Shown here one piece after another: positions 1-64,000 of a stretch of 64,000 nucleotides of DNA. The position numbers were made by a program, and so were the translations under genes. The stretch comes from Lutimonas saemankumensis (GTDB lineage: Bacteria > Bacteroidota > Bacteroidia > Flavobacteriales > Flavobacteriaceae), in contig NZ_JAIUZR010000003.1 in assembly GCF_020171465.1 (NCBI RefSeq), positions 1 to 64,000 of the forward strand. The letters run 5' to 3'. The notes under the pieces were generated by a model. That model was given only the letters and a program-made list of their open reading frames with translations. It did not search any database and was not told the DNA's origin. Numbering within the stretch: position 1 is the stretch's first letter; each line of letters begins with the position of its first letter.

Positions 1-2830
1 TACTGATTTAACATCCATAGATTTTTCGGCAAATGATTTGCTGGACCTTGTATATGTTATTAATAATGATCTTCCGACGGATCAGCTCGACAAGATAGTG
101 AATGATCTGGATGCTAATGGAGCTAGTAACGGAGATCTACAGATAAGAAATCAATCGACTGGAGATGAGTTAAGTAGTTTATCCTATGATGGGTACACAA
201 ATTTGATCAATCGAGGATGGACAATAGATGTTGATGCACCAGAGCCACCGGGACCTTCAGGTCCGCAAATTAACGTTACTGGTAACGGAATTGATATAGT
301 GAGTAGTGCCGCGGCGGACCCTTTAAACGGTTCTGATTTTGAGTCCGTTATTATTGGATCACCAGCAACGAATCAATTTACTGTTGAGAATACGGGTGAT
401 GAAGATTTAGTTATAACATTGTTCTTTAATACGAATCCTGTTGATTTTTCAAATACTACTCCAAATTTTACGATAGCGGCCGGAACTAGCGAAACATTTG
501 ACGTTACTTTTAATGCGCTTACTGAAGGTGTAAAAAGTGGAAGTATCATTATTCAAAGTAATGATGCTGATACTGCTGTGTTCGTGTTGAATTTAAGTGG
601 TCAAGGAGTTACTGTTTTACCGAACCAGATCATGATCTCTCAGTATTATCATGGTTTTGGCGGGGTGAATAATTGGATAGAAGTAACAAATATTTCCGAT
701 AATCCAATTGCTGCTGACACCTATTTTCTTTGTTTGTTTGAAGATGACCTGGCAAGAACCGGAGTTATTGAAACAGCCACTCCTTTAAGTGTGGGAATTC
801 CAGCCATTGATCCGGGAGAAACTATTTTATTCAGAAACGGGGCTGCATCAACACCTGGCACGGGCAACATAGGTGATGCCACACAGGTAATTAGCGATGA
901 AGTATGCTCGTTTAATGGAGATGATGTCATATTAATATCAAGTAATAATAATGGTAATTCCTATAATTCAAGAGTCGATATTATGGGGAATATTTCTCCA
1001 GGCCCTACAGAAGCACCTGAACCTTGGGGTGATTTGTTATGCCTTATTAAGGGAGGTTGTTCATCGGAATCGGCGCATACCACATTTGACATAAATGATT
1101 GGACAAACATTCCTTTATCTGATGTGGATGCAGCTTTGAAAACTTCAAATATTGCCTTAGGTACACAAATAGTCGGCCCAACAACATCTTCTGACGGTGT
1201 TAACTGGGATAATGGTGATCCGGATCAGTCGAGAACAGCTATTATCGATGGCAGTTTTACGGGAGCAGCGGAGACTTTTACGGCATGTAATTTGATAATT
1301 AATGCTGGTTCTAACGTTCAATTTGATTCGAATGGGGCTACAAGCAATAGCATTGTTTTGTATGGAGATCTTCAGGTTGACGGTAGTTTGACCATAGGTG
1401 ACAAGGAGTCATTAGTGGTTCTGGATAATACAGCAACTCTTGGTACGATAACGAAACTGGAGAATTCAAATCCTTTAAATAATTATTTAACGGATATGAC
1501 CTATTGGTCATCACCTGTTGAGGGAGCCCAGTTATCGACAATTTTTGCCGGTGTTGCACCAAATCGTATTTTTGAGTTTAATGCGGGTACAACGAATCCT
1601 TCTAATCCAGATTTTGGATATTGGGCGGTAGCATCAGGTGCCATGGAAAGAGGTAAGGGCTATGCAGCCCCTGGATCTGCTCCCGGGGTGCAGACTTTGA
1701 CTTTTACAGGTATTCCTTATAACGGAACATATGGAAAGAACTTATATTACAGTGGAACCCCGGACAATACACCAACGGCAAATGAGAATTTTAATTTAAT
1801 TGGAAATCCCTATCCGGCAGCCATTGACATTGTAAAAGTGATGCAGGACAACGGAAGTGTTCTGGATGTGGCACTTTGGTCTCAACAGACTGAAATTGAT
1901 CCTGATACAGGAGAATATGATGACGCGGATTATGTAATTATAAATGCTGACGGAACTTCCACGGACGGAGTAACAAAGAATATTTCTTCCAGCCAGGGCT
2001 TTATGATTCGAAGTACGGCAGAGACTTTTCTGACCATCAATACTTCACATCTATTAATTGGTCAAAACGATCAGTTCTACAAAACCAGAAATGCCAAATC
2101 CGAAATACAGGATGAACTGGACAGTGGCGATGAACTGGAAGGAAAAGTATGGTTGAGTTTAAGAAATGGAAGAGAGAACAGAAAAATTGTAGTTGGATTC
2201 AATAAGGATGCTACGGATTCTTATGATAAGTATTTTGATTCTTACGGAACCTTATACAGTACCAAAATTAGTCTGATTGAGAAGAATTCTAAATTTTACT
2301 CAACCATTGGTCAGGATAAATTTGTAATTCAGGAACTGGGTACATTTGGAGCTGGCAGAGAAGTTGGCCTTGGATTCGACACTAAGAAAGCAGGATGGTT
2401 CAAAATGAGCATTAACAGGAAAGAAGGAGCCATGAATGATTCAGATATTATCCTTGTTGATACTTATCTGAACATAAGACATGACCTTAACAGATCTGAT
2501 TATGAGTTTGAAGCTACCGAAAAAGGAGAGTACGCTGATCGATTTAAACTGGAATTTGTGAATAGAAACGCTGATCTTGGGGATAAAGATATTCTTGATG
2601 AAAGCTTATTTACAGTTGTCAATAATTTTGATGTGATGAAAGTAAATTCAGGAAAATCGGTAAATGAAATAAGAGTTTATGATCTTCTTGGAAGAATGAT
2701 AATTCAGGACAGCCCAAAACAAAGATCATTTGAATTGAGCACCGTTAATGTAAAAATTGGAACGGTAATGTTGATAGAGGCGAAGTTGGATGATGGAAGT
2801 ATGATCAGTACCAAATCAATCAAGTATTAG
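1..2830 (+). CDS. T9SS secreted protein, 5'-truncated (C-terminal part)
   Basis: The reading frame is open to the left window edge: codons from base 2 read TDLTSIDFSANDLLDLV, so the TTG at 38 is not the true start and the gene begins outside the window. The first ~70 residues look like the end of a leucine-rich or BspA-like repeat region. An immunoglobulin-like choice-of-anchor D (ASH-type) domain follows at nt ~275-610, then a lamin-tail-like domain at nt ~626-1000. The last ~75 residues contain VYDLLGRMI and end STKSIKY, the pattern of a type IX secretion sorting tail. The protein is therefore probably exported across the outer membrane and attached to the surface or released. Substrate or ligand is unknown. 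A strong terminator follows at 2861. Confidence 0.8.
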   Translation, partial: TDLTSIDFSANDLLDLVYVINNDLPTDQLDKIVNDLDANGASNGDLQIRNQSTGDELSSLSYDGYTNLINRGWTIDVDAPEPPGPSGPQINVTGNGIDIVSSAAADPLNGSDFESVIIGSPATNQFTVENTGDEDLVITLFFNTNPVDFSNTTPNFTIAAGTSETFDVTFNALTEGVKSGSIIIQSNDADTAVFVLNLSGQGVTVLPNQIMISQYYHGFGGVNNWIEVTNISDNPIAADTYFLCLFEDDLARTGVIETATPLSVGIPAIDPGETILFRNGAASTPGTGNIGDATQVISDEVCSFNGDDVILISSNNNGNSYNSRVDIMGNISPGPTEAPEPWGDLLCLIKGGCSSESAHTTFDINDWTNIPLSDVDAALKTSNIALGTQIVGPTTSSDGVNWDNGDPDQSRTAIIDGSFTGAAETFTACNLIINAGSNVQFDSNGATSNSIVLYGDLQVDGSLTIGDKESLVVLDNTATLGTITKLENSNPLNNYLTDMTYWSSPVEGAQLSTIFAGVAPNRIFEFNAGTTNPSNPDFGYWAVASGAMERGKGYAAPGSAPGVQTLTFTGIPYNGTYGKNLYYSGTPDNTPTANENFNLIGNPYPAAIDIVKVMQDNGSVLDVALWSQQTEIDPDTGEYDDADYVIINADGTSTDGVTKNISSSQGFMIRSTAETFLTINTSHLLIGQNDQFYKTRNAKSEIQDELDSGDELEGKVWLSLRNGRENRKIVVGFNKDATDSYDKYFDSYGTLYSTKISLIEKNSKFYSTIGQDKFVIQELGTFGAGREVGLGFDTKKAGWFKMSINRKEGAMNDSDIILVDTYLNIRHDLNRSDYEFEATEKGEYADRFKLEFVNRNADLGDKDILDESLFTVVNNFDVMKVNSGKSVNEIRVYDLLGRMIIQDSPKQRSFELSTVNVKIGTVMLIEAKLDDGSMISTKSIKY

Positions 2831-2860
2831 AATAATTTTGCCAAAATAAACTAACCTTTG

Positions 2861-2888
2861 AAGGCCGCCCATATGGGCGGCCTTTTTT
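2861..2888 (+). terminator. Rho-independent terminator of the T9SS cargo gene
   Basis: A perfect 10-bp GC-rich stem (AAGGCCGCCC/GGGCGGCCTT) with an ATAT loop runs into a T tract, 30 bp after the stop codon. The rest of the gap to 3138 holds no convincing gene on either strand, only a 37-codon in-frame stretch on the minus strand after the next gene's stop codon. Confidence 0.93.
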
Positions 2889-3138
2889 ATGGACTGAATT
2901 ACCACAGTTTGATAGCATTCCATATTAAATATTCATAATCCTGGCTTCGTTTTGATCATTTCTAACTTTTGAATAATCAAGGTCAGTGAATCAGGAATCC
3001 TTAGTTAAAACTCTTCTAAAGTAGATACTGATATGTATTGTGAATACCCGCTATGATGCTTTCGAAGTTAAGTTTATGGTCACTAAGAACATTTAACAGC
3101 AAGGCCCTTTCATTAGGTGAATTTGGTTTTCAGCCTGT

Positions 3139-3891
3139 CTAAGGCATTACATACTCTAATTTGAGCCTGCTGAGGAGTTCCTGTACTTTTTCCCTGTCTT
3201 CAATTTTACATACGATATAATCAAAGTGGAAATTATAGATTAAAATAACGAGGCCTCTTTTTTTAAGCAGGTTATTGTTTCTGTGAAGATAATCATAGGC
3301 ATACTCATCCGGTTTTGCCTGATAGAAATTCAGATCCTTAAGAACAACTAATTCGTTTATAGCTTTTTGAGCTACTTTGGCTTTTTCGCTGTAAGCCATT
3401 AGCCCTTCATAAGTGAGTATCTGGGTAATTGCCCAATGTGAATAGATGAATTCATCTTCGGTAACCGTCCATTTTGCCAAATAGGGGTTAGGCTCAAAAT
3501 TCGGGTCTTCAAATTTTATTTTGACTCCCCAGTTTTTAATTGTATTCAGAGAATAATCCTTATACACAAAATCGAATTTCTGAGGGTTTGATACCGCCAG
3601 CCATAATTTGTTCGCTAAAGCAGTCTTTTCAGACTCAGTAAAGGCGTCCATGGTCAGCATATCGGCTAACTGAACAAAGAGCTCTCTGTCGATTCCAAAT
3701 TCCTCAGTTTTTGGTAAAACTTTGGTATAATTTCTCAGCTTGCTCTTGAACTTGATCTTTGTATAGTCTTTTTGCTGAGGAAAGGCCCAAATCCCATTGA
3801 GTAATAGAAAAAGTAAGAGTATGGATTTTTTCACCTTTCTAATTAATTTTGCGGTTTGATTGATTCCCTTATAAACGTGATAAGCATTCAA
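3139..3891 (-). CDS. Unknown secreted protein, paralogue of the next gene
   Basis: I do not recognise the family. The protein has an N-terminal hydrophobic signal segment (SILLLFLLLNGIWAFPQQ), and the mature part is soluble-looking, about 210 residues. It is clearly paralogous to the neighbour at 3965: both share a DYT/SxxxF opening, FGI/LGI-D/E-REL, a K/TLWLAxxxPxxFDxVYKDxS stretch, an NWG motif, EPNPYL-WTV-DE, and a closing VCKI/VCDI-(D/E). The start is uncertain. The annotated ATG at 3891 gives 20 residues before the signal core, whereas a GTG at 3834 would give a standard signal peptide beginning VKKSILLL. The two paralogues are separated by a terminator, so they are probably transcribed separately after a tandem duplication. 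Confidence 0.75.
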   Translation of the reverse strand: MNAYHVYKGINQTAKLIRKVKKSILLLFLLLNGIWAFPQQKDYTKIKFKSKLRNYTKVLPKTEEFGIDRELFVQLADMLTMDAFTESEKTALANKLWLAVSNPQKFDFVYKDYSLNTIKNWGVKIKFEDPNFEPNPYLAKWTVTEDEFIYSHWAITQILTYEGLMAYSEKAKVAQKAINELVVLKDLNFYQAKPDEYAYDYLHRNNNLLKKRGLVILIYNFHFDYIVCKIEDREKVQELLSRLKLEYVMP

Positions 3892-3906
3892 TTATTGGAT
3901 AAATTT

Positions 3907-3940
3907 AAAAAAAAATCTGCTTTAAATTAATAAAGCAGAT
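3907..3940 (-). terminator. Rho-independent terminator between the two paralogues
   Basis: Read on the minus strand, a 10-bp stem (ATCTGCTTTA/TAAAGCAGAT) with a short AT loop is followed by a run of nine T. It lies downstream of the gene that ends at 3965. Confidence 0.9.
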
Positions 3941-3964
3941 CAATGAGGGGAACTTTGATGGAAA

Positions 3965-4660
3965 TTAGGGTTGAACCAATTCCCACCTAAATTTTTCGAA
4001 TAACTCTGTTATCTGCTCTTTATTGTCAATATCACAGACCACAATGTTGTAATATCCTTTGGTTACAAGGGCTACTAACCCTTTTTCTTCCAGCTCCGAA
4101 TTAACCGTTTCTATATATGAATAGGCCCAGTCATCATCCTTTGGGGCTTTAAAATCAAAATCCTTTGTAATCAGTAGATCATTAAAGGAGGAAGCAACAC
4201 TTTCAGCATCGTCACCATAGGTCATCAATTGAAAATATTCAAGGATTTTATTCAAAGCTAATTGAAAATAGGGGTATTCATCATCACTCACAGTCCAATC
4301 GGTGAGATATGGATTAGGTTCGAGCACAATCTCTCCGTTAGCATTTTCCGAACCCCAGTTTTTGTTTGAGGATACGGAGAAATCTTTATAAACATAATCG
4401 AAAACTCTTGGCTTGGCCATAGCCAACCAGGTTTTGTATACAATTTCTTCCTGTTCTTCTTTAGAATAGATGTTTTTACCCAATAGGGCAACAATCTCTT
4501 CTAAGAGTTCTTTTTCAATACCAAGTTCGGAGGTTCTGGGGTCGACTTCCTTATATTTATAGATATAACTTCTGAATTCCACATTTGAATAATCCATTTG
4601 TCCAAATGCAAAAAACGTAAAAGCCGACAAGATGTAGGTTACGAGTAATTTTCTTTTCAT
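3965..4660 (-). CDS. Unknown secreted protein, paralogue of the previous gene
   Basis: Function is not recognised. I choose the ATG at 4660 over the upstream ATG at 4699, because it gives a regular signal peptide (MKRKLLVTYILSAFTFFAFG) and 231 residues. The longer form would add 13 charged residues. The mature protein shares the NWG, EPNPYL-WTVSDDE, VYKDFS and IVVCDID motifs with the paralogue at 3139-3891. It contains no obvious catalytic motif, lipobox or membrane segment. It is probably periplasmic or surface-exposed. The downstream terminator at 3907 and a ~240 bp upstream gap suggest a single-gene transcript. Confidence 0.75.
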   Translation of the reverse strand: MKRKLLVTYILSAFTFFAFGQMDYSNVEFRSYIYKYKEVDPRTSELGIEKELLEEIVALLGKNIYSKEEQEEIVYKTWLAMAKPRVFDYVYKDFSVSSNKNWGSENANGEIVLEPNPYLTDWTVSDDEYPYFQLALNKILEYFQLMTYGDDAESVASSFNDLLITKDFDFKAPKDDDWAYSYIETVNSELEEKGLVALVTKGYYNIVVCDIDNKEQITELFEKFRWELVQP

Positions 4661-4898
4661 AGGCGCAATTTCGTTCAACTTTTCTTTTACGATAAACATA
4701 AAACACTAATATTCAGATTGTTATCTAATTATTAGTTGATCAGTTTTACTAAAAAATAAATCGAACTTTAGGGGATTCAACTATTTTTCTGGGGGCAATA
4801 TAAGGCAAAACAGCTTACAAACCAAATTTAAGCACAATTTTCGTCCAGGAAAATACAGGTTAAACCTAAGAAAATTAGAAAGTTAACAGATCTGTACA

Positions 4899-6017
4899 CT
4901 AATTGCTGAGCATCACAGGCATGACCAGCATGGTTATTTCTTCCCCTTCTTCCAACCCGTCAATCGGGGTAAGAATACCCGCTCTGTTTGGTAAAGACAT
5001 CTCTAAAAGAATGTCATTTGAATTTAAATGATTCAGCATTTCAAGCAAGAACCTTGAATTGAATCCAATCTGCATATCATCTCCTTCATAACTACATATG
5101 AGCCTTTCATCCGCTTTATTGGAAAAATCAAGATCCTCTGCAGAAATCTTAAGTTCCGTCCCGGCCATACGCAGTCTGATCTGATGGGTAGTTTTGCTCG
5201 AAAAAATAGATACTCTGCGAACCGAATTGTAAAATGAATTTCTGTCGAGGGTTAGCTTATTCGGATTTTCTTTTGGAATTACGGCTTCATAATTCGGGTA
5301 TTTACCATCGATTAGCCTACAAATCAGAGTGCTGTTTCCAAAAGAAAATTTAGCATTAGTATCATTGTATTCGATAACTACATCCTCATCATTTCCAGAA
5401 AGAATATTTTTTAATAAAGTCAGTGGCTTTTTAGGCATGATGAATTCTGCCACTTCGTTTGCGCTCACATCCTTACGGATATATTTAACCAGTTTGTGAG
5501 CGTCAGTTGCAACAAAAATAAGGTTTTCCGGGCTTAGCTGGAAAAAAACACCGCTCATCACGGGCCTCAGGTCATCGTTCCCGGAGGCAAAAATGGTTTT
5601 CGATATTCCTGCCGCAAGAATACTTGCTTTTAAGGTAGTGCTGCTTGGCGTTTCCAGTTCGACTGCCTTTGGGAATTCTTCCCCGTCCGCATAAGCCAGA
5701 GCATATTTACCACTATCAGAACTGATCTCTATTGTATTGTTATCTTCAACCTTAAAGGTCAAAGGCTGTTCCGGAAAAGTTTTTAAAATGTCTAAAAGAA
5801 GTTTTGCCGGCACCGCAATAGCACCAGTTGCATCTGATTCCACTTCAATTGAGGTGCTCATCGTAGTTTCAAGATCAGAAGCAGAGATTCGCAATTGATC
5901 ATCCGTTAACTCAAATAGAAAATTATCCAGAATAGGAAGTGTATTATTCGTATTAATAACACCGCCTAATATTTGTAATTGCTTCAATAACTGAGAACTG
6001 GAAACTATAAACTTCAT
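4899..6017 (-). CDS. dnaN: DNA polymerase III subunit beta (sliding clamp)
   Basis: The 372-residue product has the standard length and three-domain layout of the bacterial beta clamp. It starts MKFIVSSSQLLKQLQ, continues with NTLPILDNFLFEL, and ends with the hydrophobic-cleft strand LVMPVMLSN. The clamp encircles DNA and tethers replicative polymerase and repair factors. It stands alone here, not next to dnaA. The usual Gram-negative order dnaA-dnaN-recF is absent, and no DnaA-box cluster is visible nearby, so this is not evidence for an origin. Confidence 0.97.
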   Translation of the reverse strand: MKFIVSSSQLLKQLQILGGVINTNNTLPILDNFLFELTDDQLRISASDLETTMSTSIEVESDATGAIAVPAKLLLDILKTFPEQPLTFKVEDNNTIEISSDSGKYALAYADGEEFPKAVELETPSSTTLKASILAAGISKTIFASGNDDLRPVMSGVFFQLSPENLIFVATDAHKLVKYIRKDVSANEVAEFIMPKKPLTLLKNILSGNDEDVVIEYNDTNAKFSFGNSTLICRLIDGKYPNYEAVIPKENPNKLTLDRNSFYNSVRRVSIFSSKTTHQIRLRMAGTELKISAEDLDFSNKADERLICSYEGDDMQIGFNSRFLLEMLNHLNSNDILLEMSLPNRAGILTPIDGLEEGEEITMLVMPVMLSN

Positions 6018-6237
6018 TCTTTTTATTTTAAAATAGTCTTGATTTGATGTATCTTTTTACCAGAAGATTCAATTCCTGTCGAAACTTTAAAACCCTGATA
6101 TAAATAGGCAGTCAAGTTTTGATCTTTTGGCACTACATAAGCATACAAATATATTATTTTAAAGTTGAACTTTGAAAATTTATTTGGTCTGTATATTAAC
6201 AAAATGATATGTTAAGGTTTTCTTAATAATTACTGCC

Positions 6238-6268
6238 GTCGAACATAATTTATTTAGATTTGTTCGAC
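6238..6268. promoter_or_regulatory. Inverted repeat overlapping a -7 box in front of the PIG-L gene
   Basis: Arms GTCGAACA (6238-6245) and TGTTCGAC (6261-6268) form a perfect 8-bp inverted repeat with a 15-bp spacer. TAGATTTG at 6255-6262, a full match to the Bacteroidota -7 consensus TAnnTTTG on the plus strand, overlaps the right arm. A second 8-bp inverted pair (TCTGATAA at 6271-6278, TTATCAGA at 6325-6332) follows. The 357-bp gap between dnaN and the PIG-L gene holds no gene. An operator is an inference. Confidence 0.4.
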
Positions 6269-6374
6269 TGTCTGATAATCACAAACATCTGTAATGAATG
6301 ATTGTATCAAGTCGATTCTGACAGTTATCAGAACAACAATTTTAAACCTGAATGATTTATTTCTATTATAATCT

Positions 6375-8891
6375 ATGAAAAGACGATTAACTCTATTTGT
6401 AATTGGGATTTTAACCTCTTTGAACGTAATTTCGCAAGCTCCAAGAAAACCCGGATCTTCAGAAATTTACGAAGACATTAAAAAATTGAATTTTCTGGGG
6501 TCTGTTCTTTATCTGGCAGCGCATCCGGACGATGAGAATACAAGGCTCATATCCTATTTTGCAAATAACGTACACGCAAGGACTGCATATTTATCCATAA
6601 CCAGAGGAGATGGAGGTCAAAACCTTATAGGCCCTGAGATCAGGGAGTTATTAGGTGTGATCAGAACAAATGAGCTGCTAAGGGCCAGGGAAACAGATGG
6701 AGGAGAACAGTTTTTTACCCGTGCCAATGATTTTGGTTATTCAAAGCATCCTGATGAAACCCTGAAGTTATGGAACAAAGACGAGGTCCTTAAAGACGTT
6801 GTCAAGGTCATCAGAGAATTTCAGCCTGACCTGATTATCAACCGGTTTGATGCCAATTCGGCAGGAAGAACACACGGCCATCATACTTCTTCTGCAATTT
6901 TAAGTCTGGAGGCATTTGATTTAGCTGCAGATCCCAATTATGAGTCTTACGGTTTAAAGGCATGGGAAACCCAAAGGGTTTTTTTTAATACCCATTGGTG
7001 GTTTTATGGTAGCAGGGAGAAGTTTGAGGAAGTCGATAAGTCTGAGATGATCTCTTTTGATACAGGGGTTTATTATCCTACCCTAGGATTATCGAATTCT
7101 GAAATATCTTCGCTAAGCAGAAGCATGCATAAGTCCCAGGGTTTTGGAAGTACCGGAACACGAGGTACGGAAATGGAATATATTGAACTACTCAAGGGTA
7201 AAATGCCAACAGACAGGCAAAATGTATTTGAGGGTGTAGATACAAGCTGGTCCAGGGTAAAGGGAGGTGAGGAGATCAAAGTTATCCTTCAAAAAGTTCA
7301 AGATGATTATGATTTTTCAGACCCGTCAAAAAGTATCCCTGATTTGATGAAGGCCTATGCCTTGATTGATTCACTTGAAGACAGTCATTGGAAGGCACAG
7401 AAACTTCCTGAGATAAAAGACATCATTGCGGCCTGTTCAGGGCTTTATCTAGAGGTTGTTGCTTCGCAGGCTTATGCTACAGAGAATCAAAAGATAAAGG
7501 TAGAAATTGAGGCGGTGAACAGGAGCTCACAGCCTATTCAATTAAATTCCGTTAAGTTGTTACCTGAGGATAATAAGGTGGATCTAAAAATCGACTTAAA
7601 GGACAATGTTCCTTTTAGCAGGGAAGTGGAAATGATCATTGAAGAAAATGCAATGATCACAAGTCCCTACTGGTTGGAAAATAGAGGTAGCCTGGGCATG
7701 TACGAGGTAAAGGATTCCGGAAATATAGGAAGGCCCTTGCCTTTGAGATCGCATCAGGTTCTATTTCAAATGGAGTTTGAGGGAATCAGTATTGATTATA
7801 CAAGACCCGTGATTTACAAGTACAATGACCCGGTTAAAGGTGAAGTGTATCAACCTTTTGAAATTCTTCCTGAACTGGTTTCAAGTATTGCTTCAAAAGT
7901 GATCATCTTTAGCGATGAAGCGCCCAAGGAAATACCGGTCCAGGTCAAAGCTTTTAGAGACGGTGCCGAAGGATCCATAAAACTTGTCGTTCCCAAAGGA
8001 TGGGAGGTCAGCCCTAAAATGAAAGATTTCAAAATAGAAAACAAGGGAGAGGACCTGACCCTGAATTTTATTGTAAAACCAAGCCCGGATCAGAGCCAGG
8101 GGTTTATCAAACCCGTGATAAGTTCAAACATGAATACCTTTACGAAGTCTTTGGTAGAAATTAACTATGACCACATTCCGAAACAGTCGGTTCTGTTGCC
8201 CTCAGAATCAAAAGTAGTTCGATTGAACATTCTTAAAAAAGGTCAGGAGATAGGCTATGTAAAGGGAGCAGGAGACGAGGTTCCAAAGTCTTTAAAGCAA
8301 ATTGGATATTCCATTACTGAAGTTTCCCCGGAACAGATCTCAGAGCGTTCTTTAGATAAATTTGACGCCGTAATCATGGGGATTCGAGCCTATAATACGG
8401 TACCGGAACTGGAATCAAAGCAAAAGTATATTTTAGATTATGTAAATAAGGGAGGTAATTTGATCGTTCAGTACAACACAAGCCATAATCTTGTTGTTAA
8501 TGAAAACCTGGCACCTTATCCTCTTAAACTTTCAAGAGATCGGATTACGGATGAAACAGCAAAAGTGACATTCCTGAACAAGGATCACGAGGTTTTAAAT
8601 TTTCCCAATACGATAAAAACGGAAGATTTTGATGGCTGGGTGCAGGAAAGAGGATTGTATTTTCCAGATCAATGGTCAGAAGAATTTACACCCGTATTGT
8701 CTTTTAAAGAAAACGGGGATCCTGAAATGAACGGGAGCCTTTTGGTTGCAAAGTACGGAGAAGGACACTATATTTATACAGGCCTTTCCTTCTTTAGGGA
8801 GTTGCCGGCGGGTGTTCCCGGGGCTTATAAATTATTTGCCAATATGATTTCCATTGGGAAAAATGATCTGGAGCAGGAGATTAAGGAATAG
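6375..8891 (+). CDS. PIG-L family deacetylase, multidomain, secreted
   Basis: An N-terminal signal peptide (LTLFVIGILTSLNVISQA) is followed by a LmbE/PIG-L N-deacetylase domain at residues ~40-290. Its zinc motif AAHPDDEN is at ~48-55 and the second metal-binding stretch RTHGHHTSS is near 164-172. The family removes acetyl groups from N-acetylglucosaminyl substrates. The 838-residue length is far above the ~230 of single-domain members. The extra C-terminal half contains beta-rich segments and a Rossmann-like region (~620-830; VIMGIRAYNTVPEL, GGNLIVQYNTSHN) resembling glutamine-amidotransferase-like folds. The next genes encode a membrane peptide and a sodium:solute symporter, which suggests periplasmic processing of an amino-sugar compound followed by uptake. 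The actual substrate is unknown. Confidence 0.88.
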   Translation: MKRRLTLFVIGILTSLNVISQAPRKPGSSEIYEDIKKLNFLGSVLYLAAHPDDENTRLISYFANNVHARTAYLSITRGDGGQNLIGPEIRELLGVIRTNELLRARETDGGEQFFTRANDFGYSKHPDETLKLWNKDEVLKDVVKVIREFQPDLIINRFDANSAGRTHGHHTSSAILSLEAFDLAADPNYESYGLKAWETQRVFFNTHWWFYGSREKFEEVDKSEMISFDTGVYYPTLGLSNSEISSLSRSMHKSQGFGSTGTRGTEMEYIELLKGKMPTDRQNVFEGVDTSWSRVKGGEEIKVILQKVQDDYDFSDPSKSIPDLMKAYALIDSLEDSHWKAQKLPEIKDIIAACSGLYLEVVASQAYATENQKIKVEIEAVNRSSQPIQLNSVKLLPEDNKVDLKIDLKDNVPFSREVEMIIEENAMITSPYWLENRGSLGMYEVKDSGNIGRPLPLRSHQVLFQMEFEGISIDYTRPVIYKYNDPVKGEVYQPFEILPELVSSIASKVIIFSDEAPKEIPVQVKAFRDGAEGSIKLVVPKGWEVSPKMKDFKIENKGEDLTLNFIVKPSPDQSQGFIKPVISSNMNTFTKSLVEINYDHIPKQSVLLPSESKVVRLNILKKGQEIGYVKGAGDEVPKSLKQIGYSITEVSPEQISERSLDKFDAVIMGIRAYNTVPELESKQKYILDYVNKGGNLIVQYNTSHNLVVNENLAPYPLKLSRDRITDETAKVTFLNKDHEVLNFPNTIKTEDFDGWVQERGLYFPDQWSEEFTPVLSFKENGDPEMNGSLLVAKYGEGHYIYTGLSFFRELPAGVPGAYKLFANMISIGKNDLEQEIKE

Positions 8892-8954
8892 CCAAGGCTT
8901 TGTTTGGGGCCGGTAGCATATTAATGTTATTTCTGGCATAAATTGAGAAATCAA

Positions 8955-9068
8955 ATGGAAGAAAGAAAAGTAGTTTCAAAAAAATGGCGTGGGCTTTACA
9001 CCTATATGCTGATTGCCAATGTGATTTACATTGTGATATTCTATATTATTACACAACTTTATAATTGA
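8955..9068 (+). CDS. 37-residue single-pass membrane peptide
   Basis: ATG at 8955 opens a 37-codon frame ending TGA at 9066-9068, three bases before the symporter start. The product begins MEERKVVSKKWRGLYTYM, with a basic N-terminus, and then has one hydrophobic helix (ANVIYIVIFYIITQLY). The tight coupling to the following sodium:solute symporter gene and the positive-inside layout argue for a real gene encoding a small transporter-associated subunit. Some sodium/substrate symporters are known to have a small partner subunit, but those I know of are about twice this length, so homology is not claimed. It is too short for usual ORF cut-offs and easily missed. Confidence 0.62.
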   Translation: MEERKVVSKKWRGLYTYMLIANVIYIVIFYIITQLYN

Positions 9069-9071
9069 TCA

Positions 9072-10754
9072 ATGGTATTATTGGACTGGATCGTTTTATT
9101 GGCGACACTTTTGTTTATAGTGATTTACGGATCATGGAAAACCAGGGGAAGCAAGAATGTCAAAGATTTCATTAAAGGCGGAAATGAGGCCAAATGGTGG
9201 ACTATAGGCCTGTCGGTAATGGCAACCCAGGCGAGTGCCATAACCTTTTTATCAACACCGGGACAGGCATTTCACAGTGGGATGGGTTTCGTCCAGTTTT
9301 ATTTTGGATTGCCTCTTGCCATGATTATTATTTGCATGGTTTTTATTCCTATTTACCACAAATTAAAAGTTTTTACGGCCTATGAATATTTAGAGACTCG
9401 TTTTGATTTGAAAACAAGGTCTTTGGCCGCAATTTTGTTTTTGATTCAAAGAGGTCTTGCAGCGGGAATTACCATTTTTGCTCCAGCCATTATATTATCC
9501 GCAGTTTTGGGTTGGGACCTTCTGACACTGAACATAATCATAGGAGTTCTTGTGATCATTTATACAGTAAGTGGAGGTACCAAAGCGGTAAGCGTTACAC
9601 AAAAGCAGCAGATGGCTATTATTTTTACCGGAATGTTTGCTGCCTTTTTCATTATACTGGGTTATCTGCCCGAGGACGTTACTTTTTCCAAGGCCATTGA
9701 AATTGCCGGGGCAAGCGGAAAAATGGAGGTTCTTGATTTTTCATTTGACCTTAACAACAGATACACGGTTTGGACGGGGTTTTTGGGAGGTACGTTTTTA
9801 ATGCTTTCTTACTTTGGGACGGATCAGTCCCAGGTGCAGCGGTATTTATCGGGTAAATCGATAAGAGAGAGTCAGTTAGGACTTCTTTTCAACGGATTTT
9901 TAAAGGTCCCTATGCAATTTTTTATCTTGCTTGTAGGGGTTATGGTATTTGTTTTTTATCAATTTAATAATTCCCCTTTGAATTTTAATCCATCTGCTAC
10001 CGATGTGGTGAAGGAGTCAATATATGCTGAGGAATATGACGCATTGGAAAAGAATCATTTGAATCTTTTACAGGAAAAGAAAGAACTGCAGTTGCAGTAT
10101 GCTGAGTATCCGGATCAGATCGAGCTCGGTAACAAGATCAGTGAACTTCAAGAAAGAGAGCTGGCTTATCGGGAAGAAGCAAAGGAACTCATACTAAAGG
10201 CAGACGCAAATCAAGAGGTTAATGATAAGGACTATGTCTTTATTCATTTTATTCTCAATAATCTTCCACGTGGCCTTATAGGGCTCTTGCTGGCGGTAAT
10301 TTTATCCGCAGCTATGTCTTCAACCGCATCTGAACTAAACGCTTTGGCGGCTACGACCACTATGGATCTCTACAAACGAAACGATCATAAGAAAAGAGAT
10401 GACATGTATTATGTGTCTGTTACAAAATGGTTTACTCTTGCCTGGGGTGTGTTGGCTATACTTGTAGCGAGTGTTGCCAATTTGTTTGACAATCTGATCC
10501 AGTTGGTTAACATCATTGGTTCTATTTTTTACGGTAACATATTAGGTATTTTCCTCATTGCTTTTTTTATCCGATTCGTCAGGGGAAATGCTGTATTTAC
10601 AGGTGCACTGTTAACGCAGCTCGTCGTTATCTGGATCTACTTTATGGATGTACTTCCATATTTATGGCTCAATCTGCTGGGATGTGTGCTGGTTATGCTT
10701 CTGGCCGTGATAATTCAGTTTGTTACCGGAGCCAGGAATACCAATAAGGTTTAG
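9072..10754 (+). CDS. Sodium:solute symporter (SSS family)
   Basis: The 560-residue polytopic protein has the SSS layout, starting with DWIVLLATLLFIVIYGSWKT and a first core helix carrying SVMATQASAITFLSTPGQA. It also contains GGTKAVSVTQKQQ and the LSAAMSSTASELNALAA segment typical of sodium-binding helices. It would import a solute with Na+. A hydrophilic, strongly charged insertion at residues ~306-384, rich in E, K, L and Q and probably coiled-coil, interrupts the helix series. It sits 3 bp after the 37-codon membrane peptide and downstream of the PIG-L deacetylase, so the three may form one uptake unit. The substrate cannot be read from sequence. Confidence 0.92.
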   Translation: MVLLDWIVLLATLLFIVIYGSWKTRGSKNVKDFIKGGNEAKWWTIGLSVMATQASAITFLSTPGQAFHSGMGFVQFYFGLPLAMIIICMVFIPIYHKLKVFTAYEYLETRFDLKTRSLAAILFLIQRGLAAGITIFAPAIILSAVLGWDLLTLNIIIGVLVIIYTVSGGTKAVSVTQKQQMAIIFTGMFAAFFIILGYLPEDVTFSKAIEIAGASGKMEVLDFSFDLNNRYTVWTGFLGGTFLMLSYFGTDQSQVQRYLSGKSIRESQLGLLFNGFLKVPMQFFILLVGVMVFVFYQFNNSPLNFNPSATDVVKESIYAEEYDALEKNHLNLLQEKKELQLQYAEYPDQIELGNKISELQERELAYREEAKELILKADANQEVNDKDYVFIHFILNNLPRGLIGLLLAVILSAAMSSTASELNALAATTTMDLYKRNDHKKRDDMYYVSVTKWFTLAWGVLAILVASVANLFDNLIQLVNIIGSIFYGNILGIFLIAFFIRFVRGNAVFTGALLTQLVVIWIYFMDVLPYLWLNLLGCVLVMLLAVIIQFVTGARNTNKV

Positions 10755-10812
10755 TTTGATTTCTTTCTGCAAGTCAGGTGAATATATGTTTTAAATACCT
10801 CAAATTACATGA

Positions 10813-10845
10813 AAAAAAAGCCCTGATTATCAGGGCTTTTTATTT
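10813..10845. terminator. Bidirectional terminator between convergent genes
   Basis: A seven-pair core stem GCCCTGA/TCAGGGC with a TTA loop is flanked by an A tract on the left and a T tract on the right, so it works for both the symporter and the DUF2911 genes transcribed towards it. Confidence 0.92.
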
Positions 10846-10862
10846 AAATTAATTCGTTGACT

Positions 10863-11354
10863 TTATTCAACTTTAATATGGAGTCGTGCCTTATCCCAGG
10901 AAAAAACGATACCCGATTTATCCACGGCGTACATCAACTGTTCCTGAGTACTTGTATCAAATTCAGGTTTTATCATTACACGCAAAGCATCATCCGATTC
11001 AGAATAGGAATAAGCCCCCCAGGCATCATTCTTCTTGTTAAAAATAGCCACCCAGTCACCGGCTTCATTAGGAATGATGAAAAATCCGTATTTACCGGCA
11101 GCTAGTTTTTTACCTTCAACACTCACGTCCTTATCAAAAGAAACAGTTGTGTTCTCATTGGCGCCTGCCCTCCAGACCTGGCCATACTTCTCCAAGCCTC
11201 CCCAGATCTTTCTTCCTTTGACACTGGGTGCCCCATAATCGATTACAATATTTGCGCCATTAACGGTTCCTTTGGTACTTAATCTAGGGCTTTTTTGCGC
11301 ACAGCTTACGGAAACAATAAAAAAGAATGAGAGTATTAAGCTAAAAGTTTTCAT
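10863..11354 (-). CDS. DUF2911 domain protein, probable lipoprotein
   Basis: The 163-residue product has an N-terminal hydrophobic segment ending SVSC, which could be a lipobox with Cys18. A single DUF2911 domain follows: VDYGAPSVKGRKIWGG-like, then YGQVWRAGANENTT and AAGKYGFFIIP. These motifs are shared with the next gene (11365), making them tandem paralogues in one orientation 10 bp apart. DUF2911 proteins are common exported proteins of Bacteroidota. Their molecular role is not established, so none is proposed. Confidence 0.85.
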   Translation of the reverse strand: MKTFSLILSFFFIVSVSCAQKSPRLSTKGTVNGANIVIDYGAPSVKGRKIWGGLEKYGQVWRAGANENTTVSFDKDVSVEGKKLAAGKYGFFIIPNEAGDWVAIFNKKNDAWGAYSYSESDDALRVMIKPEFDTSTQEQLMYAVDKSGIVFSWDKARLHIKVE

Positions 11355-11364
11355 AATTTAATTT

Positions 11365-12207
11365 TTATTTGCTCCACTCTGCGATGGATTCTTTGTTCAT
11401 TTTGATATAGTCGTCATTTCCTGCTTTCTCAGAGGCAGCTAAAGAAACTTTAGCGCTTTCTATGGCCCCTTTCTTATCTCCGAGCTCGGCCTGAATCAAT
11501 GATTTTTGACGTGACATCCAAAATGCATTTGGGTTCATTTCCACAGCTTTACTTACCCACTCAAGCGCCTGATTCAAATCCTTACCTGAACTCCTGTAAT
11601 AGGAGGCGGCACTAAAATAATCGTTGGCAGTTGGCCCTGCCATTGCACTTTCAATGCTTTTAACAGCCATTTCATCTGTTGGAGTGTCAATTTTTAGCAT
11701 TACCATGGTTTTTTCCCACATGATATACATATTTCCGGAAGTTCCGTCAGCAAGGTCTCCAAAACCAAATGTAAAGTTTTCCATTGGGTAATCCATAGGC
11801 ATGGTCTTGGCCGTTACCTTAAGCGCTACCTTACTTTCATCAAGTTCAGCCGGGGCACCCCCTGCCTGATATTCTGTGTAGAATACAATGTCCCAAGAAT
11901 CTGAATTAGGAACACTTAATATGGCGTAAGTTCCTTTTTTTAATTCTCCACCATTTATTTTTAGATCTGTACTCGTTGAGAATTTAGTTCTCATATTGGC
12001 TCCGGTTCTCCAGATTTTACCATAAGGTACAAGGTCGCCAAAGATCGTTCTTCCGCGCACAGCTGGCCTCGAATATTCAACAGAAACCTCGGATAATCCT
12101 ATAGTCTGAGATACTTTTGCCGCCGGGCTGGGTTGTGGGGTTTGAATTTGTGCCTGTAAAGAAAATATGGCACATAAGAATGTTAGAATAGTTAGTTTAA
12201 ATTGCAT
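11365..12207 (-). CDS. DUF2911 domain protein with C-terminal TPR-like region
   Basis: A signal peptide (LTILTFLCAIFSLQAQ) precedes a DUF2911 domain at residues ~35-170, with SRPAVRGRTIFGDLVPYG, IWRTGANMRTKF and KKGTYAILSVP. The last ~80 residues read as two tetratricopeptide-like helical pairs (SYYRSSGKDLNQALEWVSKA, then ALGDKKGAIESAKVSL-type sequence), suggesting protein binding. It is the first gene of the DUF2911 pair and transcribed towards the shorter paralogue. Likely periplasmic; function unknown. Confidence 0.87.
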   Translation of the reverse strand: MQFKLTILTFLCAIFSLQAQIQTPQPSPAAKVSQTIGLSEVSVEYSRPAVRGRTIFGDLVPYGKIWRTGANMRTKFSTSTDLKINGGELKKGTYAILSVPNSDSWDIVFYTEYQAGGAPAELDESKVALKVTAKTMPMDYPMENFTFGFGDLADGTSGNMYIMWEKTMVMLKIDTPTDEMAVKSIESAMAGPTANDYFSAASYYRSSGKDLNQALEWVSKAVEMNPNAFWMSRQKSLIQAELGDKKGAIESAKVSLAASEKAGNDDYIKMNKESIAEWSK

Positions 12208-12339
12208 AAAATAGAGTTTTCGTTAATAAATCTTAAATTTAATTCAATTCTCGGGCTTGATCCGAAATTCCTTGAGAATTTAACAAAAATTTAAGAGGAA
12301 TTCAAACTGATGACGGGTCAATGTATTGCAACTGCAATT

Positions 12340-13992
12340 TTAACTGTATTTTCTTCTTCTGTTCCAGTTAAACAAAATGCCAAAAAGAAAAAGAATGACC
12401 AAGGGAAATGCTATGTTCAAGAGCTGCCAGTAATTTCTTTCTCCATAAGCTTTTTCCTTATCCAGGAACTGGATCTGCAGTGATTTTCCCCTGAGTTGCA
12501 GTAAACCTGAATCATCCAGCAAATAATGAACACTGTTAAGTAAAAAGTCCTCGTTACCAAAATTTTGACCGGTCCATTTATCCTGACCCAGTGGTAAAGG
12601 ATTGTTGCTCATGACTTCATTCACTGCAATGTCTCCGTCGCTAACAATAATCATCTGGTTTGCTAAACTTTTGGGCCTGTAGTTTTCAAGTTCAAAGGGT
12701 AGCACGCGATTTGAATAAGCCGAGTTAAATGACCCTTCTAAAAGCACGGCAAAATTCGTCTGGGCATCTTTGAATTTTTCTTTATCCACCGGGATGGCAA
12801 CTTCATTAAGGCTAATGTTCACAGGTGTACCCGTAATCTTTGCCACAGGAGAAGATTGTAAGAGCAGGGTTTTCTTTATTCCATTATTGAGTGTATCAAT
12901 ACTGCTCGGGAACTTCAATAAAACCGGATCCAGGTTTTTGGTAATTGGATTCGTATTATCCGCAAATACCAGCGGAAAGTAAAGCCATGGAAAATTTTGA
13001 TATTGAACCTGGTTACCCGTGTTGCCGGCAGCAAGTCTGATACTGCTGCTGTACAGGTCCTTGGTGACATTATAATTTATCCTGACTCCGTAGCTAAATA
13101 GTAAATCGGTCAGATTCAGATCCCTGTTAAAGGCAAGTGAGGTACCGGAGGTCATTAAACTGTCCATTTCCGCATAAACGTTGTCAAGTAACCAAAGTGT
13201 TCTTCCCCCGTGTGCGATATATTGATCTAGAACCAGTTTTTCATTTTCCTCAAATCTTTTTGATGGCTTTACGATGACAGAAAGGTCATAGGCGGACAGC
13301 TGCTGGAAAGTTCTTACAGGATTTTCCGAAACTGAGTCCATTGTGAATTCAGCCAGCTTGTAATATTCTCCCAGCTTTTTTAGAAAACTGTAAAGATAAA
13401 TATCTTCCGGTTGGCCATTTCCTTTTAATACAGCTATGGTTTTTGACTTTCCCTGACTTATTTTATGTATGGCGTTGGAAAATTCATATTCCAGATTTTC
13501 GATCGAATTTTGCAATTGCTGTTCCTGACTGGGAGCCAGGGCACTGACCAGCAGAGGTACGTTTTCCTCTTGATTACCATAATTAACGACTGCCCATGGA
13601 AAAATGACCTCTTCAGAAACTTTTCCATCTTCCTGTACCGTTAACCTGCTTGGCTGAAGCCCTTTTTTGACCAATTCCTTGGAGGAACTCATCGGATCAA
13701 TAAACCTAAACTGTATTAATTCATTGATTTCATTGAATTCCTGAAGCAACTGATTGGTTTCCAGCTGCAGCCTTTTGAATTCCGCAGGAAAGCTTCCCTG
13801 TAGATACACCTTAATTGACAGAGGTTTTTCGATCTCACTGATTAATCTTTTTGTTTCGTCTGATAAAGTATAGCGTTTATCATGGGTAAGATCATATCTT
13901 TTGTAGTAAAAACTTCCTGCAATATTCAGGCCTACAAGTACGATGAAAACAATGAATATGTTCAAATATGTTTTTTTCTCGGTCACCATCAT
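12340..13992 (-). CDS. gldG: Gliding motility ABC-transporter auxiliary protein GldG
   Basis: The 550-residue protein has one N-terminal membrane helix (YLNIFIVFIVLVGLNIAGSF) followed by YYKRYDLTHDKRYTLSDET, typical of GldG/Mucin-associated ABC substrate-binding proteins. A large periplasmic part and a C-terminal helix (LNIAFPLVILFLFGILF) ending in basic residues complete it. GldG works with permease GldF and ATPase GldA in a membrane ABC complex linked to gliding. gldF lies 9 bp upstream in the same direction, and gldA is not in this window. Many gliding Bacteroidota lack gldFG, so presence here is informative but not proof of motility. Confidence 0.94.
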   Translation of the reverse strand: MMVTEKKTYLNIFIVFIVLVGLNIAGSFYYKRYDLTHDKRYTLSDETKRLISEIEKPLSIKVYLQGSFPAEFKRLQLETNQLLQEFNEINELIQFRFIDPMSSSKELVKKGLQPSRLTVQEDGKVSEEVIFPWAVVNYGNQEENVPLLVSALAPSQEQQLQNSIENLEYEFSNAIHKISQGKSKTIAVLKGNGQPEDIYLYSFLKKLGEYYKLAEFTMDSVSENPVRTFQQLSAYDLSVIVKPSKRFEENEKLVLDQYIAHGGRTLWLLDNVYAEMDSLMTSGTSLAFNRDLNLTDLLFSYGVRINYNVTKDLYSSSIRLAAGNTGNQVQYQNFPWLYFPLVFADNTNPITKNLDPVLLKFPSSIDTLNNGIKKTLLLQSSPVAKITGTPVNISLNEVAIPVDKEKFKDAQTNFAVLLEGSFNSAYSNRVLPFELENYRPKSLANQMIIVSDGDIAVNEVMSNNPLPLGQDKWTGQNFGNEDFLLNSVHYLLDDSGLLQLRGKSLQIQFLDKEKAYGERNYWQLLNIAFPLVILFLFGILFNWNRRRKYS

Positions 13993-14001
13993 TTTCTTTT
14001 C

Positions 14002-14724
14002 TTATTGTTTCAAATCAAAATTCGTCTTTGTAAAAAAGAGGAACAAAAAGGTTACACTTAAAAAATAGATTAGATCTTTCGTATCGATGACTCCTCTGCC
14101 TATATTGACAAATCTCGCATAAAGCCCAAGACTTTTGAGATCAAATTTTTCAATAGAAAAAATTCCATCCAGGGCTTCGAATCCATAAAAGATAAAAAAT
14201 GAAAAAGCAACACCTAAAATAAAGGCAACGATCTGATTATTGGAAAGGGTAGAGGTCCACATCCCAATTGCTGTGATTGAACTGGCGAGGAACAGGAGGC
14301 CAAAATAGGAGCCTATAATACTTCCAAAGTCGATATTTTCGGGAGTCGCACCCAACTTGAAAATGGTGTAAACATAAATAAGTGTAGGAACCAGTGCGAT
14401 TAAAATCAAAATCAGGGATCCCAGATATTTTCCGATCACAATATCCCAGCTACTGATAGGTTTCGTCTTTATAATTTCAATCGTTCCTAACCTGATCTCA
14501 TCCGAAAATGTACGCATCGTTATAGCTGGGATCATAAAAATAAAGAACCAGGGAGCGATAAAGAAGAAGCTGTTCAAATCGGCAAAACCTGCATTCAAAA
14601 TATTGAAATCTCCTTTAAACACCCATAAAAACAATCCGTTGATCAGTAAAAAAATGGCAATGACCAAATAACCGATCGGGGTGGCAAAAAACATTTGAAG
14701 TTCTTTTTTCAATATTGCGAACAT
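14002..14724 (-). CDS. gldF: Gliding motility ABC-transporter permease GldF
   Basis: This is a 240-residue integral membrane protein with about six helices, ABC-2 permease type. Motifs include ATPIGYLVIAIFLLINGLFLW at the first helix, FFIAPWFFIFMIPAITMRTF and DEIRLGTIEIIKTKPIS in the cytoplasmic coupling region. The length matches known GldF. It is directly upstream of gldG and downstream of the ABM-domain gene and SAM-hydroxide adenosyltransferase gene, all on the minus strand with gaps of 9-20 bp. They probably form one transcript. Confidence 0.94.
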   Translation of the reverse strand: MFAILKKELQMFFATPIGYLVIAIFLLINGLFLWVFKGDFNILNAGFADLNSFFFIAPWFFIFMIPAITMRTFSDEIRLGTIEIIKTKPISSWDIVIGKYLGSLILILIALVPTLIYVYTIFKLGATPENIDFGSIIGSYFGLLFLASSITAIGMWTSTLSNNQIVAFILGVAFSFFIFYGFEALDGIFSIEKFDLKSLGLYARFVNIGRGVIDTKDLIYFLSVTFLFLFFTKTNFDLKQ

Positions 14725-14743
14725 ATCTTATCTCAATTAATGA

Positions 14744-15049
14744 TCATTCAGGTTTTTTCAAACTTACGATTTTATCTACACTCCAGGCTTCTGGTTTGCG
14801 ACAGAACATGGTTTTGGTTTTTGCCCATACTTCTTTGAAAAAGTCGGAATTTCGATAAGCATTCAGATCTTTTTCTGATTGCCAGTGACTGTAAGTAAAA
14901 AAAATACATTCATTGTTTTTGTCCTGGTATATTTCAAGGTATTCACATCCCTCAAAATCAATGATCTTGTGTTTGATTTTATGGAAACGAGTCAGAAAAG
15001 CATCTGTTTTGTCTGGTAAAAAAGTCATTTTAACAATTCTGATCAGCAT
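14744..15049 (-). CDS. Antibiotic biosynthesis monooxygenase (ABM) domain protein
   Basis: The 101-residue single-domain protein has the ABM/dimeric alpha-beta-barrel pattern: an opening beta strand MLIRIVKMTF, a middle stretch NNECIFFTYSHWQSEKDL and the helix AYRNSDFFKEVW. The fold occurs in haem-degrading and quinone monooxygenases and in many proteins of unknown role. No haem-ligand assignment is possible by eye. It lies between the SAM-hydroxide adenosyltransferase gene (9 bp upstream) and gldF (19 bp downstream), likely in the same operon. Confidence 0.85.
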   Translation of the reverse strand: MLIRIVKMTFLPDKTDAFLTRFHKIKHKIIDFEGCEYLEIYQDKNNECIFFTYSHWQSEKDLNAYRNSDFFKEVWAKTKTMFCRKPEAWSVDKIVSLKKPE

Positions 15050-15058
15050 AGTCCTAAA

Positions 15059-15889
15059 TTAAAAGAAACGAACCGTGATATTATCTCTGTAATCCAACCC
15101 CAGTAAATTGGAAGCTCCTCCTACTGTCTTTAAATTACTGCGGTAAATTGAAATTTCAAGATAATTCGCACAATTAAAAATTGCCAGTTTCTTTCCGTCA
15201 TCCTGTCTCTTTTCAACAGGGGTATTATAGTCAACTATGTCATTGTATTTTTCATAAATTCGTGTGAATTTATAATTTCTCGCAATAATTTCAAATTCTC
15301 TTCCTTTTCCTACGTTCTGAAAAATACTTTTGGAGATATTGCTTATGACATTTCCAAAGTTGTCAATATAGATGATGCTTCCAACGATCTGGTTCTTCTC
15401 AGCATTGACCAAAGGTTGAATTTCCTGAATTTTTTTTATTTCTGAAATCTGCTTTCCAATGACATCCAGCGTACCACCTCGGGCTATATGACAGGCTACC
15501 TTAATGAAAATGCCAAGAATTGACAATTTGATGTCTTCCGGTTTTGCCAGGGTAATCTCGACAATCTTATCCGGATTGATCTCATTGGTGATCATCGAGA
15601 GGATCCCATTATCGCAACAAATAAAGTACTGCTCATCCATCTTGATGGCTATCGGCCTGTTTTCGATGCTTATTTCAGAATCAACACCAACAATATGAAT
15701 CGTTCCCGGGGGAAAGTTCTTATACGTATTTTTAAGGATATATGCAGTTTCGGTTACGCTGAACGGTGTAATATCGTGTGAAATATCAACAACCCGAACC
15801 TCGTCCAGCTCTCCATAGATAGATCCTTTGACAGCACCAACAAAGTGATCTTTTGTACCAAAATCGGTTGTTAAGGTTATGATTGGCAT
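15059..15889 (-). CDS. SAM hydroxide adenosyltransferase (DUF62 family)
   Basis: The 276-residue product begins MPIITLTTDFGTKDHFVG, the signature N-terminus of the DUF62/duf-62 family. It continues with VVDISHDITPF, GTIHIVGVD and CDNGILS. Characterised members hydrolyse S-adenosyl-L-methionine to adenosine and L-methionine using hydroxide. They are related to the SAM-dependent fluorinases and chlorinases, but the plain hydrolase is the default reading. It is the first gene of the gldF-gldG transcript and divergent from phoH, with 152 bp between. Confidence 0.92.
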   Translation of the reverse strand: MPIITLTTDFGTKDHFVGAVKGSIYGELDEVRVVDISHDITPFSVTETAYILKNTYKNFPPGTIHIVGVDSEISIENRPIAIKMDEQYFICCDNGILSMITNEINPDKIVEITLAKPEDIKLSILGIFIKVACHIARGGTLDVIGKQISEIKKIQEIQPLVNAEKNQIVGSIIYIDNFGNVISNISKSIFQNVGKGREFEIIARNYKFTRIYEKYNDIVDYNTPVEKRQDDGKKLAIFNCANYLEISIYRSNLKTVGGASNLLGLDYRDNITVRFF

Positions 15890-16041
15890 ATTTTTCTCAA
15901 TGATTCCTGAAAATGGAATATAATATTTTTAACAAATGGTTTTTTGCTGTTAAAATGTGCTATTTTTGTTGTACAAATCTAATCAAATTAAAATATTATT
16001 AAAGCTCAAAAGGCTTTATTTTTGAACTAAACTTTTTAGTA

Positions 16042-16986
16042 TTGAACGAAAGAATAATTGAACTGGAGCAGGTGTCTCCAAATGAATTTTTTGGACCTCA
16101 CAACAGCAACATCGAGCTAATAAAAAAAAGCTTTCCAAAACTGAAGATTGTTGCACGAGGAAATAAGCTAAGAATATATGGTGAGTCTGTAATGCTCGAT
16201 GAGTTTGAAAAGAAGTTCAATTCACTTGTTAATTATTTTCACAGATACAACCGGCTTGATGACAATAGTATAGAAAGAATTCTGAGTACTGAAGTGCAGC
16301 ATAAGAATTCCAGGGATTCTGACGGGGTACTTGTTCATGGAGTTTCGGGACGAATGATCAAGGCGCAGTCAGTCAACCAGAGAAAAATGGTTGATATCAT
16401 GAAAACCAATGATATGATGTTCGCCATTGGCCCTGCCGGAACCGGAAAAACCTATACTGCAGTTGCTTTGGCGGTAAAAGCTCTTAAAGAAAGAGAAGTA
16501 AGAAGGATCATATTGACGAGGCCTGCCGTTGAGTCCGGTGAGAACCTTGGATTTCTTCCCGGCGACCTGAAGGAAAAACTGGACCCTTATATGCAGCCGC
16601 TCTACGATGCTCTAAGAGACATGATTCCCTATGAAAAGCTCGAATCTTTTATTGAAAAAGGGACGATCCAGATAGCACCTCTTGCATTTATGCGTGGTCG
16701 CACCCTGGACAGTGCATTTGTCATTCTGGATGAAGCGCAAAATACGACGCATAATCAGATGAAAATGTTCTTAACACGAATGGGTAAGAATGCAAAATTT
16801 ATTATCACGGGTGATCCCGGACAGATCGATTTACCGCGAAGACAGATCTCAGGCCTGAAGGAGGCGCTTTTGGCCTTGAAAGGACTCAAAGGAGTAGGTT
16901 TTGTTCATCTTGATGAAAAAGATGTTATCAGGCACAAACTGGTTAAACAGATCATTAATGCTTATAAAAATATTGAAACAGATTAA
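16042..16986 (+). CDS. PhoH family ATPase
   Basis: The 314-residue protein has a PhoH-type N-terminal region (residues 1-100, KIVARGNKLRIYGE) and a P-loop domain with Walker A GPAGTGKT at 130-137 and Walker B VILDEAQN around Asp230-Glu231. PhoH-like proteins are cytoplasmic ATPases probably acting on RNA. The start is TTG at 16042: it gives MNERIIELEQVSP, the usual opening, and no ATG is near. A -7 box TATTTTTG lies at 16017-16024, and purC follows after 18 bp. Confidence 0.93.
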   Translation: MNERIIELEQVSPNEFFGPHNSNIELIKKSFPKLKIVARGNKLRIYGESVMLDEFEKKFNSLVNYFHRYNRLDDNSIERILSTEVQHKNSRDSDGVLVHGVSGRMIKAQSVNQRKMVDIMKTNDMMFAIGPAGTGKTYTAVALAVKALKEREVRRIILTRPAVESGENLGFLPGDLKEKLDPYMQPLYDALRDMIPYEKLESFIEKGTIQIAPLAFMRGRTLDSAFVILDEAQNTTHNQMKMFLTRMGKNAKFIITGDPGQIDLPRRQISGLKEALLALKGLKGVGFVHLDEKDVIRHKLVKQIINAYKNIETD

Positions 16987-17004
16987 AAACAAGAAAATTA
17001 CAGC

Positions 17005-17958
17005 ATGAATACCATCAACGATACCAATTTTAATTTTCCCGGTCAAAAAAACGTATACAAGGGAAAAGTGAGAGAAGTTTACAATATTAATGATAAGTAT
17101 CTGGTTATGATCGCGAGTGACCGTTTATCGGCTTTTGATGTGATCATGCCAAGACAGATCCCATTTAAAGGACAGATTCTTAACCAGATTGCCTCGAATA
17201 TGCTTGAATCAACAAAGGACCTTGTTCCAAACTGGTTGATTGACACTCCGGATCCTAATGTGGCCGTGGGACATCTTGCCAAACCCTTCAAGGTAGAAAT
17301 GGTGATCAGAGGTTATCTATCCGGTCATGCCTGGCGTGAATACCGAGATGGAAAAAGAACCTTATGTGGAGTAACGATGCCTGATGGTATGAAAGAGAAC
17401 GACAAGTTTCCTGAACCCATTATAACACCTTCCACCAAAGCGGACGATGGGCTTCATGATGAAGATATTTCAAGAGAAGATATTATTGCCCAGGGAATTG
17501 TTTCTGAAGAAGATTATACAGTCCTTGAAGATTATACGAGAAAATTGTTTCAGAGAGGAACCGAGTTGGCCGCAAAAAGAGATCTTATTCTCGTAGACAC
17601 AAAATATGAATTTGGAAAAACCATGGAAGGTGAAATTGTCCTGATTGATGAAATTCATACACCTGATTCTTCCAGATATTTTTATGCTGATGGTTATCAA
17701 GACCGTCAGGACAGAGGAGAGGCCCAAAAACAGCTTTCCAAAGAATTTGTCCGTCAGTGGCTCATAAGCAATGGGTTTCAAGGGAAGGAAGGCCAGGCTA
17801 TTCCTGAAATGTCAGATGAAAAGATCAATGAAATTTCTGACAGATATATCGAATTATATGAAAACATTACCGGTGATTCCTTTGAAAAAGCGGACACTGA
17901 TCATATTCTTGAAAGAATTGAAGAAAATGTGACCTCTTTTCTGTCTGGGCTTCAGTAA
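17005..17958 (+). CDS. purC: Phosphoribosylaminoimidazole-succinocarboxamide synthase
   Basis: SAICAR synthase of de novo purine synthesis joins aspartate to CAIR using ATP. Visible signatures are [13 protein letters not shown] near residue 18, [28 protein letters not shown] and [11 protein letters not shown]. At 317 residues it belongs to the longer type found in Bacteroidota and fungi rather than the ~240-residue E. coli type. It follows phoH by 18 bp, and converges with the PLP enzyme gene with only 7 bp between stop codons and no terminator visible there. Confidence 0.97.
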
Positions 17959-17965
17959 CCGGTAA

Positions 17966-19186
17966 TTACATTCTGACAGGCGTAACTTTTTGAATGTTGA
18001 TTTGATCCATGCATTCCTTCATGAGCGTGTAGGTTCTCTCTATGTGGTTGTCCAGGCCTATGGAAAACCGGATCAACCCATCAGTGAGACCCATCTGTTT
18101 TTGTTCATCTTCCGGAATTTCGGAAGAGGTGGCGGTTCCAGGAGCATTAAAAAGGGTTTTGTAGAATCCGAGGCTGACGGCCAGGTACCCAAGATTTCTT
18201 TCCTGCATAAGTTCCATCAAGTCATCGGCTTTTTCAAGGCTACCTGCATCAAGGGTAAGGAGACCTCCGTAGCCGTATTCGGGATTATATATAGAATTAT
18301 ACAAATCGTGCTGAGGATGACTTTTTAATCCAGGGTACATCACCTTAAATCCGTCCTCTTCGAATCTTTTTGCCAGATATAATGCATTCTCGCTATGTTT
18401 CTTCATTCGAATATGCAGCGTCCTGAGATTCTTAAGTACACTGGCAGAACGCAGGCTGTCCATGACGGGGCCGAGCAGCATACTTGCACCATCGTTTACA
18501 TTTCGAAGGCTGTCAATAAACTCGTTGGATGCACAAATCACACCGCCTACGGTATCACTAGTTCCGTTAATGAATTTTGTCAAGCTGTGTATCACAATGT
18601 CTGCTCCTAACAAAGCCGGAGAAATCTGAAGCGGAGAAAAGGTGTTGTCAACTACCAATGACAGCTTGTATTTTTTGGCCAGTTTGCCGAGTTCCTCGAT
18701 ATCAGCTACCTCCAATAAAGGGTTGCTCACACTTTCACAATAAAGAATCTTTGTTTTTTCATTGATCGATGCTTCAACTTTTGCCAAATCGGTGATATCA
18801 ACAAAGGAAGTAGAGATACCAAATTTGGGTGTAAAGTTTTTCAAAAAGGCATAGGTTCCTCCGTAAATGGTTCTTGAAGATATAATATGATCACCTTGGG
18901 AGCATAACTGAAGGATCACAGAAGAGATGGAACCCATTCCGGAGGCAGATACATTGGCAGATTCGGTACCTTCCATGGCAGCGAGCGCCTGCCCCAAATA
19001 CAAATTGGAGGGGCTTGTATGCCGGGAGTAGAGGTAGCATCCTTCGAGATTTCCCTCAAAGGTATCTATCATGGATTTTGCAGCCAGAAATGTATAGGTT
19101 GAGGAATCAGAAATGGAAGGATTCACACCTCCAAATTCACCAAAGTACTGTAAATCTTGAATATTATCGGCAGGATTGAATTTCAT
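17966..19186 (-). CDS. Trans-sulfuration family PLP enzyme (cystathionine gamma-lyase/synthase or methionine gamma-lyase type)
   Basis: The 406-residue PLP-dependent enzyme belongs to the Cys/Met metabolism family. The Schiff-base lysine is K204 in HSLTKFINGTSDT. Other signatures are SASGMGSISSV, RTIYGGTYAF and LVVDNTFSP. In classical methionine gamma-lyase the residue after YG is a catalytic cysteine (Cys116 of the Pseudomonas enzyme, YGCTFAF). Here it is Gly110, so a classic methionine gamma-lyase is less likely and a cystathionine-type lyase or synthase, or a broad-specificity homologue, is preferred. It is divergent from an Lrp/AsnC gene that may regulate it. A promoter lies at 19216-19246. 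Confidence 0.85.
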   Translation of the reverse strand: MKFNPADNIQDLQYFGEFGGVNPSISDSSTYTFLAAKSMIDTFEGNLEGCYLYSRHTSPSNLYLGQALAAMEGTESANVSASGMGSISSVILQLCSQGDHIISSRTIYGGTYAFLKNFTPKFGISTSFVDITDLAKVEASINEKTKILYCESVSNPLLEVADIEELGKLAKKYKLSLVVDNTFSPLQISPALLGADIVIHSLTKFINGTSDTVGGVICASNEFIDSLRNVNDGASMLLGPVMDSLRSASVLKNLRTLHIRMKKHSENALYLAKRFEEDGFKVMYPGLKSHPQHDLYNSIYNPEYGYGGLLTLDAGSLEKADDLMELMQERNLGYLAVSLGFYKTLFNAPGTATSSEIPEDEQKQMGLTDGLIRFSIGLDNHIERTYTLMKECMDQINIQKVTPVRM

Positions 19187-19215
19187 GACTTTTGTGTTTA
19201 TATTGATAATTCATA

Positions 19216-19246
19216 CAAAAATAAATTATAATAGAATAAAAATCAA
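19216..19246 (-). promoter_or_regulatory. Promoter of the PLP enzyme gene
   Basis: On the minus strand TTG (19244-19246) and TATTTTTG (19216-19223) are separated by 20 bp, a full match to the Bacteroidota TTG-N17-23-TAnnTTTG pattern. Predicted start near 19212 gives a leader of about 26 nt. The surrounding DNA is extremely AT-rich, compatible with Lrp-type binding. Confidence 0.68.
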
Positions 19247-19317
19247 TAGTATTGTAAAATAATAGAAAATAAAACTAATAATATTAATTATCATAGATAT
19301 TAAATAACATCTTTTTA

Positions 19318-19325
19318 TATATTTG
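19318..19325 (+). promoter_or_regulatory. -7 box of the Lrp/AsnC gene
   Basis: TATATTTG matches TAnnTTTG exactly, 33 bp before the ATG at 19358. No TTG sits at the expected -33 distance, so the promoter may be weak or activator-dependent. Confidence 0.5.
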
Positions 19326-19357
19326 TGGTATAAACGGAAAATATTTCCATAAAAGGA

Positions 19358-19813
19358 ATGGATCAGCAGGATAAAAGGATTTTAAAATTTCTTCAACAAG
19401 ACAGTAAGATCACAATTAAGGAATTGTCGATGCATTTGGGACTGTCAGGTACGGCAGTGTATGAACGAATCAGGAAGATGGAACGCAAAGGAATTATCGA
19501 AGCCTATTCGATAAGGGTGAACAAGGAGCTTACCGGGCTTGGTTTTGTGGTATTTTGTCAGATAAAATTAAAGGAGCATCGTCATGAGTATCTCGTAAAG
19601 TTTGAACGGGAAGTGATTAAATTCAAAGAAGTATTGGAATGTTATAATGTAAGTGGTGACTATGACTATCTATTGAAGATTGCCGTCAAAGATATGGCCG
19701 CTTATCATCAGTTTTTGAACGACAAGTTAACATACCTCGACCACATTGGAAGTGCACATAGCACCTTTATAATCAATGAGGTTAAAAATACACAAGCTGT
19801 CGAGTTTCAATAA
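19358..19813 (+). CDS. Lrp/AsnC family transcriptional regulator
   Basis: The 151-residue protein has an N-terminal winged helix-turn-helix (DQQDKRILKFLQQDSKITI, then ELSMHLGLSGTAVYERIRKM) and a C-terminal RAM effector domain at ~70-145 with VSGDYDYLLKIAVKDMAAY. Members sense amino acids and usually regulate a nearby amino-acid metabolism gene. It is divergent from the sulfur-amino-acid PLP enzyme across a 171-bp AT-rich gap, so it probably regulates that gene. Effector unknown. Confidence 0.94.
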   Translation: MDQQDKRILKFLQQDSKITIKELSMHLGLSGTAVYERIRKMERKGIIEAYSIRVNKELTGLGFVVFCQIKLKEHRHEYLVKFEREVIKFKEVLECYNVSGDYDYLLKIAVKDMAAYHQFLNDKLTYLDHIGSAHSTFIINEVKNTQAVEFQ

Positions 19814-19842
19814 AAAAAGAGCCATTAAGGCTCTTTTTTTAT
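19812..19842. terminator. Bidirectional terminator after the Lrp/AsnC gene
   Basis: The stem AAAAAAGAGCC/GGCTCTTTTTT with a short ATTAA-type loop begins at the stop codon and has an A tract on one side and a T tract on the other. It serves the regulator gene and the convergent yceI-like gene. Confidence 0.9.
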
Positions 19843-19857
19843 CTCCTTTCAAGTTTC

Positions 19858-20451
19858 TCATTTATTAGCTTCAACCACAACTGAGAGTTCAATGTCATCT
19901 GAAATGAACTTATCTCCCAGGTCGCTGAAAAAAGACTGAGATTTATATTTGATATCCCATTTTGACCGGTCAATGGTAAAGGTTTCTGTTTTCAGGTATA
20001 AATTCTTATCCGAAACTGATACATCTGCCAAAAAAGAAATGGAATGGGTCTTTTCTTTGATCTTTAGATCTCCCTTGATCAAGGTCTGATCGCCTTTTTT
20101 TTCAGTAGAGGTCACATTAAAATGAGCTAATGGATAGGTTGCGGCACCAAAGAAGTCATCACTTTTTAAATGATTTACCAGTTTGGCATTGTACTTATCA
20201 TCCTGAGGCAAATCTTCAACCACGATTGAATTCATATCTATGTTGAACTCACCACCAACGATCATTCCATTGGCAACCTTGAAATGCCCATCTTTTAATG
20301 CTACCTTACCATAATGTTCCCCGGTTGGTTTAGACCCTTTCCAGTTTACCTTGGAGGAAGCAGTAGCAGCCTCGTATTGCTCCTGTGCCACAACCACCAT
20401 CGTAAACAATAGGAACGTGGCATAAACACTTTTTTTTATAAAATTTTTCAT
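19858..20451 (-). CDS. YceI family periplasmic protein
   Basis: The 197-residue protein has a signal peptide (SVYATFLLFTMVVVAQEQ) and a YceI beta-barrel domain: SKVNWKGSKPTGEHYGKV, GGEFNIDMNSI, HLKSDDFFGAATYP and FTIDRSKWDIKY. YceI-type lipocalin-like proteins bind isoprenoid-type lipids or quinones. The exact ligand is not readable. It follows the M1 peptidase gene by 18 bp on the same strand and is probably co-transcribed. Confidence 0.92.
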   Translation of the reverse strand: MKNFIKKSVYATFLLFTMVVVAQEQYEAATASSKVNWKGSKPTGEHYGKVALKDGHFKVANGMIVGGEFNIDMNSIVVEDLPQDDKYNAKLVNHLKSDDFFGAATYPLAHFNVTSTEKKGDQTLIKGDLKIKEKTHSISFLADVSVSDKNLYLKTETFTIDRSKWDIKYKSQSFFSDLGDKFISDDIELSVVVEANK

Positions 20452-20469
20452 AGTTTTTTGTCTTTTAAT

Positions 20470-22743
20470 TTAGTTCGATAAAGTCTTTTTCTTAAATGAT
20501 TCAAATTTTGAATCGCTTTCTTCCCTCGGCCAGCTGTTATTCTCAGCATTAACATCTGCCGTTAATCCATTAGGATCAATTTTGATGCCAGTAATTCTTT
20601 TCTCTGTTCCTAAAACCTTTTTGACCTCCTTATCATTAAACCTCCAGATCTCTGCCGGGTAATATTTGTTTTCTACGGTTCCATCTTCATAGGTTATCTC
20701 CGCGAGAATAGGCATTACCAGGCCACCTGGCTTTTCAAAAATGATTTCATAGAAATATTTTGTATCTCTCAGTTTTTCCCTTTCTTCCTTGCTGAAGTTG
20801 TCTGCCAGGTATTCACTAAGGGCAGGATTATTTCGCATGGATTCCGTGGCAGAATCTCCATTTGATTTATCAGAATCTATTTCAACCAGATACAAGTAGT
20901 TGTTTCTCAGGTCCTCATCACTCATTCCATAACGTTTACCCATTCTTTTCGCTTTTTCAGTAGGTTCGCTGGAAGCCTGATACATTTTTATATCCTTGAT
21001 GCCAATATCATTGTAATGCGTTGTATAAAACCATCCTCTCCAGAACCAGTCAAGGTCCACACCTGAGGCGTCTTCCATGGTCCTGAAGAAATCTGCAGGA
21101 GTGGGGTGCTTAAACCTCCATCTTTCCGCATAAGTTTTAAACGCTTTGTCAAACAGGTCATGACCCATGACAACTTCTCTCAAAATAAACAATCCGGCGG
21201 CAGGTTTTGAGTAAGCATTTGAACCACTGTTGAAAACATTGTCGTGTTGCGTCATAATTGGTGCAAGCCTGCTCTGATCCCCGCTCATATAGGTTACCAC
21301 GTTTTTTGGATATCCTCTGGAGGGAAATCCAGGTTCAAAATCCTGTTCTGCCAAAAGTTGAGCGAAAGTATTCAAACCTTCGTCCATCCATCCCCACTGG
21401 CGTTCATCAGAGTTCACGATCATTGGGAACCAGTTGTGACCTACTTCATGGATGATTACACCAATCATTCCATTTCTTGTTCTCTCCGTATATGATCCGT
21501 CAGGTTTTGGCCTTCCAAAATTGAAACAGATCATCGGATATTCCATTCCTTGTCGCTGTGCGTGAACAGAAATTGCCTTGTGGTAGGGATAGTCAAACAT
21601 TTGAGCGGAGTAGGATTTTACCGTACTGGCAACGACTCTGGTAGAGTATTCTTCCCATAGAGGATTTCCCTCTTTGGAATAAAGCGAAATAGCCATTACG
21701 GTTCTGTCTCCCAGTTTTACAGCCTGGCCGTCAAGTATATATTTTCTTGAGGAAGCAAAAGCAAAGTCTCTCACATTTTCTGCCTTAAGTTTCCAGGTCT
21801 TTGTGCCTTTGGCAACTGTCTTCTCATTTTCTTCTGCTTCTTCCTGAGTTACAATGATAACAGGTTTGTCATAAGATTTTAGCGCTTTTTCATAACGTCT
21901 CCATTGTTTTCCGGTCAGCATCTCCTTACGATTGGTAATCACCCCGGTGCCGTCCAGGATATGATCTTCTGGAGTGGTAATATTTACCTCATAATCTCCA
22001 AAGACCAGGGCAAATTCTCCTCGCCCCAGAAACTGCATGTTCTGCCATCCTTCAACATCATTATAAACGGCCATTCTGGGAAAGAACTGGGCAATAACAT
22101 AGTTGTTGTTTCCATCTTCAAAGTGTTCAAACCCTGACCTGCCTCCATCGATCACATGATTTGGAATATTATACCACCACTTGATCTTGAAGCTCACGTT
22201 TTCCCCCGATTTTAAAATATTCGGAAGATCTATTCTCATCATTGTACCATTAATGGTATAGGGTAAATCATTATCACTGGTGCTTTTTACATAATCTATG
22301 TGAAAGCCTCCGGGGAAAGGTTCTCCAAGGAATTCTTCCGTAAATTTTTTGGGCCTGTAAAAAGTAGAAGGACCAGCTCCTTTTACGTCATTAGTCTTTG
22401 CATCAGGTGCCCTGATATTCTGATCCAGCTGGACCCATAAATACTCCAGCTCATCAGGTGAATTATTGAAATAGGTTATTACTTCTTCGCCATAAATTCT
22501 TTGGTTTTCATCGTCCAGGATGATATCCATTTTATAGTCAGCTTTTTGCTGATAATATTCATGACCTGGAGCTCCTGAAGCAGTTCTGTATGTATTGGGC
22601 GTAGGAAGTTCCTGTTTCAATTGCCTGAATTTACTGATATTATAATGCCCCTCCTGCTTGTCGTTCTGTTCGCCTTCTTTCTGCTGGGCATATCCAGATA
22701 AGGATATAAGAATTGCAGCTGCAAAAACTGTAAATTTTTTCAT
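20470..22743 (-). CDS. M1 family metallopeptidase, secreted
   Basis: The 757-residue protein has a signal peptide (FTVFAAAILISLSGYAQQ) and an aminopeptidase N-like domain. The zinc site is HEVGH at residues 432-436, followed 18 residues later by Glu455 in WMDEGLNTF, the gluzincin arrangement HExxH-x18-E. The family cleaves N-terminal residues from peptides. The exopeptidase GxMEN motif is not obvious in the usual form, so substrate preference may differ from PepN. Located in the periplasm or on the surface. The yceI-like gene follows downstream. Confidence 0.93.
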   Translation of the reverse strand: MKKFTVFAAAILISLSGYAQQKEGEQNDKQEGHYNISKFRQLKQELPTPNTYRTASGAPGHEYYQQKADYKMDIILDDENQRIYGEEVITYFNNSPDELEYLWVQLDQNIRAPDAKTNDVKGAGPSTFYRPKKFTEEFLGEPFPGGFHIDYVKSTSDNDLPYTINGTMMRIDLPNILKSGENVSFKIKWWYNIPNHVIDGGRSGFEHFEDGNNNYVIAQFFPRMAVYNDVEGWQNMQFLGRGEFALVFGDYEVNITTPEDHILDGTGVITNRKEMLTGKQWRRYEKALKSYDKPVIIVTQEEAEENEKTVAKGTKTWKLKAENVRDFAFASSRKYILDGQAVKLGDRTVMAISLYSKEGNPLWEEYSTRVVASTVKSYSAQMFDYPYHKAISVHAQRQGMEYPMICFNFGRPKPDGSYTERTRNGMIGVIIHEVGHNWFPMIVNSDERQWGWMDEGLNTFAQLLAEQDFEPGFPSRGYPKNVVTYMSGDQSRLAPIMTQHDNVFNSGSNAYSKPAAGLFILREVVMGHDLFDKAFKTYAERWRFKHPTPADFFRTMEDASGVDLDWFWRGWFYTTHYNDIGIKDIKMYQASSEPTEKAKRMGKRYGMSDEDLRNNYLYLVEIDSDKSNGDSATESMRNNPALSEYLADNFSKEEREKLRDTKYFYEIIFEKPGGLVMPILAEITYEDGTVENKYYPAEIWRFNDKEVKKVLGTEKRITGIKIDPNGLTADVNAENNSWPREESDSKFESFKKKTLSN

Positions 22744-22809
22744 TGGAAATAAGTGTTTTTTGAAAATTTCGACCGAAATTAATGAAATTTCATAAATTAG
22801 GAAAAAACG

Positions 22810-23307
22810 CTAAAATTTTAACATTTCTTTATCATTTGCCTTCACCAGGATAATCGTTTTATCAATCCCGTTTATTTTTAGTTTTACTATGTTTTGCTGC
22901 TCTTCAAAAGCCTCAAGCAGAACACTGTTTTGAACAGAAATTGAATTGATCTTCTCAATGTTTTCAAGTTCCAGATAGAAGAACACTTCATTATTTTCAT
23001 ATTCCTTTCCCAGATAACTGTAGCTCATTTCCTCGCCGTCTATCCAAATACTAAATTTGTTTCTAATATAGGATTCCAGATAGAATCCTGCCTTTTCATG
23101 CTCATTTTCTGAGGTCAGTTCAAGCTTTTCTCCAGTTCTGCTTTCCAAGGCTTCTTCGATATCATCTAAAAAACACCTCATGGTAATTTGAACAGCCTTC
23201 TTTTCTTCCACGAATTCTATCTGTGTCAGACTGACGTAATGTTTGTGTAAAGTAAAAGAGATCAGAGGTATAGTTAGAAAAATTAACAGAAAAAAGTACT
23301 TACGCAT
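22810..23307 (-). CDS. DUF6702 family protein, exported
   Basis: The 165-residue protein opens with a hydrophobic signal segment (YFFLLIFLTIPLISF), then HKHYVSLTQIEFVEEKKAVQ and MRCFLDDIEEALE, typical of the small Bacteroidota family DUF6702, whose function is unknown. It often lies upstream of M1 peptidase genes. Here the peptidase gene starts 66 bp downstream on the same strand. A promoter with TACCTTTG at 23335-23342 precedes it. Confidence 0.78.
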   Translation of the reverse strand: MRKYFFLLIFLTIPLISFTLHKHYVSLTQIEFVEEKKAVQITMRCFLDDIEEALESRTGEKLELTSENEHEKAGFYLESYIRNKFSIWIDGEEMSYSYLGKEYENNEVFFYLELENIEKINSISVQNSVLLEAFEEQQNIVKLKINGIDKTIILVKANDKEMLKF

Positions 23308-23326
23308 AGTGTTAAAATTATTAATT

Positions 23327-23342
23327 TAGTTTTGCAAAGGTA
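23327..23342. promoter_or_regulatory. Abutting divergent -7 boxes (DUF6702 gene and AlkA-type gene)
   Basis: TAGTTTTG on the plus strand (23327-23334) is followed without a gap by CAAAGGTA (23335-23342), the complement of TACCTTTG. Both match TAnnTTTG. The minus-strand promoter has a TTG at 23359-23361, 16 bp away. The plus-strand one lacks a clear -33 element. Polymerase could occupy only one at a time. Confidence 0.5.
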
Positions 23343-23383
23343 AGCAGACATTTAATAACAATCATTAGATCCATTGAACAGAA

Positions 23384-23992
23384 TTGATCTCACCTGAAAA
23401 AATAATAGAGCATTACAAACGCGATAAGCTTCTTTTTGAGACTATCAAAAACCTCGATATTCAGATACTTCCCGAGCCCAATGTAGATATTTATCACTCA
23501 CTTGTTGCCTCGATCGTATCCCAGCAGTTATCAACAAAGGTGGTTAAGGTTATCTGGGGTCGTTTTACAGGACTTTTTGCAGACGGATATCCGGATCCTG
23601 AAAGTTTGTTGAGCATTGAACACCAAGTGCTGAGAGGTGTTGGATTGTCCAACAGCAAGGCGAGTTACGTGAAGAATGTAGCCGAGTTTAGTTTGAATAA
23701 TGACATGAGTTTTGAGTTTCTTCAGCAAAAGGGAGATGAAGAAATAATTGAATACCTGAGTCAGATCAAAGGTGTCGGAAGGTGGACCGTTCAGATGATA
23801 TTGATGTTTCCTATGGATCGTCCCAATATCTTTCCCGTTGACGATCTTGGGATCCAAAATGCAATGAAAAAGATTTACGGTCTGGAACTTGAAAAGAAAG
23901 AATTAAAGGTAAAAATGATTGAAATTGCTTCCGTTTGGCAGCCCTACAGAAGTCTTGCTTCAAAGTACCTTTGGAAATATCTCGGTACCTGA
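23384..23992 (+). CDS. DNA-3-methyladenine glycosylase 2 family (AlkA-type HhH-GPD)
   Basis: The 202-residue protein has the helix-hairpin-helix GPD fold: SIVSQQLSTKVV, the hairpin IKGVGRWTVQMILMF near 128-142, and the catalytic aspartate region FPVDDLG near 150. It removes alkylated bases from DNA for base-excision repair. Length fits single-domain AlkA-like enzymes without the N-terminal AlkA domain. TTG at 23384 is the only start available because an in-frame TGA lies at 23375-23377. Confidence 0.92.
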   Translation: MISPEKIIEHYKRDKLLFETIKNLDIQILPEPNVDIYHSLVASIVSQQLSTKVVKVIWGRFTGLFADGYPDPESLLSIEHQVLRGVGLSNSKASYVKNVAEFSLNNDMSFEFLQQKGDEEIIEYLSQIKGVGRWTVQMILMFPMDRPNIFPVDDLGIQNAMKKIYGLELEKKELKVKMIEIASVWQPYRSLASKYLWKYLGT

Positions 23993-24031
23993 GTTTCTGT
24001 TTTTGAAAGATGCGTCTTTTCAAGGTTTCAT

Positions 24032-24814
24032 TTAATATTCATCTATGGTATTCAGGGATTCGTAATAGGGATCTTTATTTTTGAGTAAAATATCGATCAC
24101 CTCAATCATTCTTCCCTTGTCATAAAGGTTGATGATTCCCATGGGGATGCAAAAATTTATATAGGGGATGATGTGCTCTTTCTCGATTTTTACTGAGTTA
24201 ATGAAAAAGTCATCCTGAAATTGTTCCCTAAGTTTTTTCGAAAAGCTTATGTTTCTTGCGTTCTGTTCATCCTGCTCGATCAGGGCTTTTAATTTTCTGT
24301 CCCTCTTTCTGTTACCTGAAACAATGTTGTATACATCATCTATCCCTCCGGGCTTGAAGAGAAGAGCCTGTAAGATGACTACAGCGGTGCTTTTCTGACT
24401 GTAGTGATTTAGGTTTCGCTCGAGCTTATTTAAAGGTTTTTTACCGGCATTTGGAAGCCCTAATTCTTCGGACATGTCTTCATATTGTCGTACAATAACC
24501 TCATCCAGTTCATTCGTTAGCTCATAAAGGTTTATTAAAATAAACTTTTCGAGAATATGGCCCTGATTTACCAGAATAATTCGTTTTTCAAATTGAATGT
24601 CTGAAATTATGAGCGTATCATTTACGGCTACTGAAATTTTAAAATGCCCAAGTCTGTTTGAAATTGTCCCTTTCCTGGAATTTTTGTTAATTATATGAAC
24701 GTTTTCCAGAGGGATCGTGTCATTCAACACTTTACCTGAAATGATTTGCCGGTTCTCCTGACCGTGGGCCAATGACCAAAAAAGAAAAAAGAACAAAAGA
24801 GTTGCCCGATTCAT
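24032..24814 (-). CDS. Carboxypeptidase-D regulatory-like domain protein, exported
   Basis: The 260-residue protein has a signal peptide (ATLLFFFLFWSLAHGQ) followed by a carboxypeptidase-D regulatory-like beta domain at ~22-105: ISGKVLNDTIPLENVHI, KGTISNRLGHFKI and NDTLIISDI. In Bacteroidota this domain is often the N-terminus of TonB-dependent receptors, but no plug or barrel follows. The ~150-residue helical C-terminus is unrecognised. Probably periplasmic or outer-membrane-associated; function unknown. Confidence 0.82.
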   Translation of the reverse strand: MNRATLLFFFLFWSLAHGQENRQIISGKVLNDTIPLENVHIINKNSRKGTISNRLGHFKISVAVNDTLIISDIQFEKRIILVNQGHILEKFILINLYELTNELDEVIVRQYEDMSEELGLPNAGKKPLNKLERNLNHYSQKSTAVVILQALLFKPGGIDDVYNIVSGNRKRDRKLKALIEQDEQNARNISFSKKLREQFQDDFFINSVKIEKEHIIPYINFCIPMGIINLYDKGRMIEVIDILLKNKDPYYESLNTIDEY

Positions 24815-24868
24815 GATTCAAAGTAACGAATCTGCCATTGAAAAGAAAACTCTAATTATGATAATCTT

Positions 24869-24897
24869 TTGTTAAAGCGCATTATTCCTTAAGTTTG
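24869..24897 (+). promoter_or_regulatory. Promoter of pepE
   Basis: TTG (24869-24871), an 18-bp spacer and TAAGTTTG (24890-24897) match the Bacteroidota consensus. Predicted start is near 24901, about 10 nt before the ATG. Confidence 0.7.
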
Positions 24898-24910
24898 TGC
24901 AAAAACCTAC

Positions 24911-25618
24911 ATGAAAAACCTTATCGTTGCAAGTACTTCTACAATTCATGGAAGCTCTTTTCTGGAATATTTGTTACCCGAATTAAAGGATCACTTTAAA
25001 CAAATTAAAACCTTGCTGTTTATTCCCTTTGCTCGTCCGGGAGGTATAAGCCATGATGCCTATACAGATCAAGTAAGAAAAGGATTGAAATCATTGCCGA
25101 TAGAAGTGAAGGGGCTTCATGAGTTCAAAGATCAGGTCGAAGCTGTGGAAAGTGCTGAAGGGATTTTTACGGGGGGAGGAAATACTTTTGTACTGCTTGA
25201 TCAGCTGCAGCAAAAAAAACTTATCGAACCGCTGGAAAGAGCTATAAACAAAGGAGTTCCATACCTGGGAACCAGTGCGGGAAGCAATATAATTGGACCA
25301 ACCGTTAATACCACAAATGATATGCCTATCGTTCATCCCGAATCTTTAGATGCATTAGGAGCAATACCATTCAATATCAATCCGCATTATCTTGACCCTG
25401 ATCCTGATTCTACCCATAAGGGAGAAACCCGAGAGACGAGAATCAAAGAATTTCACTGCTTTAATGAGTCAACTGTCATTGGATTACGCGAAGGAAGCTG
25501 GATTTCGGTCAAAGGAGCGCAAATAAAACTCAAAGGAACTCTTTCTGCCAGGGTGTTTATAAAAAATAAGGAAGCATTTGAAGTTCAACCGGGTTACATT
25601 TTTAATCAGTTGCTCTGA
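24911..25618 (+). CDS. pepE: Dipeptidase PepE (peptidase family S51)
   Basis: Cytoplasmic alpha-aspartyl dipeptidase of family S51. The 235-residue length matches the family. Signatures are GIFTGGGNTFVLL near residue 79 and the nucleophile serine in YLGTSAGSNII near 121, with NTTNDMPIV and FNINPHYLDPD following. The enzyme cleaves Asp-X dipeptides. It converges with the DUF5362 gene, with stop codons essentially adjacent and no terminator visible. Confidence 0.94.
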   Translation: MKNLIVASTSTIHGSSFLEYLLPELKDHFKQIKTLLFIPFARPGGISHDAYTDQVRKGLKSLPIEVKGLHEFKDQVEAVESAEGIFTGGGNTFVLLDQLQQKKLIEPLERAINKGVPYLGTSAGSNIIGPTVNTTNDMPIVHPESLDALGAIPFNINPHYLDPDPDSTHKGETRETRIKEFHCFNESTVIGLREGSWISVKGAQIKLKGTLSARVFIKNKEAFEVQPGYIFNQLL

Positions 25619-25619
25619 G

Positions 25620-26075
25620 TCAGCCCAGAAACAAAGCTCCGAATGCCCCAAAAAGAATCAGGAACAAATAGAACACAGTAAACACTATGAATAAAATGCC
25701 AATAAATTTATAATGCGATTTTAATTTTTTTAATCCGAAGGCCAACAGGTTATGATCATCCTCCAAGATTGCCTGCCTTGTTTTTTGTCCGAATTGAAAA
25801 AGAAAAAACACGGGAATGAAATAAATACCCGCCGCAATCAGATAGAAAAAGGAAAAGAATCTGGGGGAAAGACCACCAAGAGATCCTTCTGGTAAGCCGG
25901 CCATTATACTGCTTATAGAGAAAGACATGATAACCAGTAAACCAATAATGATAAAACCGAATATGGCTATAAAATTGGCCCATTTAGAAGCTTCCAGTAA
26001 ATATTTTTTTGCATTCTCACTTAGCTGCATAGTACGAGTGTATAGTTGAATAATATGCAATTTTACGAATTGCAC
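25620..26075 (-). CDS. DUF5362 family membrane protein
   Basis: The 151-residue protein has four predicted membrane helices (FIAIFGFIIIGLLVIMSFSI, FFSFFYLIAAGIYFIPVFFL, and two near the C-terminus) and a cytoplasmic-looking N-terminus with LSENAKKYLLEASKWA. This pattern matches DUF5362, a Bacteroidota inner-membrane family with no known role. An ATG at 26030 (MQLSENAKKYLL) is a likelier start than 26075, because it gives the usual family N-terminus. Confidence 0.75.
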   Translation of the reverse strand: MQFVKLHIIQLYTRTMQLSENAKKYLLEASKWANFIAIFGFIIIGLLVIMSFSISSIMAGLPEGSLGGLSPRFFSFFYLIAAGIYFIPVFFLFQFGQKTRQAILEDDHNLLAFGLKKLKSHYKFIGILFIVFTVFYLFLILFGAFGALFLG

Positions 26076-26119
26076 CTCAACTATACAACATCAAGGGCCT
26101 ATTTTAAAGAAGTCCTGTT

Positions 26120-27181
26120 TTAGAACTGATAAACTATGGCATTGATGTTCATCCCCGCTCCAACGGAGGCAAGAATGATGGCATCACCTTCTTCAATTTT
26201 GTGATTTTGCAGGTTCTGATTGAGAATCAGATCCAGCAAGGTCGGGACCGTAGCAACAGAACTATTTCCTAGTTTGTTGATACTCATAGGCATGATTCCT
26301 TCCGGGACACTTGTCTTAAAAAGTCTGTAAAACCTTTTAATTATAGCTTCATCCATTTTTTCATTGGCCTGATGGATAAGAATTTTCTTCACTTTTTCTA
26401 TGGGTATCCCAGATCGATCGAGAGCAGTTTTCATGGCGTCCGGCACTTTGTTCAAGGCAAATTCATAGATTTTTCGGCCGTGCATCTTAAGAAATTTAGC
26501 TGTTCCGTTGCTGTCAAGCTTATTGGATTCACCAAAATAGATATAATTGGATTCAACTGAAGTAAAGGTCTGGCTTGCATGACTTAAAATCCCTATATCT
26601 GTATCATCGCTCTTCTCAATTATACAGGCTCCTGCACCATCTGAATAGATCATGGAATCCCTGTCGTGAGGATCTATTATGCGTGAAAGAGTTTCAGAAC
26701 CGATCACCAAACACCTTTTGGCAACTCCGGCTTTAATAAAAACATCTGCCTGAATCATACCCTGGACCCAGCCAGGGCAACCAAAAATGATATCGTAAGC
26801 GATGCAATCAGGATTGTCAATACCCAATAGGTTCTTTACCTTGGATGCAACACTGGGCAGCATATCTGACTGATTGGAACCGTGAGCAAGGTTTCCAAAA
26901 TTATGAGCAACAATGATCTGATCTATGGATTCCGGGTCAATTTTGGCAGCATCTATCGCCTTTCTCCCTGCAATCGCCGCTGCGTCACTGCTACTGAGGT
27001 CCTGGGATAAATACCTTCTTTCCTCAATTCCGGTTATATCCTTGAATTTTCTGATGATAACTTCATTGTTGTCTGTTAAAGGATCGTTGTTACCAGCATA
27101 AAACTCATTGGACAGAAATTGCGCATTGGATTTTATCAATTCCGGAATATAACTTCCGGTACCTGTTATAATGGTACCCAT
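26120..27181 (-). CDS. 3-oxoacyl-ACP synthase III-like (KAS III) enzyme
   Basis: The 353-residue thiolase-fold protein has the FabH catalytic triad: Cys135 in IIFGCPGWVQG, His270 in ILIHQANEKMDEA and Asn306 in NKLGNSSVATVP. It would condense an acyl-CoA or acyl-ACP with malonyl-ACP or a related extender. The motifs around Cys (GCPGW) and the extra length differ from housekeeping FabH, so a specialised lipid or ketide role is possible. It stands alone. A -7 box TACCTTTG (27211-27218) and a 20-bp palindrome lie directly upstream, suggesting its own regulator. Confidence 0.88.
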   Translation of the reverse strand: MGTIITGTGSYIPELIKSNAQFLSNEFYAGNNDPLTDNNEVIIRKFKDITGIEERRYLSQDLSSSDAAAIAGRKAIDAAKIDPESIDQIIVAHNFGNLAHGSNQSDMLPSVASKVKNLLGIDNPDCIAYDIIFGCPGWVQGMIQADVFIKAGVAKRCLVIGSETLSRIIDPHDRDSMIYSDGAGACIIEKSDDTDIGILSHASQTFTSVESNYIYFGESNKLDSNGTAKFLKMHGRKIYEFALNKVPDAMKTALDRSGIPIEKVKKILIHQANEKMDEAIIKRFYRLFKTSVPEGIMPMSINKLGNSSVATVPTLLDLILNQNLQNHKIEEGDAIILASVGAGMNINAIVYQF

Positions 27182-27210
27182 AATGATGTGGTTTAATAGG
27201 CTATTTGCTC

Positions 27211-27245
27211 CAAAGGTATGAAAACATATTATGCATGCATAATAT
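27211..27245 (-). promoter_or_regulatory. Promoter -7 box and 20-bp perfect palindrome upstream of KAS III-like gene
   Basis: On the minus strand TACCTTTG (27211-27218) matches the -7 consensus, 30 bp before the start codon. Just upstream, at 27226-27245, ATATTATGCATGCATAATAT is perfectly palindromic over 20 bp and covers the -15 to -35 region. This is the position of a repressor or activator site. Confidence 0.6.
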
Positions 27246-27266
27246 ATTAAGTAAAACCTATAAAAA

Positions 27267-27641
27267 CTATTCCTGGGTAATCTTCAGATTCATAACTGTT
27301 GCAATTGATAAGGCTCTGTTTTTTATGGTTTCAGCATTGACTCCCTGAAATCTGCCATCAACGGCTCTATGAAAAAGAGTGATCCATTCCTCAAAATGTT
27401 CTGGCCTTATTGGGTTTCTTTTACTCAGTAAAAGGTGAGGTTTCATTGCATTTTTGGTATAGGTACCGGAATAGAAAAGCGTATTATCCCAAAAATCTAC
27501 GAGGGTCTGCAAATGTTCATCCAAAACATCCGAATCTTTGAACTTCAAAAAAAAGTGATGAAGAACATCGCTTTGGAAGAGAAAGTCATAAAAATCGGTA
27601 ACTACAGCAAGGAGGTCCTCTCTCGATTCAATATCTTTCAT
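27267..27641 (-). CDS. Group III truncated haemoglobin
   Basis: The 124-residue single-domain globin is of the group III (P) type. The proximal histidine is His82 in NPIRPEHFEEWITLF, followed by DGRFQGVNAETIKNRA and ATVM, the family's G-H helix signature. It would bind haem and O2 or NO. Its start codon overlaps the cdd stop codon (ATGA at 27638-27641 on the reverse strand), so the two are translationally coupled. Confidence 0.9.
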   Translation of the reverse strand: MKDIESREDLLAVVTDFYDFLFQSDVLHHFFLKFKDSDVLDEHLQTLVDFWDNTLFYSGTYTKNAMKPHLLLSKRNPIRPEHFEEWITLFHRAVDGRFQGVNAETIKNRALSIATVMNLKITQE

Positions 27642-28126
27642 CAGGATAGCATGGAATTATCAAACATCCAGGGCAACAGGTCTTTAATGGAGTTTGATTT
27701 GACAATTTTACCTTTTTCACCCGTAAAAAAAATTTCGATATCTTCTTCCTGCCTGGTTTCATACTCCGCAATTGCCTGCCTGCAGGCGCCACATGGTGCC
27801 ACCGGCCTGTCTACAATTGTTTTATCCGACCGGGCCGAAATAAAAATTGTTTTTATGCGTCCTTGGGGAAGCGATGCCATTGCGGTCCAAATAGCAACTC
27901 TTTCTGCACAAATTCCTGATGGGTATGCCGCATTTTCCTGATTATTTCCAGTAAAGATTTCACCATTTTCCATCAACACAGCTGCTCCTACACTAAATTG
28001 AGAATACGGGGCATAGGCCTGATCTCTAATTTCAATTGCCTTAAGCAGAAGTTTTTTTTGAGAGGATGACAATTCATCAACATTTTCGTAGATCGTGAAA
28101 TCCGTTGTAATTTTATGATCGCGCAT
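27641..28126 (-). CDS. cdd: Cytidine deaminase
   Basis: The 161-residue homotetrameric-type cytidine deaminase converts cytidine and deoxycytidine to uridine forms. Zinc site residues are Cys73 with catalytic Glu75 (SGICAERVA) and the pair Cys112/Cys115 (APCGACRQ). FSVGAAVLMENGEIFTGNNQENAAYPS is the substrate loop region. It overlaps the downstream globin gene by the shared ATGA. Cytoplasmic pyrimidine salvage. Confidence 0.96.
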   Translation of the reverse strand: MRDHKITTDFTIYENVDELSSSQKKLLLKAIEIRDQAYAPYSQFSVGAAVLMENGEIFTGNNQENAAYPSGICAERVAIWTAMASLPQGRIKTIFISARSDKTIVDRPVAPCGACRQAIAEYETRQEEDIEIFFTGEKGKIVKSNSIKDLLPWMFDNSMLS

Positions 28127-28234
28127 GGATTACTATATAACCAATTTAGTTTCAATAAATATAGGTCATTAAAGCCTAAAATTCAAGTCATCTGAAAAGG
28201 CTGTTCAAATGCTCCAGTTGCGTAAAACAGCGGT

Positions 28235-29380
28235 TTAAAAATAAGCGTAAGAATCACCAAGATTAATTGTTAAAGAAAATCTTAGTGTACTTTCCAAAGG
28301 ATTGTTCACATCTGACGCGTTTATCAAGTAGGAAACGTCCAATGTAGTGCTCCTAAATTTGAATCCGGTTCCGACGGTAAAGAACTGGCGATTTCCTTTA
28401 TTGGCCGATTCATGAAAATATCCTGCTCTGACTGAAAATACCTCATTATAGAGATATTCCCCACTTATGGCCCAGATAAATTCTTCCATTTCCTCTTCAA
28501 ACCCTCTGGGGGCGTCATACCAGGATTGAACCATACCTGTAAGAAAATTCACATTATCATCTTTCCCAGCAATGATTTCTCCGGTGGCATTATCACGGAT
28601 CGGAGGTGTAGGTACCAATAACTTGTTCAATTCCAGATTGGCTGTAATGGTATTGGAGTTGTCCAGAATAAAATCAAATCCACCAGCCATTTTTAAATTG
28701 GTCGGAATAAAACTCTCATCACCTCCCAGCACGAGCTCTACTTTTGGCCCAATATTTGAAATATTCACACCGGCTCTCCATCTTCCATTAAAACTGTTGT
28801 AATTTTTTTCCTCACTTTGATAGAACATGGAAACGTCAACCGCAAATGTATTCACGGTTTGAATTTCGGAATTATCAACCCTGACGGCAAGATCAGAATG
28901 GATAAAACGCAAACCAACGGCCATAGATATTACTTCACTTAATTTTAGGGAATACGCGCCGTCAATGGCAAATTCGTTCGGGTTTTCGGACCCCAGGGAA
29001 ATTCCCGACCCATCTGTTAATTCTATGGAACCCAGAGAAAAATAGGTGAGACTCGTTGCCCAGGCGCTGCGCTCATTTATTTTGTTCGATACGAACAAGC
29101 TGGTCAGACTGACATCATTTGTTAAATTCCGTAGCCAGGGTGTATAGTTTAGACCAATCTGCCACTGTGATTCTGAAAAAGCATATTTGGCTGCGTTGTA
29201 ATGTAATGAACTGGCATCTGAAGAGGTAGCACCTCCCATATCAGCCAGCCCGCCTGCTCGAGCATCAGGAGCTATCAACAAAAATGGAGCGGCAGTTGTA
29301 ATTGGATTTACTTCGTCTTGAGCATAGGAACTGAAAAGTCCTAGAAAAGTAGCGATGGCAATTAGACTTAGTTTTTTCAT
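28235..29380 (-). CDS. porV: Type IX secretion system outer-membrane protein PorV
   Basis: The 381-residue FadL-like outer-membrane barrel has a signal peptide (LSLIAIATFLGLFSSYAQ) and the PorV N-terminal signature FLLIAPDARAGGLADMGGAT. It ends FSLTINLGDSYAYF with a terminal aromatic residue. PorV is a shuttle that carries T9SS cargo from the translocon to PorU for tail removal. porU lies directly upstream (37 bp) in the same direction, and gldJ is divergent. This neighbourhood is typical of T9SS-bearing Flavobacteriia. Confidence 0.95.
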   Translation of the reverse strand: MKKLSLIAIATFLGLFSSYAQDEVNPITTAAPFLLIAPDARAGGLADMGGATSSDASSLHYNAAKYAFSESQWQIGLNYTPWLRNLTNDVSLTSLFVSNKINERSAWATSLTYFSLGSIELTDGSGISLGSENPNEFAIDGAYSLKLSEVISMAVGLRFIHSDLAVRVDNSEIQTVNTFAVDVSMFYQSEEKNYNSFNGRWRAGVNISNIGPKVELVLGGDESFIPTNLKMAGGFDFILDNSNTITANLELNKLLVPTPPIRDNATGEIIAGKDDNVNFLTGMVQSWYDAPRGFEEEMEEFIWAISGEYLYNEVFSVRAGYFHESANKGNRQFFTVGTGFKFRSTTLDVSYLINASDVNNPLESTLRFSLTINLGDSYAYF

Positions 29381-29417
29381 CTAATGATTGAGATTTTTGG
29401 GATTTAGATCTAAATTG

Positions 29418-32400
29418 TTATTGTAAAATGACAAGTTTTTCAAATTTTTCAGCCTTCGCCGTTGTGATTTGAGATCTAACATGAAGCTTGTATACATAAA
29501 CGCCCTTACCAATTTTGTTGCCGAAATCATCAAGACCGTCCCAGGAAATATCTCTGGATAGAAGCCCGTCTGATTGCACAGATTGGTGAAGGGTTTTTAT
29601 GAGTTTACCTGAAACCGTAAAAATTTGTACCTGAACGTCTAAGGGTTCGTTTGGTTTGTTGTGATTAAACCAAAATTCGGTATAATTAATGAACGGATTC
29701 GGATAATTCAATACGTTACTTAATATTAAGTCGTTGTCATTGACTACAATAAAACTTAACGTTGATTCTGATGGATTATTGTATGTATCCCAACATTTAA
29801 ATTTTATTGTGTGTAATCCTGGTTCCAGATCTCTGAAAGGAAACTTGACTTTTCCTTTTTGAAAGTTATCTAATTCGGTCTCGTAATAGTCATTCAAGAC
29901 ATAAGGGTTGTTGTTATCATCGTCAAGAATTGCAATGATATCATGGTCTACCGCAGTTATTGAAGTATTGATTCCTGATTCATCCTCAAGGATGGCATAA
30001 AGTACCGGTGACTCACTTGTGTTACCCCCGTCCACAAAAGATTCATCATTCATGAAAAGTCTGATTTCAGGCCCCTGAGAATCTTCGGGAGCATTTTCAT
30101 CAATTCCTCCAATTGTTATACTCAGGTCAGCTCCGTTTCTGTCCGAAATATTATTTTCACCATACAAACTGATTTTTGCATTTCCATAGGCGATCCGAAT
30201 GTCTTTAGGTACTATAAAGTCCAATTGAAATTTCCCGTTATTTACCGAGGACCGTCCACTGAATATTTTACTTTCAATGGCTGTAAAAGGCATCTTTTTA
30301 CCCAGATTATCATTATCAAGAGTTGTCTTGTCAAGAGGCTTGTCATATATGGTTGCGCTCAAGGTGCCGTTAAAATCATTTATGGGCTGATTGTTTTCAT
30401 CGGTAACCCTTCCTTCAATTTGTATTTTGGAAAGTGCTTTCAAAGTATCTCGTTTTTGATCGAGATCGGTACCATTCATTTTAGTAATCTCAATGTTAGG
30501 TTTTACCTGAGCCATTTTCATTGCTGGATCGCCAAAACTATATACAAAAAAGCGCTGGGAGGTAAAGGATTCGTGTTTGGCGTACATCAAGGCTTCTGAA
30601 ATGCTGTAATCCTGTCCGTCAAAACCAAGAAGGTTTTTAATCAGGTTACGGTTAAACACCTCCCCAACACTTATAAATATTTCACGTGTTGTGGAAATCA
30701 GGTGAGAGGCTCCCCCCTGAGCGTTCCATAAAGTATATTCTCCTGCGGTCGGCCTTATAGGATTGTCAAATCTGGCAAACTCACAGGTAACCGTAACCAG
30801 CAGAGGGAGGGTTTTTGAATTATTCCAGCTTTGAATCTGAGGTACTTCTAAAATTCTTTCTTCGGCCCATCCGTTAACACCTCCATGACCAAAATAATCG
30901 ATCATCAGGGTTCCCGTTTCAACGGCATTATTGATTGCCTCATTGACCGTAGGATACCTTTCACCCCCTGCCGTGGATTCCTGCTGATGGGCATCGGCAT
31001 AGATTTTTTTAATATTGAAGGAAGGTTTTTTTTCTTCTATTTCTTCAGTAATCAGATCCAGCGCCTTTTGAAGAACGAATTCTCCTGAATTATCAGGATC
31101 GTCAGCTATAAATGTTAATTTATTTCTCCAGTTCCCGATAGATTCCGCGGAGTAGTAGCTAAGAGTTTTATCTACAAGTTCTCGTGCTTCCTTAAGTGAG
31201 GAAACAGGAAACCTTCCCATCGCTACATCCTGTATGTCTGAACTCCTTAATTCTCCTTCCCCATCATCCATCATCCCGAAATAATCATCTGTTACATAAG
31301 CTGTTGCCAGATTAAAACTCTCATACGATTGAAATGCCGGAACGATATTGTTATTGTCAGTGATCCTGTCTTTAAAATCAAAAGAGGCATCTCCGAAGAG
31401 GCAAACATATTTAATTCTGTCCTGATCTCCCGAAGCATTGAGGTATAAGAATCGAATAAAATCACGAATCGCGGTCAGATCCCGGGATCCCGATCCGAAT
31501 TCGTTGAAAATTTCATTCAATTCAATAACACGAGCATTAAAACCCGACACATTTGTATGATAGTCTGTAAGACGCTCAGCCTCAGATTTAAGATTTTTAG
31601 GCGTTATTACTATATAGTCCAGATCGCGCAGGCCATGCAGATTTTGATTGGGAACGACATTGTCCTCAATGGCTTCAGGGATAAAATAATCATCGGTTCC
31701 ATGTACGATAAAATAACCTTCATGGCCTGCTGTTTTGAAAACAAAATTGCTCCCGGTATCCTGATTTTCGATTTTTTCAGGATTCAAAGGATCCTGAAGG
31801 TCCCAGACTTCAGCTGATTCGGAGGAGTTTTCAATGAGGTACTCAAAGATTCTTCCCGGATCAGATGCCTCTGAATTTCGAAATGTGAATTGATTCCCTC
31901 TCCAGACCAGTTCGCATTTGCCAATTAACTCAATAAAATCCAAATAAGCCCTTGATGAAGGATTTCCGGAATTGTTGTAAGTAATTCCAATTTCAATCTG
32001 TTCAGCATTTGACTGACCAATGGCCCTTCTGTCATCTGAAGTGGCTTTGGTGATGCTATTGTTTGAAACAGCCGTATAACTTAATGACATCAAGGGCTGA
32101 TTATTTAGAGTGACATCCATGGAGGTATTACTGGTCGATGCAGCTACACCTCTAACACGGACACTTATTTCTTCATTTGGAAGAATGTCGTTAAAATCAA
32201 AACGGAAAATCTGTGATGATTCAAAACTAAAATCTTCTCCCAGCCATTGCTGTCCATTGGCGAATAAATTAACTTCATCCAGTTCGTAGAAATCAAACCT
32301 TTCATAAGAATTGATTTGTTCCTGTGCAGGAAGTTCAATAGGATCTTTATTTTTTACACGTTTACCGATTCCAAGATCAGTTGTAATGAAGTAGTAACTA

Positions 32401-33245
32401 AAATCACTGTAAATGTTGTATTTATGCTTTGAGGATCGAAAATCGTCTGAATTGTATTCCCAGTGATGAGGTCCTTGCCCGAAAAAAAGAATATAGTCCT
32501 CATCATCAAAAACCCCATCTTGCTCACCACTGATAAAGATTGAATTTTCCTGTAAATCTTCATATCTGAATTTACCATTCAACTGTGGAAGCATTTTCCC
32601 TCCGTTGCCATAAATCCTAATATTTCTCGGATCAAGTCCCGAGGTGGAAATTCCTATTTTCTGAAGCATGTCCCGATCTATTTTAAAAATTCCGGTCGTA
32701 TCGATCCTAAATTTATACCAGTTTCCGGATGAAAGGACTGAGCGATCTGATTTTAAGCTGCTTTTGTTCCCCGATAAGAAGGGGTTTGAAGTGCTTTCTT
32801 TTAAGGTATAGGACAAAGTAAAGGAGGTGATCTTTTGAATCGTGCCATTGTTATTTACGAGGGGTGTTATTTGTAGTATTGCCCTGTCCGTTTTTGCTGA
32901 ATGTCCTATGGAAAATTCACTTTGAATTTCAGATGGAATGTCTTTTTTCAGGATGCCTCCAAGGAACCGGTCAGGCAATGGCGAAAATTTAACATTTTTT
33001 ATTTGGTATTCATGTACGATTGTGTTGTTTTGCACGTTAAATATTTGAGTGTATGTTGGAAGGTTTTTTCCGTCAAATAAGTTTCCTTCAACCAGGGGCA
33101 AGACAACGGACCTTGATTCGTTCAATTTTACCGTTTTTTGATCGTCCCAGATGAGATCAAATGTTTTTGATGATGAAATTTGACCAACGGATTGCAAAGT
33201 GTGAAATGCAATAAAACAAAAAAAAATATACTTTTTGAAAGTCAT
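29418..33245 (-). CDS. porU: Type IX secretion system sortase PorU (peptidase C25)
   Basis: PorU removes the C-terminal sorting tail from T9SS cargo on the cell surface. From the chosen start the protein is 1275 residues. It has a signal peptide (KYIFFCFIAFHTLQSVGQ), a gingipain-like domain with catalytic His787 (DYFGHGGVNGW) and Cys821 (TVTCEFARFDNP), and a C-terminal tail (LNYPNPFINYTEFWF to KLVILQ). The ATG at 33245 is preferred over 33275. TAATTTTG, a minus-strand -7 box, lies between the two (33263-33270), so a transcript from it could not include the longer start. porV follows after 37 bp. Confidence 0.94.
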   Translation of the reverse strand: MTFKKYIFFCFIAFHTLQSVGQISSSKTFDLIWDDQKTVKLNESRSVVLPLVEGNLFDGKNLPTYTQIFNVQNNTIVHEYQIKNVKFSPLPDRFLGGILKKDIPSEIQSEFSIGHSAKTDRAILQITPLVNNNGTIQKITSFTLSYTLKESTSNPFLSGNKSSLKSDRSVLSSGNWYKFRIDTTGIFKIDRDMLQKIGISTSGLDPRNIRIYGNGGKMLPQLNGKFRYEDLQENSIFISGEQDGVFDDEDYILFFGQGPHHWEYNSDDFRSSKHKYNIYSDFSYYFITTDLGIGKRVKNKDPIELPAQEQINSYERFDFYELDEVNLFANGQQWLGEDFSFESSQIFRFDFNDILPNEEISVRVRGVAASTSNTSMDVTLNNQPLMSLSYTAVSNNSITKATSDDRRAIGQSNAEQIEIGITYNNSGNPSSRAYLDFIELIGKCELVWRGNQFTFRNSEASDPGRIFEYLIENSSESAEVWDLQDPLNPEKIENQDTGSNFVFKTAGHEGYFIVHGTDDYFIPEAIEDNVVPNQNLHGLRDLDYIVITPKNLKSEAERLTDYHTNVSGFNARVIELNEIFNEFGSGSRDLTAIRDFIRFLYLNASGDQDRIKYVCLFGDASFDFKDRITDNNNIVPAFQSYESFNLATAYVTDDYFGMMDDGEGELRSSDIQDVAMGRFPVSSLKEARELVDKTLSYYSAESIGNWRNKLTFIADDPDNSGEFVLQKALDLITEEIEEKKPSFNIKKIYADAHQQESTAGGERYPTVNEAINNAVETGTLMIDYFGHGGVNGWAEERILEVPQIQSWNNSKTLPLLVTVTCEFARFDNPIRPTAGEYTLWNAQGGASHLISTTREIFISVGEVFNRNLIKNLLGFDGQDYSISEALMYAKHESFTSQRFFVYSFGDPAMKMAQVKPNIEITKMNGTDLDQKRDTLKALSKIQIEGRVTDENNQPINDFNGTLSATIYDKPLDKTTLDNDNLGKKMPFTAIESKIFSGRSSVNNGKFQLDFIVPKDIRIAYGNAKISLYGENNISDRNGADLSITIGGIDENAPEDSQGPEIRLFMNDESFVDGGNTSESPVLYAILEDESGINTSITAVDHDIIAILDDDNNNPYVLNDYYETELDNFQKGKVKFPFRDLEPGLHTIKFKCWDTYNNPSESTLSFIVVNDNDLILSNVLNYPNPFINYTEFWFNHNKPNEPLDVQVQIFTVSGKLIKTLHQSVQSDGLLSRDISWDGLDDFGNKIGKGVYVYKLHVRSQITTAKAEKFEKLVILQ

Positions 33246-33262
33246 ATAGGGCTGAAAACAGT

Positions 33263-33270
33263 CAAAATTA
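33263..33270 (-). promoter_or_regulatory. -7 box of porU-porV
   Basis: TAATTTTG on the minus strand matches TAnnTTTG exactly, 18 bp upstream of the ATG at 33245. No clear -33 TTG is seen at normal spacing. Confidence 0.5.
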
Positions 33271-33411
33271 AACATTTTACAACATTACACATAATAAAGA
33301 ATTAAAACAATCGTTATACAAGCATTGAAACTGGAAAATGTATCAGGCTCGACCTGGAATATCCATGTCAATAATTTTTGTATTTATCAAAAAAATAGTT
33401 AATCAATAATT

Positions 33412-35082
33412 ATGAAAAAGTTTAGCAGTAACAAAGTTTTACTCATATTGTTTTCGGCCGTTCTTCTTACGAGCTGTTCTAAAAGTAATAAGAGTGTTTC
33501 CACTTTAACCGGTTGGGAGTATAACAACCCAAAATATGGAGGGTTTCAGGCCAATTCCAATTATCGTGAGCAAGGGCCGCCTCCAGGTATGGTGTTAATT
33601 GAAGGAGGTACCTTTACCATGGGTAGCGTTCAGGACGATGTCATGTTTGATTGGAATACCACCCCGGTAAAACAACAGGTGAGGTCATTCTACATGGATG
33701 AGGCAGAGGTTACCAATATTGAGTATTTATTATATCTTCAGTATTTAGAGAAAGTATTCCCTCCGTCTGACGATACTTACAGAAAGATCTATCAGGCAGC
33801 GTTGCCGGATACTTTGGTATGGAGAAATACACTGGGATACAATGAATTATTGACTGAAAACTATTTAAGACACCCAGCCTATGCAGAATATCCTGTTGTG
33901 GGAGTTTCATGGAGGCAGGCTTCTGAATATTGTAAGTGGAGAACTGACAGAGTTAATGAAAAAATTCTTATTGACAAAGGTGTTCTTCATACTCTATTCG
34001 ATATGGATTCCTTAAAAGTTGAGGGTGCCAACAGATTTGATACTGAAACCTATTTGACGAACCCTAACCTTTTGTTTGATGGAGACTCTACGATCTATTA
34101 TAAAGGGATAAAAGATTTTTCAAAAAAGGAGAAGAAAACAGAGGGATCATTTACCGGACGTCATGTAAAGACCTCAGACGGAATTCTTGCACAGCGATTC
34201 AGGTTGCCTACAGAAGCCGAATGGGAATATGCAGCCAAAGCTGAAATTGAAAACAGAGAATACAATTCGATTCGCGGTAGAAAGAAATATTCATGGAACG
34301 GGAATTCTACTCGTGAGCAATCCAGAAGATACAGAGGTGACCAAATGGCCAACTTCAAGCAAGGTAAAGGAGATTATAGTGGTTTAGCAGGCTGGAGTAA
34401 TGATGGTGCGGATATCACAATGAGAATCAAATCTTATAAACCAAATGCCTTTGGACTATATGACATGAGTGGTAATGTTGCCGAATGGGTGGCAGATGTT
34501 TACAGACCGATTATCGATAACGATGCAAACGATTTCAGTTACTTCAGAGGTAATGTTTTTAACAAAAAGCAAATTGATAAAGAAGGAAATGTTGTTGTAG
34601 TAGATTACAATACTGTTGAGTTCGATACACTTGATAACGGAAGAATTGTTCCGAGAGACCTTCCGGGAAGTGTGAAATATGTACCTGTTACCAAGAGAGA
34701 CGCATTCATGCGAAATAACTATGAGAAAGCGTACAATATTGATAATCGAGACGGGGATCTTGCTTCAACGAAACAATTCTTCAGAGATGAAGACGATTCA
34801 GAGGAAAAGCCAAGAATGTACAACTCACCAAAAATTCCAAGGCAGATTGGAGAAAGTGGATTGATCATTCAACAATATGATACCAAAACCAGAACTACAT
34901 TGATCAGTGACCAGACAAGGGTTTTCAAAGGGGGTTCATGGAAAGACAGGGCTTACTGGATGGATCCTGCACAAAGAAGGTATCTTCCTGAATATATGGC
35001 AACCAACTATATCGGATTTAGATGTGCCACAGATAAATTAGGTCAGATGTCGTATTCCAGAAGAAGGAAACAATCTAAATAG
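33412..35082 (+). CDS. gldJ: Gliding motility / T9SS lipoprotein GldJ
   Basis: The 556-residue lipoprotein has a signal peptide with lipobox LLTSC (Cys23) and a sulfatase-modifying-factor (FGE-sulfatase) fold. Motifs are PPGMVLIEGGTFTMGS, GVSWRQASEYCKWRTDR, RLPTEAEWEYAA, YDMSGNVAEWV and VFKGGSWKDRAYW. GldJ is needed for gliding and for stability of GldK and the motor in model flavobacteria. It belongs to the same protein family as GldK. Divergent from porU and followed by a terminator. Upstream of it a near -7 box (TA-ATT-TTTG) has one extra base. Confidence 0.95.
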   Translation: MKKFSSNKVLLILFSAVLLTSCSKSNKSVSTLTGWEYNNPKYGGFQANSNYREQGPPPGMVLIEGGTFTMGSVQDDVMFDWNTTPVKQQVRSFYMDEAEVTNIEYLLYLQYLEKVFPPSDDTYRKIYQAALPDTLVWRNTLGYNELLTENYLRHPAYAEYPVVGVSWRQASEYCKWRTDRVNEKILIDKGVLHTLFDMDSLKVEGANRFDTETYLTNPNLLFDGDSTIYYKGIKDFSKKEKKTEGSFTGRHVKTSDGILAQRFRLPTEAEWEYAAKAEIENREYNSIRGRKKYSWNGNSTREQSRRYRGDQMANFKQGKGDYSGLAGWSNDGADITMRIKSYKPNAFGLYDMSGNVAEWVADVYRPIIDNDANDFSYFRGNVFNKKQIDKEGNVVVVDYNTVEFDTLDNGRIVPRDLPGSVKYVPVTKRDAFMRNNYEKAYNIDNRDGDLASTKQFFRDEDDSEEKPRMYNSPKIPRQIGESGLIIQQYDTKTRTTLISDQTRVFKGGSWKDRAYWMDPAQRRYLPEYMATNYIGFRCATDKLGQMSYSRRRKQSK

Positions 35083-35117
35083 TTCGGACAAATAGTAAGG
35101 ACCGCAATATAATTTCA

Positions 35118-35156
35118 AAAAACTCAATATCATGAACTGATGTTGAGTTTTTTTTT
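35118..35156 (+). terminator. Rho-independent terminator after gldJ
   Basis: A 12-pair stem (AAACTCAATATC/GATGTTGAGTTT with one G-T pair) and a seven-base loop run into a T tract. It separates gldJ from murF although they share a strand, so murF must have its own promoter or depend on read-through. Confidence 0.88.
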
Positions 35157-35167
35157 ACATTTACTTT

Positions 35168-36448
35168 ATGGGAATAGAGGAAATATACACATGTTACAAG
35201 GAGTGTCTTAAGGTTGTAAAAGACACAAGAGAGGACGTGCGAGATTGCATGTATTTCTCATTAAAAGGGGAGAGTTTTAACGGGAACAAATATGCAAAAG
35301 AGGCTCTGGACAAGGGAGCCAGGTTTGCCGTAATCGATGAGGAAATATATGATACCGATGATCGTATGATTCTGGTTGACGATGTTTTGAAATGTCTGCA
35401 GGACCTGGCCCGATACCACAGAGAACGGTTGAATATTCCTATTTTGGCCCTGACGGGCAGCAATGGAAAGACCACTACAAAAGAGTTGATACATGCCGTA
35501 TTGAAGCGTAAATTCAATTGTCTTGCCACTTCGGGAAATCTAAACAATCATATCGGCGTTCCTTTAACCTTACTCACTCTTTCTACCGAGCACGAGTTCG
35601 GGGTCATCGAAATGGGGGCAAATCATCAGTTGGAAATCGATGAGTTATGTAAAATTGCCTTACCGGATTATGGCTATATAACTAACTTTGGAAGGGTTCA
35701 TCTCGAGGGGTTCGGAAGTTTTGAAGGTGTGATTCAGGGAAAAACAGAAATGTACAGGCACCTGGCGGCTCATGGAAAAAAAGTTTTTGTGAACAGTGAG
35801 GACCAGATTCAAATGGATCGATCTGAAGGTATGAACAGGATCTTGTTTGGTGCCGAAAATGATGTGCACTTCAAAACTCATTTTCTAAGCGCGGACCCTT
35901 TTGTAAGGATGGAATTTGATCAGGTTGAAATTCAAAGTCAGCTTATTGGAAATTATAATTACACCAATATAGCTGTCGCTGTTGCGATTGGTGCATATTT
36001 TGGAATTGAAGCTACAGAGATAAAAAAAGGGATAGAGGCCTATGTTCCTAAAAACAACAGATCTCAAATCTTAGATATTAATTCAAACAGGATCATTCTC
36101 GATGCTTACAATGCCAACCCCAACAGTATGGAAGTCGCCATTGATAATTTATCGAAACTATCGGCCGACCGGAAAATAGCAGTATTAGGCGATATGTTTG
36201 AACTTGGAGATGACAGTGGTTTGGAACATGAAAGGATCGCATCTCTTGCCTCAGAATCAAACCTTGATAAAATATTCTTAATAGGAGAGAACTTTTCAAA
36301 AACGAAACTCACCAATGATTCTATTATCAAATATCCTTCTTTTGAAGAATTTAAAGATCAATTCCGTGAATTAAGTATTGAAAACAGCACGATTTTGATA
36401 AAGGCCTCTCGCGGAATGGCTTTGGAGCGGACGCTGGAGTTTCTGTGA
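35168..36448 (+). CDS. murF: UDP-N-acetylmuramoyl-tripeptide--D-alanyl-D-alanine ligase
   Basis: MurF adds D-Ala-D-Ala to UDP-MurNAc-tripeptide, the last cytoplasmic step of peptidoglycan precursor synthesis. The 426-residue protein contains the ATP loop ALTGSNGKTTTKELIH near residue 93, GNLNNHIGVPLTL, EMGANHQLEI and ILDAYNANPNSM, all Mur-ligase hallmarks. The start is ATG 35168, 12 bp after the gldJ terminator. It converges with the DUF4468 gene with 19 bp between stops. Confidence 0.96.
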   Translation: MGIEEIYTCYKECLKVVKDTREDVRDCMYFSLKGESFNGNKYAKEALDKGARFAVIDEEIYDTDDRMILVDDVLKCLQDLARYHRERLNIPILALTGSNGKTTTKELIHAVLKRKFNCLATSGNLNNHIGVPLTLLTLSTEHEFGVIEMGANHQLEIDELCKIALPDYGYITNFGRVHLEGFGSFEGVIQGKTEMYRHLAAHGKKVFVNSEDQIQMDRSEGMNRILFGAENDVHFKTHFLSADPFVRMEFDQVEIQSQLIGNYNYTNIAVAVAIGAYFGIEATEIKKGIEAYVPKNNRSQILDINSNRIILDAYNANPNSMEVAIDNLSKLSADRKIAVLGDMFELGDDSGLEHERIASLASESNLDKIFLIGENFSKTKLTNDSIIKYPSFEEFKDQFRELSIENSTILIKASRGMALERTLEFL

Positions 36449-36467
36449 TCAGATTTATTTACCGATC

Positions 36468-36998
36468 CTACCAGTCATCCTCAGTAGGTTCCATTTTATT
36501 GTTGGAGACATAATAAATGAGACTTTCTATTGCGGATGTCATTTCGTTATCAATAGGTTCCTCAATAAGGATCTGATAATCTGTTGGAAATCTGTCTATG
36601 TAGGTCTTCAATTCCATGCCATCAACCGTAGAGCCTTTTAATTTTCCTACCTTGAAGTTATGAAAATCGTATTTATAGCGATTGTCCTTGGCAATGATCT
36701 TTAGGTCAAAGAATAGATCTACCTTAATATCTTTACGAATCAATTTCCATTTAAAATGATAGGTATTTAATTGTTTTACACTGTTGGAGTCAATTCTTGC
36801 TGAATCTATCTGCGTGTAATAGTTTCCAAGCCAGGCAATGGCTCTTGTTTTGATCTCAGAACTGCTTAATCCTTCTGCCCTTACTACTTCTTCATATCTG
36901 AATTCCCCGGTCTCGTCATCAATCATAATCAATTGAGCCTGACCTACATAAAAAGACAAAAATAAAATGAGGGGGGCAATTATTTTTCTTTTTTTCAT
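36468..36998 (-). CDS. DUF4468 domain protein, exported
   Basis: The 176-residue protein has a signal peptide (KIIAPLILFLSFYVGQAQ) and then the DUF4468 pattern: GEFRYEEVVRAEGLSSSEI, the helix RAIAWLGNYY, a beta strand RKDIKVDLFFDLKI and DNRYKYDFHNFKV. DUF4468 proteins have a TATA-binding-protein-like fold, are exported in Bacteroidota and have no known role. Downstream of argS on the same strand, separated by 123 bp with a terminator. Confidence 0.86.
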   Translation of the reverse strand: MKKRKIIAPLILFLSFYVGQAQLIMIDDETGEFRYEEVVRAEGLSSSEIKTRAIAWLGNYYTQIDSARIDSNSVKQLNTYHFKWKLIRKDIKVDLFFDLKIIAKDNRYKYDFHNFKVGKLKGSTVDGMELKTYIDRFPTDYQILIEEPIDNEMTSAIESLIYYVSNNKMEPTEDDW

Positions 36999-37016
36999 AA
37001 TAATTTTAAATCAAAA

Positions 37017-37032
37017 AATACCACGTGAAACG
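37017..37032. other. parS-like half-site
   Basis: The 16-mer AATACCACGTGAAACG shares 12 positions with the ParB-binding consensus TGTTNCACGTGAAACA. The right half CACGTGAAAC is perfect and the left half degenerate. CACG-TGAAA-CGTG also makes a small hairpin. A single degraded copy is weak evidence. Confidence 0.25.
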
Positions 37033-37085
37033 TGTATTTTTAATAAATAACAAGTATGCAAGTTATCATTTTTATTTAAGTAATC

Positions 37086-37115
37086 AAAAAAAAGCCCATA
37101 CCCTGTGGAGGGTAT
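37086..37115 (-). terminator. Probable terminator of argS
   Basis: Read on the minus strand, ATACCCT/AGGGTAT (loop CCAC) is followed by GGGC and then a run of eight T. The four bases between stem and T run make it less typical. Confidence 0.62.
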
Positions 37116-37121
37116 ATATCA

Positions 37122-38891
37122 TTACATTCGTTCCGGGACATCGATCCCTAAAAGTTTAAAAGACGAGCGAATTACACATGCAACGGCATAAGATAAATGA
37201 ACCCGAAACTGCTTTTCTTCTTCTTTATCAGCCCCAAAAATAGGAACACTTTGATAAAAAGAATTATAGTTTTTTACCAGGTCATAACTGTAATTTGCTA
37301 TCAGGGCCGGGCTAAGGCTATCCGCAGCATTTTGAACAACAACCGGGAAGTTCTCCAATAACTTTAACAACTCTTTCTCTTTTGAATTCAAATCTTTAAT
37401 TGCTATTTCTGATCCCGGTTTGAATTTTGCCTTTCTCAGGATAGACTGAATTCTCGCATAGGTATATTGAATAAAAGGCCCTGTGTTTCCGTTAAAGTCG
37501 ATGGATTCCTTAGGGTCGAACAAAATTCTTTTTTTAGGGTCTACCTTAAGAATAAAATATTTCAGGGCTCCCAGGCCAATGATCTTATACAACCTGTTCT
37601 TTTCTTCCTGCGAATATCCTTCTAGTTTCCCAAGTTCTTCAGAAATTTCGCCGGCCGTGGAACTCATTTCTTTCATAAGATCGTCCGCATCAACAACGGT
37701 TCCTTCTCTTGATTTCATTTTCCCTTCCGGAAGGTCCACCATTCCATAGGAAAGGTGATGCAAATTCTGAGCCCAGTCAAATCCCATTTTTTTAAGAATT
37801 AAAAACAGTACTTTAAAATGATAGTCCTGTTCATTTCCCACGGTATAAACCAGGCCATCAATATCCGGGAAATCCTTAATTCTCTGGATTGCCGTTCCTA
37901 TATCCTGGGTCATATAAACTGCAGTTCCATCAGCTCTTAAAACAATTTTTTCATCCAGGCCCTCATCGGTTAGATCTATCCAAACTGAACCGTCCTCTTT
38001 TTTATAGAAAATTCCTTTCTCAAGTCCATGGGCCACAACTTCCTTACCTAACAGATAGGTGTCACTTTCATAATAATTCTTGTCAAAATTTACGCCCAGT
38101 TCCTGGTAACTGATATCAAAACCGTCGTAAACCCATTGATTCATTTTTTTCCAAAGTGAGACCGTTTCAGGATCTCCTGCTTCCCATTTTCTTAACATTT
38201 CCTGGGCTTCCAATAGAATGGGCGCCTGCTTCTTGGCTTCCTCTTCGGATATTCCATCTTTCACAAGAGATTCTATCTCTTTTTTATATTGTTTGTCAAA
38301 AGCAACATAATAGTTTCCAACAAGCTTGTCACCTTTTAGCCCTGTCCCCTCGGGAGTTTCTCCATTGCCAAATTTTAACCAGGCTACCATGCTTTTGCAA
38401 ATATGTATTCCACGATCATTGATGATCTGGGTCTTGTATACTTTTTTACCTGCTGCCGAAATGATTTCAGAAACAGAATAACCTAAAAGATTATTTCGAA
38501 TGTGTCCCAGATGTAATGGTTTATTGGTGTTGGGTGAAGAATATTCCACCATAACGGCTCCTTTCTTATCCTTTACGATCCCAAAATCTTCAAATTCTGA
38601 TATCTTGCCGAAGTTTTCAAGATAATAGTTGTCGGTAATCACTAAATTCAAAAACCCTTTTACCACGTTGAATTCAGAAACTGATTCTGCATGAGATTTC
38701 AGGTAATTCCCTAATTCGGTGGCAATCTGAAACGGATTGCCTTTGATATGTTTAAGAAGAGGAAAAACAACAATTGTAATATCTCCTTTAAAGTCCTTTC
38801 TTGTTTCCTGAAATTCCAGTTTATCTATTTCAATTTCATAAATAGATTTGATTCCTTCTTTGGCTATAGGATCGAGTATATTTTGAACCAC
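37122..38891 (-). CDS. argS: Arginine--tRNA ligase
   Basis: Class I arginyl-tRNA synthetase with the HIGH-type motif HLGHIRN in VEYSSPNTNKPLHLGHI and the KMSKS-type motif GKMKSREGT. An N-terminal Arg-S additional domain and a C-terminal DALR anticodon-binding domain (TGPFIQYTYARIQSILRKA) are present. I choose GTG at 38891, giving 589 residues starting VVQNILDPIAKEGIKSIY, which fits family N-termini. The ATG at 38933 would add a hydrophobic, unalignable segment (MKIIIFAALVNIIV) and lies upstream of the -7 box TATTTTTG (minus strand, 38915-38922), which would exclude it from the mRNA. Confidence 0.95.
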   Translation of the reverse strand: MVQNILDPIAKEGIKSIYEIEIDKLEFQETRKDFKGDITIVVFPLLKHIKGNPFQIATELGNYLKSHAESVSEFNVVKGFLNLVITDNYYLENFGKISEFEDFGIVKDKKGAVMVEYSSPNTNKPLHLGHIRNNLLGYSVSEIISAAGKKVYKTQIINDRGIHICKSMVAWLKFGNGETPEGTGLKGDKLVGNYYVAFDKQYKKEIESLVKDGISEEEAKKQAPILLEAQEMLRKWEAGDPETVSLWKKMNQWVYDGFDISYQELGVNFDKNYYESDTYLLGKEVVAHGLEKGIFYKKEDGSVWIDLTDEGLDEKIVLRADGTAVYMTQDIGTAIQRIKDFPDIDGLVYTVGNEQDYHFKVLFLILKKMGFDWAQNLHHLSYGMVDLPEGKMKSREGTVVDADDLMKEMSSTAGEISEELGKLEGYSQEEKNRLYKIIGLGALKYFILKVDPKKRILFDPKESIDFNGNTGPFIQYTYARIQSILRKAKFKPGSEIAIKDLNSKEKELLKLLENFPVVVQNAADSLSPALIANYSYDLVKNYNSFYQSVPIFGADKEEEKQFRVHLSYAVACVIRSSFKLLGIDVPERM

Positions 38892-38914
38892 GACAATTAT
38901 ATTTACGAGAGCCG

Positions 38915-38922
38915 CAAAAATA
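38915..38922 (-). promoter_or_regulatory. -7 box of argS
   Basis: TATTTTTG on the minus strand matches TAnnTTTG exactly. Predicted start near 38911 gives a ~20-nt leader to the GTG at 38891. Confidence 0.55.
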
Positions 38923-38933
38923 ATTATTTTCAC

Positions 38934-38962
38934 TTGATAATGGATGAGTTATTGTACATTTG
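38934..38962 (+). promoter_or_regulatory. Promoter of the YkgJ-type gene
   Basis: TTG (38934-38936), an 18-bp spacer and TACATTTG (38955-38962) match the consensus fully. It overlaps the TTG codon at 38960, so translation must start further right. Confidence 0.68.
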
Positions 38963-38971
38963 ATGACTGCG

Positions 38972-39475
38972 ATGGATGAAATGGATAAAATAATCAGGGA
39001 TTTACCTAAAAGGTCGCTTGAAAAAAGGGCTGAGAACAAAAAGTATTTCAAGAAATTGAAAAGCAAACAGAGAAAGCGCCTGGATTTATTAATGCAGGAA
39101 ATACACGAGGCTGAATTTGAAAATACTGATTGTTTGACCTGTGCTAACTGTTGCAAAACCACGAGTCCGATTTTTACGGAAAAAGATATCAGCAGAATTT
39201 CAAAATTTTTAAGGATGAAGGAGCGTAATTTCGTGTCTCAGTACCTAAAGAGGGATGAGGATGATTTTATGGTACTTCAATCATCACCCTGTGCTTTTTT
39301 AGATCAGGATAACAGCTGTTTTATCTATGAAGTAAGGCCCAAGGCCTGCAGTGAGTACCCTCATACCAACAGGAAAAAATTTAGTCAGCTGACAGAGCTT
39401 ACAATTAAGAATACAGAAATATGCCCGGCCGTTTACAATATTGTAGAAACCTTAAAAGTAAAGCTTCCTTTATAG
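38972..39475 (+). CDS. YkgJ family cysteine cluster protein
   Basis: The ~167-residue protein has a basic N-terminal helix followed by the cysteine cluster CLTCANCCKTT, CAFLDQDNSCFIYEVRPKAC and a late Cys in TEICPAV. Its arrangement is CxxCxxCC...C...C...C, expected to bind a metal, possibly an Fe-S centre or zinc. Family function is unsettled. In-frame starts are TTG 38960 and ATG 38963, 38972. The promoter -7 box ends at 38962 and excludes the first. I choose ATG 38972 (MDEMDKIIRDLP); ATG 38963 remains possible. Divergent from argS. Confidence 0.85.
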   Translation: MDEMDKIIRDLPKRSLEKRAENKKYFKKLKSKQRKRLDLLMQEIHEAEFENTDCLTCANCCKTTSPIFTEKDISRISKFLRMKERNFVSQYLKRDEDDFMVLQSSPCAFLDQDNSCFIYEVRPKACSEYPHTNRKKFSQLTELTIKNTEICPAVYNIVETLKVKLPL

Positions 39476-39510
39476 AAATAACGAATCATATAATTCATAG
39501 ATAAAAAACA

Positions 39511-40779
39511 TCAGGGATAGATCAAATAATTTTCCCTGATCAATTTGAATTTTTCAATATTCTTTGTCCAGCTTTTTCTTATTTCTTCAGAAGTCAGACC
39601 CTTTTCAATTTGTTTTCTGAGTGTTTCGTTACCTGCATGAGCGGTAAAGGTTTTACCAAAAAAATCCGTATCCTTTGGAGTTTTATGATAAGCATCCAGC
39701 AGCCATTCCAGATTCACTTTGGCCTGATGCTCAGCTTTTGTCAAATCAACACCATAGCATTTTTCTCCTTTAAATTTCGGGTATTTTGAACCAAAATTTT
39801 CCTGGGGGGTGAAACTAAATTCTGAAGGTGGGAAGAAAGGGGCACCGTATCTTTGAAACTGGAATTCAGATCCTCTACCTGCATTGATAACGGTTCCTTC
39901 AAAAAATCCAAGACTTGGGTACAGGTTGATCGATTGGTCATTAGGCAGATTAGGCGAAGGCCTTACGGGGAGGCTGTATTTACTTAAGTGGGTATAATTC
40001 AAGACAGGAATTATTTTTAATTCACAGACTAAACTATCCTTGAGCCAGTATTCTCCATTGACCATTTGGGCATATTCTCCCATGGTCATTCCGTAAACAA
40101 GGGGAACTTCGTGCATACCTAAAAATGAACTGTACCTGGAATCAAGAACAGGACCGTCAATATAATGACCGTTTGGGTTGGGCCTGTCCAGAATTATCAT
40201 GGGTATATCCGATTCAGCGCAGGCCTCCATTACCAGGCTCATTGTGGAGATATAGGTGTAAAACCTAACTCCAACATCTTGAATATCAAATAAAACAAGA
40301 TCAACATCTTTTAAATGTTCAGCACTTGGTTTTTTGTTTTTACCATAGAGTGAAATAATAGTCAGTCCCGTTTTTTTGTCTTTGTCATCCTCCACTTTTT
40401 CACCTGCATCAATTCGTCCGCGAAACCCGTGTTCAGGGGCAAAGACTTTTTGAATTACTATGTTGTGACTGAGTAAGGTGTCTATCAAATGTGTAAACTC
40501 CACATTACTTTTAAGGGACCCTTTTTTAACGATACTTGTCTGATTGGCCACAACGGCAATTTTCTTATTGTGAAGAAAGGGAAGGTAGGCATTCATCAGA
40601 TCGGCAGCGGGTACAATGATCAAGCTGTCAGCATCCGCTTGCAAGGTCCGGTTTTTGTTGTAAGGTTGAGCGGAGATAAATTCCGTTTTTTTGGAAAAAG
40701 AGGAGAGTAAAAGAACGAAGGCTATTAATTCAGTTACTAAAATTAAATATGTATTTTTGGACCGAATTAACCTTTTCAT
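39511..40779 (-). CDS. DUF1343 family protein (NamZ-type exo-N-acetylmuramidase)
   Basis: The 422-residue exported protein has an N-terminal hydrophobic segment (TYLILVTELIAFVLLLSSF). DUF1343 motifs are KIAVVANQTSIV, FAPEHGFRGRIDAGE, LVLFDIQDVGVRFYTY, LDRPNPNGHYIDGP and GRGSEFQFQRYGAPFF. Characterised DUF1343 members (NamZ) release terminal N-acetylmuramic acid from peptidoglycan fragments, so a cell-wall recycling role is likely. Its start codon is only 6 bp from the divergent permease start. Confidence 0.88.
   Translation of the reverse strand: MKRLIRSKNTYLILVTELIAFVLLLSSFSKKTEFISAQPYNKNRTLQADADSLIIVPAADLMNAYLPFLHNKKIAVVANQTSIVKKGSLKSNVEFTHLIDTLLSHNIVIQKVFAPEHGFRGRIDAGEKVEDDKDKKTGLTIISLYGKNKKPSAEHLKDVDLVLFDIQDVGVRFYTYISTMSLVMEACAESDIPMIILDRPNPNGHYIDGPVLDSRYSSFLGMHEVPLVYGMTMGEYAQMVNGEYWLKDSLVCELKIIPVLNYTHLSKYSLPVRPSPNLPNDQSINLYPSLGFFEGTVINAGRGSEFQFQRYGAPFFPPSEFSFTPQENFGSKYPKFKGEKCYGVDLTKAEHQAKVNLEWLLDAYHKTPKDTDFFGKTFTAHAGNETLRKQIEKGLTSEEIRKSWTKNIEKFKLIRENYLIYP
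40752..40759 (+). promoter_or_regulatory. -7 box of the permease gene inside DUF1343 coding sequence
   Basis: TATTTTTG on the plus strand matches TAnnTTTG, 26 bp before the TTG start at 40786 and inside codons of the divergent gene. No -33 TTG is seen at the normal distance. Confidence 0.5.
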
Positions 40780-40785
40780 TTCAAT

Positions 40786-42021
40786 TTGAATTACGAATTA
40801 TTTATAGCCCGGCGCATTATCGCCTCCAAGGAACACAAAAATAGTGTTTCATCGCCTATAATAAAAATCTCTATTCTTGCCATTGCCATAGGGATCGTAG
40901 TCATGCTTTTTTCGGTAGCCACAGGTGTTGGTTTACAGAAAAAGATAAAGGAAAAAATTTCAGGATTTAACGGAGATATACAGATTATCAATTTCGATAG
41001 TAATAATTCGAGGGTGACCGTTATTCCCGTATCTAAGAATCAGGATTTTTATCCCGAATTTACTTCTGTTCCAAACGTAAAACAAGTACAGGTTTTTGCC
41101 ACTAAAGCGGGAATTATAAGAACTCCCAATGAGTTCGAAGGAATTGTCCTGAAGGGAGTTGACAAGGATTATAACTGGTCTTTTTTTAAAGAATATCTCA
41201 AAGAAGGATCGATTCCAGATCTAAAAGGGGATCTCTCAAATGAAGTCCTTATGTCAGTGAAAACGGCATCGCGATTACGTCTGGGAATCGGGGATGAATT
41301 TTATACATTTTTTGTAAAAAACGACCCGAACAAGGCACCAAATTCAAGAAAGTTTGTGATCAGCGGTATATACGACTCAGGATTTGAAGAATTTGACGAA
41401 ACATTGATGATTGGCGACATCAGACATATTCAAAGGATTAATAAATGGGCGGAAGATCAGGTTGGCGGATTTGAATTATATATCCACGATTTTGACCGGC
41501 TCAGAGAGACTGGTTTTGAAGTTTACGAAGCTATAGACCCCTCTCTGAATGCCTATACAACAGCAGAAAAATATCCGGCAATTTATGAGTGGCTGGCGCT
41601 ATTTGATACAAACATTGTTGTGATCATAGGTATTATGATTTTGATCGCAGGCATTAACATGATCACAGCCCTATTGGTTTTAATTTTAGAAAGAACTCAA
41701 ATGATAGGAATTTTAAAGGCACTCGGTAATCACAACTGGAGCATCAGAAAAATCTTTTTATACAATGCGTCTTTTTTGATCGCAAAAGGATTGTTCTGGG
41801 GGAACCTTATTGGAGTGGGGCTGTTGCTGAGTCAAAAATATTTTGGAATTATCAAATTGAACCCGGAAACTTACTATGTAAATCAAGCCCCTGTTTACCT
41901 TGGGATTCCGGCGATTATCTATATTAATTTAGGCACCTTGCTATTGTGCTTATTGATGCTAATTGTACCATCTTATATAGTAAGTAAAATTAGTCCGGTA
42001 AAAGCGATAAAATTTGATTAA
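40786..42021 (+). CDS. ABC transporter permease, FtsX/LolCE type
   Basis: The 411-residue protein has four membrane helices, one N-terminal (SILAIAIGIVVMLFSVATGV) and three near residues 278-395, enclosing a MacB-like periplasmic domain. That is the layout of LolC/LolE and FtsX-type permeases. GILKALGNHNWSIRKIFL matches the cytoplasmic coupling loop. It could act in lipoprotein release, but no ATPase gene is adjacent, so this is inference. The start is TTG 40786, giving MNYELFIARRIIASKEH. A -7 box TATTTTTG lies at 40752-40759, inside the start of the divergent DUF1343 gene. Confidence 0.9.
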   Translation: MNYELFIARRIIASKEHKNSVSSPIIKISILAIAIGIVVMLFSVATGVGLQKKIKEKISGFNGDIQIINFDSNNSRVTVIPVSKNQDFYPEFTSVPNVKQVQVFATKAGIIRTPNEFEGIVLKGVDKDYNWSFFKEYLKEGSIPDLKGDLSNEVLMSVKTASRLRLGIGDEFYTFFVKNDPNKAPNSRKFVISGIYDSGFEEFDETLMIGDIRHIQRINKWAEDQVGGFELYIHDFDRLRETGFEVYEAIDPSLNAYTTAEKYPAIYEWLALFDTNIVVIIGIMILIAGINMITALLVLILERTQMIGILKALGNHNWSIRKIFLYNASFLIAKGLFWGNLIGVGLLLSQKYFGIIKLNPETYYVNQAPVYLGIPAIIYINLGTLLLCLLMLIVPSYIVSKISPVKAIKFD

Positions 42022-42088
42022 ATTTGCATTCCTAAAATCGACCCTCATATTGGGGTCTATCGAATAAGAAATTAATTATTTTGAACAT

Positions 42089-43477
42089 ATGAAATACGAC
42101 ATTATTGTTATCGGAAGCGGTCCCGGAGGCTATGTCACGGCAATCAGAGCTTCTCAGCTTGGATTTAAAGTAGCTGTAGTTGAAAAAGCAGAATTAGGCG
42201 GAATTTGTTTAAACTGGGGTTGTATCCCGACCAAGGCACTTCTAAAAAGCGCTCAGGTGTATGAATATTTGAAACACGTAGACAGTTATGGCCTTAAGGC
42301 AAAGGAGATAGATAAGGATTTTGAAGCTGTCGTAAAGAGAAGTCGCGGGGTTGCCGAGGGTATGAGCAAAGGTGTTCAGTTTTTAATGAAAAAAAATAAA
42401 ATTGACATCATCAATGGTTTCGGAAAGATTAAGCCCGGAAAGAAAGTGGAAGTTGAGGATGACAAGGGAAAATCAACGGAATACAGTGCGGATCATATCA
42501 TTATAGCTACAGGTGCCAGATCAAGAGAGTTACCATTTTTACCTATCGATAAAGAAAAAGTAATCGGTTACAGGCAAGCCATGGTGCTTCCAAAACAGCC
42601 TAAAAAGATGATCATTGTTGGTTCTGGAGCCATTGGCGTGGAGTTTGCCTATTTCTACAATTCAATGGGAACCGAGGTAACTATCGTTGAGTTTTTACCT
42701 AACCTTGTTCCTTTGGAAGATGAGGAGGTTTCAAAGCAGTTTGAGCGCTCTCTTAAGAAATCAGGTATAAAGGTCATGACTAATTCAAGTGTGACCAAGG
42801 TAGATACTTCTGGTGAAGGGGTAAAAGCTACTGTTTCAACCAAAAAGGGAGAGGTTTCTCTTGAGGCTGATATTGTCCTGTCTGCAGTAGGGATAAAATC
42901 GAATATCGAAAATATCGGCTTGGAAGACGTTGGAATTGTAACAGACAAAGACAAGATTCTTGTTAATGATTACTACCAGACAAATTTACCAGGCTATTAT
43001 GCTATTGGAGATGTTGTTCCCGGACCGGCTTTGGCCCATGTGGCTTCTGCTGAAGGAATAACCTGTGTTGAAAAAATAGCGGGTCTCAATCCTGAACCGA
43101 TTGATTATGGCAACATTCCGGGTTGTACCTATGCGAGCCCGGAGATCGCAAGTGTTGGTTTGACGGAGAAACAGGCTAAGGAGAAGGGATATGATATTAA
43201 AGTTGGTAAGTTTCCTTTTTCTGCTTCTGGTAAGGCCTCTGCTGCAGGAACCAAGGAAGGTTTTGTAAAAGTGATTTTTGACGCGAAATACGGAGAGTGG
43301 CTTGGATGTCATATGATTGGAGCCGGAGTTACAGATATGATCGCTGAAGCAGTTTTGGGAAGAAAGCTTGAAACTACAGGGCATGAAGTTTTAAAAGCAG
43401 TACATCCCCACCCAACGATGAGTGAAGCGGTGATGGAAGCTGTTGCCGATGCCTATGACGAGGTGATTCACCTTTAA
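42089..43477 (+). CDS. lpdA: Dihydrolipoyl dehydrogenase
   Basis: The 462-residue flavoprotein has an FAD motif IGSGPGGYVTAIRA, the redox disulfide Cys40/Cys45 in GGICLNWGCIPTKA, an NAD-binding GSGAIGVEFAYFY and the C-terminal His-Glu dyad in HPHPTMSEAVME. It reoxidises the lipoyl arm of 2-oxoacid dehydrogenase complexes or the glycine cleavage system. None of the other subunits is in this window. It is followed by a clear terminator. Confidence 0.96.
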   Translation: MKYDIIVIGSGPGGYVTAIRASQLGFKVAVVEKAELGGICLNWGCIPTKALLKSAQVYEYLKHVDSYGLKAKEIDKDFEAVVKRSRGVAEGMSKGVQFLMKKNKIDIINGFGKIKPGKKVEVEDDKGKSTEYSADHIIIATGARSRELPFLPIDKEKVIGYRQAMVLPKQPKKMIIVGSGAIGVEFAYFYNSMGTEVTIVEFLPNLVPLEDEEVSKQFERSLKKSGIKVMTNSSVTKVDTSGEGVKATVSTKKGEVSLEADIVLSAVGIKSNIENIGLEDVGIVTDKDKILVNDYYQTNLPGYYAIGDVVPGPALAHVASAEGITCVEKIAGLNPEPIDYGNIPGCTYASPEIASVGLTEKQAKEKGYDIKVGKFPFSASGKASAAGTKEGFVKVIFDAKYGEWLGCHMIGAGVTDMIAEAVLGRKLETTGHEVLKAVHPHPTMSEAVMEAVADAYDEVIHL

Positions 43478-43499
43478 AGGATCTTAAAATCATAATCAG

Positions 43500-43523
43500 G
43501 CACTCGAAAGAGTGCTTTTTTTA
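43500..43523 (+). terminator. Rho-independent terminator after lpdA
   Basis: A six-pair stem GCACTC/GAGTGC with a stable GAAA tetraloop is followed by a run of seven T. Confidence 0.93.
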
Positions 43524-43698
43524 TTTGAACAAAATACGTTAAAATATAAGCGATTTTTTTGGTCTTTTCGGATGCTGGAAATCAGGAAACATAGTATCTT
43601 TGTCAGGCTTCAAAAAATCTATGAAAAGGGCGAATTATGCTATTTCAAACTTTGATAAAGAAAATCTATTTCAGTATAAAATATTGAAATAATAATAG

Positions 43699-43730
43699 TT
43701 GTTTACAAGGTTATCTATGGGTTATTTTTG
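43699..43730 (+). promoter_or_regulatory. Promoter of the peroxiredoxin-thioredoxin-DUF6952 unit
   Basis: TTG (43699-43701), a 21-bp spacer and TATTTTTG (43723-43730) match the consensus fully. The predicted leader is about 42 nt. A second -7-like box TATCTTTG is at 43595-43602. The ~298-bp gap otherwise holds only a doubtful 23-codon frame at 43621-43692. Confidence 0.68.
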
Positions 43731-43775
43731 CAAGCGTAAAAATGAATTTTAACAATTAATAAAAAAAAATAGACT

Positions 43776-44414
43776 ATGGCTTTAGTAGGAAAAAAGTTTC
43801 CAAATTTTGAAGTTGATGCAATGAACGAAATGGGAGATACATTTAAGGTAAATGTATTTGAAGAAGCAGTAAAAAATGGCAAAAAAGTGTTGCTGTTCTG
43901 GTACCCGAAAGATTTTACATTTGTTTGTCCAACCGAAATTCGTGCTTTTCAGGATGCTCTTAGCGAATTTGAAGCAAGAAACACGATTGTAATTGGGGCG
44001 TCTGTAGATACAGCAGAGGTTCATTTTGCATGGTTGAATACTTCAAAGGAAGATGGAGGCATAGAAGGTGTAACCTTTCCTTTATTGGCTGATACCAACC
44101 GTAACTTGTCATCTCAATTAGGAATTTTGGACGTGGTTTCTGAAAAATATGATGAGGAGACCGGAAATGTAATGATCGATGGTTCTTATGTAACTTACAG
44201 AGCTACTTACTTAATTGATGAAGAAGGAAAGATTTTTCATGAAAGTGTGAATGATATGCCTTTGGGTAGAAATGTGGATGAATATCTTCGTTTAATCGAT
44301 GCTTATACGCATGTACAGGAAAAAGGAGAAGTATGTCCGGCCAACTGGAAGGAAGGTAAGGAAGCCATGCAGGCCACAAGAGACGGGGTTGCCTCTTACC
44401 TGAGCGCTAATTAG
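43776..44414 (+). CDS. Typical 2-Cys peroxiredoxin (AhpC/Prx1 type)
   Basis: The 212-residue peroxidase has peroxidatic Cys51 in YPKDFTFVCPTE and resolving Cys187 in GEVCPANW, the typical 2-Cys pair. It reduces hydrogen peroxide and organic hydroperoxides in the cytoplasm. The thioredoxin gene 37 bp downstream is the likely electron donor. No ahpF is seen. It is preceded by a full promoter at 43699-43730. Confidence 0.94.
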   Translation: MALVGKKFPNFEVDAMNEMGDTFKVNVFEEAVKNGKKVLLFWYPKDFTFVCPTEIRAFQDALSEFEARNTIVIGASVDTAEVHFAWLNTSKEDGGIEGVTFPLLADTNRNLSSQLGILDVVSEKYDEETGNVMIDGSYVTYRATYLIDEEGKIFHESVNDMPLGRNVDEYLRLIDAYTHVQEKGEVCPANWKEGKEAMQATRDGVASYLSAN

Positions 44415-44451
44415 ATCTGAGTTTTTTAAAAAACTATTTAATTGATTCGTT

Positions 44452-44760
44452 ATGTTAACAGAATTAAATACTGACAACCTGAATGAGGTTGTCTCGGAAA
44501 AATCAAAGGTTGTGGTCCAGTATTCAGCTTCCTGGTGTGGAAATTGCAGGATCATGAAGCCAAAGTTCAAAAAACTTTCGGGTGAGAATGATTCAATGGA
44601 ATTTATCATCGTTGATGCAGAAAAGTTTCCAGAATCCAGAAAGCTAGCACAGGTGGATAATTTACCGACATTTGCCACTTTTGTCAATGGAGAGAAAGTG
44701 AATCAGACTCAAACGAATAAGTTTGATGTTTTGAAAGAACTTGTTGATGAAATTGTTTAA
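44452..44760 (+). CDS. Thioredoxin family protein
   Basis: The 102-residue thioredoxin fold has the active site WCGNC (Cys29, Cys32) instead of the usual WCGPC, preceded by VVVQYSAS and followed by cis-proline NLPTF. The Asn for Pro change should alter redox potential or partner choice. It lacks a signal peptide, so it is cytoplasmic. It lies between the peroxiredoxin and DUF6952 genes, probably in one transcript. Confidence 0.92.
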   Translation: MLTELNTDNLNEVVSEKSKVVVQYSASWCGNCRIMKPKFKKLSGENDSMEFIIVDAEKFPESRKLAQVDNLPTFATFVNGEKVNQTQTNKFDVLKELVDEIV

Positions 44761-44783
44761 TTAACTTTAATCAAATTTCGAAT

Positions 44784-45041
44784 ATGAAAATACCTATTAT
44801 CAAACAGATCAGTACCTTTATTGAAAATAATGACGAGGACTATATTGTTGAAACCATTGAGGTTTTAGAGGATCTGACAGAAGTGAGTTCACTGAAGGAT
44901 GAAGAACTGGACGTGATAGGAGAATTGATTTCGAACATGTACGGGGCTTTGGAAGTTCACGCCGAAGTGAAAAAAGGAACCCCAAGAAAGAAGGCCCTTA
45001 ACGGTTTTATGAAACGTGTTCTTGGATCGATCGATCAATAA
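44784..45041 (+). CDS. DUF6952 family small protein
   Basis: The 85-residue, acidic, all-helical-looking protein opens MKIPIIKQISTFIENNDED and ends basic (KALNGFMKRVLGSI). It has no cysteines and no membrane segment. I match it from memory to DUF6952, a small Bacteroidota family found next to thioredoxin and peroxiredoxin genes. The function is unknown. The 23-bp gap after the thioredoxin gene and the terminator at 45067 make it the last gene of the unit. Confidence 0.75.
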   Translation: MKIPIIKQISTFIENNDEDYIVETIEVLEDLTEVSSLKDEELDVIGELISNMYGALEVHAEVKKGTPRKKALNGFMKRVLGSIDQ

Positions 45042-45066
45042 AAGAAATTACTTTTTTTTTAAATTT

Positions 45067-45098
45067 AAAAACTCCCTAATTGTTTAGGGAGTTTTTAT
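45067..45098. terminator. Rho-independent terminator after the DUF6952 gene
   Basis: The stem AAACTCCCTAA/TTAGGGAGTTT with a TGT-type loop is followed by a T tract. It overlaps the -33 element of the tpx promoter. Confidence 0.92.
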
Positions 45099-45112
45099 TT
45101 TACGTAAATTTG
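45080..45112 (+). promoter_or_regulatory. Promoter of tpx
   Basis: TTG (45080-45082), a 22-bp spacer and TAAATTTG (45105-45112) match the consensus. The -33 element lies in the loop of the upstream terminator. Confidence 0.65.
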
Positions 45113-45137
45113 AGTTAGAAATTCAATTTATAGTATT

Positions 45138-45638
45138 ATGACAAAAATAACTCTGAAAGGAAATCAGATAAAAACCATTGGTAAATTGCCAAAAATTGGT
45201 AAAAAAGCTCCAAAATTTAAACTTACAAAAGTTGACCTTTCAACGGCCAAATTAAAAGATTTTAAAGGCAAAAAAGTATTGATCAATATCACGCCCAGTA
45301 TAGATACGGGAATTTGCGCAAACTCTCTAAGAAAATTCAATGAGTCAGCTGCAGGAATGGATAATACGGTGGTATTGCACGTGTCAAAGGACCTTCCTTT
45401 TGCTCACTCACGATTTTGTGCTGCAGAAGGAATAGAAAATGTTATCACACTTTCTGATTTTATTACCAAAAAGTTTGGGCGTAGATACGGTGTAACCATT
45501 AAAACAGGCCCTATGAAAGGGTTATTGTCCAGAGCGGTGGTTATTGTTGATGAGAATGGAGTTGTAACTTATACGGAGCAGGTTCCGGAAATAGCTCAGG
45601 AGCCAGATTATGAGGCAGCACTCGAGGCCTTAAAATAA
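45138..45638 (+). CDS. tpx: Thiol peroxidase (Tpx, atypical 2-Cys peroxiredoxin)
   Basis: The 166-residue enzyme has peroxidatic Cys60 in ITPSIDTGICANS and resolving Cys94 in HSRFCAAEG, the spacing seen in E. coli Tpx (61/95). It reduces hydroperoxides using thioredoxin. It is the second peroxidase beside the 2-Cys peroxiredoxin and a thioredoxin, forming a local oxidative-defence group. dgkA follows after 49 bp. Confidence 0.95.
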   Translation: MTKITLKGNQIKTIGKLPKIGKKAPKFKLTKVDLSTAKLKDFKGKKVLINITPSIDTGICANSLRKFNESAAGMDNTVVLHVSKDLPFAHSRFCAAEGIENVITLSDFITKKFGRRYGVTIKTGPMKGLLSRAVVIVDENGVVTYTEQVPEIAQEPDYEAALEALK

Positions 45639-45687
45639 TCAAATTAATCATTCTGTTTTCAGAATATTAATCCAAAATTCTCAATCT

Positions 45688-46062
45688 GTGATTATGAACG
45701 AACAAGATGGTTTTGTGACCGGCAGAATCAAAAGTTTGAAATATGCTTTAAAAGGCTTTTGGCTTTTGATTACAACGGAGCACAGTATCATGGTTCAGTC
45801 AGGCATTGCTATCTTGATGACTATTGTTGGTTTTTGGCTTGATATTTCGAAATTTGAATGGATAGCACAGATTTTCGCTATCGGAATGGTTCTGGTAGCG
45901 GAATCTTTAAATACGGCTATAGAAAAACTGTGTGATTATATTCAACCTGAATATGATAAGAAGATTGGCTTTATAAAAGATATTTCAGCTGGAGCCGTAA
46001 GCTTTGCTGCTATTATTGCCATAGTCATCGGATTCATTATTTACTTACCGAAACTACTGTAA
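45688..46062 (+). CDS. dgkA: Diacylglycerol kinase (undecaprenol kinase type)
   Basis: The 124-residue inner-membrane protein has three helices and the DgkA signature VLVAESLNTAIEKLCD near residues 69-84. The small bacterial enzyme phosphorylates diacylglycerol or undecaprenol. Start alternatives are GTG 45688 (MIMNEQDG) and ATG 45694 (MNEQDG); the latter is at least as likely. Confidence 0.93.
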   Translation: MIMNEQDGFVTGRIKSLKYALKGFWLLITTEHSIMVQSGIAILMTIVGFWLDISKFEWIAQIFAIGMVLVAESLNTAIEKLCDYIQPEYDKKIGFIKDISAGAVSFAAIIAIVIGFIIYLPKLL

Positions 46063-46094
46063 TTTTCCTTAAATTTCGAATTGATTACCAGGGT

Positions 46095-46123
46095 TTGTAA
46101 GCTAAATTATTTGTGTATTTTTG
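46095..46123 (+). promoter_or_regulatory. Promoter of the ftsK operon
   Basis: TTG (46095-46097), an 18-bp spacer and TATTTTTG (46116-46123) match fully. The ftsK ATG begins at 46130, so the transcript should start within about 3 nt of the ATG. Confidence 0.7.
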
Positions 46124-46129
46124 TGACCT

Positions 46130-48556
46130 ATGTCCAAAGGAAAAAAAACAACTTCCCGAAGAAAGAAAAAAGTAAAAAAACCATCCAGGATACTGGGCTT
46201 TTTTAAAAGTCAGCAAACCCATTTGGTTTTTGGAGTATTTGTATTTTCTTCAGCCATTTTTCTACTAATCTCGTTTTACTCTTTCCTGCAGCATTGGAAA
46301 GAGGATCAGAGTGTCTTGGAGGGTTTTTCGAATAAATCTCTTAGCGCCAGTAACTTACTTGGTAAATTGGGCGCGAGTATTAGTGATTTTTTTGTTTATG
46401 ACGGATTTGGTCTAGCCACTTTTGTGTTTCCGATTTTATTGTTCTTTACCGGCTTATACATTATTCTTAATATTCCGGTAAAACAGTTATCCAAATCATG
46501 GTTCAACGGATTGGCTGCCATGGTTTGGTTATCCCTGGGGCTTGCCTATCTAAGACCGCAATATCCTCTTCTGGGTGGAAAAGTTGGATACGAGATCAAT
46601 GAATTTTTACAGATATATATAGGCGGAATTGGAGTATTGCTACTTCTCATGATTTCTTTATTGCTGTTTTTGATTACAACCTTTAAAATTACGCCTTCCA
46701 AGATTAAATCATGGATCCCTAAACCTAAACCCAGGCCCAAAAAGGAGAAAAATAATGTCTTTGCAGATGATGTAACCGAAGAAGGATTTATTACCGAAAC
46801 GACCTATGACAGCCTGGATGACGAAATGGATCTGGAGCTGGAGTCGTTTGAAACTATTAGTCCTGAGCCCGAAGTAAAAGATGAATTAATTTTAGATCCT
46901 GAAGTTACTTCGAAGTCGGAAGAGGATTTTTCACAAGTCGGGGAACCCCCGGAAATGGATGAAGAGGAAATCGAAATTGTCGTTGAAGGCCCCGTAGAGG
47001 AGGAACATACCATTAAAAACCTGGCAAACAGCCTGGTTAAGGATTTTGGAGAATTTGATCCAAAACTGGAATTGTCTAATTATAGATTCCCTGAGCTCAG
47101 TTTGTTGAAGGATTATTCCAATGAAAATATTAACATAAATAAACAGGAATTAGAGAATAATAAAAACAGGATCGTTGAAACCCTGAATAATTATAAAATA
47201 GGGATAGCAAGCATCAAAGCAACCATTGGTCCAACTGTTACCTTGTATGAAATTGTCCCGGATGCCGGGGTGAGAATTTCTAAAATAAAGAATCTTGAAG
47301 ATGACATTGCACTGTCTTTGTCGGCCCTTGGCATTAGAATTATAGCCCCAATTCCAGGTCGTGGAACCATAGGAATTGAAGTACCAAATAAGAAACCTTC
47401 TATAGTTTCGATGAAATCCGTTTTGTCCTCTCAGAAATTCCAGAACAATAAAATGGATCTTCCCATAGCTTTAGGGAAAACAATTTCAAATGAGACCTAT
47501 GTTATTGACCTTGCAAAAATGCCTCATTTGCTCATGGCCGGGGCTACAGGGCAGGGGAAGTCTGTTGGCTTAAACGCGGTTTTGGCGTCACTTCTTTATA
47601 AAAGGCACCCTGCAGAGGTAAAGTTCGTACTTGTGGATCCTAAAAAAGTAGAACTTACCTTATTCAATAAAATAGAAAGGCATTATCTGGCAAAACTGCC
47701 GGATACCGAAGAGGCCATTATCACAGATACAAAAATGGTGATAAACACGCTAAATTCTCTGTGTATTGAGATGGATAATCGTTATGATCTTTTAAAAAAT
47801 GCCTATGTTAGAAATATCAAGGAATACAATAATAAATTCATTGCAAGAAAACTGAACCCGGAAAATGGTCACAGGTATTTACCTTATATCATACTTGTTA
47901 TTGATGAGTTTGCAGACCTGATTATGACTGCCGGAAAGGAAATAGAGGGCCCCATAGCAAGATTGGCACAACTGGCACGGGCTATTGGTATTCATCTGAT
48001 CGTTGCAACACAAAGGCCTTCTGTAAATGTGATTACGGGAATAATAAAAGCGAACTTCCCGGCTCGAGTGGCTTTTAGGGTGACCTCCAAGATCGATTCA
48101 AGAACAATTCTGGATTCTCAGGGGGCCGACCAGTTGATAGGAAAAGGAGACATGCTGATTTCAACAGGAAATGATCTGACCAGATTGCAATGTGCATTTA
48201 TCGATACCCCTGAGGTGGAGCAGCTCACTGATTTTATCGGAGCTCAAAGGGCTTATGCAACGGCACATATTCTGCCAGAATACATAGGAGAAGAAAATGG
48301 CACGAGTCTTGACATAGATATCGAAAGCCGGGATAAACTTTTTGATGAGGCAGCAAAACTTGTCGTCATTGCTCAGCAGGGATCGGCTTCATTATTACAG
48401 CGAAAATTAAAATTAGGATATAACAGAGCAGGAAGAATTATTGATCAGCTTGAGGCCGCTAATATTGTGGGGCCTTTTGAAGGAAGTAAAGCCAGGCAGG
48501 TACTGGTTTCCGACATGGTTTCTCTGCAACAACTTTTAGATGATGAACAGAAGTAG
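46130..48556 (+). CDS. ftsK: DNA translocase FtsK
   Basis: The 808-residue protein has a basic N-terminus, four membrane helices (~31-50, 95-115, 125-142, 160-185), an acidic linker (~205-300), a RecA-like motor with Walker A AGATGQGKS at 470-478 and Walker B ILVIDEFADLIM, and a C-terminal winged-helix gamma domain (IAQQGSASLLQRKLKLGYNR). It pumps DNA to finish chromosome segregation at the division septum. It is the first gene of an operon with lolA, lptF/G, ribB, lpxK and pnp, and overlaps lolA by 17 nt. Confidence 0.97.
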   Translation: MSKGKKTTSRRKKKVKKPSRILGFFKSQQTHLVFGVFVFSSAIFLLISFYSFLQHWKEDQSVLEGFSNKSLSASNLLGKLGASISDFFVYDGFGLATFVFPILLFFTGLYIILNIPVKQLSKSWFNGLAAMVWLSLGLAYLRPQYPLLGGKVGYEINEFLQIYIGGIGVLLLLMISLLLFLITTFKITPSKIKSWIPKPKPRPKKEKNNVFADDVTEEGFITETTYDSLDDEMDLELESFETISPEPEVKDELILDPEVTSKSEEDFSQVGEPPEMDEEEIEIVVEGPVEEEHTIKNLANSLVKDFGEFDPKLELSNYRFPELSLLKDYSNENININKQELENNKNRIVETLNNYKIGIASIKATIGPTVTLYEIVPDAGVRISKIKNLEDDIALSLSALGIRIIAPIPGRGTIGIEVPNKKPSIVSMKSVLSSQKFQNNKMDLPIALGKTISNETYVIDLAKMPHLLMAGATGQGKSVGLNAVLASLLYKRHPAEVKFVLVDPKKVELTLFNKIERHYLAKLPDTEEAIITDTKMVINTLNSLCIEMDNRYDLLKNAYVRNIKEYNNKFIARKLNPENGHRYLPYIILVIDEFADLIMTAGKEIEGPIARLAQLARAIGIHLIVATQRPSVNVITGIIKANFPARVAFRVTSKIDSRTILDSQGADQLIGKGDMLISTGNDLTRLQCAFIDTPEVEQLTDFIGAQRAYATAHILPEYIGEENGTSLDIDIESRDKLFDEAAKLVVIAQQGSASLLQRKLKLGYNRAGRIIDQLEAANIVGPFEGSKARQVLVSDMVSLQQLLDDEQK

Positions 48557-49208
48557 ATTAAATTTTAAAGTGATTAGCAGCCTTTTTATGGGGTTGATCT
48601 GGATAAGTTCAATGAATGGGCAAAATGATGCATCGGCTAAGTCTATACTTGACAACGCTTCATCGACAATGAGTGCATATAAAAACTTATCCATGGATTT
48701 TGATTATGTCCTCGATAACAGGGCAGAGGATGTTACTCAGGAAATGTCTGGGGATGTTCTTCTTCAAGGGGAAAAATATGTTGTCAATCTATTTGGCTCG
48801 ACACAGATCTTCGACGGTGTAAAGACCTATACAATTATCCCCGAGAATGAGGAGGTCAATATTTCGGAAGCCGATATTGACGAGGAAAATACTTTTACAC
48901 CTTCAAAGTTTTATTCATTTTATAAATCAGGCTATACCTATAAAATGGATGAATTGAAAAAAATAGGGGGTAAAAACATTCAATTTGTTCAACTGACTCC
49001 GATAGACAGTAATTCAGAAATTAAAAGTATCCTGGTTGGAATTGATACGAAAACAAACCATATATATCAGATCATTGAGATTGGAAACAACGAAACAAGA
49101 ACGATTTTGACCGCCAAGAATATCAAAACAAATCAGGAGATCAATGGCAAAGTGTTTGTTTTCAATGAAAAAAAGTATGAGGACCTGAATTATATGATCA
49201 ATAAGTAA
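48540..49208 (+). CDS. lolA: Outer-membrane lipoprotein carrier protein LolA
   Basis: The 222-residue periplasmic chaperone has a signal peptide (VISSLFMGLIWISSMNGQ) and the LolA fold: ASAKSILDNASSTMSAYKNL, MSGDVLLQGEKYVVNLFG and IFDGVKTYTIIPENEEV. It carries lipoproteins from the inner to the outer membrane. The start overlaps the end of ftsK by 17 nt, and ATG 48543 is an equal alternative. The lptF/G permease gene follows at 49237. Confidence 0.9.
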   Translation: MMNRSRLNFKVISSLFMGLIWISSMNGQNDASAKSILDNASSTMSAYKNLSMDFDYVLDNRAEDVTQEMSGDVLLQGEKYVVNLFGSTQIFDGVKTYTIIPENEEVNISEADIDEENTFTPSKFYSFYKSGYTYKMDELKKIGGKNIQFVQLTPIDSNSEIKSILVGIDTKTNHIYQIIEIGNNETRTILTAKNIKTNQEINGKVFVFNEKKYEDLNYMINK

Positions 49209-49236
49209 AGCCTTGTCAACTGATGATTTGTGATGG

Positions 49237-50673
49237 ATGAAGATACTAAACAGATATATACTTAAGAGCTTTCTGGCCCCTTTTTTAGCAACATTTTTTA
49301 TCATCTTGTTTGTTTTGATCATGCAGGCATTATGGTTACAGTTCGATAAAATTGCGGGTAAAGGAATTAGCATGGTTATCATTCTCAAGTTTTTGAGCTA
49401 TATGTCCTTGATGATGGTCCCTACGGCCCTTCCTATTGCTATTTTATTATCCTCCATAATGGCTTTGGGGAATATGGCTGAGAATTATGAGTTCGCTGCA
49501 GTAAAGTCTGCGGGTATCTCCTTGCAAAGATTTATCAGGCCACTGGTAATCCTTATGTTTTTTATGAGTATTGCCAACTTTTTGTTTCTGAACTATGTGT
49601 TTCCCTATGCATCGTTAAAATCTAAAAACCTCATTTATAATATGAAAATGAAGGAGCCTGGATTGGCTCTGGTTCCAGGTACTTTTAACACGGAGATACC
49701 GAATTACAGTATCAAATTTGATGAGAAATATGGTGAGGAAGAAAACTTTCTAAAGAATGTGCTTATTTATGACCTGAGATCAAATACGGTAAACAATAAG
49801 GTGATCACTGCTAAAAAAGGAGAAATCGTTTCTGAAGAAGGCAGCAGATATCTGACGCTGGTCCTGGAGGATGGTTACTATGCCGAGGACATGATCGGTA
49901 ATAAGACTACCGTAGAATCCAGGAAAAGGGCTCCTTTTACCAAGGCTCATTTTGATCATTATGAGGTGAATATTGATGTTTCCAATATAGGTGATTTTGA
50001 CCCCGATGAGGTTCGGTATAAAACAGGTAAGGAAATGTTGAGTCTAAAGCAACTTGATTTTTTTGTTGATTCCCTGCAAACACCTTATAGAGATTTCGTT
50101 ATCAACCGTGCTTCCAGGGTTTATACCACTTTGAAAGTTAATAATTTAGTAAAAGATTCTCTTGGAGGGAAAACCTTGAAACCTGAAATTCTGGATAATT
50201 TCAATGAGAGAAACAGGAGGGTCATAGCTAAGAATGCAAGTACAACAGTTCTTGGAAATCTGGAGAATCTCAGGAATTTTAAGAATACCTTAAAAGATAA
50301 AACAAAGATCATCAATGGATATAATGTGGAGTTTCATAAAAGGATAGCTTTTTCGGTGGCATGCCTGGTTTTATTTTTTGTGGGAACCCCGTTGGGATCG
50401 ATTATCAGAAAAGGAGGGTTCGGGCTTCCCATGATCATTGCCGTTACCATTTTTGTGATTTATTTCTTTATTTCTACTTTCGGCAAGAATATGGCGGAAT
50501 CAAACAGGGTAACTCCTTTTATTGGTGGATGGATGGCGACATTTATCCTTTTACCATTTGGCGTGTTATTAATGATCCGGGCAACCAACGATAAAGGACT
50601 GTTTAATCTGGATGCTTTTCTGCAACCAGTGACAACAGTATTTAATAAACTTTTTAAATTGAATAAAAAATAA
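49237..50673 (+). CDS. LptF/LptG family permease
   Basis: The 478-residue protein has helices at ~12-32, 55-80 and ~98-120, a periplasmic jellyroll domain at ~135-370, and three C-terminal helices (FSVACLVLFFVGTPLGSIIR, MIIAVTIFVIYFFISTFG, WMATFILLPFGVLLMI). KILNRYILKSFLAPFLATF is the classical N-terminus. It forms part of the LptB2FG machine that extracts lipopolysaccharide. Only one such permease gene is here, as the partner lies elsewhere, so I do not assign F or G. Confidence 0.93.
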   Translation: MKILNRYILKSFLAPFLATFFIILFVLIMQALWLQFDKIAGKGISMVIILKFLSYMSLMMVPTALPIAILLSSIMALGNMAENYEFAAVKSAGISLQRFIRPLVILMFFMSIANFLFLNYVFPYASLKSKNLIYNMKMKEPGLALVPGTFNTEIPNYSIKFDEKYGEEENFLKNVLIYDLRSNTVNNKVITAKKGEIVSEEGSRYLTLVLEDGYYAEDMIGNKTTVESRKRAPFTKAHFDHYEVNIDVSNIGDFDPDEVRYKTGKEMLSLKQLDFFVDSLQTPYRDFVINRASRVYTTLKVNNLVKDSLGGKTLKPEILDNFNERNRRVIAKNASTTVLGNLENLRNFKNTLKDKTKIINGYNVEFHKRIAFSVACLVLFFVGTPLGSIIRKGGFGLPMIIAVTIFVIYFFISTFGKNMAESNRVTPFIGGWMATFILLPFGVLLMIRATNDKGLFNLDAFLQPVTTVFNKLFKLNKK

Positions 50674-50683
50674 TTCGGGACTT

Positions 50684-51829
50684 ATGGAGGACAACACTAC
50701 ATCGGTGATTAAGCTGAACACCATAGAAGAGGCCATTGAAGACATAAAAGATGGAAAAATGGTCATTGTGGTAGATGATGAAAGCAGAGAGAATGAGGGT
50801 GATTTTATTGCAGCCGCAGAGATGGTCACTCCTGAGATGATCAATTTTATGGCAACAAATGGTCGCGGATTGATTTGCGCCCCCCTCACAGAATCAAGAT
50901 GTGAAGAACTGGATCTTGACTTAATGGTTGGAAAGAATACAGTATTGCACAATACACAGTTTACCGTGTCTGTTGATTTGATTGGCCATGGTTGCACCAC
51001 AGGGATTTCAGCACATGACCGTGCCAAAACCGTAAAGGCTTTGACTTTAAAGGAAACCAAAGCAGAGGACCTGGGAAGGCCGGGTCATATATTTCCCTTG
51101 CGCGCAAAGGATGGTGGAGTGCTTAGAAGAACCGGCCACACTGAAGCTGCTATTGACCTGGCTAAATTAGCGGGTCTGGAACCTGCAGGTCTCCTTGTAG
51201 AGATTCTGAATGAGGATGGGACAATGGCACGTTTACCTCAACTTATGGAGGTTTCAAAGAAGTACGATTTAAAGATCATATCCATCGAAGACCTTGTGGC
51301 TTATCGTATGAATCATGATTCACTGATCGATAAAATAGAAGATTTTTCGGTTGAGACAAGATTTGGCAAGTATTGTCTCAGGGCTTATCAGCAAACCAAC
51401 AACGGCCAGGTTCATTTGGCACTCACTAAAGGGAACTGGAAATTGGGAGAGGAGGTTCTTGTCAGGGTAAATTCGACGCTTATCAATAATGACATCGTGG
51501 GAACTTTGATGAATAATCCGGATGACCGGCTTGGAAAGATGTTTGATATCATAAATAAGGAGGGAAAGGGTGCAGTTGTTTTCATAAACCAGGAATATCA
51601 GTCTTTCGACTTGATTAATCGATTAAAGCATTTAAAAAAGATTGAATCAGACAAGGATACGCCAGAGCCCCTGGTAAAAATGGATGAAAAAGACTTTGGA
51701 ATTGGTGCTCAGATACTCCATGATCTCAATATCAATAAGATAAAGTTAATTTCCAACAGCAAATACTCTGGAAAAAGAGTGGGAATGATTGGTTACGGGC
51801 TGGAAGTGGTTCGCTATGTTTCTTTTTAG
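50684..51829 (+). CDS. ribB: 3,4-dihydroxy-2-butanone 4-phosphate synthase with degenerate GTP cyclohydrolase II-like domain
   Basis: Residues ~1-207 form the DHBP synthase of riboflavin synthesis, with VVDDESRENEGDFI, GRGLICAPL and GHGCTTGISAHDRAKT. Residues ~208-381 resemble GTP cyclohydrolase II, beginning VETRFGKYCLRAY and ending GYGLEVVRYVSF. The zinc cysteines of RibA (C-x10-C-x-C) are absent: the aligned stretch is VRVNSTLINNDIVGTLMN. The active-site QEGRGIGL is replaced by NQEYQSFDLIN. The C-terminal part is therefore unlikely to be catalytic. A working GTP cyclohydrolase II should be encoded elsewhere. Start ATG 50684, 10 bp after lptF/G. Confidence 0.92.
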   Translation: MEDNTTSVIKLNTIEEAIEDIKDGKMVIVVDDESRENEGDFIAAAEMVTPEMINFMATNGRGLICAPLTESRCEELDLDLMVGKNTVLHNTQFTVSVDLIGHGCTTGISAHDRAKTVKALTLKETKAEDLGRPGHIFPLRAKDGGVLRRTGHTEAAIDLAKLAGLEPAGLLVEILNEDGTMARLPQLMEVSKKYDLKIISIEDLVAYRMNHDSLIDKIEDFSVETRFGKYCLRAYQQTNNGQVHLALTKGNWKLGEEVLVRVNSTLINNDIVGTLMNNPDDRLGKMFDIINKEGKGAVVFINQEYQSFDLINRLKHLKKIESDKDTPEPLVKMDEKDFGIGAQILHDLNINKIKLISNSKYSGKRVGMIGYGLEVVRYVSF

Positions 51830-51862
51830 TATTTGGCCAGGTATTTTTGTAAATTGCTGCTG

Positions 51863-52897
51863 GTGAATTCACTGAGAAAAATATTGTTCCCCTTTTCCCT
51901 TCTGTATGGATTTATTATTAGTATTCGAAACCGGTGTTTTGATTTAGGTATACTAAAATCAAAATCCTTTGATTTTCCTGTAATTGCTGTGGGAAATTTA
52001 AATGTTGGCGGTACGGGAAAGTCACCGATGATTGAATATTTGATACGGATTTTTGGTTCCAATTACAAAACAGCGGTGTTAAGCAGAGGATATTCAAGAA
52101 AAACAAAAGGTTTTTTAATGGCACATGACGGTTGCACGGCAAGGGATATTGGAGATGAGCCTTATCAGTTCTATAGAAAATTCAGTAATTTGACCGTTGC
52201 GGTAGATGAGAAAAGGGTGAGAGGCGTTGAAAAACTTAAAGAGCTCAAACCAGAACTTGAGCTGATTCTTTTGGATGATGCATTTCAGCATCGTTATGTC
52301 AAAGCCGGTTTTTACATTTTGTTAACCGCTTATGACGATCTATATCCTGATGATTTATTGCTTCCGGCCGGAAATTTAAGAGAATCGGTTTCAGGAGCCC
52401 GGCGAGCAGATGTTGTGGTCGTTACAAAATGTCCTTCAGATTTGGATGCGAAAAAGAAGGATGAAATTATCAGAAAACTTTCGACATCTTTTAAGAAAGA
52501 TATATTTTTCAGCAGTGTTGATTATGATGAACATATCCGAAATGATAAAGGAGATGAATTAGAAATAGGTGCTCTTGAGGATTATCAGGTATTACTTGTC
52601 ACAGGAATCGCAAACCCTGCAACGCTTGTAGGCTTTTTGGGAGACCGTAAAGTGGACTTTGAACCCATAAAATATCCGGATCACCTTTTTTTTGGTGTAA
52701 AGCAGCTTAAGGAAATCGAATCCAAATTTAATGGGATGTCTAAGGACAAAAAGCTTATTCTAACCACTGAAAAAGATTATGTTCGAAGTTTCCGCAATAT
52801 TGATCTGCCGGTTTATTATCTTCCCATTAAGACAAAAATAATGGGTGAAGATGAAAAGTTTAATAAATTAATTCAAGATTATGTACGACAAAATTAA
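51863..52897 (+). CDS. lpxK: Tetraacyldisaccharide 4'-kinase
   Basis: LpxK phosphorylates the lipid A disaccharide at the inner membrane. The P-loop is VGNLNVGGTGKSP, followed by VLSRGYSRKTKG and the LILLDDAFQHRYVKA motif. The GTG at 51863 (MNSLRKILFPFSLLYG) fits the family N-terminus best and gives 344 residues. TTG 51833 is an alternative giving 354. It follows ribB closely and overlaps pnp by 17 nt. Confidence 0.93.
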   Translation: MNSLRKILFPFSLLYGFIISIRNRCFDLGILKSKSFDFPVIAVGNLNVGGTGKSPMIEYLIRIFGSNYKTAVLSRGYSRKTKGFLMAHDGCTARDIGDEPYQFYRKFSNLTVAVDEKRVRGVEKLKELKPELELILLDDAFQHRYVKAGFYILLTAYDDLYPDDLLLPAGNLRESVSGARRADVVVVTKCPSDLDAKKKDEIIRKLSTSFKKDIFFSSVDYDEHIRNDKGDELEIGALEDYQVLLVTGIANPATLVGFLGDRKVDFEPIKYPDHLFFGVKQLKEIESKFNGMSKDKKLILTTEKDYVRSFRNIDLPVYYLPIKTKIMGEDEKFNKLIQDYVRQN

Positions 52898-53705
52898 GGA
52901 GACTGGAAGGTTTCTTCTGGATATTGGAATTGAAAAAGCTCAGGTTGGTATTGTTTTAGGTACCGGATTGGGTGGTATAGTCAATATGATTCAGATTGAA
53001 AAGAGAATTCCGTACCACGATATTCCTAATTTTCCCGTAAGCACGGTTTCCGGGCATTCGGGAACCTTGATTTACGGAGAATTATCCGGTAAAAAAGTTG
53101 TAGCCATGCAGGGCCGGTTTCATTACTACGAAGGTTGGGAAATGTCAGAGGTTACTTTTCCGATCCGGGTGATGAAATTCCTGGGAATAGATACACTTAT
53201 TGTTTCAAATGCGTGTGGAGGAGTAAATCCGGAATTTAAGGTTGGAGATGTAATGATCATTAAGGATCATATAAATATGATGCCAGAGCATCCTTTACGC
53301 GGAGAAAATGATGATCGGTTTGGGCCCAGGTTCGTGGATATGCACGAGCCTTATAATTTGGAGATGATAGCATTGATGAAGAAAATTGCTTCGGAAAAAG
53401 GAATTGAGGTTAAAGAAGGAATTTACCTGGCCTTGCAAGGGCCAACTTTTGAAACTCCTGCCGAATACCGAATGGTAAAATTGGTTGGAGCCGATGCGGT
53501 TGGAATGAGTACAGTGCCTGAAGTTATAGTGGCCAAGCATATGAATATGGAATGTTTTGGCCTATCTGTAATTACGGATCTTGGAATAGAGGGAAAAATT
53601 GAGGAAGTATCCCATGAGGCGGTGCAAATAGCAGCAAAATCTTCAGAGAAGAAAATAAGTACTTTGGTTGAGGATTTTATAGGAAAATTGATTCTTAGAA
53701 AGTAA
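52881..53705 (+). CDS. Purine-nucleoside phosphorylase (trimeric, PNP-MTAP family)
   Basis: The 274-residue enzyme has VLGTGLGGIVNMI, the FPVSTVSGHSGTL loop, MQGRFHYYEGW, VSNACGGVNPEF and the C-terminal VGMSTVPEVIVA and ITDLG region of class I trimeric PNPs. It splits purine nucleosides with phosphate to base and ribose-1-phosphate. It is the last gene of the ftsK operon. Downstream hairpins belong to repeated elements better read on the opposite strand. Confidence 0.95.
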   Translation: MYDKIKETGRFLLDIGIEKAQVGIVLGTGLGGIVNMIQIEKRIPYHDIPNFPVSTVSGHSGTLIYGELSGKKVVAMQGRFHYYEGWEMSEVTFPIRVMKFLGIDTLIVSNACGGVNPEFKVGDVMIIKDHINMMPEHPLRGENDDRFGPRFVDMHEPYNLEMIALMKKIASEKGIEVKEGIYLALQGPTFETPAEYRMVKLVGADAVGMSTVPEVIVAKHMNMECFGLSVITDLGIEGKIEEVSHEAVQIAAKSSEKKISTLVEDFIGKLILRK

Positions 53706-53706
53706 C

Positions 53707-53795
53707 AAAGCACCTCCGGATGTAGAAGTGCTTTAGCTTACTAACTCAAAATTAATCATAAATGAAGAACAAAATTTTGTGAGGAATCTTGTTGG
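53707..53795 (-). ncRNA. Predicted small RNA, repeat copy 1
   Basis: Minus-strand transcript of ~89 nt. An invariant 25-nt core lies at 53736-53760. The 3' hairpin (53707-53734) AAAGCACTTCT...GGAGGTGCTTT keeps 11 pairs including two G-U pairs on this strand, which would be A-C mismatches on the other. The promoter match is TTG (53826-53828), 20-bp spacer and TAAATTCG (53798-53805), which would start RNA at the element's first base. It lacks a strong T run after the hairpin. No protein coding supported. Confidence 0.55.
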
Positions 53796-53956
53796 TTCGA
53801 ATTTACGAAATTAATGGTGAGTGAGCAAATATTTTGATAGTTAAATTAAATTAAAGTTATTTTATTACTAAATACACAAAAATAAAAGATCAAAATTATA
53901 AGAAATTTAAAAATATTCTAATTTCCGTTTTGGAATTACGAACTATTAAAAAATGA

Positions 53957-54044
53957 AAAAAGCACCTTTGATTTAAAGGTGCTTTTAGCTTACTAACTCA
54001 AAATTAATCATAATGAAAACAAAATTAGTGGGGAATTTTGCTTC
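53957..54044 (-). ncRNA. Predicted small RNA, repeat copy 2
   Basis: Minus-strand transcript of ~88 nt starting GAAGCAAAATTCCCCAC, with the invariant core at 53988-54012. It ends in a perfect 12-bp stem (AAAAGCACCTTT/AAAGGTGCTTTT) followed by T-rich sequence, a good terminator. Upstream, a TTG at 54070-54072 lies 17 bp from a TA-type box (TATCTACT). The same DNA also matches sigma-54 consensus TGGCAC-N5-TTGCA at 54056-54071, whose predicted start (54045) also falls at the element edge. It is the best preserved copy. Confidence 0.6.
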
Positions 54045-54224
54045 AGTAGATAAAATGCAAATGCTGTGCCAAAATTGAATGCTAATGTTAATATTTTATT
54101 AAATATTCGTTTTTTTATGATTTATTATCCTTTTTGAGGTATTTATCCATAAAAAAAAGAGCACTTCTTAAAAAATAGTAGGCTTCGTTAGAAATGTTTG
54201 AAGAAACATTAAGAGCTATAACAG

Positions 54225-54308
54225 AAAAGCACCTCTCACAGAGGCGCTTTTTGCTTACTAACTCAAAATTAATCATACGAAGTCAAAATTAATGGGGAAT
54301 CTTGCTTC
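54225..54308 (-). ncRNA. Predicted small RNA, repeat copy 3
   Basis: Minus-strand transcript of ~84 nt starting GAAGCAAGATTCCCCAT. The invariant core is at 54253-54277, and the hairpin is AAAAGCGCCTCT/AGAGGTGCTTTT with one G-U pair that exists only on this strand. A TTG at 54335-54337 lies 17 bp from a TA-type box. It begins 72 bp after the lipA stop codon, so it might also be reached by read-through from lipA. Confidence 0.58.
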
Positions 54309-54379
54309 ATTTTACTAAGTATCAAAATCTATACCAAAAATTAGATTTTAAAAGTTAATCATATGTTAATTTCAAATAT

Positions 54380-55249
54380 TTATATTAAATGCTTTTCAGC
54401 TCTATACGAAGAACGTACCAAGGCTCCACTTTCGACATATCTAAAGCCAAGGTTCAGGCCAATCTTTTTATATTTTTCAAATTGTTCCGGTTTTATGAAT
54501 TCATGTACAGGAAGATGCTGTTTACTTGGTTGAAGATATTGACCTATGGTAACAATGTCAACTTTTGCCTTGTATAGGTCATTAAGGGTCTCTATAACCT
54601 CCTCCTCTTTCTCTCCCAGTCCTAGCATAATTCCTGATTTGGTCCTTTTTTGGCCAGAATCCTTTAAGTATTCCAAAACCTCCAGGCTTCTGTCATACTG
54701 CGCCTGTATCCTTACTTCGCGGGTAAGGCGTCTTACGGTTTCAAGGTTATGAGAAATTACTTCCGGTGCCACCTTTACTATGCGGTCAATATTGGTTTTT
54801 ATTCCTCTGAAGTCAGGAATGAGGGTTTCCAGGGTGGTAGACGGATTTGTTCTGCGGATCGCTTCAACCGTTTCTGCCCAGATGATTGAACCTCCATCCT
54901 TTAAATCATCCCTGTCTACGGATGTGATCACAGCATGTTTAATTTTCATAAGATGAATGGAACGGGCTACTTTTTCTGGTTCATCCCATTCAACACTTTC
55001 AGGTTTCCCTGTTTTTACACCACAGAAACCACAGGATCGGGTACAGATATTGCCTAGAATCATAAAAGTAGCAGTTCCCTCTCCCCAGCATTCACCCATA
55101 TTGGGGCAACTTCCACTGGTACAAATCGTATTAAGCTTGTATTTATCGACCAAACCCCTCAGATCGGTGTACTTTTTTCCAACCGGTAATTTGACTCTTA
55201 ACCATTCCGGTTTTTTCGTTCTTGGGGTGATCACTGATTTATCTGACAT
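54380..55249 (-). CDS. lipA: Lipoyl synthase
   Basis: The radical-SAM enzyme inserts two sulfur atoms into octanoyl-lysine of lipoyl proteins. Auxiliary cluster cysteines are Cys43, Cys48 and Cys54 ([20 protein letters not shown]). The radical-SAM CxxxCxxC is Cys69, Cys73 and Cys76 ([13 protein letters not shown]). The terminal RSSYRAE supplies the serine ligand. The 289-residue length is normal. It makes the cofactor reoxidised by lpdA, which is ~11 kb away. Promoter at 55272-55305. Confidence 0.97.
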
Positions 55250-55271
55250 TCCTTTAGTATTTTGGTGGCTG

Positions 55272-55305
55272 CAAATTTACGAAGAAAAACATTAAAGAGG
55301 AGCAA
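55272..55305 (-). promoter_or_regulatory. Promoter of lipA
   Basis: On the minus strand TTG (55303-55305), a 23-bp spacer and TAAATTTG (55272-55279) match the consensus, giving a leader of about 20 nt. Confidence 0.65.
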
Positions 55306-55372
55306 GGAGGCCCGGCTCATTTTTATTCCTGCTCTTTAAGGACAAATGCCTTAACCATGAATGTCTGGATTC

Positions 55373-56608
55373 TCAGATAAAGGACCCTTTGATCATTACC
55401 TTATCTATTAAATTGCTTCCAAAGGCATAGGGAATAAAGTTTAAAGAAGGAATATCTTTGTATATGATGAGATTGGCATCCTTTCCTTTTGTAATACTGC
55501 CAGAGGAATTACTGAGGCCCATGGCATAGGCTCCGTTGATCGTAGCTGCATTTATGGCTTCTTCAGGAGTTATTTTCATTTTTATACAAGCCGTTGATAC
55601 CACAAAATTCATATTCCCGCTAGGTGTAGATCCTGGATTGAAATCCGTTGCCAGGGCCAGAGGAAGACCCTCATCGATGATTTTTCTTGCAGGAGTATAA
55701 GGAATGCTTAAAAAATATGAACATGAAGGTAGTGCAACGGGCATGACCTCAGAACCTTTCAATATCTCAAAATCGTCTTCGTTCATAACTTCCAGGTGAT
55801 CCACACTGAGGGCTTTACACTTAACACCAACCTCGATTCCTCCAATACTGTTAAACTGATTAACGTGAATTTTTGGAATCATGTTATACGCTTTTCCCGC
55901 TTTCAGGATCTTTTCAGTCTGGACCACATCAAAATAGCCGACTTCACAAAAAACATCGATGAAATCAGCAAGGTTTTGTGAGGCCACCTCCGGAATCATC
56001 TGATCACAGATCAAATCCACATAAGCATTTTTATTTTCTTTGAACTGATTCGGAAAGGCATGGGCTCCAAGGAAAGTAGCTTTGATATCCATGGCGAAAG
56101 TGTCTTTTAGCATTTTGATCACTTTCAGCATCTTGAGTTCTGATTCAAGGCTTAACCCGTAACCGGATTTAATCTCAATGGCTCCGGTTCCCAGTCGCAT
56201 TACTTCTTTGATCCTTTGTGAAGCCTGTTCGAATAATTCCTGCTCGGAGCTCTCTTCCAGTTTTTTAGCTGAATTAAGAATTCCACCCCCCTTTGAGGCA
56301 ATCTCTTCATACGAGAGGCCGTTTATACGGTCAACAAATTCCGACTCCCTGTTCCCCGCGTAAACAATATGTGTATGAGAATCACACCAGGCAGGAAGAA
56401 TCATTTGTCCCCTTGAATCAATAACCTGATCCGCGTTGAAATTCTGTAGATCGGACATGGATCCGAAATCAGTAATTTTTTCATCTTCTACAACCAGAAA
56501 AGCATTTTTTATCGTTGGCAGTTTCTTCATTTCTTCACCTTGAACTTTCAAAGTAGAAGAATCCCGGATTTGAACAAGCTCTTTGATGTTAAAGAATAAA
56601 GTTTTCAT
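55373..56608 (-). CDS. hutI: Imidazolonepropionase
   Basis: The 411-residue amidohydrolase has metal motif AWCDSHTHIVYAGNRESEF, EIKSGYGLSLESELKML and the later KIHVNQFNSIGG and LATDFNPGST stretches. It performs the third step of histidine breakdown, opening imidazolone propionate to N-formimino-glutamate. Other hut genes are not in this window. It is divergent from pta across 136 bp. Confidence 0.94.
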   Translation of the reverse strand: MKTLFFNIKELVQIRDSSTLKVQGEEMKKLPTIKNAFLVVEDEKITDFGSMSDLQNFNADQVIDSRGQMILPAWCDSHTHIVYAGNRESEFVDRINGLSYEEIASKGGGILNSAKKLEESSEQELFEQASQRIKEVMRLGTGAIEIKSGYGLSLESELKMLKVIKMLKDTFAMDIKATFLGAHAFPNQFKENKNAYVDLICDQMIPEVASQNLADFIDVFCEVGYFDVVQTEKILKAGKAYNMIPKIHVNQFNSIGGIEVGVKCKALSVDHLEVMNEDDFEILKGSEVMPVALPSCSYFLSIPYTPARKIIDEGLPLALATDFNPGSTPSGNMNFVVSTACIKMKITPEEAINAATINGAYAMGLSNSSGSITKGKDANLIIYKDIPSLNFIPYAFGSNLIDKVMIKGSFI

Positions 56609-56696
56609 GATTTCTTTTCACTAATTAGTCCGTAAGGCTAATTTAATTATTTAAATCACTTTTCTCATCTTAAAAGTTACAAATGTTACCACATAA

Positions 56697-56729
56697 TTGG
56701 CGCAAGAATTATGGATATAAGTATCTTTG
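56697..56729 (+). promoter_or_regulatory. Promoter of pta-ackA
   Basis: TTG (56697-56699), a 22-bp spacer and TATCTTTG (56722-56729) match the consensus, giving a leader of about 12 nt before ATG 56745. Confidence 0.7.
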
Positions 56730-56744
56730 TGAAAATTTTGAATA

Positions 56745-58838
56745 ATGAGCAGAGCCATTTACATAGCTACGGGGGAAGCAGAAAGCGGAAAATCAATCAT
56801 TACCCTTGGCTTGATGAGTATTTTACTGGGAAGAACCAGGAAAGTAGGGTATTTCAGGCCTATAATTGAGGTGCATGACGCTTCTAAAAAGGATAATCAT
56901 ATAGAGACCGTTTTGACGCATTTCAATCTTGAAATGGAGTATGAAGATTGTTATGCTTTGACCGGGGCAGAAGTAATAAAAAAGAAGACCAAGGGTCGGG
57001 AGGGTGAAATACTGGATGTCATAATTAAAAAATACAAGGAACTTGAAGAGCGTTTCGATTTTATTTTGGTGGAAGGGACCGATTTTTCAGGTGAAGCGGT
57101 GTTTGTTGAGCTGGATGTAAATGCTGTGATCGCAAAAAACCTGGGCATACCTGTGATTTTGGTAGGAAGTGGTAAAGGAAAATCAAATGAAGAGCTTTTG
57201 ACCAATCTTCATCTGGCTTATGATTCATTTGCTGATAAAGAAGTCAAGATACTGGGGATTGTTGCCAATAAGGTGGATGAGAATGAAGTGAGAACTGTTT
57301 CGGAAGATTTGGAAGCAATGGTTGATGAAAGGACATTTGTTGGGGTTATTCCAATGATCAAGAGCCTGAATAACCCAACCATAAAGGAAATCGCGGAAGA
57401 ATTAGGGGCAGAAGTCCTTATTGGGGAAGATCAACTCGACAATCAGGTAGAAAATTCTGCCGTTGGTGCCATGCAACTGAGAAATTTTTTAATTCATCTA
57501 AAACAAAATTGTTTAGTTATTACCCCCGGGGACCGGGCTGATGTCATACTGAGCTCTCTTCAGGCGAGTCTTTCTGACAACTATCCGAAAATAGCCGGAA
57601 TTGTCCTGACAGGTGGATTACGGCCCGAAGAATCTGTGATGAAACTCATCTCTGGTTTGAGGGAAGTGGTTCCAATTCTGGCCATAAACAGAGGTACATT
57701 CGAGGTAGCCAACCGAATTGGAGCGATCAGATCTCATATCTATCCCAGTAATGAGCAGCGCATTTATACTTCACTCAACACATTTGACAAGTATGTGGAT
57801 ATTGGAGACCTTACGCGTAAGTATTTGACCTTTAAACCAAAAGGGTTGACACCAAGAATGTTTCAATATGATTTATTGAGAAAGGCGCAAAAAATTAAAA
57901 AGCATATCGTTTTACCAGAAGGTACTGATGATAGAATTTTACTGGCGGCAGCCCGTTTAACGGTTCTTGACATCGTGGAAATTACTTTACTGGGTTCCAG
58001 AAACAGCATTCAGGAAAAGATGAAAGAACTAGGAGTCAGTATGAATCTTGATAAGGTTCATATTGTGAACCCCGAACATTCTCCACATTTTGAAGATTAT
58101 GTGAATACATTTTATGAATTGAGAAAGCATAAAAATATTAATATCAGTATGGCACGGGATCTGATGCATGATGTTTCTTTTTTCGGAACCATGATGGTTT
58201 ACAAAGGGCATGCTGACGGGATGGTTTCCGGAGCTGTGAATACCACACAACATACCATCCGGCCCGCACTTCAGTTTATAAAAACAAAACCAAATGTATC
58301 AGTAGTTTCGTCAATATTCTTTATGTGTCTCGATGACCGTGTATCGGTTTTCGGGGATTGTGCCATAAATCCAAACCCCACTGCGGAGCAGTTGGCGGAA
58401 ATAGCAATTTCTTCGGCAGATTCAAGTGCTGCCTTTGGTATTGAACCCAAGGTAGCCATGCTTTCTTATTCTTCTGGTTCCTCTGGGCAGGGAGCGGATG
58501 TCGATAAAGTTAGAAAGGCTACCGAAATTGTAAAAGAATTGCGTCCTGACATTAAGGTTGAAGGGCCCATTCAATATGATGCCGCGGTAGATATAAAAGT
58601 TGGAAAGAAGAAATTACCTGACTCTGAGGTTGCCGGAGAGGCAAGTGTATTGATCTTTCCAGATCTGAATACGGGAAATAATACCTACAAGGCTGTTCAA
58701 AGGGAAACAGGGGCCATAGCGATTGGTCCGATGTTACAGGGCTTAAATAAACCTGTGAATGATCTGAGCCGTGGCTGCACTGTGGATGATATATTTAATA
58801 CCGTCATTATCACGGCCATTCAGGCTCAGCAAGGTTGA
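56745..58838 (+). CDS. pta: Phosphate acetyltransferase
   Basis: The 697-residue long-form enzyme has an N-terminal BioD-like P-loop region (~1-205; ATGEAESGKSIITLGLMS), a DRTGG domain (~215-325) and the C-terminal PTA domain (~370-690) with LPEGTDDRIL and SYSSGSSGQGADVDKVRKA. It interconverts acetyl-CoA and acetyl phosphate. ackA follows after 64 bp, completing the acetate pathway. Preceded by a full promoter. Confidence 0.96.
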   Translation: MSRAIYIATGEAESGKSIITLGLMSILLGRTRKVGYFRPIIEVHDASKKDNHIETVLTHFNLEMEYEDCYALTGAEVIKKKTKGREGEILDVIIKKYKELEERFDFILVEGTDFSGEAVFVELDVNAVIAKNLGIPVILVGSGKGKSNEELLTNLHLAYDSFADKEVKILGIVANKVDENEVRTVSEDLEAMVDERTFVGVIPMIKSLNNPTIKEIAEELGAEVLIGEDQLDNQVENSAVGAMQLRNFLIHLKQNCLVITPGDRADVILSSLQASLSDNYPKIAGIVLTGGLRPEESVMKLISGLREVVPILAINRGTFEVANRIGAIRSHIYPSNEQRIYTSLNTFDKYVDIGDLTRKYLTFKPKGLTPRMFQYDLLRKAQKIKKHIVLPEGTDDRILLAAARLTVLDIVEITLLGSRNSIQEKMKELGVSMNLDKVHIVNPEHSPHFEDYVNTFYELRKHKNINISMARDLMHDVSFFGTMMVYKGHADGMVSGAVNTTQHTIRPALQFIKTKPNVSVVSSIFFMCLDDRVSVFGDCAINPNPTAEQLAEIAISSADSSAAFGIEPKVAMLSYSSGSSGQGADVDKVRKATEIVKELRPDIKVEGPIQYDAAVDIKVGKKKLPDSEVAGEASVLIFPDLNTGNNTYKAVQRETGAIAIGPMLQGLNKPVNDLSRGCTVDDIFNTVIITAIQAQQG

Positions 58839-58902
58839 CATATCCGGACCGAAAATACAATGGGAAAAGTTATAACTTTTAAAGAAAATCATCGAGAGAA
58901 AT

Positions 58903-60093
58903 ATGAAAATATTGATTATTAATTCGGGAAGTTCATCGATCAAATTTCAGTTGATTGAAATGCCTCAGAAAAATGTTCTCGCATCGGGAATGGTTGAAAG
59001 AATTGGACTGGATCAATCGAAAATAAAACTTTCTGTGTCAGGTGAGAGGATTGACGAAATAAGGGATATACCTAATCATGAAACGGGGCTTCAGATGATA
59101 TCCGGTATATTGCTCAGTGATTCTGTTGGCCTGTTAAAAGATGCCGGTGAAATAGAAGCCGTTGGACACAGAGTGGTTCACGGTGGAAGTTCTTTTTCAG
59201 AAACGGTGGTCATTGATGAAGAGGTAAAGAGTAAAATCAAAGAACTTTTTAGCCTTGCACCTTTGCACAACCCTCATAACCTGAAAGGGATTGAGGTTGC
59301 TGAAAAAATATTTGAGAAAGCCGTCCAAATAGCGGTTTTTGATACGGCATTTCATCAGACTATGCCCGAAGAAGCCTTTAGATATGCAATTCCTGATAGA
59401 TTTCTAAAAGAAGAGCAGATAAGGGCTTATGGTTTTCACGGGACCAGTCATAAATACGTTTCAGAAAAAGCAATACATTATTTAGGAAGGGAAAGATCGA
59501 AAATTGTATCGATTCATTTAGGTAACGGTTGCAGTATTACAGCAGTTAAAGATGGTAAAAGCATAGAGCATTCACTTGGGTTCGGGCCCATGAATGGTCT
59601 GGTCATGGGAACCAGAAGCGGTGATATTGATCAATCCGTCATTTTCTTTTTGATGGAGGAACTTGGTTATTCATCGGGTCAGGTTAAGAAAATACTGCAG
59701 GAAGAAAGCGGAATGCAGGGACTTACAGGATATAGTGACCTAAGAGAAATCGAACTTAAGGCCGAGCAAGGAGATAAAAATTGTTTGATGGCCCTGAAGA
59801 TGAATGCATACCGTGTAAAAAAATACCTTGGAGCCTACATTGCTGTAATGAACGGAATAGATGCAGTGGTTTTTACCGCCGGAATTGGAGAGAATTCTGA
59901 TGTCATCAGAAAACTAGTCTGTGATGAGATGGAGTATCTGGGAATCAAACTTGATCCCGAAAAGAACGCTGTAAGATCCAGTGACCTGAGAGAAATTCAG
60001 GCCGAAAATGAAAAAGTTAAAATTCTGGTGATCCCTACTAACGAGGAAATTGAAATAGCGAATCAATCCTATAACCTCCTGAACAGATTGTAA
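58903..60093 (+). CDS. ackA: Acetate kinase
   Basis: The 396-residue kinase makes ATP from acetyl phosphate. Signatures are ILIINSGSSSIKFQL at the N-terminus, GHRVVHGG, FDTAFHQTMPEEA, HLGNGCS and VFTAGIGENS. It sits directly downstream of pta, and no terminator is visible between them. Confidence 0.97.
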   Translation: MKILIINSGSSSIKFQLIEMPQKNVLASGMVERIGLDQSKIKLSVSGERIDEIRDIPNHETGLQMISGILLSDSVGLLKDAGEIEAVGHRVVHGGSSFSETVVIDEEVKSKIKELFSLAPLHNPHNLKGIEVAEKIFEKAVQIAVFDTAFHQTMPEEAFRYAIPDRFLKEEQIRAYGFHGTSHKYVSEKAIHYLGRERSKIVSIHLGNGCSITAVKDGKSIEHSLGFGPMNGLVMGTRSGDIDQSVIFFLMEELGYSSGQVKKILQEESGMQGLTGYSDLREIELKAEQGDKNCLMALKMNAYRVKKYLGAYIAVMNGIDAVVFTAGIGENSDVIRKLVCDEMEYLGIKLDPEKNAVRSSDLREIQAENEKVKILVIPTNEEIEIANQSYNLLNRL

Positions 60094-60199
60094 ATACAGG
60101 ATTCCTTGGTCTTTAAGCTAGTTTTTCAGTGTAATTCGTGAATTTTTAACCGATTGACAGGAATTGGTTAAATTAGCACGAATTTATTTTTTCCTATTT

Positions 60200-60712
60200 A
60201 TGAATAAACTTGAAAAACAAGGTTATCCTGCATATTTCGACACCTATATTCGTATTCTTGACAAAGATATTTCTCTGTTGGAATATCTGGAACATTCTCT
60301 TGAACTGTTTGAACAGATTTTATACGATATTAGTGAAGATAAATTTGAATTCAGGTATCAACCGGGGAAATGGACTATAAAAGAAGTGGTACAGCATATG
60401 ATTGATACTGAGAGGGTATTTGTATACAGAGCCTTACGGTTTTCAAGAATGGATAAAAAAACTTTGGCAGGATTTGACGAAAATGACTATGTTTCCAATT
60501 ATGATATCAATCAACGGGATTTTCATAAACTCCTCGATGAATTTTGTTTATTGAGAAGGTCAACTATTCTGATGTTTGAGGATTTTGACAAAGAGATTCT
60601 TGCCTTGACCGGGGAGGTTGAAAGTGGTGAGTTTTCTGTAGAAGCTTTAGGTTATATCTGTAGCGGTCACGTTCTCCATCATTTAAGAGTAATTCAGGAA
60701 AGATACCTGTAG
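60200..60712 (+). CDS. DinB family putative metal-dependent protein
   Basis: The 170-residue four-helix DinB-fold protein has histidine ligands in WTIKEVVQHMIDTERVF and in CSGHVLHHLRVIQERYL, the usual H...HxxxH triad. DinB/YfiT-type enzymes are hydrolases or thiol transferases; the substrate is unknown. I choose ATG 60200 (MNKLEKQGYPAYFDTY), because the TTG at 60164 would add a hydrophobic, unlike-family extension. Confidence 0.87.
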   Translation: MNKLEKQGYPAYFDTYIRILDKDISLLEYLEHSLELFEQILYDISEDKFEFRYQPGKWTIKEVVQHMIDTERVFVYRALRFSRMDKKTLAGFDENDYVSNYDINQRDFHKLLDEFCLLRRSTILMFEDFDKEILALTGEVESGEFSVEALGYICSGHVLHHLRVIQERYL

Positions 60713-60888
60713 GTTCTGAGACAGAGCAGTATTGGTATTTACAGCGATGAGTTGTTTGTAAATTTTCAGTGAAAAAATGTGAACACGGCGTTGTGTAGTT
60801 ATGCGTATTTTTCAAAAATCTACCCAGGCCGAAACATTATATGTTAAGATTGAATAATGGTTAAAAAACTTAGATACAGAAGAAGAAA

Positions 60889-62592
60889 ATGAGTCAGAAG
60901 TTTGATGCTATAGTAATTGGGACGGGTATTTCCGGCGGATGGGCCGCGAAGGAACTTTGTGAAAACGGTCTGAAAACATTGGTTTTGGAAAGAGGGAGAA
61001 TGGTCAGGCACGTAACTGATTACCCAACCATGTTTAAGGAAAACTGGGATTTTAAATATCGTAACAGGTCATCCGTGAAAGACGCCAAAAGGCAGGAAAA
61101 ACAATCCAGAACGGGATACACCACGGCTGAGGAACACAGACACTGGTTTGTTGATGACATCGATCATCCTTATTCTGAAACAAAAAGATTCGACTGGATG
61201 AGGGGTTATCATGTAGGTGGAAGATCCATCACTTGGGGAAGGCATTCATATCGATTGAGTGAAATGGATTTTGAGGCCAATAAAAAAGACGGATACGGGG
61301 TAGACTGGCCGATAAGATACAAGGATATCGAGCCCTGGTACGATAAAGTTGAAGAATATATTGGAGTGAGCGGGACCAACCTGGGCCTCAGTCAGCTTCC
61401 CGATGGTAAATTTACAGAAGCCATGGAATTCAACTGTGTTGAGGCTGATTTTGCCGAAAGGGTGGCGGATAAAATGAACGGCCGGGTGGTAACACATGGT
61501 CGAATTGCACATATAACCGGAGATAAGGTGCATGAGGGAAGAGCAAAGTGCCAGTTTAGGAACAGATGTATGAGAGGTTGTCCTTACGGAGGATATTTTA
61601 GCAGCAATTCATCAACCCTTCCTGCCGCCGAAAGAACGGGCAATATGACCCTCAGGCCTAATTCCATAGTCTACGAGATTGTTTATGATGAAGCTAAAGG
61701 AAAAGCCTCAGGGGTTCGCGTCATTGATTCAGAAACAAAAGAAAAGCTTTTTTTTGAAGCAGAAATCATTTTTTGTTGTGCCTCGGCGATTGCATCAACC
61801 TCGATTCTTATGCAGTCAAAATCAAAAAGATTTCCAAATGGTTTAGGCAATGACAGCGGAGAACTGGGTCACAATATTATGGATCATCACCTCGGAGTAG
61901 GCGCTTATGCCATTGTTGACGAACATCAGGATGACTACTACAAAGGAAGGCGTCCCGGAGGTATGTATATCCCGAGATTCAGAAATCTGGATGAGAAATC
62001 ACAGCGATCAGATTATGTAAGAGGCTACGGTTATCAGGGAGCTGCAAGCAGAAGGAACTGGAGAAGAGGTATTGCTGAAATGAGTTTTGGTGAATCTATG
62101 AAAAATGAACTGGTAAAACCAGGCCCATGGGTGATCGGAATTACAGGATTTGGAGAATGTCTTCCCTATCACGACAATAAGATAACATTGAATTACGATA
62201 AGACGGACCAGTGGGGGTTACCCACAATTGACTTTGATGTTGAGTTTAAGGAAAATGAGAGGAAAATGAGGATCGATATTCAGGAACAGGCTGTTGCAAT
62301 GCTTAAAGCAGCAGGTTATGAAAAAGTCCAGGGGTTTGATAACCCTAATGATTATGCACCGGGACTGGCCATACATGAAATGGGAGGAGCAAGGATGGGA
62401 AGAGATCCCGGGACTTCTGTTTTGAACGGATATAATCAGGTTCATGCAGTGAAAAATGTATATGTCACTGACGGGGCATGTATGACTTCTTCAGGCTGTC
62501 AGAATCCATCCCTGACCTATATGGCTCTTACAGCAAGAGCAGCGAATCACGCAGCCAAAGAGTTTAATAAAAACAAAAATAAAGAGATATGA
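60889..62592 (+). CDS. GMC family oxidoreductase
   Basis: The 567-residue FAD enzyme has an N-terminal nucleotide motif VIGTGISGGWAAKEL, the YHVGGRSITWGRHSYR FAD loop and the C-terminal VYVTDGACMTSSGCQNPS with CQNP where GMC enzymes carry HPN/HxN-type active-site residues. It is the large subunit type of membrane-linked sugar or polyol dehydrogenases. The next gene encodes the matching subunit 3 and overlaps by 4 nt. No Tat signal is seen, so it may be co-exported with that partner. The substrate is probably a sugar or sugar acid. Confidence 0.92.
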   Translation: MSQKFDAIVIGTGISGGWAAKELCENGLKTLVLERGRMVRHVTDYPTMFKENWDFKYRNRSSVKDAKRQEKQSRTGYTTAEEHRHWFVDDIDHPYSETKRFDWMRGYHVGGRSITWGRHSYRLSEMDFEANKKDGYGVDWPIRYKDIEPWYDKVEEYIGVSGTNLGLSQLPDGKFTEAMEFNCVEADFAERVADKMNGRVVTHGRIAHITGDKVHEGRAKCQFRNRCMRGCPYGGYFSSNSSTLPAAERTGNMTLRPNSIVYEIVYDEAKGKASGVRVIDSETKEKLFFEAEIIFCCASAIASTSILMQSKSKRFPNGLGNDSGELGHNIMDHHLGVGAYAIVDEHQDDYYKGRRPGGMYIPRFRNLDEKSQRSDYVRGYGYQGAASRRNWRRGIAEMSFGESMKNELVKPGPWVIGITGFGECLPYHDNKITLNYDKTDQWGLPTIDFDVEFKENERKMRIDIQEQAVAMLKAAGYEKVQGFDNPNDYAPGLAIHEMGGARMGRDPGTSVLNGYNQVHAVKNVYVTDGACMTSSGCQNPSLTYMALTARAANHAAKEFNKNKNKEI

Positions 62593-63212
62593 AAAGGAGA
62601 GAGGCGTTAAAGGGCCTGGGTATGGCAACGGGATTACTTGTAGCAACACCTGCCGCTTTAAGCGTATTGCAGTCTTGTGAAGAAAAGAAGGAGACTTGGT
62701 CAGCTTTATTTTTGAAACCCGAAGAAAAGAAGCTGGTATCGGACCTGGTAGACATCATATTACCCTCAGGTGCTACTCCAGGCGGTTTGGAATTGAATCT
62801 TCCTCAGTTTATTGACCTAATGTGCAAGGATACATTATCTGAAGAGGAGCAACATTTATTTCATGAAGGCAGTAAAATCTTTTCCGTCAGGCTGGAAGAA
62901 CTTTCCGGTAAAATGACGGAAAAAACCACTAGAAAAGAGGTAGAGGAATTGTTTTTAAAATATTTCAAGCTAAATCCAAAGGAAGAGGGTAAAGTAAAAT
63001 ATTTGTTGTATCGTAACAGGGATGAGCTGGATGAAAAGGAAAAAAAGGACTTTGATCTTTACAAATTTCTTTTTACGGTTAGAGGGCTTTCATTGTTTGG
63101 CTATTTCACGTCTGAAAAAGTAGGAACCCAGGTACTTAATTTTGATCCCATTCCGGGAGAATATTCACCTTGTATACCTGTATCTGAGGTGGGAAATGCC
63201 TGGACTATTTGA
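62589..63212 (+). CDS. Gluconate 2-dehydrogenase subunit 3 family protein
   Basis: The 207-residue small subunit has a twin-arginine signal (MKRREALKGLGMATG) and a cysteine in LSVLQSCEEKK that resembles a lipobox. The subunit-3 fold follows: LVSDLVDIILPSGATPGG and QFIDLMCKDTL. The start codon overlaps the GMC gene stop (ATGA), so the two subunits are translationally coupled. It probably carries the GMC subunit through the Tat pathway. Confidence 0.91.
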   Translation: MKRREALKGLGMATGLLVATPAALSVLQSCEEKKETWSALFLKPEEKKLVSDLVDIILPSGATPGGLELNLPQFIDLMCKDTLSEEEQHLFHEGSKIFSVRLEELSGKMTEKTTRKEVEELFLKYFKLNPKEEGKVKYLLYRNRDELDEKEKKDFDLYKFLFTVRGLSLFGYFTSEKVGTQVLNFDPIPGEYSPCIPVSEVGNAWTI

Positions 63213-63235
63213 TCAAAAAACATTCATTTTTTAGT

Positions 63236-64000
63236 ATGCAAAGTAAATTTATCATTGTACTGTTTTCCGTTTTCGTGGTGGCAGGATTTTCTAATTTAAG
63301 AGAAGATGAGGAAATGAAAAATCACAAAGTTGGATTAAGCTTAAAAATTAATGCCAAGTTAGGAGAGGGTGCTTTCTGGGATCATAAGGAGAAGCTATTG
63401 TATTGGGTTGATATTGAGGATCGAAAAGTTTTTTTATTTGATCCCCTTACAAAATCGAATCAGGTTTTTGAAACCCCGTCGCGTGTTGGAACCGTGGTGC
63501 CAAAAAGTAGGCATGAAGCAGTTATCGCCCTGGAGGATGGGATTTACATACTTAATACTGAATCGGGGAACATTTCACTTTTGTCAGATGTGGAATCCAA
63601 AATGAATGAAAACCGATTTAATGATGGTAAATGTGATCCTAACGGAAACTTATGGGTGGGATCCATGCATTTGGAGCAGACAGCTCCAAAGGCCAACCTT
63701 TACAAAATAAGCCCATCCGGTGAGAGTACTAAAATGCTTGACAGCATAACGATTTCCAATGGTATAGTTTGGACAAGGGATAAAAGTACCATGTATTATA
63801 TAGATACTCCTACTGGCCATATAAGGGCATTTGACTATGATTTAGATACAAGTGAAATTTCCAATGAACGTATCGCTGTGGTGATTCCTGAATCACTGGG
63901 TTATGGAGATGGTATGGCTATCGATGAAGAAGACAAGCTTTGGGTTGCTCTCTGGAATGGAAATTCTGTGGTTAGGTTTGATCCTGAATCTGGTGAGCTT
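63236..64000 (+). CDS. SMP-30/gluconolactonase family protein, 3'-truncated by window end
   Basis: ATG at 63236 opens a frame that stays open to base 64000 (255 codons). It has a signal-like N-terminus (SKFIIVLFSVFVVAGFSN), then the six-bladed propeller pattern LGEGAFWDHKEKLLYWVDI, NRFNDGKCDPNGNLWVG and YGDGMAIDEEDKLWVALW. These residues (Glu in LGEG, Asn in RFNDG, Asp in GDGMA) are the metal-site positions of gluconolactonase and regucalcin. It would hydrolyse a sugar lactone, the expected product of the upstream GMC dehydrogenase. The gene starts 24 bp after the subunit-3 gene, so it is probably in the same operon. Confidence 0.9.
   Translation, partial: MQSKFIIVLFSVFVVAGFSNLREDEEMKNHKVGLSLKINAKLGEGAFWDHKEKLLYWVDIEDRKVFLFDPLTKSNQVFETPSRVGTVVPKSRHEAVIALEDGIYILNTESGNISLLSDVESKMNENRFNDGKCDPNGNLWVGSMHLEQTAPKANLYKISPSGESTKMLDSITISNGIVWTRDKSTMYYIDTPTGHIRAFDYDLDTSEISNERIAVVIPESLGYGDGMAIDEEDKLWVALWNGNSVVRFDPESGEL

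Follow-up and report, generated by a model that had tools for sequence, protein, structure and literature searches.

In enterobacteria the small RNAs (sRNAs) MicA and RybB, which depend on sigma-E and Hfq and pair through short seeds, shut off outer-membrane protein mRNAs at their start region. The Qrr sRNAs of Vibrio are several similar sRNAs transcribed from sigma-54 promoters with an upstream activator, sigma-54 being a sigma factor that needs one. The array of three sRNA elements analysed here, from the flavobacterium Lutimonas saemankumensis, would share with MicA and RybB the scheme in which a stress sigma factor directs an sRNA against the start of an outer-membrane protein mRNA, but with sigma-54 promoters and a match of about 47 nt in place of sigma-E, Hfq and short seeds. 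It resembles the Qrr system in its multiple similar sRNAs, its sigma-54 promoter type and its putative upstream activator, and differs from it in sequence, hosts, targets and signal.

Within the Bacteroidota, the FopS sRNAs of Bacteroides are reported to repress SusC translation, and are described as having 12-15 copies per genome, sigma-ABfr promoters, a single-stranded 5' part and binding by RbpB (PMC11697453). As is the case for FopS in that description, the Lutimonas elements are paralogous sRNAs with an intrinsic terminator and a match to the start region of a SusC mRNA; unlike FopS, they occur as up to three tandem copies behind lipA, most have sigma-54 promoters, and their 5' end forms a covariation-supported hairpin and not a single-stranded seed region. 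Among flavobacterial sRNAs, Rfp36 of Flavobacterium psychrophilum is listed with a sigma-54 (SM4) promoter, as found here, and the third stem-loop of Rfp18 is predicted to pair with metalloprotease mRNAs, a different set of targets (PMC9723704; both compared by description). Among open-access papers, searched by title and start of abstract, we found no description of sigma-54 sRNAs directed against susC in flavobacteria.

We consider it likely, at a probability of roughly two in three, that the elements are sigma-54-dependent, trans-acting antisense sRNAs of about 85 nt which repress the synthesis of SusC when folding or the envelope is under stress.

Three elements and two kinds of promoter in the PNP-lipA gap

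The elements, 84-89 nt long, all lie on the minus strand of the window (the whole stretch of 64,000 nucleotides that was analysed), in the gap bordered by the end of a convergent purine nucleoside phosphorylase (PNP) gene (52881-53705, plus strand) and the stop of lipA, the lipoyl synthase gene (54380-55249, minus strand), which is their upstream neighbour on the same strand and serves as a syntenic anchor. Copy 3 (54225-54308) is nearest lipA, copy 2 (53957-54044) is in the middle and copy 1 (53707-53795) is nearest PNP, with model R1 scores of 94.8, 107.1 and 56.7 bits respectively and spacings of 250 and 268 bp between their low ends. Each consists of a 5' hairpin, a core and an intrinsic terminator, the core (TATGATTAATTTTGAGTTAGTAAG) being unchanged across all three, with identity over about 25 nt. 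This is the arrangement that a first-pass annotation of the sequence had described, and the G-U pairs it had pointed to in the terminator hairpins were recovered as well when the minus strand was folded (two in copy 1, one in copy 3).

The minimum-energy fold comprises two stem-loops supported by covariation and a weak one in the middle. Compared with shuffled sequences, the minus strand folds with z-scores of -3.67 (copy 2), -4.37 (copy 3) and -2.52 (copy 1), against -3.43, -1.66 and -1.12 for the plus strand, so that for copy 2 folding alone barely separates the two strands. A BLAST search of the whole genome with copy 2 returned copy 3 (E 6e-19) and copy 1 (E 3e-16); ten matches were obtained at E up to 1, and only the three copies are close kin, the remainder being the reverse strand of the element's own terminator, the susC start discussed below and short matches. 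Covariance models did not add a convincing fourth copy in this genome; the next-best matches, at C6:114414 (37.9 and 40.2 bits) and C4:467729 (36.4 bits), were at noise level. None of the 4227 families of Rfam 15 matched the 64-kb window at the gathering threshold; FopS being deposited in Rfam according to PMC11697453, this gives no indication that the elements belong to the FopS family by sequence or structure. The best of 14 Rfam matches obtained between 53650 and 54400 at E up to 5, rli61, reached 28.2 bits against a cut-off of 50 and was dismissed as chance.

An alignment of the upstream DNA brings out TTGGCAC-N5-TTG, which has the form of a sigma-54 -24/-12 element. Such a box is found on the minus strand before copy 3 (54323-54337, TTGGTATAGATTTTG) and copy 2 (54058-54072, TTGGCACAGCATTTG); the C of the -12 element is kept in copy 2 and replaced by A in copy 3. 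Relaxed to TTGG(C/T)A(C/T)-N5-TTG, the box precedes 28 of the 33 aligned copies (see below); of 20000 equally long windows drawn at random from the same loci, 124 (0.6%) contain it. It ends 13-15 nt before the first base of the RNA in 24 of the 28 box-bearing copies, the other distances being 10 nt (L023, L029) and 0 nt (L031, L034), where the model places the 5' end elsewhere. Further upstream, a TTAA-N7-TTAA direct repeat (54355-54369 for copy 3 and 54088-54102 for copy 2, minus strand) begins 56-61 nt before 24 of the 33 copies, near -59 (1.1% at random), and may be the site of an activator, that is, an enhancer-binding protein. Eleven matches to the sigma-54 activator domain (PF00158) were found in this genome, four of them strong; little weight attaches to the weak matches, as such matches turn up in all 14 control genomes too.

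Neither the sigma-54 box nor the TTAA repeat is present at copy 1 or at its counterparts in two related arrays, L011c and L013c. Instead, copy 1 is preceded by a sigma-A-like promoter (53798-53829, minus strand) made of TTTG (53826-53829), 20 nt and TAAATTCG (53798-53805); across copy 1 and the two counterparts, the upstream motif is TTTG or CTTG and the downstream one, again after 20 nt, TAAATTCG, TATTTTCG or TAATTTGC. These boxes look close to the sigma-A promoter consensus TAnnTTTG given in PMC9723704. In the first copies of L038 and L040 the TTAA repeat is kept and the -24 box is incomplete. The single array thus carries two kinds of promoter. The first-pass annotation was right in seeing promoter-like boxes at every copy, with a start at about the first conserved base that fits the promoter geometry, and its boxes have to be split into a sigma-54 type (copies 2 and 3) and a sigma-A-like type (copy 1). 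It had overlooked the sigma-54 promoters and also the antisense match to susC described below.

The same sigma-54 pattern (TTGGYAYN5TTG) occurs at 63 sites in the genome, and its reverse at 35. Inspection of 42 loci (the first 30 and 12 chosen ones, mostly of the GGCAC type) left ten sites outside long open frames. Two of these belong to copies 2 and 3. Among the remaining eight, four (L101, L115, L339 and L340) lie 57-80 nt before a start codon, the genes being htpG, dnaK and those of an S41 peptidase lipoprotein and an NlpE-domain lipoprotein; of the rest, one precedes a small protein without family, one is 310 nt from a gene and two have no close gene. Sigma-54 promoters have been reported at dnaK, htpG, groESL and other genes of F. 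psychrophilum (PMC9723704), and a computed enrichment of such genes under sigma-54 in Flavobacteriia is given in PMC12316311. Together with the dnaK, htpG and NlpE-like sites of this genome, these reports suggest that the array, too, would answer to stress. One sigma-54-like site, L333 (C4:798787 onwards), contains GGTTTGGTTAGTTGATTT and is followed not by a long open frame but by a strong terminator some 330 nt on; it could possibly mark another sigma-54 sRNA.

Relatives behind lipA and their covariation

To look for relatives of the array, we fetched the lipA neighbourhoods of the best 80 of 569 lipA relatives. The exact core follows lipA on the lipA strand in Lutimonas halocynthiae (L011, three copies) and in L013 (three), L014 and L016 (two each) and L012, L017 and L018 (one each), and a covariance model built on eleven copies adds more distant lipA-side copies in Lutibacter, Tenacibaculum, a Polaribacter metagenome-assembled genome and other Flavobacteriaceae. 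Homologous loci hold one to three copies. In total the element is present at 24 of the best 80 lipA loci, a tally which includes L075 and L087, recognised by their sigma-54 box, with L021 and L024 borderline. The fetched Flavobacterium loci showed no such element behind lipA.

The two sides of the stems have changed together in these relatives. In an alignment of 33 copies (33 matches from 26 sources, fitted to the structure), 20 of the 23 pairs differ on both sides, 93.0% of the cells pair and none of 500 shuffles reaches the score, and shifting the pairing partners abolishes the covariation. In the eleven-copy alignment, which was not fitted, 7 of the 23 pairs differ on both sides, again with none of 500 shuffles scoring as high. 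The proposal of a minus-strand sRNA family with a conserved structure is therefore well supported, and the covariance-model and Rfam searches that had been suggested as a check gave covarying hairpins in homologues, no Rfam match and no additional copy in the genome itself.

The search was widened to 397 genomes of the family. Model R1 matched 14 of them at E 0.01; several of these matches, near E 0.006, lack both a sigma-54 box and lipA and resemble plain terminators. For model R2 the noise floor is about 40 bits, so that its matches in 30 of 40 genomes do not give the number of true copies; only lipA-side hits with a given locus were counted from it. A pattern without any lipA term (sigma-54 box, TTTTCAT and TTTGANTTA) gave 14 matches in 13 of the 397 genomes, some of them close kin of the genomes from which the pattern was taken, and its reversed control gave one. 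Twelve of the 14 adjoin lipA. Of the two exceptions, L217 falls within a coding stretch and looks like a chance match, and L223 (G330 C111:6948-7026) is a second locus, where the copy has a sigma-54 box to itself and the fetched flanks contain no lipA. Core-like sequences (TTTTCATT...TTTGAGTTAGTTA, followed by a terminator) were also seen at places that do not adjoin lipA and lack a sigma-54 box, namely L311 (G026 C3:630721 and 631010, two model hits about 290 bp apart), L138 (G086), L142 (G108) and L319 (G021); these are perhaps part of a wider family.

The start of susC as a predicted target

Leaving the array itself aside, copy 2 has its best match in the whole genome at C1:238345-238391 (82% over 47 nt, E 5e-4). 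The opposite strand there carries the leader and the first codons of a gene for a 1075-residue SusC/RagA protein (TIGR04056, 598 bits), with a SusD-like gene behind it. The match spans 20 nt of the leader, the start codon and codons 2-9 of the target, and the hairpin and core of the sRNA, which gives the array the extended complementarity to a target translation start that is a feature of trans-acting antisense sRNAs. The predicted duplexes with this start have energies of -36.6 (copy 1), -43.8 (copy 2) and -33.0 kcal/mol (copy 3), ranking first, first and second among 198 start regions (mean about -17, sd 4.5 kcal/mol) drawn from the window and from own-genome loci; these were taken mechanically, at the first ATG of every open frame with 120 codons or more, and surely include some non-genes. 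For copy 3 the first rank goes to the PNP start (window 52836-52920), at -33.9 kcal/mol slightly better than susC. Shuffled versions of copy 2 reached -22.7 kcal/mol at best in 500 trials. When the two sequences are compared, the C-rich hairpin loop of the Lutimonas sRNA (CCCCACU) comes to lie opposite AGUGG, within codons 5-7 of the target, and would be a possible first point of contact.

SusC genes resembling this one were found in 20 of the 21 genomes reached via lipA loci, and many of them open with a conserved stretch, AATTAATTCAAATAATTATATA-ATGAAAACAAAGTT. The scan for starts gave none for 2 of 29 rows and placed at least four others within the gene or away from it, and a second set left 1 of 20 regions without a row; we retained as conserved the 22 rows with TTAATTCAAA and ATGA[AG][AG]ACAAA. 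Of these 22 starts, 18 are predicted to pair with the sRNA of their own genome at -34.1 to -41.3 kcal/mol. The weak ones are L190, from the L030 genome (-26.5), and L198, L259 and L261, from the L029 and L025 genomes, in which the sRNA core has drifted (-17.4 to -24.5). Of the starts excluded for lack of the motif, L207 (-26.2), L211 (-24.2), L201 (-22.2), L212 (-20.3) and L263 (-23.2) pair weakly and L213 strongly (-37.4). The last, a SusC-like gene (G398 C115) in the L013 genome, has this energy with the sRNA of its own genome, for which it ranks first of 22.

Both sides of the match are conserved, and co-variation between sRNA and target is not significant: with row and column means removed, the advantage of own over foreign pairs falls short of significance (11 starts, p 0.125), and the raw ranks of own pairs run from 1 to 21 of 22. 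The sRNA of L014 pairs poorly with the conserved starts of other genomes (mean -22.3 kcal/mol). Among 15 SusC genes, synonymous codon identity is 87% in codons 2-5, 64% in codons 6-14, 70% in codons 15-30 and about 50% beyond, so that the DNA of the start is constrained, by the sRNA or by translation, and the needs of translation could by themselves account for the conservation of this region. Of the 397 family genomes, 24 contain the susC start motif (reversed pattern, 0). A lipA-side element was found in 16 of these 24, leaving 8 motif genomes in which none was seen, and in one of 16 motif-free genomes (Fisher p 2e-4), a comparison that involves related genomes, a model trained on some of these genera, hand-picked non-motif genomes and, for inspection, only hits with a fetched locus, the positive G259 being without a box.

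The observations on drifted copies bear on a different reading, in which the elements do act as sigma-54-driven sRNAs by base pairing, with susC as an incidental or minor partner and a core that serves mainly an RNA-binding protein or other mRNAs. The sRNAs of the L019, L025 and L029 genomes keep promoter, hairpin and place and have lost the susC match (only -17 to -25 kcal/mol with the conserved start), and even in L. saemankumensis just one of six SusC genes is strongly matched, the other five above the family cut-off pairing weakly (best -25.6 kcal/mol). An incidental match is nevertheless hard to reconcile with the susC start being the top match of the whole genome outside the array and with the strong pairing at 18 of 22 conserved starts of relatives, and we regard this reading as unlikely. 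More generally, the Lutibacter loci L023, L025 and L029, together with L019 and G002, have kept the sigma-54 box and hairpin and show another core and no clear susC match. Such drifted lipA-side copies may have switched target; no clear new target emerged in the L019, L023, L025 and L029 genomes.

Other readings and the proposed circuit

A cis-acting role, in which the elements would terminate lipA (and PNP), form part of their 3' UTRs or control read-through between the convergent genes, would suit their position just 3' of lipA on the lipA strand, and the hairpin of copy 1, beginning 2 bp past the PNP stop, could end both transcripts. A mere terminator requires no conserved core, however, and each copy has its own promoter motif in addition to a conserved 5' hairpin and core, while the L223 copy has its sigma-54 box with no lipA in the fetched flanks; a cis role is thus quite improbable. 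Still less credible is a core that works as a DNA-level or peptide-coding element (ATG ATT AAT TTT GAG TTA GTA AGC): in copy 2 and several relatives the frame runs open to a TAA or TAG, but ATA or AAA replaces the start codon in L011c, L016a, L017 and L018, copy 3 lacks a stop, third codon positions are as invariant as the remainder of the core, and the stems covary as RNA. The link to Rfp18, raised by the first-pass annotation, has no more in its favour than that both are flavobacterial sRNAs, and we consider identity or direct homology very improbable, given that Rfp18 as described in the consulted part of PMC9723704, where multiple copies are not mentioned, is predicted to pair by a third stem-loop with metalloprotease targets, against two well-supported stem-loops and a susC match here, and that no element was seen behind lipA in the fetched Flavobacterium loci.

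The computations show the elements, their structure, promoter motifs and conservation and the antisense match; from these, under the preferred reading of stress-induced antisense sRNAs against susC, we infer the following course of events. Stress would lead sigma-54 RNA polymerase and an enhancer-binding protein, probably bound at TTAA-N7-TTAA, to switch on copies 2 and 3, with copy 1 providing a basal level from its housekeeping-type promoter. The single-stranded core would meet the leader of the susC mRNA; the 5' hairpin, itself antisense to the first codons, would open and the duplex grow over the start codon. With the start codon covered, ribosomes would be kept off, blocking translation of susC and probably also of the susD-like gene behind it. 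The outcome would be a smaller load of outer-membrane proteins during folding or envelope stress, a reading suggested by the sigma-54-like sites that also precede dnaK, htpG and the NlpE-like gene. The sRNAs themselves may have arisen when the start of susC was duplicated in inverted orientation.

Little is known of how Bacteroidota throttle SusC-type transporters under stress, FopS of Bacteroides being the sRNA example that we found. The array offers a candidate flavobacterial circuit in which the sigma factor, a putative activator site, the RNAs and a target can all be named, and which would be cheap to test. As a tentative extension, which we put at somewhat less than even odds, part of the Flavobacteriaceae may have built from sigma-54 an independent counterpart of the proteobacterial sigma-E/MicA-RybB system, in which tandem sRNAs behind lipA, as inverted copies of a susC 5' end, would silence several SusC transporters together in envelope or folding stress through the leader and first-codon address that these share, one copy having moved to a housekeeping promoter for basal control. 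If true, the same logic of stress sigma factor, sRNA and outer-membrane protein would be realised in these bacteria with different parts.
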